A model generated the notes under the pieces. It did no database searches. It had not been told where the DNA came from and was given only the letters and a program-made list of their open reading frames with translations. Both the position numbers and the translations under genes were made by a program. Of a stretch of 41,765 bases of DNA, positions 1 through 41,765 are shown one piece after another. Origin of the DNA: Dehalococcoidia bacterium. GTDB taxonomy: Bacteria; Chloroflexota; Dehalococcoidia; SM23-28-2. Positions within the stretch are counted from its first letter, which is position 1. Each line of letters opens with the position of its first letter. Location of the stretch: positions 1,076,295 through 1,118,059 of the forward strand of contig CP070630.1 of NCBI GenBank assembly GCA_020356025.1. The letters are read 5' to 3'.

Positions 1-498
1 GTCCGGCTGGAGCGCACCTACCAGCTCAACTTCGGCGGCAACACCGACTTCCTGAACATGCTGGAGCGGGAGAGGCTAATGTCCAAGAAGATCTCCAAGA
101 CCAGCGCTGTCGCCTCCCAGCTGGACTACGAGCTGCCCGAGGCCGACATCCACGTGGGACCCAGCGACTACGTGCCCTGGCTGCTCGACCGCAAGTTCTG
201 CCATATCCGTATGGAGGGAACAACCTTCGGGAACGTGCCCTTGAACCTAGAGGTGAAGCTGGAGGTCTGGGACAGCCCCAACTCAGCGGGGGTGGTCATC
301 GATGCCATCCGCTGCTGCAAGCTGGCCCTCGATAGGGGCATCGCCGGCGCCCTGGAAGCGCCATCTGCCTACTTCATGAAATCGCCTCCCAAGCAGTTCA
401 CCGATGACGAAGCACGTCGGATGGTGGAACAGTTCATCCAAGACCAACCAAAGGAAGGGATAATCGAGCCCCAGCCATCGCCGGGGCCGGAAGAATAG
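1..498 (+). CDS. ino1: myo-inositol-1-phosphate synthase, C-terminal part
   Basis: The frame is open from base 1 and ends at TAG 496-498, so only the last 165 residues are present. The enzyme turns glucose-6-phosphate into inositol-1-phosphate with NAD+ and is the first committed step towards inositol lipids. The visible part has the family's GGNTDFLNM stretch (residues 12-20 of the fragment), followed by an SKKISKT motif and, near the end, [10 protein letters not shown], all as in actinobacterial Ino1. The last 20 or so residues are a Pro/Glu-rich tail. The next four genes make and decorate phosphatidylinositol, which fits inositol-1-phosphate as their substrate. The N-terminal Rossmann half lies outside the window. 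Confidence 0.95.
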
Positions 499-532
499 CC
501 CCTGACGGTGCCGACGGCACCTGCTCGCCCTT

Positions 533-1420
533 ATGTGGAAGTACCTTTTGATCTTGGCATGTGCCCGTCTACTGGGACGGCTCCCCCCTCGCGTCCTCTA
601 TCTCCTGGCCACAGTGGCAGCGTTCCTGATCTACACCTTCGCCGGGCGCCTCCGCCAGAACGTGTGGGACAACATGCGCCACGTCATGGGACCGAACACG
701 CCCAAAAAGGAGCTACGCAGGGCGGCCCGCCAGGTCTTCGGCAACTGGGCCAAGTCCTATGCTGACCTAGTCCACCTGCCCTACCTGAACCTGGACAAGT
801 TCTTCGAGCAGAAGCTGGTCTACCACGGATTCGACGAGAATATGCTGCCGGCGATCACTAACGGCAAGGGAGTGATCATCACCAGCGGCCACTTTGGCAA
901 CGCCGAGCTGGGCATCCAGGGCCTGTTGGCCAAAGGCGTCAAGGTCACCGTGCTCACGGAGCCCATCCAGCCGCCGGCCCTCTCCCGCCTCGTCGACGGT
1001 CTGCGGGCCAACAAGGGCCACACCTTCCTCCCGGTCAGCATCGGCAGCATCAAGGTCCTCCTACGCTCGATCAAGGCGGGGGGCGTAGTGGGCCTCATGT
1101 GCGACCGCGATATCGAGGGGCAAAGTATCCGTGTGCCCTTCTGCGGCACCCCCACCAGCATGCCGGTGGGGGTAGTGGAGCTGGCTACGCGCACCGGCGC
1201 TACCATCGTCCCCATCTTCGTATATCGCAAGAACGGCAACGCCTGCGAGGCCTTCCTGGAGCCACCCCTGGAGTTGGTCAATAGCGGCGACCCTCAGGCC
1301 GACCTCAAGACGAATGTGCGGCGCCTCCTAGAACGGTTCGAGGCTCACCTCCGTCGCGACCCCGGCCAATGGACCGTCCTGGAGACGGTGTGGGATGCGG
1401 AGGAGGGCGAAGAGCCGTGA
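533..1420 (+). CDS. LpxL/PatA-like lysophospholipid acyltransferase
   Basis: This 295-residue membrane-associated acyltransferase belongs to the LpxL/HtrB superfamily, which in actinobacteria includes the phosphatidylinositol-mannoside acyltransferase PatA. It has a hydrophobic N-terminus (about residues 3-35), a catalytic HX4E motif (His120, Glu125), and the later conserved runs CDRDIEG and VPFCGTPTSMPVG that form the acyl and phosphate pockets of the family. The length is typical. It starts 34 bases after ino1, and its TGA overlaps the GTG of the PHP gene (GTGA, 1417-1420). Sitting between ino1 and a PimA-like gene, it most likely acylates a mannosylated phosphatidylinositol. Lipid A acylation is less likely because no lipid A gene is visible. 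The substrate is inferred. Confidence 0.85.
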   Translation: MWKYLLILACARLLGRLPPRVLYLLATVAAFLIYTFAGRLRQNVWDNMRHVMGPNTPKKELRRAARQVFGNWAKSYADLVHLPYLNLDKFFEQKLVYHGFDENMLPAITNGKGVIITSGHFGNAELGIQGLLAKGVKVTVLTEPIQPPALSRLVDGLRANKGHTFLPVSIGSIKVLLRSIKAGGVVGLMCDRDIEGQSIRVPFCGTPTSMPVGVVELATRTGATIVPIFVYRKNGNACEAFLEPPLELVNSGDPQADLKTNVRRLLERFEAHLRRDPGQWTVLETVWDAEEGEEP

Positions 1421-2196
1421 GCCGCAGCGGAGACCTGGGCAAGGCCGACCTCCACATCCACACCGCCATAGGCGACGGCATGGCCGAGATCCAGGAACTT
1501 CTGGACTATGTGGAGGAGAAGACTGACCTTGATGTCATCGCCATCGCGGATCACGACAACATCAAGGGAGCCCATGCCGCGCGCGAACTCCGCGCCAAAG
1601 GGCGCTACAGCTTCGAGGTGGTGACGGCGGTGGAGGTGACGGCCGTGGAGGGCCATCTCCTGGCCCTGTACGTAGAGGAGCCTCCGCCCGCCCTTCGACC
1701 GCTGGTGGAGGTGCTGGAGGCCGTGCACAGTCAGGGCGGCCTCTGTATCATCCCCCATCCCCTGGCCTGGCTGACCCGCAGCCTAGGCGAGCGAACCATC
1801 GAGCGCATTATGAGAACAGGCGACAATGGCGTATACTTCGATGGCATAGAGGTAGGCAACGGAACGTTCGCCGCTCGCATGAGTGTGAAGAAGGCCATCA
1901 GGCTGAATCAGGAACGATATCACCTGGCCGAGGTGGGAGGCAGCGACGCCCACTTCCTGGTGACAGTGGGCAGCGCCTACACCCTCTTCCCCGGCTCCAC
2001 CGCCGAGGACCTGCGCCGCGCCATCCTGGACAAGCAGAGCAAAGCCGCCAGCGGCCACCAACCCAGCCTTCTGGAGATCGGCCCCGGGCAGGTGGCGCGC
2101 CAGATGTGGCGCGGCATCACCGTCACCCCCCGCACCCTGGGCTGGGGGCCCACGATCAAGAGCTTTGTGAAGCGCATCTTTCCGTTTGTGCGATGA
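1417..2196 (+). CDS. PHP-domain metal-dependent phosphoesterase
   Basis: The GTG start at 1417 overlaps the stop of the acyltransferase by four bases. An in-frame ATG further upstream at 1369 would overlap it by 52 bases and adds only low-complexity residues. The 259-residue protein has the PHP metal-site motifs in order: DLHIHT (11-16), ADHD (44-47), a Glu/His pair near 73-80, HP (114-115) and GGSDAH (174-179). Characterised relatives include nucleoside-bisphosphate phosphatases (TrpH/YciV type) and histidinol phosphatases. Its stop overlaps the PimA-like start (ATGA), so it is probably co-translated with the lipid genes. A role in removing phosphate from an inositol lipid intermediate is attractive but purely inferred; a general nucleotide phosphatase is the alternative. 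Confidence 0.85.
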   Translation: MSRSGDLGKADLHIHTAIGDGMAEIQELLDYVEEKTDLDVIAIADHDNIKGAHAARELRAKGRYSFEVVTAVEVTAVEGHLLALYVEEPPPALRPLVEVLEAVHSQGGLCIIPHPLAWLTRSLGERTIERIMRTGDNGVYFDGIEVGNGTFAARMSVKKAIRLNQERYHLAEVGGSDAHFLVTVGSAYTLFPGSTAEDLRRAILDKQSKAASGHQPSLLEIGPGQVARQMWRGITVTPRTLGWGPTIKSFVKRIFPFVR

Positions 2197-3338
2197 AGAT
2201 AGCGCTAGTGTCGCCGTATGATTTCGCCGTCCCCGGCGGCGCGAACAACCACATCTGCCATCTGGCTGACCACTTCGCGCGTCTGGGCCACGACGCCCGT
2301 ATCATTGCCCCGGCCTCCCGCAGAGAGGGCCTGCGCCGCGACGGCCTCATCGTCATCGGCGAGCGCTCCATCGGCCTCCCCGCTGGCGGCTCGGTGGCCC
2401 ACATCACCCTCTCCCTCACCCTCGGGCCCAAGGTGGAGCGAGTGCTTGCCAGCGAGCGCTTCGATGTCATCCACCTCCACGAGCCCTTCGTGCCACTCCT
2501 GCCCTTCCAGGTTCTCCGCCGCTCCAAGGTGACAACCGTTGCCACCTTCCACGCCGCCAAGGACGAGGGCCGACGCTGGTACGCCTACTTCCGCCCAGCC
2601 ATAAGCGTCTGGTGGCACAAGATCCAGGGCAAGATCGCCGTGTCACCCGCTGCCCTGCGCTTGATCAGTCGCTACTTCCCCGACGACTACGAGATCATTC
2701 CCAATGGTGTCAAGTACGACCGCTTCGCTTCCCCCGTCCCCCCCTTCGCCGAGTACAAAGACGGCAAGCTGAACATCCTCTTCCTGGGACGCCTGGAGAA
2801 GCGCAAGGGGCTCCCCTATCTGCTACAGGCCTACGCCCAGCTCAAGGCCAGGATGCCCGATACCCGCCTGCTCATCGTCGGGCCCGATGGAGGCATGAGG
2901 CAGGCATGTGACGGCTTCGTACAGAGGGAGCGACTGAAGGACGTGGTATTCACCGGCTACGTATCAGAGAAGGACCTGCCCCGCTACTACAAGACGGCCG
3001 ATGTCTTTTGCGCCCCCAACACCGGCAACGAGAGCTTCGGCATCATCCTCCTGGAGGCCATGGCCGCCGGCACCCCTGTGGTCGCTTCCGATATCGAGGG
3101 GTTCGCCTACGTGGTCGGCCACCAGGCCGAGGGCCTGCTAGTGCCTCGCCGCGACACAACTGCCCTGGCCGACGCCCTTCTTCAGCTCCTGAGCGACCCT
3201 GACCGCCGCGAGGAGATGGGCCGCATGGGCCAGATCAAGGCCCAGAGCTTCGATTGGTACCACGTCTCCCAGCAGGTTCTCTCCTTCTACAAGCGGGTGG
3301 CAGAGAAAAGGGCCTCGCTGGCTCTTGAGGACACGTAG
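2193..3338 (+). CDS. pimA: GT4 glycosyltransferase, PimA-like (phosphatidylinositol mannosyltransferase)
   Basis: The start is the ATG at 2193 in an ATGA overlap with the PHP gene; an earlier in-frame ATG at 2106 would put 29 unrelated residues before MKIALVSPYD. The 381-residue protein has the GT-B fold of family GT4: a glycine-rich PGG loop (14-16) near the N-terminus, HEPF (96-99), IPNGV (169-173), GRLEKRKG (199-206) and the donor-binding E-X7-E pair Glu280/Glu288 in NESFGIILLE. The opening is close in pattern to mycobacterial PimA, which adds the first mannose to phosphatidylinositol at the inner membrane face. Flanking ino1, acyltransferase and CDP-alcohol transferase genes support that substrate. 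Other GT4 enzymes share the motifs, so the exact acceptor is inferred. Confidence 0.85.
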   Translation: MKIALVSPYDFAVPGGANNHICHLADHFARLGHDARIIAPASRREGLRRDGLIVIGERSIGLPAGGSVAHITLSLTLGPKVERVLASERFDVIHLHEPFVPLLPFQVLRRSKVTTVATFHAAKDEGRRWYAYFRPAISVWWHKIQGKIAVSPAALRLISRYFPDDYEIIPNGVKYDRFASPVPPFAEYKDGKLNILFLGRLEKRKGLPYLLQAYAQLKARMPDTRLLIVGPDGGMRQACDGFVQRERLKDVVFTGYVSEKDLPRYYKTADVFCAPNTGNESFGIILLEAMAAGTPVVASDIEGFAYVVGHQAEGLLVPRRDTTALADALLQLLSDPDRREEMGRMGQIKAQSFDWYHVSQQVLSFYKRVAEKRASLALEDT

Positions 3339-3346
3339 GGGGAAGA

Positions 3347-3946
3347 ATGTTCTCTCTCCTGCCCCACTCCGTCCCTCGCCGCATCACCGACCCCATCGTC
3401 TTCCTGCTGGCCAAGGCCCACGTCACTCCCAACGCTCTCACCCTCCTGGGCGTCCTGGGAAGCGCCGGAGCGGCCGCCCTGCTGGCCCGCGGCCAGTTCC
3501 TGGCGGGCGGAATCGTTGTCCTGGCAGCAGGAGCGCTGGACATCCTCGATGGCGCCCTGGCTCGTGCCACCGGCCAGGTCACCCGCTTCGGAGCCGTCTT
3601 CGACTCCGTAATGGACCGCGTCTCAGAGGCGGCCGTCCTCTTCGGCCTCCTCTACTACTACACCGACCGTGATGCCCGCGAGGAGTCAGTCCTGATCTTC
3701 GCAGCGCTGGCTGGCTCCATGCTGGTGAGCTACATCAGGGCTCGCGGCGAGATCCTGGGCATCCCGATAAAGGAAGGGCTCTTCACTCGCGCCGAGAGAG
3801 TGATCATCATCGGCGTCGGTTGCATGATAGACCAGGTGAGGATCGCCCTCTGGATCCTGGCTGTCCTGGCCAACCTCACCGCCCTTCAGCGCCTCTACCT
3901 TGTCTGGCGCAAGACGCCCAAGGAGGAGCCCGTTGATACCCCTTAG
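3347..3946 (+). CDS. pgsA: CDP-alcohol phosphatidyltransferase, phosphatidylinositol-phosphate synthase-like
   Basis: This 199-residue polytopic membrane protein has the complete CDP-alcohol transferase signature: Asp65, Asp68-Gly69, Ala72-Arg73, Gly82, Asp86 and Asp90. A later SYIRARGE stretch and RAERVII resemble the actinobacterial phosphatidylinositol-phosphate synthases, which join CDP-diacylglycerol and inositol-1-phosphate. Linkage to ino1 and a PimA-like gene supports that activity over phosphatidylglycerophosphate synthase. The ATG follows a GGGGGAAGA ribosome-binding site, 8 bases after the previous stop. If it makes phosphatidylinositol phosphate, a phosphatase is needed next; the PHP gene two places upstream is a candidate. 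Confidence 0.88.
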   Translation: MFSLLPHSVPRRITDPIVFLLAKAHVTPNALTLLGVLGSAGAAALLARGQFLAGGIVVLAAGALDILDGALARATGQVTRFGAVFDSVMDRVSEAAVLFGLLYYYTDRDAREESVLIFAALAGSMLVSYIRARGEILGIPIKEGLFTRAERVIIIGVGCMIDQVRIALWILAVLANLTALQRLYLVWRKTPKEEPVDTP

Positions 3947-4700
3947 GGAGCAGGAGTTTCTGCGAGAGAAGTTCAGCCACGAGCTGGTCAGGCGCGTCAG
4001 AATCGATTTCTTCACCGAGAAGGAGACCTCAGTTCTCGTCCCCGGCCGCCAGCCCTGCCAGTACTGCAAGCCTACCCGACAGATGCTGCAGGAGCTCGCT
4101 GCTCTCACCGATGGGATCAGCCTGCGCCAGCACATCTTCGAGGACGACAAGGAGGCGGTCGCTCAGTACCGAGTGGAGAGGATACCAGCCATCGTCCTCC
4201 ACGGCGGCGATGAGCGCTGGCTGAAGTACTACGGCCTCCCCGGCGGCTACGAGTTCGTCACCCTCGTCGAGACCATCGTGGACATTTCGCGCGGCATCAG
4301 CTATCTGAGCGATGAAACACGCAGGAGGCTGCGCAAGCTAAAGAAGGACGTGCGCGTTCAGGTGTTCGTGACGCCGGCCTGCCCCCACTCTCCCCAGATG
4401 GCCCGCCTCGCCTACCAGGCGGCCCTGGAAAGCACTCACATCAGAGCCGAGGTCATTGAGGCAGATGAATTCCCAGAGCTGAGCCAGCGCCACCAGGTGC
4501 GCACCGTCCCCACCACTATCATCGAAGACAAGACCCGTTTCTCCGGTGCCGTGCGCGACGACGTCCTGGTGGACATCATCGAGAGGGTGCTGCAGCCTGC
4601 GCCTCTGACGGAGGCGACTGCGGCTCCAGAGAGGGGGCCGGTCACTCCGATATCCGAGTCCAGCGCCACCGCCGGCGGCGGCAAGATCATCCTGCCCTAG
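3933..4700 (+). CDS. two-domain thioredoxin/glutaredoxin-fold protein (protein disulfide oxidoreductase-like)
   Basis: The best start is TTG 3933: a full AAGGAGG site (3920-3926) sits six bases before it. An ATG at 3900 lies deeper inside the upstream gene and lacks this site. The 255-residue product has two thioredoxin-like halves. The first has an active-site CQYC (42-45) and a cis-Pro in RIPA (Pro85). The second has CPHS (150-153), where the second cysteine is replaced by serine, and a cis-Pro in TVPT (Pro193). This is the layout of archaeal/thermophile protein disulfide oxidoreductases, but with one degenerate redox centre. No signal peptide or membrane helix is seen. Its stop shares the bases CTAG (4697-4700) with the stop of the convergent gene. 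Confidence 0.85.
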   Translation: MIPLREQEFLREKFSHELVRRVRIDFFTEKETSVLVPGRQPCQYCKPTRQMLQELAALTDGISLRQHIFEDDKEAVAQYRVERIPAIVLHGGDERWLKYYGLPGGYEFVTLVETIVDISRGISYLSDETRRRLRKLKKDVRVQVFVTPACPHSPQMARLAYQAALESTHIRAEVIEADEFPELSQRHQVRTVPTTIIEDKTRFSGAVRDDVLVDIIERVLQPAPLTEATAAPERGPVTPISESSATAGGGKIILP

Positions 4701-5986
4701 CGCCTGCGCAGACGAGCCGTCAGCACAGCTATCCCCAGAAGGCTCACGCCCGCCAGGGCCCCGCCAGCGACCGCCAGACCCACCGCCGTGCCCCAGGGAA
4801 ACTCGTCCTCGCCAGCCTCTTCCGCCTCACCCGTCTGCTCCGCGGGCGTGGGCTGCACCTCCGACTCCTGCTCTGCGGCAGGCGTGGAACCTTCGCGCGG
4901 GGGCAGGCCCAGACTGGCCCGCCAGGCGTCCTCCAGGCCACCCTGGTCGAAGCCGTAGACCTTCAGGAGAGCCTTGTCGACGGTGCTTCCCTCCTTGAAG
5001 ATGGCATATAGCTCAGCGAACTTCGCCGACCCGTGGGTCTCAATCAGGAAGTCCACCAGGCTCCAGGCCTGGCCGTAGAAGAGGGTCACCTTGCTGGCAT
5101 CACCGGTGGGAGCGGTCATCGAGCGGACGGAGAGGAGGCTGTCACGCTCCACAGCCTTGTCCAGGGCCGAGGTAAAGCCCGCGCCGGGCTCCGACTGGCC
5201 GTACATGGCCGTTCCCTCGTCCAGCCAGGCAGGCAAGGAGCCGTAGGGGCCCTCACCCGCCACGTGGGTCACGATGTGGGTCAGTTCGTGGCGAAGGGTG
5301 TCATCATCCCCTTCGCCTTGCATGAGAATCGTATCCGACGACACCCGCTCGCCAGCAACGACCACCCGCTGGGCGTGGGCCTCGCTGCGCCGCACCAGGG
5401 CGGGCAGCATGTCCTGGTAGCTATCGTAAATCCAGACCTTCACCGGGTAGTCAACGGTTACGCCCAACAGCCCCGACATCTCGTCCAGCGTCTCGCGGGC
5501 TACCTCCAGGGACGATACGGCAGAAGAGGAGCTGCCAGCGTACCAGTAGACGGTCACGTTGCCATCGCTAACGCTCTCCCAGGCGAAGCGGATGTCCTCA
5601 TAGACAAAGGTAGCTGGTTCCGTGGTCAGCTTATTGCCAGCGCCGTCCTCGATCTCCCAGAAGTAGTCGATCTGAGCACCGGGCGCCAGGTAGCTGCGGG
5701 GCGGGTCGTTGGCCTTGAGATGGAAGTCCACCTGGACGCGCTCGGCGGGAGTGAGATCGGGCCGGCCGTAGGCCTTGACTCCGTCCGGCAGGATCTGATA
5801 GTGGAGGGTCGCCTCCTCGATGGTGGCCTGACTGTAGGCCGAGAGGCGGAACACCACCTCCTCGGGGAAGCTGTTCACCACATTTGTGGCCGTGACCTCT
5901 ATCGCACTCTGGGCAGAGGCGACAGGGGAGACAACCGTCCCCACGAAGAGAACGGCCAGGCCCAGGAGGACTAGAAACCTTTTCAT
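4697..5986 (-). CDS. secreted, membrane-anchored peptidase MA-like metalloprotease
   Basis: The 429-residue protein starts with a signal peptide (residues 1 to about 25, ending VASA). The central part carries the zinc-metalloprotease motif HELTH (233-237) and a downstream Glu in WLDEG (254-258), the expected third ligand in gluzincins of the peptidase MA-like group. A Pro/Glu-rich linker (about 365-395) leads to a single C-terminal membrane helix (about 400-423) and an RLRRR stop-transfer tail. So it is probably exported, with the catalytic domain outside and anchored at its C-terminus. The N-terminal 30-135 region looks like a beta-sandwich of unknown role. The start overlaps the prfB stop (ATGA). 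The substrate is unknown. Confidence 0.8.
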   Translation of the reverse strand: MKRFLVLLGLAVLFVGTVVSPVASAQSAIEVTATNVVNSFPEEVVFRLSAYSQATIEEATLHYQILPDGVKAYGRPDLTPAERVQVDFHLKANDPPRSYLAPGAQIDYFWEIEDGAGNKLTTEPATFVYEDIRFAWESVSDGNVTVYWYAGSSSSAVSSLEVARETLDEMSGLLGVTVDYPVKVWIYDSYQDMLPALVRRSEAHAQRVVVAGERVSSDTILMQGEGDDDTLRHELTHIVTHVAGEGPYGSLPAWLDEGTAMYGQSEPGAGFTSALDKAVERDSLLSVRSMTAPTGDASKVTLFYGQAWSLVDFLIETHGSAKFAELYAIFKEGSTVDKALLKVYGFDQGGLEDAWRASLGLPPREGSTPAAEQESEVQPTPAEQTGEAEEAGEDEFPWGTAVGLAVAGGALAGVSLLGIAVLTARLRRR

Positions 5987-7090
5987 CCCTCGTCCTTGCC
6001 CAGCGTGGCCTTCTGATAGGCCCGCAGAAGCTCATCGAGTTCGCCGTCCAGGACGGCCTCGGCGTCGCTGGTCTCGTAGCCCGTGCGATGGTCCTTCACC
6101 ATCTTGTAGGGATGGAGGACGTAGCTGCGGATCTGGTTGCCCCAGGCGGCGGAGACGTGCTCCCCCTTGAGACGATCCTTCTCCTCAGCCTGGCGCTCCA
6201 GCTCTCGCTCCAGCAGGCGCGCCTGGAGCACCTTCATAGCGATATCTTTGTTACGATACTGCGACCGCTCGTTCTGGCAGGAGACCACGATCCCGCTGGG
6301 GACATGGGTGATGCGGACGGCCGTGGCGTTCTTCTGGACGTGCTGGCCGCCGTGGCCACTGGCCCGGAAGACGTCGATGCGCAGGTCATCGGGGTCGATC
6401 GTCACCTCCGCCACGTCTTCGACCTCCGGCATCACCTCCACCAGAGCGAAGGAGGTGTGGCGGGCATGGGCGAAGTCAAAGGGCGAGAGACGCACCAAGC
6501 GGTGGACGCCCCGCTCGGCCCGCAGGTAGCCGAAAGCGTTGGGGCCAGCCACTTCAGCCATCGCGCTCTTGATCCCCGCTTCCTCTCCCACCGTCATGTC
6601 CAGCACACGCGCCTGGTAGCCGTGGCTCTCCGCCCAGCGGAGGTACATGCGCAGCAGCATGTCTGCCCAGTCCTGGGAGTCGGTGCCGCCAGCGCCGGCG
6701 TGGATGGCCAGGATGGCATCACGACGGTCATACGCGCCGGAGAGGGCCAGGGACAGCTCCAGCTCGTCCAGTCGAGCCGCCAGCGCCTCAGCCTCAACCG
6801 ACACGTCAGCCGCCATCGCCTCGTCTCCCTCCGCCTCCGCCAGCTCCAGCAGATCGGACAGCTCGCCCACCTTGATCTCCAGCCCGCGCCAGGTCTCCAC
6901 CTGCTCACGGGCCTCCGCCAGGCGACGCATCACCTTCTGCGCTCGCTGCGGATCGTCCCAGAAGTCGGGCCGGGAGGAACGACTCTCGAGGGTGCCTATC
7001 TCGCGTTCTTGGCTGGCGACGTCAAAGGCTCTCCGTTATGCGAAAGATGCGCTCGGAGAGCTGCTTGAGAACCTCTCTTACTTCTTGCAT
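5983..7090 (-). CDS. prfB: peptide chain release factor 2, with programmed +1 frameshift
   Basis: RF2 reads UAA and UGA stop codons and triggers peptide release. The coding sequence is in two frames: 22 codons from ATG 7090 to CTT 7025, then an in-frame TGA (7024-7022) that is bypassed by a +1 shift. Translation resumes at GAC (7023-7021) and ends at 5983. The joined product is 368 residues, the usual RF2 length (E. coli 365). After joining, the stop-codon recognition motif SPF lies at 202-204 and the catalytic GGQ at 247-249, matching RF2 and not RF1. Starting at an internal GTG or ATG near 6933 would lose the first 52 residues. It lies 30 bases after endonuclease V and overlaps the peptidase gene by four bases. 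Confidence 0.97.
7021..7034 (-). promoter_or_regulatory. prfB programmed frameshift site (internal Shine-Dalgarno, CTT TGA C)
   Basis: Reading the minus strand, GGAG (7034-7031) is followed by a three-base spacer, then the slippery CTT codon (7027-7025), the in-frame TGA (7024-7022) and C (7021). This is the canonical prfB autoregulation site: low RF2 leaves the ribosome paused at TGA and the internal Shine-Dalgarno promotes a +1 slip. The three-base spacing equals that of the E. coli site. Confidence 0.93.
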
Positions 7091-7120
7091 GGCAGCATCG
7101 ACCACCTTGCGATTCGATTG

Positions 7121-7825
7121 CTAGAACAAGGACATCTGCTCACCGGCGGGCTGCGGCGCCGCCGCTATAGTCTGGCCGCCGGCCGCCTGGTGAGCCAGAC
7201 GAGCGGGCTCCGGCAGGCGATAGCCCCGGCAGAGGCGAAGAACCCATTCCGCCGCTTCCGCCAAAGCGATGCGATGTCCCACGGAAACGTAGACCGGCGT
7301 CACTCCTGTCCGCGTGCGCACCACCAGGCCGATGATCTCCGGCCCATCGCGCAGCTCCACGCGGCTGCCCGCCTCCTCGCCCACAGGCCCGTGCTCGCCC
7401 ACCAGACGCGACTTGGCGCAGCCGACGGTCGGCAGGTCGAGCAGCAACCCCAGGTGGCAGGCGATTCCGAACCGACGCTGGTGAGCCAGCCCCTGGCCAT
7501 CCACCAAGAGCAGATCGGGTCTGAGAGACAGCCGCTGGAAGGCCTCGGCCAGCACCGGCACCTCGCGGAAGGCCAGCAGCCCCGGTACGTAGGGAAAGGT
7601 TAGCTCTGTCTCCACCACCTGGCTCTCCAGCACCCGCAGGTCGGGGTAGCTGAGCACGACCACGGCGCCGCAACCCTTGCCGCCAGCAGTGGCGATGTCC
7701 GCCCCTGCCACCGTGCGCACGTCCTGAGGCGAGCCCTCCAGGACGACCTGGGAGGCCAGCCGCTTCTGGGTGGCTATTGCGTCACGCGGCTCCAGGTTCC
7801 AGGGATGAAGCTGCTGTATTTCCAT
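7121..7825 (-). CDS. nfi: endonuclease V (deoxyinosine 3' endonuclease)
   Basis: This 234-residue repair enzyme cuts DNA one base 3' of a deaminated adenine (inosine). The catalytic metal ligands are visible: Asp43 in GADIA, Glu88 in the YVPGLLAFRE segment (79-88, which contains the PYxP wedge), and Asp109 in VDGQG, with His115 after it. The ATG at 7825 is chosen because MEIQQL is the family-like beginning; the open frame continues far upstream only because it runs antisense-like through the DUF763 gene. There is no clear Shine-Dalgarno, and a TATAAT box lies nine bases before the ATG, suggesting a leaderless start. It lies 10 bases downstream of the DUF763 gene. Confidence 0.93.
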   Translation of the reverse strand: MEIQQLHPWNLEPRDAIATQKRLASQVVLEGSPQDVRTVAGADIATAGGKGCGAVVVLSYPDLRVLESQVVETELTFPYVPGLLAFREVPVLAEAFQRLSLRPDLLLVDGQGLAHQRRFGIACHLGLLLDLPTVGCAKSRLVGEHGPVGEEAGSRVELRDGPEIIGLVVRTRTGVTPVYVSVGHRIALAEAAEWVLRLCRGYRLPEPARLAHQAAGGQTIAAAPQPAGEQMSLF

Positions 7826-7834
7826 CGCAATCCC

Positions 7835-7840
7835 ATTATA
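7835..7840 (-). promoter_or_regulatory. possible -10 box giving a leaderless endonuclease V mRNA
   Basis: The minus strand reads TATAAT at 7840-7835, overlapping the DUF763 stop codon, nine bases before the ATG at 7825. I see no good -35 at 16-18 bases upstream. Transcription would start one to three bases before the ATG, and no ribosome-binding site is present. The promoter call is tentative. Confidence 0.4.
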
Positions 7841-8912
7841 CAGCCGCCAGCCGCCGCAGCGCCTCCAGCTTCTCTCGCCGTCCCAGTTTGGCCCGCTCGA
7901 CCGCCGCCCGCAGGGCCTCGATGGAGCGGTCGTAGGTGCGGCGATCGACCGGATAGGGATGGCCGTCCTTGCCGCCGTGGGCGAAGGAGAAGCGGGCGGG
8001 ATCGCGCACGCTGGCCTTGGCTCCGTACACCAGCTCCGAGACGAGGGCCAGGGCGCGGATGGTCTTGGCGCCCACTCCCTCCATGCCCAGAAGGCGCTCG
8101 AAGTCCTGGGGCTGGCGCTCGTAGGTCTTGAGGAAGATCTTGGCCAGCTTATCGGGATGGATGTCGCTGGGCTCAAGGTGATGGCGTTCCGGCAGCTCGA
8201 GCGTTTGCAGCCGCTTCAGCTCCCCCACCAGCTTGTCGGGCCTCTCGCCCGCCAGGCGGGCGCTCAGGTCGCGGCACTCATCGCTCTCTTGGGCCACCAT
8301 GTTCAGCACGGACCCGCGGCCGTCGGAGCAGATGGCACTGTGGGGCTCGCAGACGAAGTCATCCACCCTCGACGACAGCCAGTGGTAGCGACGGGCCCAG
8401 CGGGTGGCCTCGTTCATCCCCTGCTGGATCACCGTCCAGGCACCGTCGCCGCTCCAGACGAAGGTATGATGATAGAGCTGATAGCCGTCCTGGAGAGCGG
8501 CCGAGTCCACCTTGGCCGCCATGCGCGAGGCGTAGACCAGGCCCGACGGCTCGAAGCCGTAGCGCTCGCCGAACAGCTCAAGTTCCTGCGGCGTCTTACG
8601 CGAGGTCTTGCCCTTGCCGCCGGCCACGAACAGCCCCGAGTCCTTCTCCAGCCCCCGCAGGCCCTCCTTGAGGGCGCCGCAGACGGTTGTCGTGACACCG
8701 CTGGAGTGCCAGTCGAAGCCGAGGACGCAGCCGAAAGCCTGGAACCACAGCGGGTCCGACAGCTTGGCCAGCACCTCCTGCGGCCCATACTCCTCGACGA
8801 TGACCAGGGTGATCTGGCGGGCCAGCCCAGTCATCCGCTCGAAGAGCCATCTGGGGGCCGCCCCGTAGTGCAGCGGCAGGTTCGCCACGCCGGTGCGAGC
8901 GCCGGTGGACAT
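7836..8912 (-). CDS. DUF763 family protein with helix-hairpin-helix motif
   Basis: The 358-residue protein opens with GARTGVANLPLHYGAAPRW and continues with GFDWHSSGVTTTVCGALKEGLRG, characteristic of DUF763, a family of unknown function common in archaea and some bacteria. Near the C-terminus, GMEGVGAKTIRAL (276-288) is a helix-hairpin-helix signature, as in DNA glycosylases and other non-sequence-specific DNA-binding proteins. Several conserved acidic, His and Cys residues lie between 140 and 200. The start is ATG 8912, with a GGAGG site seven bases upstream. It is ten bases from endonuclease V, so a role in DNA repair or processing is a reasonable inference, but no activity is known. Confidence 0.88.
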   Translation of the reverse strand: MSTGARTGVANLPLHYGAAPRWLFERMTGLARQITLVIVEEYGPQEVLAKLSDPLWFQAFGCVLGFDWHSSGVTTTVCGALKEGLRGLEKDSGLFVAGGKGKTSRKTPQELELFGERYGFEPSGLVYASRMAAKVDSAALQDGYQLYHHTFVWSGDGAWTVIQQGMNEATRWARRYHWLSSRVDDFVCEPHSAICSDGRGSVLNMVAQESDECRDLSARLAGERPDKLVGELKRLQTLELPERHHLEPSDIHPDKLAKIFLKTYERQPQDFERLLGMEGVGAKTIRALALVSELVYGAKASVRDPARFSFAHGGKDGHPYPVDRRTYDRSIEALRAAVERAKLGRREKLEALRRLAAV

Positions 8913-9044
8913 GCCTGATCCTCCCCAGGCAAGGGTATCAGACAGCCGATCGGAAGTGAAGCGAGAAGAGGCACGCGACGGCGTCGACTAGGAAGGCAGA
9001 CAGCTAGGCCTTAGGTCGGCTGCCCACGGCCAACTACTCCGAAC

Positions 9045-10310
9045 CTACTTGGCCAGCACTCTGGACATCAGCTTCAGGCCCGCCTCCATCACCCGCCAGG
9101 GGGCTCCAGCGTGGAACGGCTTCCCTCTCTTGAAGCGGTAGGGAAGGTAGAGGGCCAGTATCTTCTTGCCCACCCGCCAGGCCGCTGACGTGCCCACCTT
9201 GTAGCGGCCGATGTCCTCCGGTCGAACCTCGACGGGCAGCTCAGGGCGGCCGGTAAGCCTCAAGGGCACCTGGGCGAAGGTGGCCTTGTCCAGCATGTCC
9301 ATGACGCACATGCTCGTGGGATCGAAGGGCTTGGCGCCGCTCTTGCCCAGGACCTCCGTCGCTAGATGCTCAGCGGCCGTATCCGCTTGCAGGAAAGCCT
9401 CGAACGCCTGCTTAACGGGGAAGTCGGCGGTGTCGCCAACCGCGTAGACCTCGGGGTGCTCGACCACCTGCCGCGTCTCGAACACAGTTCGGAGGAAGCC
9501 ACGATCGTCTGCTGGAAGAGCCGAGTAGCGCGTCCCGGCCACGTACGGCGGGAACGAGATGAGAAAGTCATAGGCCAGGCGCTCGCCGTTCTCATAGGTG
9601 ATTTGCCCGGGCTCGACCTCGGAGACGACGTGCTCGGTGCGTCCCTCAATCCCGCGACGATCGAACTCGCCGCCGATGACCTCGTGAAGGCGCGGGCCGA
9701 AGACCTGTATGTAGCCCTTTTCGAAGGTCGTCCAGATTATGTCGACGTGCTCCCGCACCTTCTTCCTCTTCAGCCACGTTTCGAGCATCAGGACGATCTC
9801 GTAGAGCGGGCCGGAGCACTTGTTGTTGGGCGGGAGAAGGAAGATGACCCTCTTGCGCTCGCCGGGGCCGGCGCTGCTGGCAAGCTTCTCGAAGGCCTCC
9901 CGCAGCTTCAGCATGTCTTGTTCCGTCCACACGGAAAGGCCGTTTTCGACCAGGCCGGGCACCTCCGCCGGCCGCATGTCGGCACCGGTAGCGACCACCA
10001 GGAAGTCGTAGGTGAGGCCCTGTTTGTCGACGCGGACGCTCTTGGCTGTGGGGTCGATCTCCTGCACTCGACCCTGCACAAACTCGATTCCTTGCCGCTT
10101 GGTGGGCCGGCTGAGGTCGATGCGGAGCTTTTTGGGATCGAGGCCGAAGGGGATGTAGATGGTGTTGGGTTTGTAGACAAAGTGCTCCTGCTCCGAGACG
10201 AGGGTAATGTCGGCTCGATCACCTAGACGCCAGCGCAAGTAGAAAGCTGACTCAAGGCCACCGAAGCCACCGCCCAGCACCAGCAATCGAGGCTTGGCCT
10301 TCGCAGTCAT
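9045..10310 (-). CDS. NAD(P)/FAD-dependent oxidoreductase, sulfide:quinone oxidoreductase-like
   Basis: This 421-residue flavoprotein has the N-terminal FAD-binding loop GGGFGG (13-18), the ATGAD motif (107-111) and a second FAD contact VGDTADF (291-297). It keeps two cysteines where sulfide:quinone oxidoreductases carry their redox pair: Cys165 in NNKCSGPLYE and Cys335 in SMCVMD. That argues for sulfide or persulfide oxidation at the membrane rather than type II NADH dehydrogenase, though the third cysteine of many SQRs is not obvious. The basic, hydrophobic C-terminus could bind membrane. GGAGG lies nine bases before the ATG. It appears to be a single-gene transcript; the 132 bases after it (8913-9044) hold no gene or clear terminator. 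Confidence 0.8.
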   Translation of the reverse strand: MTAKAKPRLLVLGGGFGGLESAFYLRWRLGDRADITLVSEQEHFVYKPNTIYIPFGLDPKKLRIDLSRPTKRQGIEFVQGRVQEIDPTAKSVRVDKQGLTYDFLVVATGADMRPAEVPGLVENGLSVWTEQDMLKLREAFEKLASSAGPGERKRVIFLLPPNNKCSGPLYEIVLMLETWLKRKKVREHVDIIWTTFEKGYIQVFGPRLHEVIGGEFDRRGIEGRTEHVVSEVEPGQITYENGERLAYDFLISFPPYVAGTRYSALPADDRGFLRTVFETRQVVEHPEVYAVGDTADFPVKQAFEAFLQADTAAEHLATEVLGKSGAKPFDPTSMCVMDMLDKATFAQVPLRLTGRPELPVEVRPEDIGRYKVGTSAAWRVGKKILALYLPYRFKRGKPFHAGAPWRVMEAGLKLMSRVLAK

Positions 10311-10397
10311 CGCTGGCTACCTCCCTTGCACTGTCCACTGGCTCGCCAGCCTAGCATATCTGGTTTCCTTGTATATCCGCACCCGTGTGAGCGCCGG

Positions 10398-10742
10398 TCA
10401 CCGCCGCGGTCGCCTCCCTCGCGCCGGACTCGCTTGCACATAGCGATAGCTCTCCTCGATCGCCGGCAGTGCCAGCGAGACGTCCTGCGGGTCGCTCAGG
10501 CGCAGGTGAAGCCAGTCGCCGAAGCGCCTGCCCTGGTGGACGAAGGGGCTCACCCTGGTGTCCTCCAGAAGCCGCTCCCTTTGCGGCGAAGGCACCTTCA
10601 CAACCACACCTTCGTCCTGGAAAAATGCAAACATCTTTCCCCTCACCAGATAGGCGTCGCAGCCGAACATCCGCCGCGGCTCCACCTGGCCCCAGGCCAT
10701 CAGGTTGGCCACGATCTCGCTCTGAGCCTGCTCAAGAGCCAT
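10398..10742 (-). CDS. TfoX N-terminal domain protein
   Basis: The 114-residue protein matches the TfoX/Sxy N-terminal domain pattern: an opening helix, then RRMFGCDAYLVRGKMFAFFQDEGVVVKV, and a C-terminal helical segment ending in a basic RGRRPRR tail. In gamma-proteobacteria TfoX controls competence, but short single-domain forms are widespread and have no defined role. It begins one base after the folD stop, so it is the last gene of the thyX-folD unit. The 87 bases between it and the oxidoreductase hold no gene. Confidence 0.75.
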   Translation of the reverse strand: MALEQAQSEIVANLMAWGQVEPRRMFGCDAYLVRGKMFAFFQDEGVVVKVPSPQRERLLEDTRVSPFVHQGRRFGDWLHLRLSDPQDVSLALPAIEESYRYVQASPARGRRPRR

Positions 10743-10743
10743 G

Positions 10744-11643
10744 CTAGGGTTCGGCGCTAGGCGCCGTCAGCGCATCCGCCGCCTTCACCGTGTTCGTCAG
10801 GAGCATGGCCACCGTCATCGGCCCGACGCCGCCCGGCACGGGGGTGATCGCCGCCGCCTTCTCCGCCACCGCCTCGAAGTCCACGTCCCCCACCAGGCGA
10901 TAGCCGCTCTTGCGGCTGGCGTCTTCCACCCGGTTGATCCCCACGTCGATGACCACCGTCCCCTCGCGCACCATGTCGGCGGTGATCGCCTTGGCCCTGC
11001 CCATAGCCGCCACCACGATGTCCGCCTGGCGGCTGTGGTAGGCTAGGTCCTTCGTGCCGGTGTGGCAGAGGGTGACGGTGGCGTTGGCGCCCGCTCGCTT
11101 CTGGATGAGGATAGCCGCCAGCGGCCGGCCCACTAGGTTGGAGCGGCCGCAGATGACCACGTGCTGACCGTCGGGCGGGTGGCCGGAGCGGATGAGCATC
11201 TCGACCACGCCCGCCGGCGTGCAGGGCAGGAGATACGGCTCTCCCTTGAACAGGCGACCCACGTTCATCGGGTGGAGGCCGTCGACGTCCTTCTCGGGCG
11301 CGATGGCGGCGGTGGCCCGCTGCTCATCGATCTGGAGCGGCAGAGGAAGCTGGACGATCATGCCGTGCACCTTGGCGTCGGCGTTCATTTTGGCGATAAG
11401 CCCCAGCAGCTCCGCCTCGGAGGTGGACTCGGGCAGGTGGATGGTCTGCGACTGGATGCCCGCCTCCTCGCAGGCGTTGCCCTTGCCGCGCACGTAGGAG
11501 ATGGAGGCGGGGTTATCGCCCACCAGGATGAAGGCCTGGGCGGGCATCACGCCCCGCTCCTCCTTGAGCTGGCGGACGCGCTCCGCCACCTCCGCGCGGA
11601 TGTCCGCTGCTATCGCTTTGCCGTCAATGATGCTACTCGACAT
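10744..11643 (-). CDS. folD: bifunctional methylenetetrahydrofolate dehydrogenase / methenyltetrahydrofolate cyclohydrolase
   Basis: FolD interconverts 5,10-methylene-, methenyl- and 10-formyl-tetrahydrofolate in the cytosol. The 299-residue protein has the catalytic YVxxK pattern (YVRGKGNACEEAGI), the QLPLP and DVDGLHP folate-site motifs, the NADP-binding CGRSNLVGRP, and PVPGGVGPMT near the end. I place the start at ATG 11643, ten bases after a GGAG site; a GTG three codons upstream has that site only two bases away. It overlaps the unknown gene upstream by 11 bases. ThyX, two genes upstream, consumes the methylene-tetrahydrofolate this enzyme handles. Confidence 0.96.
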   Translation of the reverse strand: MSSSIIDGKAIAADIRAEVAERVRQLKEERGVMPAQAFILVGDNPASISYVRGKGNACEEAGIQSQTIHLPESTSEAELLGLIAKMNADAKVHGMIVQLPLPLQIDEQRATAAIAPEKDVDGLHPMNVGRLFKGEPYLLPCTPAGVVEMLIRSGHPPDGQHVVICGRSNLVGRPLAAILIQKRAGANATVTLCHTGTKDLAYHSRQADIVVAAMGRAKAITADMVREGTVVIDVGINRVEDASRKSGYRLVGDVDFEAVAEKAAAITPVPGGVGPMTVAMLLTNTVKAADALTAPSAEP

Positions 11644-12400
11644 GTGTTGCACTCTCCTGACCCACCTCCGCGGGCCCCTGAACCGCCCTCAGCCCCAGCT
11701 CGAACAGCCGCCGCGTGAGCGCGAGCTCACGTTCCGGCAGGAGCGAGGCCAGCTTCTGCTCCAGGAAGTCCAGCCCGCAGGTAAACACCTCGGAGAGGTG
11801 GTCCAGCGCCAGATGCGCCTCCTTCTCGCCGAATAGCTGCGGCGGCGCCATCTGCAGGCCCTCCATTTCGTACCTCGCCATCGTGTGGAACGGCGCCCAG
11901 AATCTGGCCACGAACAGAGCCTTCACTACGGACTGCGGGTCGATGTTGGGCGGTATGTGATCCATCACCTTCCGCAGCTCGCCGCGGAACTTCCGGTCGT
12001 CGATCATGTTGTCCTTCGGGTATTCGCCGATGGTCGCCAGGAATATGACCTCGGCGTTCAGCTCGAGCGCTTCCTGAGCCGCTAGGATGGCCTCGGGATA
12101 CTGCCTCCTCCGATGCTGGCGCCACGCGTCGTCAGCCCGCATGAGCACGCCAGCCTCAAAGCCCGCCGCGAAGTGCAGGACACCCAGGGCCTCCTCCAGG
12201 GCCTGCTCACCCTCCGGCCCCAGCTTCGACAGCCCTTCTGCCAGCTCCTTCGCAGCCTCAGCCACCTCCGCCTGAAGCGTCTCGGCCATGGGCAAACGCA
12301 GCTGGACGTCGTTGCAGAACGCGACTGAGACATCGTAGCCGCCCTCAGCTCCAGTGCTCAGCACCAAGTCAAAAGTTGGGAGCCTATCCTCGCCAGTCAC
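11633..12400 (-). CDS. protein of unknown function in the thyX-folD operon
   Basis: I do not recognise this 255-residue protein. It begins with GTG 12400, four bases after the thyX stop, and overlaps folD by 11 bases, so it is very probably co-translated with both. It looks soluble and mostly helical: an acidic N-terminal beta-like stretch (1-35), a Glu/Ala-rich helix (about 40-85), then RRRQYPEAILAAQEALELNAEVIFLATIGEYP and a Met/Phe-rich stretch FVARFWAPFHTMARYEMEGLQM (about 168-190). There is no signal peptide, membrane helix or cysteine motif. The helical repeats and 'AILAAQEALELNAEVIF' faintly recall TPR-like packing, but I would not call a domain. Confidence 0.8.
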   Translation of the reverse strand: MTGEDRLPTFDLVLSTGAEGGYDVSVAFCNDVQLRLPMAETLQAEVAEAAKELAEGLSKLGPEGEQALEEALGVLHFAAGFEAGVLMRADDAWRQHRRRQYPEAILAAQEALELNAEVIFLATIGEYPKDNMIDDRKFRGELRKVMDHIPPNIDPQSVVKALFVARFWAPFHTMARYEMEGLQMAPPQLFGEKEAHLALDHLSEVFTCGLDFLEQKLASLLPERELALTRRLFELGLRAVQGPAEVGQESATHVE

Positions 12401-12404
12401 TTTC

Positions 12405-13175
12405 CTACACCTTCTCGTGCGGCGTGCGGGCCACCTCCGTGCCGTCGGCCAGCTCGACCACCGCGTAGTCGCCGAACATACTCGGCGCTTCCTTCTGCAT
12501 GATCCGCAGTATCTGGAGCGCTACCTTGCGTATCTCCACGTCCGCCCACTCGCTCGCCCGCATCTCGATGAAGTGGCGCAACGCGCGGCCGTTCGCCGTC
12601 ACGAAGATCATCGTCTCGGTGGCGTTGGGCAGCACGCTGCGAGCCGCCTGGCGGGCCAGCTTGCGCCGCTGGGTGCGATCGGGCACGTCCTTGTACTTGG
12701 CCGCCAACCCCTCCACCAGCTCCGCGTACGCCTCGTGCGCGGCCTTGATCGCCCGTAGCCAGCGTGCATGCAACTGCTCGTCCTCGGCGATGACGTCCGG
12801 CTCGATGAAGTTGGCCGTCGATTCGTCCACGTAGCGCTGCGAGAGCTGGCTGTAGCCGAAGCCAGCCCGATGGCGCACCAGCTCGTGGGTCAAGGAGCGC
12901 GACACGCCGGCGATGATGAAGTTCCAGACGGCGTGCTCCAGGACACTGCCGTGCTTGGACTCGATGATGTTGTCCAGGTACTGGCGGTTGTCCTTGCGCC
13001 CCTTGCCGTAGGACAGATAGCAGAGGCGGCCGGCGGCCTCCGCCAGCATCTCCGCCCCCACCTCCGTGTCCGTCTGCCAGGCCATGCCGTACTCGGACAG
13101 GAAGCTATCGATGGCCGCATCGTCGACAGACTGCCGACCTACCAGATAGACCTTGGGCTCGCGGATAATGTTCAC
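12405..13175 (-). CDS. thyX: flavin-dependent thymidylate synthase
   Basis: ThyX makes dTMP from dUMP with methylene-tetrahydrofolate, FAD and NADPH. The 256-residue protein has HELVRHR (97-103) and SQLSQRYVDES, the ThyX active-site block, plus EHAVWNFIIAGVSRS before it and RALRHFIEMRAS later. Between RHR and the Ser that aligns with the usual RHRX7S I count eight residues, one more than the textbook motif. The start is GTG 13175, with GGAGG six bases upstream and a good promoter at 13217-13245. No thyA-type gene is visible. It heads the unit thyX, unknown, folD and TfoX domain. Confidence 0.95.
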   Translation of the reverse strand: MNIIREPKVYLVGRQSVDDAAIDSFLSEYGMAWQTDTEVGAEMLAEAAGRLCYLSYGKGRKDNRQYLDNIIESKHGSVLEHAVWNFIIAGVSRSLTHELVRHRAGFGYSQLSQRYVDESTANFIEPDVIAEDEQLHARWLRAIKAAHEAYAELVEGLAAKYKDVPDRTQRRKLARQAARSVLPNATETMIFVTANGRALRHFIEMRASEWADVEIRKVALQILRIMQKEAPSMFGDYAVVELADGTEVARTPHEKV

Positions 13176-13216
13176 GGCCCGCCTCCCGCCGCCAGAGCGC
13201 CGTCATGGGCAGGCTC

Positions 13217-13245
13217 ATTATAGCCCCTACCCCCTGGAGCGTAAA
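13217..13245 (-). promoter_or_regulatory. sigma70-type promoter for thyX
   Basis: The minus strand reads TTTACG (13245-13240), a 17-base spacer, then TATAAT (13222-13217). The predicted transcript starts near 13210 with a leader of about 35 bases that contains the GGAGG of thyX. It lies back to back with the acpS promoter. Confidence 0.65.
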
Positions 13246-13272
13246 GAGATTATACGGTTGTTCCCCTGCACA

Positions 13273-13301
13273 TTTACACCTCTTGCTCTCGCCTGTACAA
13301 T
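13273..13301 (+). promoter_or_regulatory. sigma70-type promoter for acpS, leaderless or nearly so
   Basis: TTTACA (13273-13278), a 17-base spacer and TACAAT (13296-13301) match the consensus well. The predicted start near 13308 is only about four bases before the ATG at 13312, and there is no Shine-Dalgarno, so the mRNA is probably leaderless. The in-frame ATG at 13300 overlaps the -10 box and cannot be the start from this promoter. Confidence 0.65.
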
Positions 13302-13311
13302 GAAGCCAACC

Positions 13312-13758
13312 ATGTCCCCCTACGCCGTCGGCATCGATATCGTCGAACTGGAGCGTGTTGCCGCCGCTCTGGAGCGGCACGGCCAGCGCTTCATCGAGCG
13401 CGTCTACACCCCCATCGAGGCCGCCATCTGCCGCGGCCGCCCGCCTGAACTGGCCGCTCGCTTCGCCGCCAAGGAGGCGGTGATGAAGGCCCTGGGCACC
13501 GGCGCTCGCGGCGTCGCCTGGCGCGAGATCGAGGTGCTGCTCAATCGCCGCGGCAAGCCGCTGGTCTACCTGCACGGCCGCGCCCAGGAGCGCGCCAAGG
13601 AGATCGGCCTGGATGGGCTGGACTTGAGCATGTCCCATTCCCGCCAGTACGCCGTCGCCTTCGTGGTGGCCAGCGCCGACTCCCACCACGCCGAGAGCGA
13701 CCGCGACGGCTGGCGAGAAAAGCTTATCGATATCCTCAAAGAGCGCGGGCTGCTGTGA
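13312..13758 (+). CDS. acpS: holo-[acyl-carrier-protein] synthase
   Basis: AcpS transfers the phosphopantetheine arm of CoA to the acyl carrier protein. The 148-residue protein has the Mg-binding Asp9 in GIDIVELER and Glu55 in FAAKEAVMKALGTG, and the SMSHSRQYAVAFV strand near residue 105. The frame is open to 13153, but that region contains the promoters, so I start at ATG 13312. The protein is longer than the usual 120-130 residues because of a charged C-terminal tail. Its stop overlaps the next start (GTGA), as in many bacteria where acpS precedes the NAD(P)H-hydrate repair gene. Confidence 0.95.
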   Translation: MSPYAVGIDIVELERVAAALERHGQRFIERVYTPIEAAICRGRPPELAARFAAKEAVMKALGTGARGVAWREIEVLLNRRGKPLVYLHGRAQERAKEIGLDGLDLSMSHSRQYAVAFVVASADSHHAESDRDGWREKLIDILKERGLL

Positions 13759-15308
13759 AGCTGGTCACCGTCGAGCAGATGATGGAGCTGGAGCGCAATG
13801 CGGGCGTGCCCGTGCCCCAGCTCATGGAGAACGCCGGCCTGGCCGTCGCTCAGGAGGTGTGGCTGCTTCTGGGCGAGATCGCCGAACGCGCCATCCTGGT
13901 TCTGGTTGGCCCCGGCAACAACGGCGGCGATGGTCTGGTGGCCGCTCGCCACCTGCACGACTGGGGCAGCAAGGTGGACGTCTACATGCTCAAGCCCCGC
14001 GACGCCGAGAAGGACGACGTCTACCGCCAGGTGGTAGAGCGCGACATCCCCGTGAAGACTGCAGCAGAGGACAATGGCTTCCAAGCCCTCGAAGAGACGC
14101 TCTCGCGGGCGGATGTGGTCATCGACGGCCTGCTCGGCACCGGCCGTATGCGGCCCATCGACGGCGAGCTGGCCGAGATCATGAGGCGTCTGGCCGTCGC
14201 CCGCCAGCGGCCCCTCCCTCCCCACATCCTGGCCGTCGACCTGCCCAGCGGCGTCGACTGCGATACCGGCGCCGTCGACCCCCTCTGCGTCCCCGCCGAG
14301 TTGACGGTGGCGCTGGCTCACAGCAAGGTGGGCCTGCACGCCCTGCCCGCCGCCCAGTATTGCGGCCGCATCGAGGTGGCGGACATCGGCATACCACCCG
14401 CCCTGAGCGAGAACCTGCCCTACGAGCTCATGACCGCCGCCTGGGCGCGCTCCCTGCTTCCGCCAAGGCCTCCAGAGGCCAACAAGGGCACCTTCGGCAA
14501 GGTGCTGGTGGTGGCCGGCTCCACCGATTACATCGGCGCCGCCTACCTGGCCGCCGTCGGCGCCGGCCGCGTCGGAGCGGGCATGGTCAGCCTAGCCTGC
14601 GCCCGTAGCATCTACCCCATCATGGCTGCCAAGCTGGTGGAATCCACCCTCCTCCCCCTACCCGATGTCGAGGGCTTCCTGACAGGCGAATCAGTCCACA
14701 ACGTCCTTCAGGCCCTCGACCAGGGCTACAACGCCCTCCTGGTGGGCTGCGGCTTGGGCCAGATGGGCTATGTACAAGCGTTCATACAATCCCTGCTTCC
14801 CCGCCTGAAGGACGAAACCCTGCGGGCGGTCGTCATCGACGCCGATGGCCTCAACGCGCTGGCCGGCAGGGACCAGTGGTGGCAGAAGCTCACCGTGCCA
14901 GCCATCGTCACCCCCCACCCGGGAGAGATGTCCCGTCTCACCGGCCTGCCCATCGCGGACATCCAGTCCGACCGCCTCCAGACGGCCGTCGGCCAGGCGA
15001 GCGCCTGGGGTACGACGGTCATCCTCAAGGGAGCCCACACGGTGGTCGCCGCCCCAGACGGCCGCGCCCGCGTCAGCCCCTTCGCCAACCCCGCGCTGGC
15101 CTCGGGCGGCACCGGCGACGTCCTGGCGGGAGCCATCGCCGGGCTGGTCGCCCAGGGTTTGGAGCCTTTCGATGCCGCCTCCCTCGCCGTCTACCTGCAC
15201 GGCCGGGCGGGCGAGAAGGTGCGGGCAGAGCTGGGGGACGCCGGCCTTCTGGCTGGCGACCTGCTGCCGGCGCTGCCCCAGGTGATCAAAGAGCTGAGCG
15301 GCCGCTAG
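13755..15308 (+). CDS. nnr: bifunctional NAD(P)H-hydrate epimerase / ADP-dependent dehydratase
   Basis: The 517-residue protein fuses the two repair activities for hydrated NADH and NADPH. The N-terminal YjeF-type epimerase domain (about 1-215) carries GPGNNGGDG (52-60) and DGLLGTG. The C-terminal dehydratase domain (about 225-510) begins KGTFGKVLVVAGS and contains the conserved VTPHPGEMSRL and SGGTGDVLAG, which holds the catalytic Asp. The GTG start overlaps the acpS stop. RecJ follows after one base. Fused architecture and position next to acpS are typical. Confidence 0.95.
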   Translation: MKLVTVEQMMELERNAGVPVPQLMENAGLAVAQEVWLLLGEIAERAILVLVGPGNNGGDGLVAARHLHDWGSKVDVYMLKPRDAEKDDVYRQVVERDIPVKTAAEDNGFQALEETLSRADVVIDGLLGTGRMRPIDGELAEIMRRLAVARQRPLPPHILAVDLPSGVDCDTGAVDPLCVPAELTVALAHSKVGLHALPAAQYCGRIEVADIGIPPALSENLPYELMTAAWARSLLPPRPPEANKGTFGKVLVVAGSTDYIGAAYLAAVGAGRVGAGMVSLACARSIYPIMAAKLVESTLLPLPDVEGFLTGESVHNVLQALDQGYNALLVGCGLGQMGYVQAFIQSLLPRLKDETLRAVVIDADGLNALAGRDQWWQKLTVPAIVTPHPGEMSRLTGLPIADIQSDRLQTAVGQASAWGTTVILKGAHTVVAAPDGRARVSPFANPALASGGTGDVLAGAIAGLVAQGLEPFDAASLAVYLHGRAGEKVRAELGDAGLLAGDLLPALPQVIKELSGR

Positions 15309-15309
15309 G

Positions 15310-16995
15310 ATGGAATCCCGCAGGCGCTGGCTAGTCCGACCTCAGACCCCGACCCTGGTCGAAGGCCCTTTCCCCCCGCTAATCCGCCACCTCCTCTACT
15401 GTCGAGGCGTGCGCAGCGAGGATGAGGCCGCCCGCTTCCTTTTCCTGGAACCCCACTCGGAACACGACCCCCATCTCCTGCCGAGCGTAGAGCAGGCGGT
15501 GGAACGACTCTCGACAGCCATCAGAGACAGCGAAGGCATCGCCGTCTTCGGCGACTTCGACGTGGACGGAGTGACAGCGGCCGCCCTCCTCACCGAGGCG
15601 CTAAGAGAACTGGGAGCGAATGTCACTGCCTACATCCCCAATCGCTTCAGCGAAGGCTACGGGCTGAACGTGGGCGCCATCACCACCCTCCGCGAGCGGG
15701 GGGCCAGTCTGCTCCTGGCCGCCGACTGCGGCACCAGCTCAATCGAAGAGGTGGACCACGCCGTCCGCCTCGGCATGGATGTCATCATCCTGGACCACCA
15801 CACCATCCCGACAGAGCTGCCGCCAGCCGTCGCCCTGGTCAACCCCAAGCTTCTGCCAGAGGCAGGCCAGGAAAGCCCTCTCGGAGAGCTGGCGTCGGTG
15901 GGAGTGACCTACGAGGCAATGGCTGCCCTTTATCAGGCCCTGGCTCGCGCCTGGCAGCCCCGGCGCTTCCTAGACCTGGTCGCCATCGGCACAGTGGCCG
16001 ACCTTGCCCCCCTCGTGGGGGAGAACCGCTATCTGGTGAAAGAGGGCCTGGCAGCCATCGCCACGGCGGAGCGGCCCGGCCTCAGTGCCCTCATCGCAGC
16101 GGCAGGGCTGCGGCCCGAGTGTGTGGACAGCGAGGCCATCGCCTACACCCTGGGCCCCCGCCTCAACGCCGCCGGTCGCCTGGCCCACGCCGACCTAAGC
16201 CTCCGCCTCCTTCTGACGCAGGACGAGAGCGAGGCGGGCGAACTCGCCCAAGAGCTCAACGCTCTCAACCAGGAACGGCAGCGCCAGACCGAGCAGGCCT
16301 TCGCCACAGCGGCTGAACTGCTCACGGCCGAGGACGCCCAAGCTCCCCTCGTCTTTATTGGCCATCCGGACATCTCCGAGGGCATTGTGGGGCTGGTCGC
16401 CAGCAGGCTGGTGGACGAGCGCTACCGGCCCGCCATCGTCTGCCAGAACGGCCAAAGCGAGAGCCGGGGAAGCTGCCGCAGCATCCCCGAATTCGACATC
16501 ATGGACGCCTTGCGCCGCCAGGCCCATCTGCTCGTGCGCTACGGCGGCCACCCTCGCGCTGCTGGCTTCACTGTGGCCAACGCCAACCTGCCCGCCCTCA
16601 AGGAGGCCCTGCTGGAGCGAGCCGCCAGCGAACTTGCGGGGACAGAGCTTTCGCCGGCCCTGACCGTCGACGCCGAGCTGCCCCTCGGCCACCTGCGAGG
16701 CGAGGACATCCGCTGGCTTCAGTACTTCCAGCCTTACGGACAGGGCAACCCCGAGCCCACTTTCCTCAGCCGCGGCGTCTCCGTAGCGGAGACGCGCCTC
16801 CTCGGCAATAACGGCCAGCACCTGCGCCTGAAGCTGAAGGATGGGCGTGTCACCTGGCCGGCCATCGCCTTCGGCATGGGCGAGCGCTCGGTGGAGCCCG
16901 GCCAGCGGGTAGACGTGGTCTACTCCCTGGCCAGCGAGCGCTGGAGCGACGATGCCCTAGAGCTCCACATCAAAGACTTCGCCCTTACCGCCTAG
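15310..16995 (+). CDS. recJ: single-stranded-DNA-specific exonuclease RecJ
   Basis: RecJ degrades single-stranded DNA 5' to 3' in recombination and mismatch repair. The 561-residue protein shows the DHH phosphoesterase motifs: DFDVDG (82-87), AADCG (138-141), DHH (162-164), then the DHHA1 signature GGHPRAAGF (about 413-421) and a C-terminal OB-like domain. A short hydrophilic linker separates DHH and DHHA1. The length matches the bacterial family. It begins one base after nnr and is probably in its operon. Confidence 0.95.
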   Translation: MESRRRWLVRPQTPTLVEGPFPPLIRHLLYCRGVRSEDEAARFLFLEPHSEHDPHLLPSVEQAVERLSTAIRDSEGIAVFGDFDVDGVTAAALLTEALRELGANVTAYIPNRFSEGYGLNVGAITTLRERGASLLLAADCGTSSIEEVDHAVRLGMDVIILDHHTIPTELPPAVALVNPKLLPEAGQESPLGELASVGVTYEAMAALYQALARAWQPRRFLDLVAIGTVADLAPLVGENRYLVKEGLAAIATAERPGLSALIAAAGLRPECVDSEAIAYTLGPRLNAAGRLAHADLSLRLLLTQDESEAGELAQELNALNQERQRQTEQAFATAAELLTAEDAQAPLVFIGHPDISEGIVGLVASRLVDERYRPAIVCQNGQSESRGSCRSIPEFDIMDALRRQAHLLVRYGGHPRAAGFTVANANLPALKEALLERAASELAGTELSPALTVDAELPLGHLRGEDIRWLQYFQPYGQGNPEPTFLSRGVSVAETRLLGNNGQHLRLKLKDGRVTWPAIAFGMGERSVEPGQRVDVVYSLASERWSDDALELHIKDFALTA

Positions 16996-17011
16996 AACGT
17001 CGCCTGCCACC

Positions 17012-17041
17012 TTGCCGCCCCAGCACTCCTTGCGCTACAAT
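17012..17041 (+). promoter_or_regulatory. sigma70-type promoter for the EF-G paralogue
   Basis: TTGCCG (17012-17017), an 18-base spacer and TACAAT (17036-17041). The transcript would start near 17048, giving a leader of about 26 bases with GGAG at 17061-17064, nine bases before the ATG. Confidence 0.6.
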
Positions 17042-17073
17042 CGCCTCTGGACGCCAGAAGGGAGAACGTCTCA

Positions 17074-19122
17074 ATGAAGGAGTACGCCGCCGAGAACATT
17101 CGCAATGTGGCCCTCACCGGTCACGGCAGCACCGGCAAGACATCGCTCTCGGAGGCGATGCTGTTCAACGCCAAGGCCATCAACCGTCTGGGCCGTGTGG
17201 ACGATGGCAACACCACCTCCGATTTCGATCCTGATGAGGTTCGTCGCAGCTTCAGCGTCAACCTGTCGGTCCTGCCCTGCGAGTGGCAGAGTAACAAGCT
17301 CAACATCCTCGACACCCCCGGCTACGCCGACTTCGTGGGCGAGGTCAAGTGCGGCGTGCGGGCCGCAGATGCCGCCGTCATCGTAGTCTGCGGCGCCTCC
17401 GGCGTGCAGGTCGGCACCGAGTACGCGTGGATCTACGCCGACGAACAGAATCTGCCCCGTCTGGTGTTCATCAACCGCATGGAACGGGAGAACGCCGACT
17501 TCCACCAGACGCTATCTCAGCTCCAAGGCATGTTCGGCCAGAAGTGCGTGGCCTTCCAGCTACCCCTGGGCGCCCAGGCCGACTTCAGGGGCGTGGTCGA
17601 CCTCCTTACCATGAAGGCCTACGTGGGCGAGAAGGGCGAGGCCCAGGAGGTGCCCGAGGAACTCATAGAGCAGGCGGCCAGCCTGCGGGAGAAGCTCGTG
17701 GAAGCAGCCGCCGAGACCGACGATGCCCTCATCACCAAGTACCTGGAAGGCGAAGACCTCACGGAGGACGAGCTGCGACAAGGCCTGAAGACAGGGGTCT
17801 GTCAGGGCTCCCTCATTCCGGTCCTCACCGGCTCGGCCACCAAGAACGTAGCGGTGACCCTGCTTATGGACGCGCTCTGCAGCTACGTGCCCTCGCCGGC
17901 GGACATGGCGGTGGCGGTGAAGGACGGTGAGTCCATCAAGGCCGATGCTAAAGGCCCCCTTGCCGCCCTCGTGTTCAAGACCACGGCTGACCCCTACGTC
18001 GGTCGCCTCACCTACTTCCGCGTCTATTCCGGCACGCTCAAGGCTGATTCGCAGGCCTGGAATGCCAACAAGGGCAGCGCCGAGCGCATCGGGCCCCTGT
18101 ATCTCATCCGAGGCAAGAGCCAGGAGCAGGTCAGCCAGGTGGTGGCCGGCGACCTCGGCGCCGTGGCCAAGCTGGCCGAGACCAGCACCGGCGACACGCT
18201 GACCACCCGCGAGAAGTCCATCATCCTGCCGGGCATCTCCTTCCCCGAACCAGCCTTCAGCGGCGCCGTTCACCCCAAGAGCAAGGCCGACCTGGACAAG
18301 ATGGGCAGCGCCCTCTCCCGCATCGCTGAGGAGGACCCCACTCTGCGGGTCTCCCGCAGCCAGGACACCAGCGAGACGATCATGTCCGGCCTGGGCGATT
18401 CCCACGTGGAGGTGGCAGTAGAGAAGATACGCCGCAAGTTCGGCGTGGACCTGGAGATGACCACCCCCAAGGTGCCCTACAAGGAGACCATCACCGCCGG
18501 TTCCTCAGCCGAGTACACCCACAAGAAGCAGACCGGCGGCCACGGCCAGTACGCCCGCGTGGCCATCGAGCTGGAGCCATTGCCCCGCGGCAGCGGCTTC
18601 GAGTTCACGAACCGCATTGTCGGCGGCGTAGTGCCCAAGCAGTACATATCGTCGGTGGAGAAGGGCATAGTCGAGGCCATGCACGAGGGTGTGCTCGCCC
18701 GCTACCCCCTCATCGACATGAAGGCGACCCTGTTCGACGGCAAGGACCACCCGGTGGACTCCTCAGATATCGCCTTCAAGATCGCCGCCGCCGCCGCCCT
18801 CAAGAAGGGAGCCCAGGACGCTCATCCGGTGCTCCTGGAGCCCATAATGAACCTGCAGGTCGCGGTGCCCGAAGCCAACACGGGGGACGTCATCAGCGAC
18901 CTCAACGGCAAGCGGGCCAAGGTGATGGGAATGACGCCCGAAGGCACCCGCACGGTGATCGAGGCCCAGGCGCCCATGGCCGAGGTGCAGCACTATGCCG
19001 CCGACCTACGCTCGATGACTCAGGGTCGGGGCAGCTACTCCATGCAGTTCAGCCACTACGAAGAGGTCCCCGCTCACGTCGTCCAGCACATCATCGAGCA
19101 GGCCGAGGAGAAAAAGGGCTAG
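17074..19122 (+). CDS. elongation factor G-like GTPase (EF-G paralogue)
   Basis: The 682-residue protein has the EF-G domain order: GTPase (about 1-260), domain II (about 285-365), then domains III-V ending in SMTQGRGSYSMQFSHYEEVP. The P-loop is GHGSTGKT (16-23) instead of AHIDAGKT, G3 is DTPG (80-83), and the base-specificity motif reads NRME (134-137) instead of NKMD. The switch I region is also unlike canonical EF-G (FDPDEVRRSFSVNLSV). These features match the EF-G-like group found beside true FusA in many bacteria; no ribosomal protein genes surround it, so it is not the str-operon copy. The function could be in ribosome recycling or tetracycline-protection-like binding; this is undetermined. 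Confidence 0.9.
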   Translation: MKEYAAENIRNVALTGHGSTGKTSLSEAMLFNAKAINRLGRVDDGNTTSDFDPDEVRRSFSVNLSVLPCEWQSNKLNILDTPGYADFVGEVKCGVRAADAAVIVVCGASGVQVGTEYAWIYADEQNLPRLVFINRMERENADFHQTLSQLQGMFGQKCVAFQLPLGAQADFRGVVDLLTMKAYVGEKGEAQEVPEELIEQAASLREKLVEAAAETDDALITKYLEGEDLTEDELRQGLKTGVCQGSLIPVLTGSATKNVAVTLLMDALCSYVPSPADMAVAVKDGESIKADAKGPLAALVFKTTADPYVGRLTYFRVYSGTLKADSQAWNANKGSAERIGPLYLIRGKSQEQVSQVVAGDLGAVAKLAETSTGDTLTTREKSIILPGISFPEPAFSGAVHPKSKADLDKMGSALSRIAEEDPTLRVSRSQDTSETIMSGLGDSHVEVAVEKIRRKFGVDLEMTTPKVPYKETITAGSSAEYTHKKQTGGHGQYARVAIELEPLPRGSGFEFTNRIVGGVVPKQYISSVEKGIVEAMHEGVLARYPLIDMKATLFDGKDHPVDSSDIAFKIAAAAALKKGAQDAHPVLLEPIMNLQVAVPEANTGDVISDLNGKRAKVMGMTPEGTRTVIEAQAPMAEVQHYAADLRSMTQGRGSYSMQFSHYEEVPAHVVQHIIEQAEEKKG

Positions 19123-19589
19123 GAGACGAGAGGCCGCACCGCCACCACCGCTCGCTGCGGCGCCAACTGCAGCAGTTCCTCATCCGAAGTCCCACGCGGG
19201 ATGCCGTAGTAGCGTTCCGCCATAGAGGTTGACCGCCGAACGAAGAGCTTCAGGACGTGCGCCTTCTCCTGCGGGTCGGTGAGAGGAGTGGCGACGCCCC
19301 TCGCCTTGCGAGACCCCACCTGCACCTCGACCTCAGGGTTGGCCACTAGGTTGCGGTACCACGGGGAGCGGGTCCCCTGTTCGGCGATGAGGTAAAGCGT
19401 ATCGCCCTCCTGCTGGTAGTCCAGTGGCACCACCCGCGGCAGACCCGTGCGCCGGCCGGTGGTTGTGAGAAGGAGCGTGTGCTTTCCGATGAGGCCACCC
19501 AGGCCGAGCCGGTACAGAAGCACAGGCGTCCGCACCAGGACGCGCATAAGCCCTGTGGCCCGAGGCCGCACCGGCGGTATGTCTTCCAT
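19119..19589 (-). CDS. deazaflavin (F420)-dependent nitroreductase-fold protein
   Basis: The 156-residue protein has the Ddn-type split beta-barrel pattern: LLLTTTGRRTGLPRVVPLDYQQEGDTLYLIAEQG, then SPWYRNLVANPEVEVQVGSRKARGVATPL. Members bind coenzyme F420 (sometimes FMN) and reduce quinones or nitro compounds, so its presence hints that the cell makes F420. There is no signal peptide; the Leu-rich stretch near residue 20 may touch the membrane as in Ddn. Its stop codon shares the four bases CTAG with the stop of the convergent EF-G paralogue. Confidence 0.85.
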   Translation of the reverse strand: MEDIPPVRPRATGLMRVLVRTPVLLYRLGLGGLIGKHTLLLTTTGRRTGLPRVVPLDYQQEGDTLYLIAEQGTRSPWYRNLVANPEVEVQVGSRKARGVATPLTDPQEKAHVLKLFVRRSTSMAERYYGIPRGTSDEELLQLAPQRAVVAVRPLVS

Positions 19590-19634
19590 GACTGCACCTT
19601 CGGCGCGTGGCGTCAGACGGCCTGCAAGCCCCGC

Positions 19635-19958
19635 CTAGCGCCGACTGAGCTCCCGCCAGGGCGTGAACGAGACCAAGCGGATGGAGTCGATTATCCGCCC
19701 CTGAGCGGCCAACTCGGCCACCCTTTGCTGAAGGCCAGCCATAGTGGACGCCAGGTCATCGCTCTCGACCTCGTAGATGGCCAGGAACTTCCCCTGTCCC
19801 GGGCCGGGGTCACCGATCATCTCATAGCGGATGCAGCTCTTGAAGCCCGGCGTCTCCAGGACGTCCGGCACGTGGGTGTTGTCGTACCAGTCGTTGAACT
19901 CTTTCTCCCGCGCCGGGTCTGCGCAGTTGGTGAACACGAGAACGGTGGCCTTGGCCAT
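19635..19958 (-). CDS. dimeric alpha/beta-barrel (ferredoxin-like) small protein
   Basis: The 107-residue protein opens VLVFTNCADPAREKEFNDWYDNTHVPDVLETPGFKSCIRYEM, the hallmark of the EthD/DUF4286-type dimeric alpha-beta barrels; the NDWYDNTHVPD stretch is the strongest cue. Relatives include monooxygenase-like and unknown proteins, so no reaction can be assigned. A strong AGGAGG lies just before the ATG. It is separated from tyrS by about 40 bases and from the F420-type gene by 45, all on one strand. Confidence 0.75.
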   Translation of the reverse strand: MAKATVLVFTNCADPAREKEFNDWYDNTHVPDVLETPGFKSCIRYEMIGDPGPGQGKFLAIYEVESDDLASTMAGLQQRVAELAAQGRIIDSIRLVSFTPWRELSRR

Positions 19959-19997
19959 GAATTCCTCCTCTGATCCCGCTGTCGTGCCGACGCGTGG

Positions 19998-21242
19998 CTA
20001 GTCTTGCTTGTCGGCATCCACGATGCGCAGGAAACGCCGCTTGCCGACCCTGATGATGGAGCCAGGTCTCACGGGCGGGTAATCGAGGGGGTCAGTCACA
20101 GGAACGCCGCCCACCTCGATGGCGCCCTGGCGCACGAGGCGTTTCACCTCGCGCCGTGACAGCGCGAGATGCTTCATCACCAGCAGCTCGATCCCTGCTT
20201 CGGCTTCGCATGCGCCTTTGAAGTGCAACGGTACCTCTATCGGCACCTCCTCCGGCAGCTCCCGCTCCCGGAACACCCGCGTGAACTCCTCCGCCGCCGC
20301 TTGGGCCGCCTCGCCGCTGTGAAACTGGCCCACGATCTCCCGCGCCAGGCGCATCTTCAGCTCCATCGGGTTCACCGAGCGCGTGCGCAGGGCCTCCCCT
20401 ATCTCCGCCACCTCCTTGTCAGGCACGTCCGTCACCAGCTCGTAGTAGTCCATCATCACGTCATCGGGCAGCGACATCACCTTGCCGTACATCTCCTGAG
20501 ACGGGTCCTCCAGGGCAATGTAGTTGTCCAGACTCTTGCTCATCTTCATCTTGCCGTCGGTGCCCACCAGCAGCGGCACCAGGAAGCACTGCTGTGGCCG
20601 CTGGCCCATCATCTCCTGGAGGTCGCGGCCCACCAGCAGGTTGAACTTCTGATCGGTGCCGCCGAACTCCACGTCGGCCTCGATGGCCACCGAGTCGTAG
20701 GCCTGGAGCAGCGGGTAGAGGAACTCGTGCAGGCCGATCGGTTTGTGAGCGGCGAATCGCTCAGAGTACTCCTGCCGCTGGAGCATCTGGGCCACCGTGA
20801 AGCGAGCGGCCAGGCGCACCACCGTCTCCAGATCGAACTTGTCGAACCACTCGCTCTGCCAGCGGATCTCGGTGCGCTTCCTGTCCACCACCGAGAAGAA
20901 CTGGCGCAGATAGGTCTCGGCGTTGTCTTTGACCTCCTCGGCAGTGAGCATGGGGCGCGTCTGCGACTGGCCGCTGGGGTCGCCGATGCGAGCCGTCCAG
21001 TCGCCCACGATGACCACCACCTGGTGACCGAGCTCCTGGAGCTGGCGCAACTTGCGCAAGCCCACAGCGTGCCCAATGGTGAGATCGGGGGCACTGGGGT
21101 CAAAGCCCATCTTCAGGCGAAGGCAGCGGCCGGAGCGCAGGGCCTCCACAAACTCGTCCTCAGGGATGGCCTCCGCCACGGCGCGGCGGAGGATCCAGCG
21201 CAGCTCGTCGTCTTTGGGAACCCTAACAGTAGGCTTGCTCAT
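19998..21242 (-). CDS. tyrS: tyrosyl-tRNA synthetase
   Basis: This class I synthetase charges tRNA-Tyr. The 414-residue protein has the HIGH-type motif TIGHAVG (55-61), KMSKS at 233-237 and a C-terminal S4 RNA-binding domain (about 345-414, LSRREVKRLVRQGAIEVGG). The VEFGGTDQKFN stretch (191-201) places it in the bacterial TyrRS group often called TyrZ. The ATG overlaps the ribF stop (ATGA). No T-box leader precedes it; the aromatic genes upstream on the same strand are aroH, aroF and the trp genes. Confidence 0.96.
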   Translation of the reverse strand: MSKPTVRVPKDDELRWILRRAVAEAIPEDEFVEALRSGRCLRLKMGFDPSAPDLTIGHAVGLRKLRQLQELGHQVVVIVGDWTARIGDPSGQSQTRPMLTAEEVKDNAETYLRQFFSVVDRKRTEIRWQSEWFDKFDLETVVRLAARFTVAQMLQRQEYSERFAAHKPIGLHEFLYPLLQAYDSVAIEADVEFGGTDQKFNLLVGRDLQEMMGQRPQQCFLVPLLVGTDGKMKMSKSLDNYIALEDPSQEMYGKVMSLPDDVMMDYYELVTDVPDKEVAEIGEALRTRSVNPMELKMRLAREIVGQFHSGEAAQAAAEEFTRVFRERELPEEVPIEVPLHFKGACEAEAGIELLVMKHLALSRREVKRLVRQGAIEVGGVPVTDPLDYPPVRPGSIIRVGKRRFLRIVDADKQD

Positions 21243-22171
21243 GACAGGTAGGCCCTTGCGGCGGCGATGTCCTTCTCGATCTGCTCCTTGAGGGCGTCCG
21301 CGTTAGGAAAACGCATCTCCCCCCGCAGACGGTGCAGCAGCTCGATGCGTAGCTCGTGGCCGTGCACCTCCCCCTCGAAGTCCAGGATGTAGGTCTCGAC
21401 GGTCGTCTTGTCTTCGTCGAAGGTGGGGCGCAGGCCGATGTTGGTCACGGCTGGGTAGATGCCCTCGCCCAAATAGGCGCGGGTGACGTAGACCCCGAAG
21501 GCGGGCAGGGCCCGGTCGAGGCCGAGCGCGATGTTGGCGGTAGGAAAGCCCAGCGACTTGCCTCGCTCAGCGCCCCGGACGATGGGCCCTCGCAGGTCGA
21601 AGGGACGGCCTAGCAGGCTGGCCACCGTCTCCATGTCGCCGCGGGCAAGAGCCAGGCGTGTAGCGGAGGAGCCCACCTTCTCGTCGCTGACCGTCAGAAG
21701 ACCTACCTCCTCCACGGCGAAGCCCATCTCTCCACCTATGGCTTCGAGCGCCTGGGCATCCGCCTCGCGACCACGCCCCAGGGCGAAGTCGGCCCCCACC
21801 ACCAGCAGCTTCATCCGCAACTCCTCCACCAGCAGCGATACGAACTCGCGGGCGGAGAGTTGGGCCAACTCGGACGTGAAGGTGAGGATGGCCACGCTGT
21901 CCACTCCCAGCGCTCGCAGAAGCTCGATGCGCTCCTCCAGGCCACAAAGGTAGGTGAGAGCAGTCTGAGGCTGCACCACCAGACGAGGATGGGGGTGAAA
22001 GGTGACCACCATAGTGGCCAGATCCTCACGGCGCCCTCGCTCCACCATCCGACCGATGAGATAGTGATGGCCTCGATGTACGCCATCGAACACGCCGATG
22101 GCCACGGCGGTGTCGCGCCCGAGGGCGGCCCGGCTGAGCTCCTCCCGTGCCAGGATGGGGCTCTCACTCAT
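21239..22171 (-). CDS. ribF: bifunctional riboflavin kinase / FAD synthetase
   Basis: RibF makes FMN and then FAD from riboflavin. The 310-residue protein has the nucleotidyltransferase motif GVFDGVHRGH (26-35) and, after about residue 185, the kinase domain with GKSLGFPTANI and the C-terminal LRIELLHRLRGEMRF. The order and length are standard. It is translationally coupled to tyrS. A hairpin terminator at 22222-22246 separates it from scpA, so ribF-tyrS should have its own promoter in the 50 bases before the ATG, though I see no strong one. Confidence 0.96.
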   Translation of the reverse strand: MSESPILAREELSRAALGRDTAVAIGVFDGVHRGHHYLIGRMVERGRREDLATMVVTFHPHPRLVVQPQTALTYLCGLEERIELLRALGVDSVAILTFTSELAQLSAREFVSLLVEELRMKLLVVGADFALGRGREADAQALEAIGGEMGFAVEEVGLLTVSDEKVGSSATRLALARGDMETVASLLGRPFDLRGPIVRGAERGKSLGFPTANIALGLDRALPAFGVYVTRAYLGEGIYPAVTNIGLRPTFDEDKTTVETYILDFEGEVHGHELRIELLHRLRGEMRFPNADALKEQIEKDIAAARAYLS

Positions 22172-22221
22172 GGAGAGACCGCGCTCCCTCTCGCCGCCTG
22201 AATCATCGCCTGCTCGTTGCG

Positions 22222-22246
22222 AAAAAGGGAGGGTCGAAACCCTCCC
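22222..22246 (-). terminator. Rho-independent terminator after scpA
   Basis: On the minus strand GGGAGGGT (22246-22239), a four-base loop TTCG and ACCCTCCC (22234-22227) form an eight-pair stem with a stable tetraloop. It is followed at once by TTTTT (22226-22222). It lies 53 bases after the scpA stop and 51 before the ribF start. Confidence 0.9.
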
Positions 22247-22298
22247 GCTTCCCGAAACCGACTTGCGCTGGCGATACTATCACAGCCTCCCAGGGGGG

Positions 22299-23033
22299 TC
22301 AAGGTGAGACGCCCGTCGCCGCCTCCGTCGCTATCATCATTATGTCGCGGAAACGGCCCCTCTGCCTGGCCACTAGCTGGCCCGCCTTTATCAGCTCGAG
22401 GATGGCCAAAAAGACAACTATCACCTCAATGCGGGAGGTACAGGCCTCGACCAGAGCCCGGAAAGATACTCGCCCGGAGCCGCTGGCCACCGCCGCCATC
22501 ACCGCCGCCATCTTCTCCTCCACCGTCACCGCCTCCCGCTCGATAGAGCCCTCCTCGGGCTCGGCGGGCTGCCGACTGAGGGCCTCCTCGAAGATGTTCA
22601 GCAAACCCTCCAGAGTCACCCCCTTCAGCCCCGGCGGCAGGATGAAATCCTTCGATGCCGGAGCCAGACGAGGGTAGGCACGCCGCCCTTGCTCCTCCAG
22701 ATCGCGAAAGGCCCCCGCCGCCTCCCGGAACCGCTTGTACTCCACCAACATCTGGGCCAGGGCCTCGCCCGCGTCCTTCTTCTCGCCCTCTGTCTCACGG
22801 GGCCGCAGCTCGGGCAAGAGGGCTCGTGACTTTATGTAGAGGAGCCTGGCCCCCACAACTATGAATTCGGCCAAGGCCTCGGCGTCCTGCCCTTCAACGG
22901 AGCGCAGGTGTGCCCAGTACTGGTCGGTGACCTGAGCCAACGACACGGCGGTGATGTCCAGTTCCTCCCTCTCGATGAGATCGAGAAGAAGGTCTAGGGG
23001 GCCCTGGAAGACCGAAAGCTTCAGCTCGAACAC
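22299..23033 (-). CDS. scpA: segregation and condensation protein A
   Basis: ScpA is the kleisin of the bacterial SMC-ScpAB condensin. The 244-residue protein has the N-terminal signature FQGPLDLLLDLIEREELDITAVSLAQVTDQY, a charged middle part and a C-terminal winged-helix region ending VARQRGRFRDIMM. The start is GTG 23033. No scpB follows: the next feature downstream is the terminator at 22222-22246, so the usual scpA-scpB pair is split here. Confidence 0.94.
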   Translation of the reverse strand: MFELKLSVFQGPLDLLLDLIEREELDITAVSLAQVTDQYWAHLRSVEGQDAEALAEFIVVGARLLYIKSRALLPELRPRETEGEKKDAGEALAQMLVEYKRFREAAGAFRDLEEQGRRAYPRLAPASKDFILPPGLKGVTLEGLLNIFEEALSRQPAEPEEGSIEREAVTVEEKMAAVMAAVASGSGRVSFRALVEACTSRIEVIVVFLAILELIKAGQLVARQRGRFRDIMMIATEAATGVSP

Positions 23034-23082
23034 GTCCGCCTGCCTTCTCCGTCCCCTGGCCCCCCCAGATTGCTGTCTTCGC

Positions 23083-24105
23083 CTAGTTTGCCGCCAGCGG
23101 CTTCCCCACCGCCTTGGCCACGTCCCTCACGCGCTCCATCAACTGCCGGAAGCCATCGAAGGTGAGCGACTGAGCGCCATCGGACAGGGCGCGATCGGGG
23201 TTAGGGTGCAGCTCCACGATGAGGCCGTCGGCGCCGGCAGCCACAGACGCCATGGCCATGGGCTCTACCAGGTAGCGGTGTCCGGTGGCGTGACTCGGGT
23301 CGCCGATGATCGGCAGATGGCTGAGCCGCTTGACCAAGGGAATGGCGCTCAGGTCCATCGTGAAGCGGGTGCTGGTCTCGAAGGTGCGAATGCCCCTCTC
23401 GCAGAGGATCACCTCACTGTTCTCCTGAGCCAGGACGTACTCAGCGGCCAGAAGCCACTCCTGCAAAGGAGCCCACATGCCTCGCTTCAGCATCACCGGC
23501 TTGCCCGCACGGCCTACTTCGTCCAGAAGAGTGAAGTTCTGCATGCTGCGACTGCCGACCTGAAGGATATCAGCGTAACGAGCTACCAGTTCCACATCGC
23601 GCGGGTCCATCACCTCGCTGATGATCGGCAGGCCGGTCTCCGCCCTGGCCGCCGCCAGGATCTGAAGCCCTTTCTCCCCCAGGCCGCGGAAGGCGTAGGG
23701 ATTGGTGCGTGGCTTGAAGGCGCCGCCGCGTAGGATGTGCCCGCCGGCCTCCTTCACCACCCGCGCAGTGGCCATCATCTGCTCCTCGGTGTCCACCGAG
23801 CACTGGCCGGCCATGATCACCATATTGCCACCGCCGATGGCCACGTTGCCCACCTTGATGACCGTGTCCTCGGGCCTGAACTCGCGGCTGGCCAGCTTGT
23901 AGGGCCGGCTGACCGGCACTACGTCCGCCACACCCTCCAGCACAGCCAGCTCGTCGGCCAGCTCGGGATAGGTTTGGCCTACCACCCCGACGACCGTTCT
24001 CTCCACGCCGCTGGAGAGGCTGCCCTTGAAACCCAGCTCTTTCAGACGTTTTAGAACCCCATCGATCTCCTTTTGTGTTGAGCCTACTCTCATCACCACT
24101 ATCAT
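23083..24105 (-). CDS. aroF: 3-deoxy-7-phosphoheptulonate synthase (DAHP synthase, type I-beta)
   Basis: This enzyme joins phosphoenolpyruvate and erythrose-4-phosphate, the entry to the shikimate pathway. The 340-residue protein has an N-terminal ferredoxin-like regulatory domain (about 1-70) and then the barrel with MAGQCSVDTEEQM, GGAFKPRTNPYAFRGLG, LKRGMWAP, ERGIRTFE and DPSHATGHR. This is the T. maritima-type enzyme, in which the extra domain mediates feedback inhibition by tyrosine or phenylalanine. GGAGG lies seven bases before the ATG, and the gene follows aroH by 12 bases. Confidence 0.96.
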   Translation of the reverse strand: MIVVMRVGSTQKEIDGVLKRLKELGFKGSLSSGVERTVVGVVGQTYPELADELAVLEGVADVVPVSRPYKLASREFRPEDTVIKVGNVAIGGGNMVIMAGQCSVDTEEQMMATARVVKEAGGHILRGGAFKPRTNPYAFRGLGEKGLQILAAARAETGLPIISEVMDPRDVELVARYADILQVGSRSMQNFTLLDEVGRAGKPVMLKRGMWAPLQEWLLAAEYVLAQENSEVILCERGIRTFETSTRFTMDLSAIPLVKRLSHLPIIGDPSHATGHRYLVEPMAMASVAAGADGLIVELHPNPDRALSDGAQSLTFDGFRQLMERVRDVAKAVGKPLAAN

Positions 24106-24117
24106 AGGATTGCCTCC

Positions 24118-24498
24118 CTAGGGTTTGTCTTCAGGCTCGAACTGAAAGTCCGGCCTTAGAACCCTGGCCCCCCGCAGGTAGACGTGCACGATCTGGTTGG
24201 CCCTCTTGTCCGTGTTCACGTGCACAAGAATACGCAGGCACATCGGCAGGCTCCCCGGCACAGCCATCTCGTGTCCGCAAAGGAGGGGCACATCATTCCA
24301 CCCCAGTCCCCGAGCAGCCAGAGCGGGAAACTCGGCGTTCAGGTCGGGCGTGGTGGTAAAGAAGGCGCTGACCACATCCTCAGGCTTGATGCCGTTGGCC
24401 TTCACCATGGCCGCCAGCAGCTCGGCAGTGGCCTCCAAGATGGCCTCGCGGCTGTTGGCCTCCACCGTGCTAGCGCCGCGGATGCCTCGACACAGCAT
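24118..24498 (-). CDS. aroH: chorismate mutase, AroH type
   Basis: It converts chorismate to prephenate for phenylalanine and tyrosine. The 126-residue protein starts [20 protein letters not shown] and has the catalytic Arg in [10 protein letters not shown] (about residue 91), as in the trimeric B. subtilis enzyme. The stand-alone form is coupled to aroF here, placing pathway entry and the prephenate branch in one transcript. The C-terminal ten residues (FQFEPEDKP) extend slightly past the usual end. Confidence 0.95.
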
Positions 24499-24546
24499 GC
24501 CGAAGGGCTTTCCCCTCCCTCCCCAGCAAACGAGCCTGCCAGGCCG

Positions 24547-24568
24547 GCCCGCCTACCAGCAGGCGGGC
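24547..24568. repeat. GC-rich inverted repeat between aroH and trpA
   Basis: GCCCGCCT (24547-24554) and AGGCGGGC (24561-24568) are perfect complements around a six-base loop. There is no T-run on either side, so it is not a classic terminator. It lies in the 112-base gap between the trpA stop and the aroH start and may pause or stabilise the trpA message. Confidence 0.7.
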
Positions 24569-24610
24569 TAGTGCGGAGCGAATACCCCGGCCTGGAGGCC
24601 GCCGATCGTC

Positions 24611-25417
24611 CTAGATCGTGGCCTTCCGTTGGCCAGTAACCACCTCCACATATTCCCTCACCCTTTCCTCCCGCTCTTCGGCGGGTGCGCGGTCGATAAC
24701 ATTGATAATGGCACTACCAATGACAGCGGCCTCCGCCCCCAGGCCTGCTACCGCCTCCACGTGCTCCCGCTTGGAGATGCCGAAGCCCACAGCCAACGGC
24801 AACGACGTGTGGCGTCGCACCCGTGCCAGGAACCGCGATAGCCCCGACGGTAGCTCCCCGCGAGCGCCGGTGACCCCTGTCAGGCTGACACAATATAGAA
24901 ACCCACTAGACTGGCCCGCCACCAGAGCGATCCGCTCATCGCTGCTGGTTGGCGCCACGAGATAAATCAAATCGAGCCCGCGGCCAGCGCAGGCGGTTCG
25001 CACGCCGGCGGCCTCCTCGGGCGGCAGATCCACTCCGATCAGGCCGTCAGCTCCGGCACCAGCAACATCGCGGGCGAACTCTTCGATCCCGTACGCCAGT
25101 ATGGGGTTGTAGTATCCCATAAGCAGAAGCGGTATGGCAAGTCCTCGCGCTCTGAGCTGCTTCACCACGTCCAGACAGACGGCCGGCGTCACTCCCTGCT
25201 GGAGGGCATGGTGGCTGGCCCGCTGGATGGTGGTGCCGTCGGCCAGGGGATCGCTGAACGGCACACCCAGTTCCACCATGTCGGCGCCGCCAGCCGCCAA
25301 GGCGGGCACCAGGCGCAGGGTCGCGTCGACATCGGGGTAGCCCACCGTAACGTAGGCGATCAGGCCGACCTGTCCCTCCTCCCGCAGACGGGCCATCGTC
25401 TGGTCGATGCGGCTCAC
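24611..25417 (-). CDS. trpA: tryptophan synthase alpha chain
   Basis: TrpA cleaves indole-glycerol phosphate to indole. The start is GTG 25417 in a GTGA overlap with the CPBP gene, with GGAGG six bases before it; the open frame beyond this point is only a shadow of the CPBP gene. The 268-residue barrel has catalytic Glu49 (in VELGVPFSDP) and Asp60, LMGYYNPI, and VGFGISKREH. It is unusual in being cut off from trpB by a CPBP protease gene and an opposite-strand methyltransferase, and it has its own promoter upstream of the CPBP gene. Confidence 0.96.
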   Translation of the reverse strand: MSRIDQTMARLREEGQVGLIAYVTVGYPDVDATLRLVPALAAGGADMVELGVPFSDPLADGTTIQRASHHALQQGVTPAVCLDVVKQLRARGLAIPLLLMGYYNPILAYGIEEFARDVAGAGADGLIGVDLPPEEAAGVRTACAGRGLDLIYLVAPTSSDERIALVAGQSSGFLYCVSLTGVTGARGELPSGLSRFLARVRRHTSLPLAVGFGISKREHVEAVAGLGAEAAVIGSAIINVIDRAPAEEREERVREYVEVVTGQRKATI

Positions 25418-26160
25418 GACCCTCCTCCCGTCGCCACAGCTACGCCGAAGCTCACCGAATTGAAGACGAAGTGGGCCACGATAGCAGGCCAGAGGGAACC
25501 AGAGAAGACGTACGCCCAGGCCAGGAGCATGCCGATCACGGTGAAAGGAACTATGCTCCCCAGGTTGAAGTGGAGCGCGGCGAACAGTAGTCCGCTGGCC
25601 AGGGCCGCCCAAAAGGTCCCCCAGCGCACTCGCAACGCAGGGAAGAGGAAGCCACGGAAGAAGGTTTCCTCGGCAATGGGTGCCGCCACGACGGCCAGCA
25701 CGCCCACCAGCACGACTATCGCAGCGTTGTCGAAGAAGTCCTCGGGCAGGGTACTCTCGGGCACCAGTTCTCCTAACCCGGCCAGTTCCACGATGAGGAA
25801 ATAGACAGCGAGGGTCAACCAGGCCGTCAGGACCACCACCACCGGTACCCACCAGCCGCCGCGAACCGCGCGGCGAAAGCCCAGCGCCTGCCAGCCGCAG
25901 GAGTATCGCCGTACGCTGAACCAGGCGGCCGCCCCTAGCAAAGCCACCTCCAGGGCCAGGCCGCTACCCACGATGGCCGCTATCTCGGCGTCGTCATTGG
26001 TATCCCCCACGACAGCGAAGACGATACCCAGCGCGATGATCGTGAGGATGCCAACCGCCACCACCCAGGCGCCAGCCAGCCCCAGGTCACGTAGCCTCCA
26101 CGGCACCCGCGGGCCCGGCCCCGGGACATCTTGCTGCGGCTGAACCAGCATATCGTTCAT
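25414..26160 (-). CDS. CPBP family intramembrane metalloprotease
   Basis: The 248-residue protein has five to seven hydrophobic segments and the motifs of the Rce1/CPBP family: EETFFRG (164-170; EE plus Arg169), His197 in AALHF, and His230/Asn234 in HFVFN. These proteins act within the membrane; the substrates of most bacterial ones are unknown, and some confer bacteriocin immunity. It is the first gene of a transcript that continues into trpA by a four-base overlap, so its promoter controls trpA. Confidence 0.88.
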   Translation of the reverse strand: MNDMLVQPQQDVPGPGPRVPWRLRDLGLAGAWVVAVGILTIIALGIVFAVVGDTNDDAEIAAIVGSGLALEVALLGAAAWFSVRRYSCGWQALGFRRAVRGGWWVPVVVVLTAWLTLAVYFLIVELAGLGELVPESTLPEDFFDNAAIVVLVGVLAVVAAPIAEETFFRGFLFPALRVRWGTFWAALASGLLFAALHFNLGSIVPFTVIGMLLAWAYVFSGSLWPAIVAHFVFNSVSFGVAVATGGGS

Positions 26161-26188
26161 TTCTCACCAAAGCGATAGGTTGGTTCTA

Positions 26189-26217
26189 TTAATAGCATGA
26201 GCGCCCATCGCTGGCAA
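26189..26217 (-). promoter_or_regulatory. promoter for the CPBP protease-trpA transcript
   Basis: On the minus strand TTGCCA (26217-26212), a 17-base spacer and TATTAA (26194-26189). The start would fall near 26182, about 22 bases before the CPBP ATG. It explains how trpA is expressed apart from the T-box-controlled trp operon. Confidence 0.55.
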
Positions 26218-26226
26218 ATTGGATGA

Positions 26227-26256
26227 TTGGACGTGAACCCCCTCCTGCCGTACACT
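26227..26256 (+). promoter_or_regulatory. promoter for the methyltransferase gene
   Basis: TTGGAC (26227-26232), an 18-base spacer and TACACT (26251-26256). Transcription from about 26263 supports the downstream ATG at 26278, with GGAG at 26266-26269, rather than the TTG at 26227 inside the -35. Confidence 0.5.
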
Positions 26257-26277
26257 GCTCTCGCCGGAGCGAAGGCA

Positions 26278-26853
26278 ATGAGAGACGCAGCCGACGAGTG
26301 GGACGAGCGCTATCGTCAGGGGCGAACCATGCCCGACGAGCCAGCCGGCCTCCTGGTGGAGAACCTGCCCCTTCTGCCCAAGGGCGGCAAGGCGCTGGAC
26401 ATCGCCATGGGGACAGGCCGCAACGCTCTCTACCTGGCTTCCCTGGGCTTTCGGGTGACAGGCATCGACCTATCGACGGTGGCCGTGGAGAAGTGCCGCA
26501 AGAAGGCCGAGCGCCTCGGCCTGTCTGTCGAAGCTCTCGTGGCCGACCTGGAGCGCTCCCCCCTTCCCTCCAACGATTACGACCTCATCGTCAACTTCTA
26601 CTACCTCCAGCGTAGCCTGGCTCCCCAGATCGTCGCCTCCCTCAAGCCGGGCGGCGTGCTGGTGTTCGAGTCCTTCACCGTCGACCAGCTCCAGTTCGGC
26701 TGGGGCCCCAAGAGCTCCGAACACCTGCTGCATCCCGGCGAGCTGCGGGAGATGTTCCCCGACCTGGAGACGCTCCTCTACCATGAGGGCACAGTTCAGG
26801 GGGATCGCGGCCCCAAGGCGGTGGCCAGCCTCATAGCGCGCAAGCGGGCCTAA
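26278..26853 (+). CDS. class I SAM-dependent methyltransferase
   Basis: The 191-residue protein has a Rossmann SAM-binding motif I DIAMGTGRN (41-49), an acidic loop GIDLS after strand 2 and a later LKPGGVLVFESF motif. The opening AADEWDERYRQG and overall pattern resemble TehB-like and thiopurine-type small-molecule methyltransferases; the substrate cannot be told. The start ATG 26278 has GGAG eight bases upstream; TTG 26227 is in frame but lies in the promoter. It is the only plus-strand gene within the trp region and separates trpB from trpA. Confidence 0.85.
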   Translation: MRDAADEWDERYRQGRTMPDEPAGLLVENLPLLPKGGKALDIAMGTGRNALYLASLGFRVTGIDLSTVAVEKCRKKAERLGLSVEALVADLERSPLPSNDYDLIVNFYYLQRSLAPQIVASLKPGGVLVFESFTVDQLQFGWGPKSSEHLLHPGELREMFPDLETLLYHEGTVQGDRGPKAVASLIARKRA

Positions 26854-26872
26854 TAGATTGGGCTGCTGGCGC

Positions 26873-28069
26873 CTAGAGTCCCAGCGCCTTCGCCACCACC
26901 TCCATGTCCTTGTCGCCGCGGCCGGACAGGCAAACCACGATGATGGCATCGGGCGGCAGAGTGGCGGCGAATTGGGCCACATAGGCGATGGCGTGCGCCG
27001 GCTCCAGGGCGGGCGGGATACCCTCCGTCTCACACAGGAGACAGAAGCCTTCCAGCGCCTCCTTGTCCGTCACCGCCACGTACGTCGCGCGGCCCGTCTC
27101 CTTGTAGTAGCTGTGCTCAGGTCCCACGCCGGGATAGTCCAGCCCCGCCGAGACGCTGTGGGTTTCCAGCACCTGGCCCCACTTGTCCTGCAGAAGGTAG
27201 GAATGGGAGCCGTGGAGGACGCCCGGGCGCCCTCGCACCAGGCTGGCGGCGTGACGATCGCCCTCCAGGCCGTCGCCCGCCGCCTCCACCCCGATGAAGC
27301 GCACGTCGGCATCGCCATAGAAGGGATGGAACAACCCCATGGCGTTGGAGCCGCCGCCCACGCAGGCCACGGCGCAGTCTGGCAAGCGGCCGGCCGCCTC
27401 CAGGATCTGCTCGCGGGCCTCCCGGCCGATGACCGACTGCCAGTCGCGCACCATCATCGGGTAGGGATGAGGGCCCACAGTGCTGCCCAGCAGGTAGTGA
27501 GTGTTGTCGACGTTGGTCACCCAATCGCGGATGGCCTCGTTGATGGCGTCCTTGAGAGTGCGGCTGCCGCTGGTCACCGGAATGACCTCGGCCCCCAGGA
27601 GCTTCATGCGGACGACGTTGAGAGCCTGGCGGGCGATGTCCTCCTCGCCCATGTAGACCACGCACTCCAGGCCGAGCATAGCGCAGACGGTGGCGGCGGC
27701 CACGCCGTGCTGGCCGGCCCCCGTCTCGGCGATCACGCGCGGCTTGCCCATGCGCTTGGCCAGCAGCCCCTGGCCCAGGGCATTGTTGATCTTGTGAGAG
27801 CCGGTGTGCGCCAGATCCTCCCGCTTGAGGTAGATGCGCGCGCCGCCCACCCGCTCGCTGAGGTTCTCGGCGAAGTAGAGGGGCGTGGGCCGACCCGCGT
27901 AGTCGCGCAGGAGAGACGCCAGCTCCCGCTGGAAGAACTCGTCCTCTCGCGCCTGGTAGTAGGCCTCCGTCAGCTCGGCCAGGGCCGTCATCAGCGTCTC
28001 GGGCACGAACTGCCCGCCGAAGGGCCCGAAGTGCCCGCTGGCGTCAGGCAGGGCCTGCTTCCCCTTCAT
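26873..28069 (-). CDS. trpB: tryptophan synthase beta chain (TrpB1 type)
   Basis: This PLP enzyme condenses indole with serine. The 398-residue protein has the PLP lysine Lys93 in [20 protein letters not shown] before it, the phosphate loop [10 protein letters not shown] and [16 protein letters not shown]. This is the classic alpha-dependent form, distinct from the TrpB2-type copy at the head of the operon. The ATG overlaps the trpF stop (ATGA). It is the last gene of the long trp transcript; no hairpin terminator is visible in the 19 bases before the convergent methyltransferase. Confidence 0.96.
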
Positions 28070-28803
28070 CGCGAGTCACCCCCTGTGGCCGCAGCAATGA
28101 ACGCCCGGAGCTTGGCCACGTCCTTCACCCCGTCCGTCTCCACGCCGCTCGATACGTCCACCGCCCAGGGCCGTACCTGACGCACCGCCTCGCCCACGTT
28201 CTCCGGCGTCAGGCCACCGGCCAGGATAATCGGCCGCCTGGCTGCTACGCCTTGGGCCACTTTCCAGTCGAAGGTCTGACCGCTGCCACCCAGGACGCCT
28301 TCCACGTCGCTGTCCAGCAGGCAGAGAGCGGCCGTGCCCGGACGCATCGTCCCCAGAATGCTGCGAGCCGACGCCGAAGCGCTCACTCGTATGGCCTTGA
28401 TCACTGGCCGGCCTATCTCCAGGCACGTCCCCCAGGCCTCGTGTCCGCTGAGCTGCACCAGATCGAGTCCGCAGCTGTCAGCGATCGAGTTTATCGTCTC
28501 GGGCTCGGCATCGGCGAAGACGCCCACCAGCAGCGGACGCTTGCGCCACAGCAGGTTCTCGATGCTCCGCGCCCACCGGCGGAACCAGCGCGCATCCCTC
28601 GCAGCGTCGGCTGGCGGTGCCTCAGCAGCCGCCTGGCTGGTGCCCAGAGCGCGCGCAATGGCCTGCGCCTGCTCGACGCTCACCTGACGCCGACTGGTGG
28701 CGAAAATGACGCCGACGAAATCGGCGCCGGCGTCCGCCGCCGCTACGGCGTGGCGGGGCTCACGGATGCCACAAATCTTGACGAGACTGGAAGCCGGTGT
28801 CAT
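28066..28803 (-). CDS. trpF: phosphoribosylanthranilate isomerase
   Basis: It catalyses the Amadori step between TrpD and TrpC. I start at ATG 28803, which places the catalytic Cys11 in VKICGI seven residues into the usual beginning; a GTG at 28851 overlapping the upstream stop would add 16 residues and cannot be excluded. The general acid Asp is in LLDSDVEG, and the phosphate loop is [11 protein letters not shown]. The protein has 245 residues against about 205-220 usual, because of an inserted Ala/Arg/Trp-rich segment (about 52-85) before the VGVFAD strand. Confidence 0.93.
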
Positions 28804-28847
28804 GGCCTGCAACTCGTACGCGTCATGGGCCAGCCCACGACAAGTGG

Positions 28848-29447
28848 TCACTCCTTGCGTTTATCTTCCGGCTGCTGTTGATCTCGCTCATCGTGGCCGA
28901 GAACCTTTCTAGCCTCCCGCAGCTCGTTCCTGAAATCGGCTGAATCCATCCAGGCCCGAACCCGGTCACATAACCTTTGATAGTGCAGACCCTCGCGTTC
29001 ATGTCCTGGTTCGTTGCGCCTCTGTCTGATAAAGGGCAGAAGTCTTTCCCAGTATCTAAGCGCACCCTGACCAAAGAGCTTGAGGATGGGTTTGGCAGAG
29101 ATGAACCCCTGATCGAGGAGGAAGCCCGCGCGGTTGTAGGCGTATACGATGCTGAGCGCCTTCTCTCGATCGCTCCCGGCCAGTTTTGCCACGCTCTCAG
29201 CGTCCAGCGTTTCAAGCCACAGCCCCGTCTCTACGCCTGCCACCGCGGTCAACTGTTCCATGATGGAGGTTAGAGCCTCCAACTGCCGCGCCTTCCTCTC
29301 CTCCCTCAACTGATAGACGGCGACCCCGAGTGCGGCCAGCCCTACGATGGCTACGCCTACTCCCACGCTTACAGCGATTGCCTCAATAGCTTGCCACGTA
29401 TCTGCCTGGAGGCCCAGTAGCAAAAACTGGATATGAATACCCTGCAA
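28848..29447 (-). CDS. membrane-anchored protein of unknown function in the trp operon (DUF4760-like)
   Basis: The 199-residue protein has one N-terminal membrane helix (about 22-46), followed by YQLREERKARQLEALTSIMEQL, a basic helix typical of DUF4760-type proteins. The rest is a soluble helical domain with EKALSIVYAYNRAGFLLDQGFIS and a charged tail ending DERDQQQPEDKRKE. It starts with TTG 29447, preceded by AGAGGTG next to the displaced trpC tail. Nothing in it suggests tryptophan synthesis. It and the winged-helix gene look like later insertions between trpC and trpF. The function is unknown. Confidence 0.75.
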   Translation of the reverse strand: MQGIHIQFLLLGLQADTWQAIEAIAVSVGVGVAIVGLAALGVAVYQLREERKARQLEALTSIMEQLTAVAGVETGLWLETLDAESVAKLAGSDREKALSIVYAYNRAGFLLDQGFISAKPILKLFGQGALRYWERLLPFIRQRRNEPGHEREGLHYQRLCDRVRAWMDSADFRNELREARKVLGHDERDQQQPEDKRKE

Positions 29448-29457
29448 GGCGACACCT

Positions 29458-29521
29458 CTATCCGAATAGCTCCCCGATCTTGGCCCGCGTATCCCCCGTC
29501 GTCACCAGCGCCTCAGCCGAT
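29458..29521 (-). pseudogene. displaced duplicate of the trpC 3' end
   Basis: The minus strand from 29521 to 29458 reads as 18 codons ending EALVTTGDTRAKIGELFG and TAG. The intact trpC ends EALVTAEDPAAKIGELFE and TGA, so 13 of 18 residues match. At the DNA level 29461-29521 aligns with 29773-29832 with about six mismatches and one inserted base (my hand alignment). It has no start of its own and looks like a broken trpC tail left behind when the winged-helix gene was inserted. Confidence 0.85.
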
Positions 29522-29773
29522 CCTTTGCCTTCCCCTTGGCGTCACGGCATATCGACCTCTAGCCGTCCTCATCAGGTCCCCAGCCTGGCACAAGTTGGTT
29601 AAGTGACTTCGAACCTGGTGCTGATAGGCGGCTCGTCCTCCCCACTTTGTCGGTGCCAGATGGTTGGGGGCCGCCTGAACAAAGTGAGGAAGCTCGCGAT
29701 ATATGTCCTGTAGATCTGCTTCGCCGCCTAGCACATTTACCGCTCGGAGGATCGCCAGTTCCCAAATGTTCAT
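29513..29773 (-). CDS. small winged-helix protein, Mrr N-terminal-like
   Basis: This 86-residue protein starts at ATG 29773, in an ATGA overlap with the trpC stop, and ends in the displaced trpC tail. The order helix, VNVLGGEADLQDIYRELPHF, a Trp-Gly loop, YQHQVRSHLTNLCQAGDLMRTARGRYAVTPRGR is that of a winged helix like the N-terminal domain of Mrr restriction proteins: two helices, a recognition helix and a beta-wing ending in RGxYxxTxxG. It could bind DNA as a small regulator, or be an orphan domain from a restriction system. A longer frame reading upstream into trpC is a shadow. Lies between two 60-bp direct repeats. Confidence 0.72.
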   Translation of the reverse strand: MNIWELAILRAVNVLGGEADLQDIYRELPHFVQAAPNHLAPTKWGGRAAYQHQVRSHLTNLCQAGDLMRTARGRYAVTPRGRQRIG

Positions 29774-30579
29774 TCGAATAGCTCCCCGATCTTGGCCGCC
29801 GGATCCTCCGCCGTCACCAGCGCCTCGCCGATGAGCACGGCGTTCACGCCCAGCGCTTGCAGTCGCTCCACGTCGGCCCGAGTGTGGATGCCGCTCTCGG
29901 CCACCACCACCCTGCCATTGGGGATGAGCGGCCGCAGGCGCTCGCTCACCGCCAGGTCCACCTCGAACGTCCGCAGGTCGCGGTTGTTGATACCGATGAT
30001 CTGGGCGTCGGCGGCCAGGGCCCGCTCCAGCTCCTGCTCGTCGTGCACCTCCACCAGGCACTCCATGCCCAGCGTTCGAGCCAGCGCAAGCAGCTTGGCC
30101 AGCAGCCGCGGCTTGAGGACGGCGGCGATAAGAAGCACCGCATCGGCGCCGTAGACCCGCGCCTCGTACAGGTGATACACGTCGAACAGGAAGTCCTTGC
30201 GCAAAACGGGCTGGCGAGGGCCGCCGCGGCCGTCCAGGACTGCCCGAACAGCCTCCAAGTCAGCGAGACTGCCCTGGAAGTGCTGCTCCTCCGTCAACAC
30301 CGATATTGCCGCCGCGCCGCCAATAGCGTAGGTGCGAACCAGAGCCTTCGGGTCCAGATCGGCGCGCAGCACGCCCCGCGAAGGCGATGCCCGCTTGACC
30401 TCGGCGATAAGTCCCAGCGAAGGGCCACGCAGCGCCTCGGCCAGCGACCTGGTCGGCGGCGCCGCCTGAGCCAGCCGCGTGCGCAGGACACCCAACGGCT
30501 CCTCCCAACGGCGGCGCTCCAGTTCCTGGCGCTTCTCGGCCACGATCCGGCCAAGGATGGCGGGAAGCTCACTAGCCAA
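29770..30579 (-). CDS. trpC: indole-3-glycerol phosphate synthase
   Basis: This barrel enzyme closes the indole ring. The 269-residue protein has the active-site EVKRASPSRG (about 59-68), VLRKDFLFDVYHLYEAR, GINNRDLRTF and VVAESGIHT. The start is TTG 30579, eight bases inside trpD, with GAGGAG ten bases upstream; no better start is in frame. Its last 18 codons are the part duplicated downstream at 29458-29521, so the present 3' end may be a replacement. Confidence 0.95.
   Translation of the reverse strand: MASELPAILGRIVAEKRQELERRRWEEPLGVLRTRLAQAAPPTRSLAEALRGPSLGLIAEVKRASPSRGVLRADLDPKALVRTYAIGGAAAISVLTEEQHFQGSLADLEAVRAVLDGRGGPRQPVLRKDFLFDVYHLYEARVYGADAVLLIAAVLKPRLLAKLLALARTLGMECLVEVHDEQELERALAADAQIIGINNRDLRTFEVDLAVSERLRPLIPNGRVVVAESGIHTRADVERLQALGVNAVLIGEALVTAEDPAAKIGELFE
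29773..29832. repeat. direct repeat partner: 3' end of trpC
   Basis: This 60-base stretch inside trpC is repeated, at about 89 percent identity by hand count, at 29461-29521. The 251 bases between the copies contain almost exactly the winged-helix gene. The extra T in the outer copy creates that gene's TGA stop. Confidence 0.88.
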
Positions 30580-31591
30580 AGCTGGTCGTCTCCTCGATGA
30601 AACGGTCGAGTTTCCTCCCGGCAGCGCCGCTATCGATTGTCTGAGCAGCCAGAGTAACGCCCTCGGTCAGGCTGGCGGCCTTGTCGGCGGCTACCAGGGC
30701 CGCCGCCGAGTTCAGCAGGACAATGTCCCGCAGAGGCCCCTGCTCGCCGTCGAAGACGGCTCGCATGGCGGCGGCGTTCTCCTCGGGCGAGCCGCCCTTC
30801 ACCGCTTTGTCGCTGGCCTGGCGCAGGCCCACCTCCGCCGGCGTTACCCGGTAGGAACGGATGTCGCCCTCCACGAGCTCGTAGACCAGCGTCGGGCCGC
30901 CCAGGGTCATCTCGTCCAGGCCATCCTCGCCGTGCACCACCAGGGCGTGGCCACAGCCCAGACGACCCAGCACCTGGATCATCTTCTCGCCGATGGCGGC
31001 GTCGGCCACTCCCAGCACCTGAGCCCTGGCCCCCGCCGGGTTGGTCAACGGACCCAGGATGTTGAACACGCTGCGCACGCCGATCTCCCGCCGCGGGCCG
31101 GCGGCGAAGCGCATCGCCGGATGGAAAGTCGGCGCGAACATGAAGCCGATCCCCACCTCGCGCAGACAGTGAGCCACCCCCTCCGGCGGCAGGTCGATCT
31201 TCACCCCCAGGGCCTCGAGCACGTCGGCCGAGCCGCAATGGCTGGTCATGGCCCGATTTCCGTGCTTGGCCACGACAGCGCCCGCGCCAGCCGCCACGAA
31301 GGCGGCAGCGGTCGATACGTTGAACGTCCCCATGCCGTCGCCGCCGGTGCCACAGGTGTCGAGCAGTGGCGCACCCTCGAAGGGCACCCGCAGGGCCTTG
31401 GCCCGCATCACCCGCGCCATGCCGGCGATCTCCTCCGCCGTCTCGCCCTTGAGGCGCAGGGCCACCAGGAAGGCTCCCAGTTGGGCAGGCGTGGCCTCCC
31501 CCTCCATGATCTCCCCCATGACAGCCGACGCCTCCTGCTCGCTGAGGGAGCGCCCCTGATTAACGATTGCATCGATGGCTTCGCGGATCAT
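30572..31591 (-). CDS. trpD: anthranilate phosphoribosyltransferase
   Basis: TrpD links anthranilate to PRPP. The 339-residue protein has the PRPP loop CGTGGDG (about 80-86), NVSTAAAFVAAGAG, KHGNRAMTSHCGSADVLEALG and the ILGPLTNPAGARAQVLGV motif. The length is normal and it is not fused to trpG. The start overlaps the amidohydrolase stop (ATGA) and the stop overlaps trpC by eight bases. Confidence 0.96.
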   Translation of the reverse strand: MIREAIDAIVNQGRSLSEQEASAVMGEIMEGEATPAQLGAFLVALRLKGETAEEIAGMARVMRAKALRVPFEGAPLLDTCGTGGDGMGTFNVSTAAAFVAAGAGAVVAKHGNRAMTSHCGSADVLEALGVKIDLPPEGVAHCLREVGIGFMFAPTFHPAMRFAAGPRREIGVRSVFNILGPLTNPAGARAQVLGVADAAIGEKMIQVLGRLGCGHALVVHGEDGLDEMTLGGPTLVYELVEGDIRSYRVTPAEVGLRQASDKAVKGGSPEENAAAMRAVFDGEQGPLRDIVLLNSAAALVAADKAASLTEGVTLAAQTIDSGAAGRKLDRFIEETTSFG

Positions 31592-32466
31592 TTTGTTGCT
31601 CCCGTCGTGTCTAGCTTCAGCAGTCGCGCGGCATTGCCGCCCATGATCTTATCGGTGTCGGCTTGAGTCAGCCGCGGCAGCCCCATCAGCCGCCGCATCA
31701 GCAGATTCGGCCGCAGCTTCCGCACGTAGGGCGCGTACTGCGACGGCCTCACCACCGGGAAGTCCGACCCAAACAGTACGCGGTCGGTGCCCAGATTGAG
31801 GAACGGAAAGATAACTTGCATGCGTATCAGGTCCGGCATGGCCGCCACCCCCAGCGCCGACACGTCCACGTATACATTGGGCCGCCGCCCCAGGACGCTG
31901 GCCAGTTCCATGTACCAGGGGAAGCCGCAGTGGGCGGCGATGATCTTCAGGTCAGGATACATCATGGCCACCTCGTCCAGGGGCACTGGGCTGCCGTATT
32001 TCAGGGGAGCGGTCGGGTTGGTGAAGCCGGTGTGAATGAGGATGGGCACGTCCAGCTCGATGCACTTCTCATAGATGGGGATGCAGCGCTCGTCCAGCAG
32101 GTCCATGTAACCGAACTCGCCGCAGCCTTTGAAGCCCAGCTCCTTGACGCAGCGCTCCAGCTCCTCCACGGCCTTCTTGCCCTCGAAGGGGTTGACGCCA
32201 GCGAAGGCGGCCAGGCGGTCGGGATGCTCCCGAACGATGGCGGCCACGTCGTCGTTGACGTTGAGGACGCCGGAGTTGGGCGCATGACCCTGGATGACCG
32301 TTATCTGTATGCCGCCCCTGTCCATCTCCGACAGGAGAAGGTTAACCGGAAAGTCCTCCTCCACACGTAGGCCGCTCATCGACTCCAGGAATCCCAGATC
32401 GATCGGGTTCTCCGGGTCGAGGTGTCTGCTGCTGGTTAGATGAGCGTGGATGTCGATAGTGATCAT
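31588..32466 (-). CDS. amidohydrolase family protein (amidohydrolase_2/ACMSD-like)
   Basis: The 292-residue TIM-barrel protein begins MITIDIHAHL, with the metal-binding His7-x-His9. It continues with GCGEFGYMDLLDE, VPILIHTGF, IIAAHCGFPW (third His) and LFGSDFPVV (catalytic Asp). That is the amidohydrolase_2 pattern, which includes aminocarboxymuconate-semialdehyde decarboxylase and related aromatic-acid decarboxylases. It sits between trpG (15 bases upstream) and trpD (ATGA overlap), so it is part of the trp transcript although no tryptophan step needs it. The substrate is unknown; a decarboxylase or hydrolase acting on an anthranilate-like compound is a guess. Confidence 0.85.
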   Translation of the reverse strand: MITIDIHAHLTSSRHLDPENPIDLGFLESMSGLRVEEDFPVNLLLSEMDRGGIQITVIQGHAPNSGVLNVNDDVAAIVREHPDRLAAFAGVNPFEGKKAVEELERCVKELGFKGCGEFGYMDLLDERCIPIYEKCIELDVPILIHTGFTNPTAPLKYGSPVPLDEVAMMYPDLKIIAAHCGFPWYMELASVLGRRPNVYVDVSALGVAAMPDLIRMQVIFPFLNLGTDRVLFGSDFPVVRPSQYAPYVRKLRPNLLMRRLMGLPRLTQADTDKIMGGNAARLLKLDTTGATK

Positions 32467-32480
32467 GATGCGTCTCCCAG

Positions 32481-33047
32481 CTACGTCACGCTCAGGAAGT
32501 TCTGCAGCACGTCCTTGCCCACCGCCGTCATGATCGACTCCGGGTGGAACTGCACTCCCTCCACCGCCAGTTGCTTGTGACGTAGGCCCATTATAACTTC
32601 CCGATCGGTCCAGGCCGTGACCTCCAGGCAGTCGGGCAGGCCCTCCCGCTGGACGGCCAACGAATGATAGCGGATGCCCTCAAACGGGTTGGCCAGGCAG
32701 GAGAGCACGCCCTTGCCGTCGTGGTGGATGACGGACATCTTGCCGTGAACGATCTCGCCGGCGCCGCCCACCGTCCCCCCGAAGGCCTCGCCCACGCACT
32801 GGTGGCCCAGGCAAACGCCCAGGGTGGGCAGCTTGCCAGCGAAGTGGCGAACCACTTCGACGCTGATGCCCGCTTCCTTGGGCGTGCACGGCCCCGGCGA
32901 TATGACGATGCGTTCCGGGCGCATCCCCTCGATGTCGGCGATGGTAGCCTTGTCGTTGCGCACCACCTGCACCTCGGCCCCCAGCTCGCACAGGTACTGG
33001 TAGAGGTTGTAGGTAAAGCTATCGTAGTTATCGATGAGGAGAAGCAT
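32481..33047 (-). CDS. trpG: anthranilate synthase component II (glutamine amidotransferase)
   Basis: TrpG supplies ammonia to TrpE. The 188-residue protein has the triad Cys79 in GVCLGHQ and His168/Glu170 in QFHPES, plus LLIDNYDSFTYNL at the start and ISPGPCTP. The same subunit can serve aminodeoxychorismate synthase, but its place four bases after trpE points to tryptophan. It is followed by the amidohydrolase gene. Confidence 0.96.
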   Translation of the reverse strand: MLLLIDNYDSFTYNLYQYLCELGAEVQVVRNDKATIADIEGMRPERIVISPGPCTPKEAGISVEVVRHFAGKLPTLGVCLGHQCVGEAFGGTVGGAGEIVHGKMSVIHHDGKGVLSCLANPFEGIRYHSLAVQREGLPDCLEVTAWTDREVIMGLRHKQLAVEGVQFHPESIMTAVGKDVLQNFLSVT

Positions 33048-33051
33048 GGCC

Positions 33052-34560
33052 CTAGTACCCCAGGCTGCCGCGCGGTACTTCCGCCTCCGCCGCCTCCGCC
33101 TGGTTGATGGCCGCCAGCACCGCCTTGGCCTTGTTCACGGACTCCTCATGCTCACGCTCAGGGACGCTGTCGTAGACGATGCCGCCGCCGGCCTGAACGT
33201 GGGCCACCCCGTCCTTCACCACCAGCGTCCGGATGGTGATGGCGGTATCCAGGTTGCCTGAGAAGCTGAAGTAGCCCACGGCTCCGGCGTAGGGCCCCCG
33301 CCGGTCGGCCTCTAGCTCGGCGATTATCTCCATAGCGCGGATCTTGGGCGCCCCCGAGACGGTTCCGGCGGGGAAGCAGGCCCGCAGGGCATCGTACTGG
33401 CTCATCCCCTGCCGCAGGCGGCCGCTCACGTGGGAGATCAGGTGCATGACGTGGGAGTAGCGCTCCACCTCCATGAGTTGGCTCGCCTGCACCGTCCCCG
33501 GTTGGCTCACCCGACCGATGTCGTTGCGCCCCAGATCGAGGAGCATGATGTGCTCCGCACTCTCCTTCTCATCGCTCCGCAAGTCCTCCTCCAGCGCCCT
33601 ATCCTCCTCCGGATCGCGACCACGCGGCCGCGTGCCAGCGATAGGGTGGGTAGAGACGACGCCGTCCTCCACTCGCACCAGCATCTCCGGAGAGGCGCCA
33701 ACGATGTGGCAGTCGGCCGTCTGGAGATAGTACATGTAGGGCGAGGGGTTTATCGCCCGCAGAGCGCGGTAGATGCTGAGAGGATGGGCACTGGTGGGGC
33801 GAGAGAAGCGCTGGGAGAGCACCACCTGGATGATGTCGCCGGCGATGATGTACTGGCGGCAGCGCTCCACCTTCAGCAGGTACTCCTCCAGACCCATGTT
33901 CGAGCGCACGGCCTGGTCCCCTGGGCTGGGCTCAGTCTCCACAGGGTAGGCCACGGCCGGCAGGGGACGCGCCAGCCGCTCAACCAGGTCGTCGATGCGC
34001 CACACCGCTTGGCGGTAGGCAGCGTCGATGTCGCCGTCCAGGCGGGCGTGGCTGACCACCTTGATGGTGTGCTTCAGGTGGTCGAACACCAGCATCGTGT
34101 CGACGAACATGAAGATTGCCTCCGGCAGGTTCAGTGCCTCGCTCTCCCCTATGGGCACCTGCGGCTCGAAGTGGCGAATCGCGTCGTAGGACAGATAGCC
34201 GACGGCGCCGCCGGTGAAGCGCGGCAGGCCCTCGGCCGGCGCCAGGTGGAAGCGACCCAGTTCCTCCTCGATGGCCCGCAGGGGATCGGAGCCCTGGCGG
34301 AGGTCGGGATACGGTCCCAGGCGAAGCACCCGATAGGGCTCGGTGCCGATGAAGCTGTAGCGGGCCAGGCGCTCGCCTCCCTCCACACTCTCCAGGAGGA
34401 AGGAGTGATCGCCCTGTGCCACCTTCAGGTAGGCCGACACCGGCGTCTCCAGGTCGCCCGTCACCTCGCGATAGATGGGCGCGAGGTTTGCCCGGCCGGC
34501 TAGCTTCTTGACCTCGGCTAGGCTTGGATAGTACATCTCTCTCTGCGATTCTTTAGCCAC
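33052..34560 (-). CDS. trpE: anthranilate synthase component I
   Basis: TrpE turns chorismate into anthranilate. The 502-residue protein has the tryptophan feedback-site motif LLES (55-58), [21 protein letters not shown] and the C-terminal [19 protein letters not shown]. So it should be inhibited by tryptophan as well as controlled by the T-box. I use GTG 34560, although the AGGAGG upstream is 14 bases away; ATG 34536, eight codons in, follows a GA-rich stretch and could be the true start. Confidence 0.95.
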
Positions 34561-34583
34561 CCCATCAGAACCAGCCTCCTTCC

Positions 34584-35939
34584 CTACAGCTTCGGCACGT
34601 GGGTCATAGCCTCTCGCACCTTCTCAGCCGGATAGGCGTAGTCCTCCAGTTTGCCCGCCAGGAAAGCCTCGTAGGCTGCCAGGTCGAGAAGGCCGTGGCC
34701 ACTGTGGTTGAACAGGATCACCCGCTTCTCGCCGGCCTCGCGGGCGGCCAACGCCTCGTCGATGGCACAGCAGATCGCGTGGGAGGTCTCGGGCGCTGAA
34801 ACGATGCCCTCGGTCTGGGCGAACTGGACAGCGCCAGCGAAAGCCTTGGTCTGGTGAAAGGCCTTAGCCTCCATCACCCCCTCGGCGCAGAGCTGGCTGA
34901 TGATGGGCGCCATGCCGTGATAGCGCAGGCCGCCAGCGTGGATGCCGGGCGGGATGAATGTGTGGCCCAGCGTGTGCATCTTCAACAGGGGCGTCTGCTC
35001 GGCGATATCTCCGAAGTCGTAGGCGTACTCGCCGCGGGTGATGCTTGGACAGGACTCGGGCTCCACAGCGATGAACCGGGTCTTGGTGCGCCCGGCCAGC
35101 TTGTCCCTCATGAACGGCAGAGCCAGCCCAGCGTAGTTGGAGCCACCGCCCACGCAGCCGATGACCACGTCGGGGTACTCGCCGGCCATCTCCATCTGCT
35201 TCACCGCTTCCTGACCTACCACCGTCTGGTGGAGAAGAACGTGGTTGAGAACGCTACCCAGCGAGTACTTGGTGTCGTCGCGGCCGACGGCATCCTCCAC
35301 CGCCTCGCTGATGGCTACGCCCAGGCTCCCCGGCGACTCCGGGTCCTGCGCCAGCACGTTCTTGCCGGCCTGCGTGTCGCTGCTGGGGCTGGGCACCACC
35401 TTGGCGCCCCAGGTCTCCATGAGAATGCGGCGGTAGGGCTTCTGATGGAAGCTCACCTTCACCATGTACACTTTCAGCTCCAGGCCGAAGAAGGCACAGC
35501 CCATAGCCAGAGCGCTACCCCACTGGCCGGCCCCCGTCTCGGTGGTCAGACAGCGCACCCCCTCCTGCTTGTTGAAGTACGCCTGAGCCACCGCTGTATT
35601 AGGCTTGTGGGAGCCGGCAGGACTCACACCCTCCCACTTGTAGTAGATGTGGGCGGGGGTATCGAGAGCCCGCTCCAGCCGATGGGCCCGGTGCAGAGGC
35701 GAGGGCCTCCACAGCCTGTAGACCTCCAGCACCTCCTCCGGGATGTCAACGTAGCCCTCCGTGCTTACCTCCTGCTGGATCAGGGCCATGGGGAAGATGG
35801 GAGCCAGCGCCTCCGGCCCGACCGGCTCGTGAGTAGCCGGGTGTATGGGTGGCGGCGGCGGCCAGGGCAGGTCGGGCAGGATGTTGTACCACTGGCGGGG
35901 AATATCACTCTCGGCCAAAAGAAATTTGGTCTGCATCAT
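34584..35939 (-). CDS. trpB2: TrpB2-type tryptophan synthase beta-like protein
   Basis: The 451-residue PLP enzyme is longer than TrpB1 and has the TrpB2 pattern: an N-terminal extension (1 to about 60) with [35 protein letters not shown] with PLP Lys112, [12 protein letters not shown] and [15 protein letters not shown]. TrpB2 proteins make tryptophan from indole and serine and are thought to act partly without TrpA, perhaps as indole scavengers. It is the first gene after the T-box leader. GGAGG lies one base before the first ATG and four before the second (35936), so the second may be used. Confidence 0.95.
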
Positions 35940-35973
35940 ACCTCCTTTGCCTCAGGCTCCAGCTAGCAACTAA

Positions 35974-36001
35974 GAAACCCCTCGCCCAAAGGGACGAGGG
36001 G
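35974..36001 (-). terminator. regulated terminator of the T-box leader
   Basis: On the minus strand CCCCTCG (36001-35995) and CGAGGGG (35984-35978) pair, with CCC/GGG extending the stem towards a short TTT loop, followed by TTTCTT. It competes with the T-box antiterminator. It ends 38 bases before the trpB2 start. Confidence 0.92.
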
Positions 36002-36276
36002 CCTTCCTCTCGCGGTGCCACCCTTCTTTCCGCCACAGGCGGAATCTCGTTGCAGGTACGGCCCATCGTTCGGTGCACAATGAGCGATACCCCGGGCTCT
36101 GATAACGCTGCCCCTGCGGCCAAGCCTACTGACCCCAACCAGTCGGGGCGTTCGGTTGACAGCTCCCAGGCCCATTCGGCCGCTGCGCTGACGCCAGGCT
36201 CTCACCTTGCCCTGGCTCTCTGAGCCCCGCTTCGCGACCTACTAGTCCTGTTCGCAGCCGCTGCGATATGAAGTTA
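35974..36276 (-). promoter_or_regulatory. tRNA-Trp T-box riboswitch leader of the trp operon
   Basis: This leader fills the only long gene-free stretch (35940-36353). On the minus strand the T-box AAGGGTGGCACCGCG is at 36025-36011, with the UGGC bulge (36020-36017) that pairs with the tRNA end; its C fits the discriminator G73 of tRNA-Trp. Upstream are a stem III hairpin CCGCC-TGT-GGCGG (about 36042-36030), stem I motifs AGAGAGCC and GGTGAGAGCC (about 36220-36190), and GAA-TGG-GCC, whose UGG (36174-36172) is the likely Trp specifier codon. AAGGG of the T-box can pair with CCCTT downstream to form the antiterminator. Uncharged tRNA-Trp should therefore prevent termination. Confidence 0.93.
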
Positions 36277-36329
36277 GCCAGAACGATAGCACTTCGCCTG
36301 GGCTCTGTCAAGCGCTGTTCGCGACCGCT
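36248..36329 (-). repeat. 15-base direct repeats flanking the trp promoter
   Basis: On the minus strand AGCGGTCGCGAACAG (36329-36315) lies upstream of the -35 and AGCGGCTGCGAACAG (36262-36248) lies just after the predicted transcription start. They match at 13 of 15 bases, 67 bases apart. The downstream copy may only be part of stem I of the T-box. Confidence 0.5.
36283..36311 (-). promoter_or_regulatory. promoter of the T-box/trp operon
   Basis: On the minus strand a consensus TTGACA (36311-36306), a 17-base spacer and TATCGT (36288-36283). Transcription should start near 36276, about 337 bases before trpB2. Confidence 0.75.
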
Positions 36330-36353
36330 CCAACAGCAGGCGTCGGCAGCCCG

Positions 36354-36983
36354 TCAGGGTATCTCTACTGGCTCCCTCTCGGGCCGCTCCTTCTCAGCGG
36401 CGATGATGCGCTCCACCTCCAGCACCGCCTCCTCCAGCTTGCCCTCCGCGTTCACCACCACGTGGTCGAAGTGGCTGGCAGCGTCCATCTCTCGGCGGGC
36501 CGTGGCCAGCCGCAGGCGAAGCTGCTCCTCCGAGTCGGCCCCGCGCCGGCGCAGTCGCTCCTCCAGCTCGGCGATGGACGCAGGCGCCAGGAAGATGGTG
36601 ACTGCCTGGGGCACTGCCCCTTTGATGGTGGCCACCCCCTGGATGTCCGTGCGCATGACCACGTCCTGGCCGCGGGCCAGAGCCTCCCGTACCTGGCTCT
36701 TTGGGACGCCGTAGTGTTCATCGTAGACGATGGCGTTCTCCATCAGCCCACCCGCCGCCAGCATCCCTTCGAAGCGCTGGCGCGTCAGGAAGTGATAATC
36801 GCGGCCGTCCACCTCGCCGGGCCGCGGCGGGCGGGTGGTGGCGGTGACCGCGAAGTGATACTCCCCCCCTCTGGCCTTCAGACGAGCCAGGACGGAATCC
36901 TTCCCCACTCCAGAGGGGCCCGAGAACACCAGCAGCAGGGGATGGCGCGAGGATCCTCCGGCGCCAGTCCTGCCTCGCGGCAC
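36354..36983 (-). CDS. gmk: guanylate kinase
   Basis: Gmk phosphorylates GMP to GDP. I place the start at GTG 36983: AGGAG lies seven bases before it and the resulting 209 residues is the usual size. A frame open to 37139 would overlap remA entirely. The P-loop is GPSGVGKD (22-29), followed by TTRPPRPGEVDGRDYHFL (the GMP-binding loop) and DIQGV. It follows remA by ten bases, the order seen in many Firmicutes, but no rpoZ follows; the trp promoter and leader come next. Confidence 0.94.
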   Translation of the reverse strand: MPRGRTGAGGSSRHPLLLVFSGPSGVGKDSVLARLKARGGEYHFAVTATTRPPRPGEVDGRDYHFLTRQRFEGMLAAGGLMENAIVYDEHYGVPKSQVREALARGQDVVMRTDIQGVATIKGAVPQAVTIFLAPASIAELEERLRRRGADSEEQLRLRLATARREMDAASHFDHVVVNAEGKLEEAVLEVERIIAAEKERPEREPVEIP

Positions 36984-36993
36984 GCGAGGTCTC

Positions 36994-37281
36994 CTAGCCT
37001 TCCCCCTCCTGGCCGGCCCTGGCATAGACACCTTCCTGAGCGCCGGCCGCCACCCGCCCGCTGATCGTCTCGGGAGTGATGGCGGCCAGAATGATCTGGC
37101 CATTGTCCATAAAGATGGCCGCCTTGGTGCGGCGCCCACTGGTTATGTCGACGACCGTCCCCTTCTTCTTGCCCTCGCGAACCAGTCGTTGGATGGGTGC
37201 CGACCCCGCGGATACAATGGCGACCACCCGATTGAGGGCTATGAAGTTCCTGAAGCCTACGGCCAACAGCTCTGTCGTCAT
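36994..37281 (-). CDS. remA: RemA/DUF370 family regulatory protein
   Basis: This 95-residue protein matches RemA: MTTELLAVGFRNFIALNRVVAIVSAGSAPIQRLVREGKKKG, then DITSGRRTKAAIFMDNGQIILAAITPETI. In B. subtilis RemA forms DNA-wrapping rings and activates matrix and osmoprotection genes. GGGAG lies six bases before the ATG. The last 15 residues are a Glu/Gly/Ala-rich tail beyond the common core. It sits between aroA and gmk. Confidence 0.92.
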   Translation of the reverse strand: MTTELLAVGFRNFIALNRVVAIVSAGSAPIQRLVREGKKKGTVVDITSGRRTKAAIFMDNGQIILAAITPETISGRVAAGAQEGVYARAGQEGEG

Positions 37282-37338
37282 GATTCGCTCCCTTCCCCCT
37301 CCCCGATGCTTGACATTGCTCTCTACCTACTAACGCTC

Positions 37339-38634
37339 CTAATAGGAGGAAAGCTCCTCCAAATGTGACCAAAAACCAGGATACGAGACAGATGACGCCT
37401 CCGCACCTCGCACCACTGTCTCTCCCTGCGCCAGCAGCCCAGCCACAGCCAGCGTCATGGCCAGGCGATGGTCGCCGTGGCTACCGCACGCCCCGCCTTT
37501 CAGGCAGCCCACGCCCTGGATGACCATGCCGTCCGGCTGCTCCTGAATGCTGGCCCCCAACCGCCGTAGCTCGAGGACGGTGGTGCGAATGCGGTCCGAT
37601 TCCTTCAGTCGCAGCTCGCCAGCCTCGCGCATAACCGTTTCGCCGTCAGCCAGGCAGGCGGCCACCGCCAGCACCGGGATCTCGTCGATCAGGCGCGGGA
37701 TGAGAGAGCCCTCGACGACCGTTCCCCGCAACGACGAGGAGCGAACGACGATGTCGGCCACCGGCTCGCAACCCCACATGCGCTCCTCTTCCAGTATGAT
37801 GCTGGCCCCCATGCCGACCAGAGCGTCGATGATGCCACTGCGACTGGGGTTTACGCCCACGCCGACGAGCCTGATCTCGGCATCGGGATGGACCGCAGCC
37901 GCCACCATCCAGAAGGCAGCCGCGCTGATGTCGCCCGGCACCCGCAGGCTGAGGGGCGTCAACTCCCGCTGCGGGGGCAATATCCGCAGGCCACCGCCAT
38001 CCTCGCTCAGGACTTCGACCTCCATGGCCCGTAGCATCCGCTCAGTGTGATCGCGCGAGGCCGCTGGCTCCTCTAAGGCCGTCTCGCCCTCCCCGTAGAG
38101 CGCGGCCAAGCTGAGAGCCGATTTCACCTGGGCGCTGGCCACCGGCAGGCGATAGCGGATGCCCCGGAGAGAGCCGCCCTCGATGGCCAGGGGAGGTCGA
38201 GCGCCCCCTGCCCGTCCCTGGATGCGCGCCCCCATCGCCCGCAGCGGCTCCACCACTCGCTCCATCGGCCGCGAGCGCAGGGAAGCATCGCCGGTCAGCA
38301 CCGAGAAGAACGGTTGGCCGGCCAGAAGACCGGCCAGCAGACGCATGGTGGTGCCGGAGTTGGCGGCATTCAGCACGTCGGCGCTCTCCCTCAGGCCGAA
38401 CCTGCCGCCGCCTTGAATGCGCAGGGTTCCCTGGCTATCCCAGTCCCACTTCACACCCAGGGCCCTCAGGCAGCGCAGCGTGGCCAGGCAGTCGGCACCG
38501 CCCTGGAAGTTCTCCACCGCCGCCTCGCCCTGAGCGATAGCGTTGAGAATGGCCGCCCGGTGTGAGATCGACTTGTCGCCCGGCGCCTCGATGCTTCCCC
38601 GAAGCCTGCGTGGCGAGTGGATCGTCTTCCTCAT
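37339..38634 (-). CDS. aroA: 5-enolpyruvylshikimate-3-phosphate synthase
   Basis: AroA makes EPSP, the sixth shikimate step and the glyphosate target. The 431-residue protein has APGDKSISHR (17-26, catalytic Lys), NAANSGTTMRLL, ASRDHTERML, LIDEIPVLAV and GDHRLAM near the end. The length is standard. It follows tyrA by two bases, so prephenate dehydrogenase and EPSP synthase are co-transcribed. Confidence 0.96.
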   Translation of the reverse strand: MRKTIHSPRRLRGSIEAPGDKSISHRAAILNAIAQGEAAVENFQGGADCLATLRCLRALGVKWDWDSQGTLRIQGGGRFGLRESADVLNAANSGTTMRLLAGLLAGQPFFSVLTGDASLRSRPMERVVEPLRAMGARIQGRAGGARPPLAIEGGSLRGIRYRLPVASAQVKSALSLAALYGEGETALEEPAASRDHTERMLRAMEVEVLSEDGGGLRILPPQRELTPLSLRVPGDISAAAFWMVAAAVHPDAEIRLVGVGVNPSRSGIIDALVGMGASIILEEERMWGCEPVADIVVRSSSLRGTVVEGSLIPRLIDEIPVLAVAACLADGETVMREAGELRLKESDRIRTTVLELRRLGASIQEQPDGMVIQGVGCLKGGACGSHGDHRLAMTLAVAGLLAQGETVVRGAEASSVSYPGFWSHLEELSSY

Positions 38635-38636
38635 GG

Positions 38637-39677
38637 CTAGTCGCGACCTTCCGCGCCTCGGCGGCGACCTCTTTCCTGCTTCTCCTCCAGCAGCTTGCCT
38701 ATGTCCTTCACCCGCCGCACCAAGCGCTGGCCCACCAGCAACGCGGCCAGTTGCTCGCCGCTGGTAGGCAGCTCCTCCGCCGCCACCGGCTCGCGGACGG
38801 GCGGCCCAGCAGTGACGTAGGCGTCGCGATCCAAATGGGCCCTGGCGAAGGTCTTGAACAGCTCCTCTTCCTGCCCCTCTTGCAGCAACTCTCGATAGCG
38901 TCCCAGTTCTTCCACCATGCGATCCAGCCAGTGAAGAACACCCTCCCGATTGGTCAGGCAGATGTCGTGGCTGAGCTCGGCATCGGTGGAGGCCAGGCGC
39001 GTAGCACCGAGGAAGCCACTGCCGGCCAGGGACGATAGCTCCGGCCAGGCGGGGCTTCCGCGCGCCAGTGTGAACAAGGCGCTGGACAGGACAAGGGGGA
39101 GATGGCTCACCGCCGCCACATAGCGGTCGTGCTCATCGGCGTCGATAAAGAAGGGCCGAGCGCCAACAAGCTGGACGATGCCGGTGACCACCCGCATCGC
39201 CCCCTCGCTGGCTTCGGGCGCAGGGATGACGCAGTAGGGCTTGCCAGCGAACAGCTTGGCCTCGGCATTCTGGACGCCGGATGTCTCCTTGCCGGCCATG
39301 GGGTGCCCTCCCACGAAGCTGACCGTGGCGGGCAGAAGCTGGCTGGCCCACTCCATGACGATGGCTTTGGTGCTGGCGGTGTCGGTGACGACGCAGTTCT
39401 CTCGCAGTTCGCCCGCTATCTCCTCCATCACGCCGCGGGTGGCCATGATGGGCGTTGCGATGATAACCAGCCTGGCGCCGCGCACCGCCTTCTGCAGGCT
39501 GCGCTCCGACTTGTCGACGGCCCGCAGCCGCCGGGCCTCGCCAGCAGCCAGCGTATCCTTGTCGTAGCCCACGATCTCGATGTCCGTGAGCTTGGCCTCC
39601 TTCAGCGCCAGTCCCAAGGAGCCACCGATGAGGCCCAGACCGATGATGGTTATGCGTTCCACAGTGATCTGTCCCAA
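38637..39677 (-). CDS. tyrA: prephenate dehydrogenase
   Basis: TyrA oxidatively decarboxylates prephenate (or arogenate) towards tyrosine. The 346-residue protein has the NAD-binding IIGLGLIGGSLG (11-22), DTASTK, GGHPMAGKETSG with the catalytic His, and HDRYVAAVSHLPL. No ACT domain follows; instead there is a charged C-terminal helix about 60 residues long. The frame starts at TTG 39677, six bases after the HD gene; GTG 39662 (five codons in) begins closer to the Rossmann strand and is an equal candidate. Confidence 0.94.
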   Translation of the reverse strand: MGQITVERITIIGLGLIGGSLGLALKEAKLTDIEIVGYDKDTLAAGEARRLRAVDKSERSLQKAVRGARLVIIATPIMATRGVMEEIAGELRENCVVTDTASTKAIVMEWASQLLPATVSFVGGHPMAGKETSGVQNAEAKLFAGKPYCVIPAPEASEGAMRVVTGIVQLVGARPFFIDADEHDRYVAAVSHLPLVLSSALFTLARGSPAWPELSSLAGSGFLGATRLASTDAELSHDICLTNREGVLHWLDRMVEELGRYRELLQEGQEEELFKTFARAHLDRDAYVTAGPPVREPVAAEELPTSGEQLAALLVGQRLVRRVKDIGKLLEEKQERGRRRGAEGRD

Positions 39678-39683
39678 GAGTGA

Positions 39684-40202
39684 CTAGCAGGAATTGTCGA
39701 CCTCCCTCAGAAGGGCCAGCCGGCCGTCGCTGGCGTCGGCCCTCTCGTGGTGGCGAATAAGCTCGACCACTGTCGCTGGCGTACCGGCAGCCTCCGCCAG
39801 GGCAGCACCGCGGACGGCATGATCCCGTAAGGAGGCCATGGCCCGCCGCCAACCCCGATCCTCGCGCTCGGGCAGGCGAGCCAGCAGGCGCGGCCATATC
39901 GCCTTCAGAAGGACGTAGGCTGCCCGATGCCACAAGCGGATGGGCCCCTTGCCCACATCGTGCAGAAGAGCGGCCAGCAGCACCTCCTCATCTTGGCAGC
40001 CTCGTCCCTCGAGAGCATAGAAGACGTCCAGGCAGTGCCGCTGATCTCGGGCCGTCATGGCGTAGAACAGCCTCTGCTGCTCCTGCCCGAGATGGGCACC
40101 GACAATCTGCCGCTCTTGCGGCCTCAGGCCAGCCCCTAGAGAGCTGAATAGCTGGCGCATCCGGTAGGCTGCGCTATTGGCCAAAGACATTGGGATCACC
40201 AA
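39684..40202 (-). CDS. HD-domain protein
   Basis: The 172-residue protein has the metal-dependent phosphohydrolase HD motif HDVGKG (about 87-92), an earlier His in ARDQRHCLDVFYAL and later His residues in RDHAVRGA and ELIRHHE. Such single HD domains hydrolyse nucleotides or cyclic dinucleotides; which one is unknown. The start is GTG 40202 or ATG 40190, both inside the last 30 bases of the site-2 protease gene, implying coupling. Confidence 0.82.
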   Translation of the reverse strand: MVIPMSLANSAAYRMRQLFSSLGAGLRPQERQIVGAHLGQEQQRLFYAMTARDQRHCLDVFYALEGRGCQDEEVLLAALLHDVGKGPIRLWHRAAYVLLKAIWPRLLARLPEREDRGWRRAMASLRDHAVRGAALAEAAGTPATVVELIRHHERADASDGRLALLREVDNSC

Positions 40203-40935
40203 CGCCCGTCAACAAGCTGGCCACCCCGTTCACCGCCGGCCGCAGCAGGTCGAAGAAGGGGTTCAGGGCGCCGCCCGTGAGGATGGGTATGCCAAAGATG
40301 AACAGCAGGAGAATGCCAGGGCCCCAGGCCCGCAGCCGCTCCATCTCCAGCGACAGATCGCGCGGTAGGATGCCAACAGCCACGGAGTAGCCGTCCAGGG
40401 GCCACAGAGGCGTGAGGTTGAATAGCGCCAGGATAATGCCGAATATGATGATCGATCCCAGGTATAGCCCAAGATAGTCCGACACGCCCCAGGTGGCTAC
40501 CACCTGCTTGACGTAGTCCGACGACCTGTTGATGGCAAAGAAGGGCGTGTGCCAGTCAACCACGCCCATCTTAATGGGCACGCCGGCGACACCCGCAATG
40601 ACCAGATTGGAAATGGGGCCCGCGGCCGCCGTTGTCGCCATGCCCGTCTTGGGATTGCTGCTCCTCATGAGATTCGGATTCACGGGCACCGGCTTGCCCC
40701 AACCGAATCCGGCCATGAACAAAAGAATAGTGCCCAGTGGGTCCAGATGGGCGAATGGATTAAGGGTCAGGCGTCCCCGGTAGCGGGGGGTCGGATCGCC
40801 CAGGCTGTCGGCGGCAAAGGCGTGGCTGAACTCGTGAAACGAAATGCCCACCAGCAAGGCGGTTACCACCGCCCCAAAGAAAACAAAAAAGGCCGTTTGG
40901 CTGCCCTGTAGAAGGTCTAGATAGGCAAAAATCAA
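40174..40935 (-). CDS. site-2 protease family membrane metalloprotease (M50)
   Basis: The 253-residue membrane protein has the zinc motif HEFSH (34-38) within a membrane helix and the third ligand Asp181 in NLTPLWPLDG. GPISNLVIAG (106-115) is the other conserved helix motif. There is no PDZ or CBS domain, so it is the short form common in Gram-positive and Chloroflexota genomes. The start is TTG 40935 after GGGGAG. It overlaps the HD gene by 29 bases. It may cleave membrane-bound regulators; no candidate substrate is nearby. Confidence 0.9.
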   Translation of the reverse strand: MIFAYLDLLQGSQTAFFVFFGAVVTALLVGISFHEFSHAFAADSLGDPTPRYRGRLTLNPFAHLDPLGTILLFMAGFGWGKPVPVNPNLMRSSNPKTGMATTAAAGPISNLVIAGVAGVPIKMGVVDWHTPFFAINRSSDYVKQVVATWGVSDYLGLYLGSIIIFGIILALFNLTPLWPLDGYSVAVGILPRDLSLEMERLRAWGPGILLLFIFGIPILTGGALNPFFDLLRPAVNGVASLLTGVGDPNVFGQ

Positions 40936-41058
40936 CGCTTAGCTCTCCCCACCACAAGATCATGATAGCATAGCGCTGATTGGCGGCGAAAGGCGCTCCT
41001 TGGCGCCCCTTATCGCCTTCGGCTGGCGAACCCGATGGCGTTACACAACCAAGTTTTG

Positions 41059-41064
41059 TATACT
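41059..41064 (+). promoter_or_regulatory. possible -10 box for the LivG gene
   Basis: TATACT at 41059-41064 lies 55 bases before the ATG at 41120. No convincing -35 is present at the usual distance. The gap 40936-41119 is otherwise empty on both strands, apart from the promoter area of the divergent protease. Confidence 0.35.
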
Positions 41065-41119
41065 GTGGCTGGCAAGCGATTGCACTCGCAACCATGCTAA
41101 CCTAGTCGGGAGCATCAAG

Positions 41120-41765
41120 ATGGCGCTACTGCTGGAAGCGCAGGAAGTAGTCAAGAGCTTTGATGGAGTGAAGGCCCTCAACCAGTGTTCTCTCCAGGTA
41201 TCCGAGGGCACAATCACTGGCCTTATCGGGCCTAATGGCGCCGGCAAGACTACCCTTTTCAACGTAGTCACTGGTTTCCTGAAACCTACCACCGGCAGGA
41301 TCTTCTTCCAGGGAGAGCGGATTGACGGCCTTCCTCCTCACCAAGTGTTTGGAAAGGGAATCGTCCGCACATTTCAGGTGCCGCGGGAACTGAAGTCGAT
41401 GACCGTCCTCGAAAATCTGATGCTGGCGCCTGGGGGGCAGTTGGGCGAGAAGCTCTGGGGCCCCTGGTTCCTGCCCTTCCTGGTGCGCAGACAGGAGCGA
41501 GCAATCCAGGAGAAGGCGCTGGAGGTGCTGGAGTTCGTCAACCTGTGGGAGCTGCGCAACGAGTACGCCGGAAACCTCTCCTCGGGCCAGAAGAAGCTTC
41601 TGGAGCTGGCGCGCACCCTCATGTGCGACCCCCAGTTGGTTCTCCTGGACGAGCCGGGAGCAGGAGTCAACCCCACCCTCATGAAGCGCCTGGTGGCCGC
41701 CATCGAGGAGTTGTGCTATGAGAAGGGGATCACCTTCTTCATCATCGAGCACGACATGGACCTGG
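41120..41765 (+). CDS. livG: branched-chain amino acid-type ABC transporter ATP-binding protein, partial
   Basis: The frame runs off the window end; 215 residues are visible. It shows Walker A GPNGAGKT (37-44), the signature LSSGQ (153-157), Walker B LVLLDEP (173-179) and the switch His211 in FFIIEHDMD. The insertion between Walker A and the signature (about 90-125) and the EPGAGVNP stretch are LivG features. GGGAG lies seven bases before the ATG. Partner genes livF, livH, livM and a binding protein would be expected to the right. Confidence 0.92.
   Translation, partial: MALLLEAQEVVKSFDGVKALNQCSLQVSEGTITGLIGPNGAGKTTLFNVVTGFLKPTTGRIFFQGERIDGLPPHQVFGKGIVRTFQVPRELKSMTVLENLMLAPGGQLGEKLWGPWFLPFLVRRQERAIQEKALEVLEFVNLWELRNEYAGNLSSGQKKLLELARTLMCDPQLVLLDEPGAGVNPTLMKRLVAAIEELCYEKGITFFIIEHDMDL

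Follow-up and report, generated by a model that had tools for sequence, protein, structure and literature searches.

The DUF763 protein encoded in the window (the whole stretch of 41,765 nucleotides analysed here) is tentatively read as a stand-alone two-module DNA-processing enzyme, which would act independently of its neighbour endonuclease V; we give this reading, in which the DNA chemistry is predicted, a probability of about 40%. It was drawn from a helix-hairpin-helix (HhH) motif, a set of invariant polar residues, a patchy spread among genomes, DNA-metabolism genes that overlap DUF763 and a lack of dependence on endonuclease V. Even between very distant organisms DUF763 is strongly conserved, and the literature searched gave no function for it; the HhH, the fixed set of invariant polar residues and the independence from endonuclease V narrow its tests to a stand-alone DNA activity and to named residues.

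The protein (358 amino acids; positions 7836-8912, minus strand) matched PF05559 with an E-value of 7.5e-138 and 459.5 bits, against a curated cut-off of 35.5, over profile positions 1-319 of 319, which places it in the family. Pfam's own name for PF05559, DUF763, assigns no function. No model of NCBIfam, PADLOC or PHROGs matched the protein up to E=1, and no enzyme family other than PF05559 was recognised for it by Pfam or by these three collections; a defence-system identity was rejected on the missing PADLOC match. The best 80 DUF763 loci from the scan showed 55-68% identity. DUF763 was found in 4 of 151 genomes of the window's phylum, its own genome included, in 63 of 113 genomes of another class (some of the matches being partial) and on 230 plasmid records, mostly rhizobial and with Halobacteria among them; Sulfolobus acidocaldarius was the only one of 14 control genomes to carry it. 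No relative of DUF763 was detected in phage records, in PHROGs or, by a pattern scan, in IMG/VR, and a phage or viral origin was rejected on these negatives. No hit to the EcfG-type general-stress promoter pattern was obtained upstream of nine plasmid copies. In the excerpt of PMC554113 that was available, DUF763 is listed as common to archaea and plant-associated Proteobacteria; within the literature searched, DUF763 or PF05559 appeared only in that paper, whose excerpt states no function. COG1415 had no mention in the literature searched, and the locus tags from PMC554113 led to no other relevant paper among the matches listed.

The first-pass annotation had pointed to an HhH signature in the C-terminal part of DUF763, and this was upheld by both structure prediction and profile comparison. 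An AlphaFold2 model of the whole protein, made from 48 sequences, reached a mean pLDDT of 84 and a pTM of 0.81; alignment A1 comprised 47 of the 80 loci, leaving out L021, L028 and L078 (split frames), L076 (partial) and others that were not chosen. The stretch GMEGVGAKTIRAL corresponds to residues 276-288 and, by DSSP of the model, falls within an HhH of residues 271-296 (FERLLGMEGVGAKTIRALALVSELVY; positions 8025-8102, minus strand), formed by helices at 271-275 and 282-296 and a turn between them that includes G279 and G281, in blocks of pLDDT 90-94. Comparison by hhalign of the C-terminal profile with sets of 13 RuvA HhH, 12 HhH-GPD and 12 UvrC sequences (from 30 PF14520 and 30 PF00730 loci) gave probabilities of 86, 65 and 46% and scores of 42, 39 and 31, respectively, the best of 20 column shuffles scoring 16, 20 and 19; the sets were drawn from genomes of the window's own order, and the comparison frames were chosen by patterns containing the hairpin, which may help the match. 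The full-length profile gave lower probabilities (RuvA 71%, HhH-GPD 44%, UvrC 26%). Because the model has a helix-turn-helix there and the profile matches lie above all shuffles, GMEGVGAKTIRAL is more than a chance string and very probably forms a real HhH.

The N-terminal module (residues 1-237; positions 8202-8912, minus strand) is modelled as helices followed by an antiparallel sheet, and most of the invariant polar residues of the alignment fall within it. Conservation was read from 127 rows (126 of 130 loci and the window DUF763) from bacterial phyla, rhizobial plasmids and haloarchaea, some rows being one gene twice as judged by genome handles (L102 and the window; L026 and L198; L038 and L205). 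In these rows 58 residues reach 98% identity, many of them Asp, His, Lys, Arg or Gln: D67, K82, D136, Q141, H149, Q163, Q164, R174, R175, H312, K315 and D316 are identical in all 127 rows and H15, H69, D142, H177 and D304 in 126, and K134 differs in two. D67-W68-H69 belongs to a DWHSSG motif (positions 8706-8714, minus strand); H312, K315 and D316 belong to an HGGKDG loop (residues 312-317; positions 7962-7979, minus strand), in which residues 313-320 have a pLDDT below 50. Such low pLDDT in an invariant HGGKD loop would be as expected for a loop that becomes ordered on a ligand. Inserts of at least 12 amino acids were present in 8 of 10 DUF763 sequences examined, seven after residue 237 (16-46 amino acids) and one after residue 179 (17 amino acids); since 7 of 10 sequences carry them there, a linker between two modules near residue 237 is likely. 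The residue-237 inserts look unrelated among the homologues L022, L059, L069, L213, L215, L129 and L133. Strings that weakly resemble a clamp motif are QLAFNF/QLAFDF in the insert of L213 and L215 and QLALF close to the C-terminus of L044; as 4 of the 127 rows match the patterns used, they are possibly due to chance.

Structure searches with the whole model gave nothing convincing (Foldseek against PDB, best E 0.52; VIA, best Z 4.0); the N-terminal module, searched as part of that model, had no recognisable fold, and no convincing relative was obtained with the C-terminal module alone (Foldseek, VIA) or with Foldseek against BFVD. VIA rows for NusA (1u9l, Z 2.3; 5lm9, Z 2.2) and a SAM domain (1pk3, Z 2.5) overlap the HhH region and were rejected as within noise. 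The best rows of PDB sequence searches (HNF-1alpha, E 0.025) lie outside the motif, look like chance and were not accepted as relatives. Missing relatives in PDB and BFVD do not make the DUF763 fold a new one. As no structural or sequence relative with known function was found, the active site of DUF763 was read from conservation alone.

In the mechanism that we propose, the C-terminal module (about residues 245-358) would grip the DNA backbone through its one HhH, the hairpin being supported and the DNA binding predicted from it. The N-terminal module, judging by its conservation, would hold the catalytic site, for which H15, D67, H69, K82, D136, Q141, D142, H149, Q163/Q164, R174/R175 and H177 are the candidate residues, and the flexible HGGKD loop (H312, K315, D316) may close over the bound substrate, as its conservation and the confidence of the model there suggest. 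Phosphodiester or lesion processing in genome maintenance would be the most likely chemistry, carried out without dependence on endonuclease V. The broader statement that DUF763 represents a new DNA-processing enzyme family, combining an HhH module for DNA binding, a mobile HGGKD loop and a catalytic module whose fold is undescribed, distributed by horizontal transfer among bacterial phyla, rhizobial megaplasmids and archaea and as yet assigned to no repair pathway, is somewhat doubtful when taken as a whole.

No neighbour of DUF763 was recurrent: the largest homologous cluster occurred at 8 of the 80 best loci, and the commonest Pfam family in 3 of 69 near same-strand genes (out of 70, a 4.8-kb frame of L066 having been left out of the Pfam scan). 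Five of the 30 nearest same-strand genes belong to DNA metabolism or nucleotide cleaning, and with first candidate starts they overlap or touch DUF763, by 8 bp (PolX, L029), 4 bp (PolA, L032), 0 bp (RarA/MgsA, L035), 4 bp (OLD-type TOPRIM, L063) and 20 bp (MazG, L054). These 30 were taken from 32 frames at most 56 bp from the matched end of DUF763, L034 and the upstream gene of L043 being left out, and their true gaps with the first candidate start are about -20 to +49 bp in nearly all cases. Unrelated genes (AadA-type, UPF0047, YdjM, DUF58, aminopeptidase) overlap DUF763 as closely. The background of 40 genes, on either strand of the same contigs and more than 1.5 kb away, which may itself be enriched, contained three DNA-metabolism genes (two HhH-GPD and one DNA polymerase III alpha), with ResIII, Cas10, a weak DprA-like match and DNA methylase hits not counted. 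Enrichment near DUF763 was not significant (5/30 vs 3/40, p=0.27), at scan thresholds of E 1e-3 for the nearest genes and 1e-5 for the background. The role in DNA repair or DNA processing that had been suggested for DUF763 is thus retained in part: a nucleic-acid role is favoured by the HhH profile match, the model and these scattered neighbours without significant enrichment, and a general tie to endonuclease V or inosine falls away, with 0 of 80 and 0 of 30 loci, as described below.

Single loci show further gene arrangements. At L029:5001-8547, from an Actinobacteria MAG, PolX overlaps DUF763 by 8 bp and is followed after 48 bp by an HhH-GPD glycosylase, all on one strand, a row that is possibly a base-excision repair operon. 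At L131:7384-9254, which lies on a conjugative plasmid of Rhodopseudomonas, the AlkB gene and the start of DUF763 share 1 bp, and in S. meliloti pSymB a UdgX-family gene is located about 2.8 kb downstream of DUF763. An EEP-family gene is present near DUF763 in three plasmid regions of Rhizobium, two of which also have a phospholipase D gene directly beside DUF763.

Against a DNA enzyme stand the absence of a recurrent neighbour, of a significant enrichment in DNA genes and of a relative with known function. HhH motifs also occur in RNA-acting proteins, and DUF763 might process or modify RNA, its HhH holding structured RNA; RsmF, an rRNA methyltransferase, is encoded directly downstream of DUF763 in L039 and L046. 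However, both loci are labelled WOR-3, so that they are hardly independent, and the other close neighbours PolX, PolA, RarA and AlkB deal with DNA; we consider an RNA substrate unlikely. A non-catalytic DNA- or protein-binding factor would fit with the fact that Pfam, NCBIfam, PADLOC and PHROGs recognised no other enzyme family, but the invariant His, Asp, Lys, Arg and Gln set would exceed the usual needs of binding alone, and this alternative appears quite unlikely to us.

DUF763 lies beside endonuclease V (nfi), whose gene encodes 234 amino acids (positions 7121-7825, minus strand) and matches PF04493 (E=5.8e-72) and, above cut-off, NCBIfam NF008629, deoxyribonuclease V. DUF763 had been described as lying ten bases upstream of it on the same strand, which is correct: both genes are full length on the minus strand, and by the sequence 10 bp (7826-7835, minus strand) separate the stop codon of DUF763 from the ATG of endonuclease V. 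On its other side is the gene at 5983-7090 (minus strand), the steady neighbour of endonuclease V in the window's order, which by its sequence we take to be prfB, encoding RF2. It has an in-frame TGA with a +1 continuation: an ATG-started frame of 22 codons stops at TGA and resumes in +1 as DVASQEREIGTLES. CTT-TGA-C at 7021-7027 (minus strand) is the programmed frameshift site known from RF2 genes, an ordinary feature of prfB.

Endonuclease V of the window ends in QMSLF (positions 7124-7138, minus strand), which to our eyes resembles a beta-sliding-clamp binding motif. Two others of the same family end in EQMSLF and EQMTLF; in another family the C-terminus reads EQLSLL, and in others QQPRLF, QQPRLL, QPRLL or EQQRFI. 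In family f61, where no DUF763 was found, six of seven endonucleases V have no clamp-like tail and one ends in EQMSPL. At L093:7145-7850 (genome G172, of the same genus) the endonuclease V gene beside DUF763 is split into two frames by a frameshift or an assembly error, and its C-terminus was not part of this comparison. A literature search with endonuclease V and clamp terms gave nothing on a clamp-like tail among the matches listed.

In 25 genomes of the window's order, DUF763 was present in 8 and endonuclease V in 17. A functional partnership of the two, expressed from a single transcript and confined to this order, is very unlikely in our judgement, although several observations favour it. 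The genes adjoin in seven of the eight DUF763 genomes, all seven pairs are co-directional, and a candidate start of endonuclease V lies 4-10 bp past DUF763 in six of them, the distance in the seventh being 89 bp; positions 6900-9100 of the window, which include the junction of both genes, showed no match to a promoter- or terminator-like consensus. The DUF763-endonuclease V junction survived a change of upstream genes: folD and thyX are located upstream in four of the seven paired loci (L094, L096, L098 and L102), unlike L093, L095 and L097, in whose upstream 6 kb they were not found. Endonuclease V was present in 8 of 8 DUF763 genomes of the order vs 9 of the 17 others (p=0.026), though these genomes are related and partly incomplete. 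Against a functional pair, the two genes are apart in the eighth genome (G174, a draft), where the 1.3 kb upstream of endonuclease V contain no DUF763; the 3' end of DUF763 is located on a different contig, and no endonuclease V occurs in the 1.4 kb that follow it. In addition, endonuclease V still adjoins prfB in six genomes of the order without DUF763, so that endonuclease V-prfB is the fixed and steadier pair. Downstream of endonuclease V in the seven paired genomes are prfB in all seven, a peptidase gene in six and a glutaredoxin-like gene in five, the seventh locus reaching its contig edge before the position of the peptidase gene; in G174, endonuclease V and prfB are 1.9 kb apart. In a DUF763 tree, each of the two pair-carrying families of the order forms a clade with support 1.0. 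The two clades are first united in a group of 13 tips (support 0.77), to which loci labelled as other phyla also belong, so that a single acquisition is not distinguished from two.

Outside the order, endonuclease V was detected in the fetched flanks of none of the 80 best DUF763 loci, which are from other genomes of many phyla (the upstream flank reached 1 kb or more in 71 and the downstream flank in 69; in 44, both flanks measured 3 kb or more). It did not adjoin DUF763 at three loci of the same phylum (L099-L101), nor was it found at 30 loci of another class (flanks up to 1.5 kb), two of which repeat loci of the 80. A genome-wide count, which covered 40 of the 80 loci, gave an endonuclease V match somewhere in 23 of the 40 genomes and none in 17. 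In the other class, endonuclease V was present in 10 of 63 DUF763 genomes, two of the ten matches being weak and partial, and absent from 53, vs 6 of 50 genomes without DUF763 that had it (Fisher p=0.60). The DUF763-nfi neighbourhood, whose conservation across genomes the first-pass annotation had proposed to check, is thus not conserved (0 of 80 and 0 of 30 loci outside the order). The link with endonuclease V and inosine that it had envisaged was not sustained either, as there is no general adjacency, no association in another class and, as detailed below, a Lys/Asp pair that varies. Endonuclease V was consequently rejected as a general partner of DUF763 on missing adjacency and co-occurrence outside the order; the pairing is a local arrangement that this one bacterial order has kept, with co-transcription at most.

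In HhH-GPD proteins the hairpin is followed by a Gly/Pro-rich loop and then by a helix that opens with a catalytic Asp; bifunctional, lyase-type members also have a catalytic Lys. A reading of DUF763 as a divergent glycosylase/lyase of the HhH-GPD kind that acts on deaminated bases together with endonuclease V, with K283 in GVGxKT as nucleophile and D323 after the Gly/Pro-rich loop as catalytic Asp, is suggested by the similar order of these elements and by the adjacency in seven of eight DUF763 genomes of the order, but is highly improbable. Lys occupies position 283 in only 94 of the 127 rows (otherwise Arg in 17, Ala in 11, Gly in 3 and Gln in 2) and Asp position 323 in 99; the seven alphaproteobacterial plasmid proteins read have Arg and Pro at these positions, whereas in both haloarchaeal proteins read the first is Gly and the second Lys or Glu. 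The hhalign similarity covers 39 columns and ends at the hairpin, and the adjacency was not found at the 80 best loci or the 30 of another class. PF00730 did not match DUF763 up to E=1. An HhH-GPD identity was rejected on the variable Lys/Asp pair, and because this lyase-type pair is not conserved an inosine glycosylase is likewise unlikely.

Compared with known systems, DUF763 has only a neighbour in endonuclease V (PF04493), which adjoins it in the order, belongs to a different Pfam family and has no general linkage to it. HhH-GPD DNA glycosylases (PF00730) share with DUF763 the hairpin, the Gly/Pro-rich loop and an Asp starting a helix, but the similarity stops at the hairpin, the Lys and Asp vary, and the N-terminal module showed no relation to them. 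RuvA, UvrC and other HHH_5 domains (PF14520) are alike at the hairpin, RuvA being the best match (86%), and differ in that only one HhH is seen in DUF763, with no other similarity found. To the DUF763 family itself (PF05559), from which no difference was seen, the window protein is alike over its full length, invariant motifs included.
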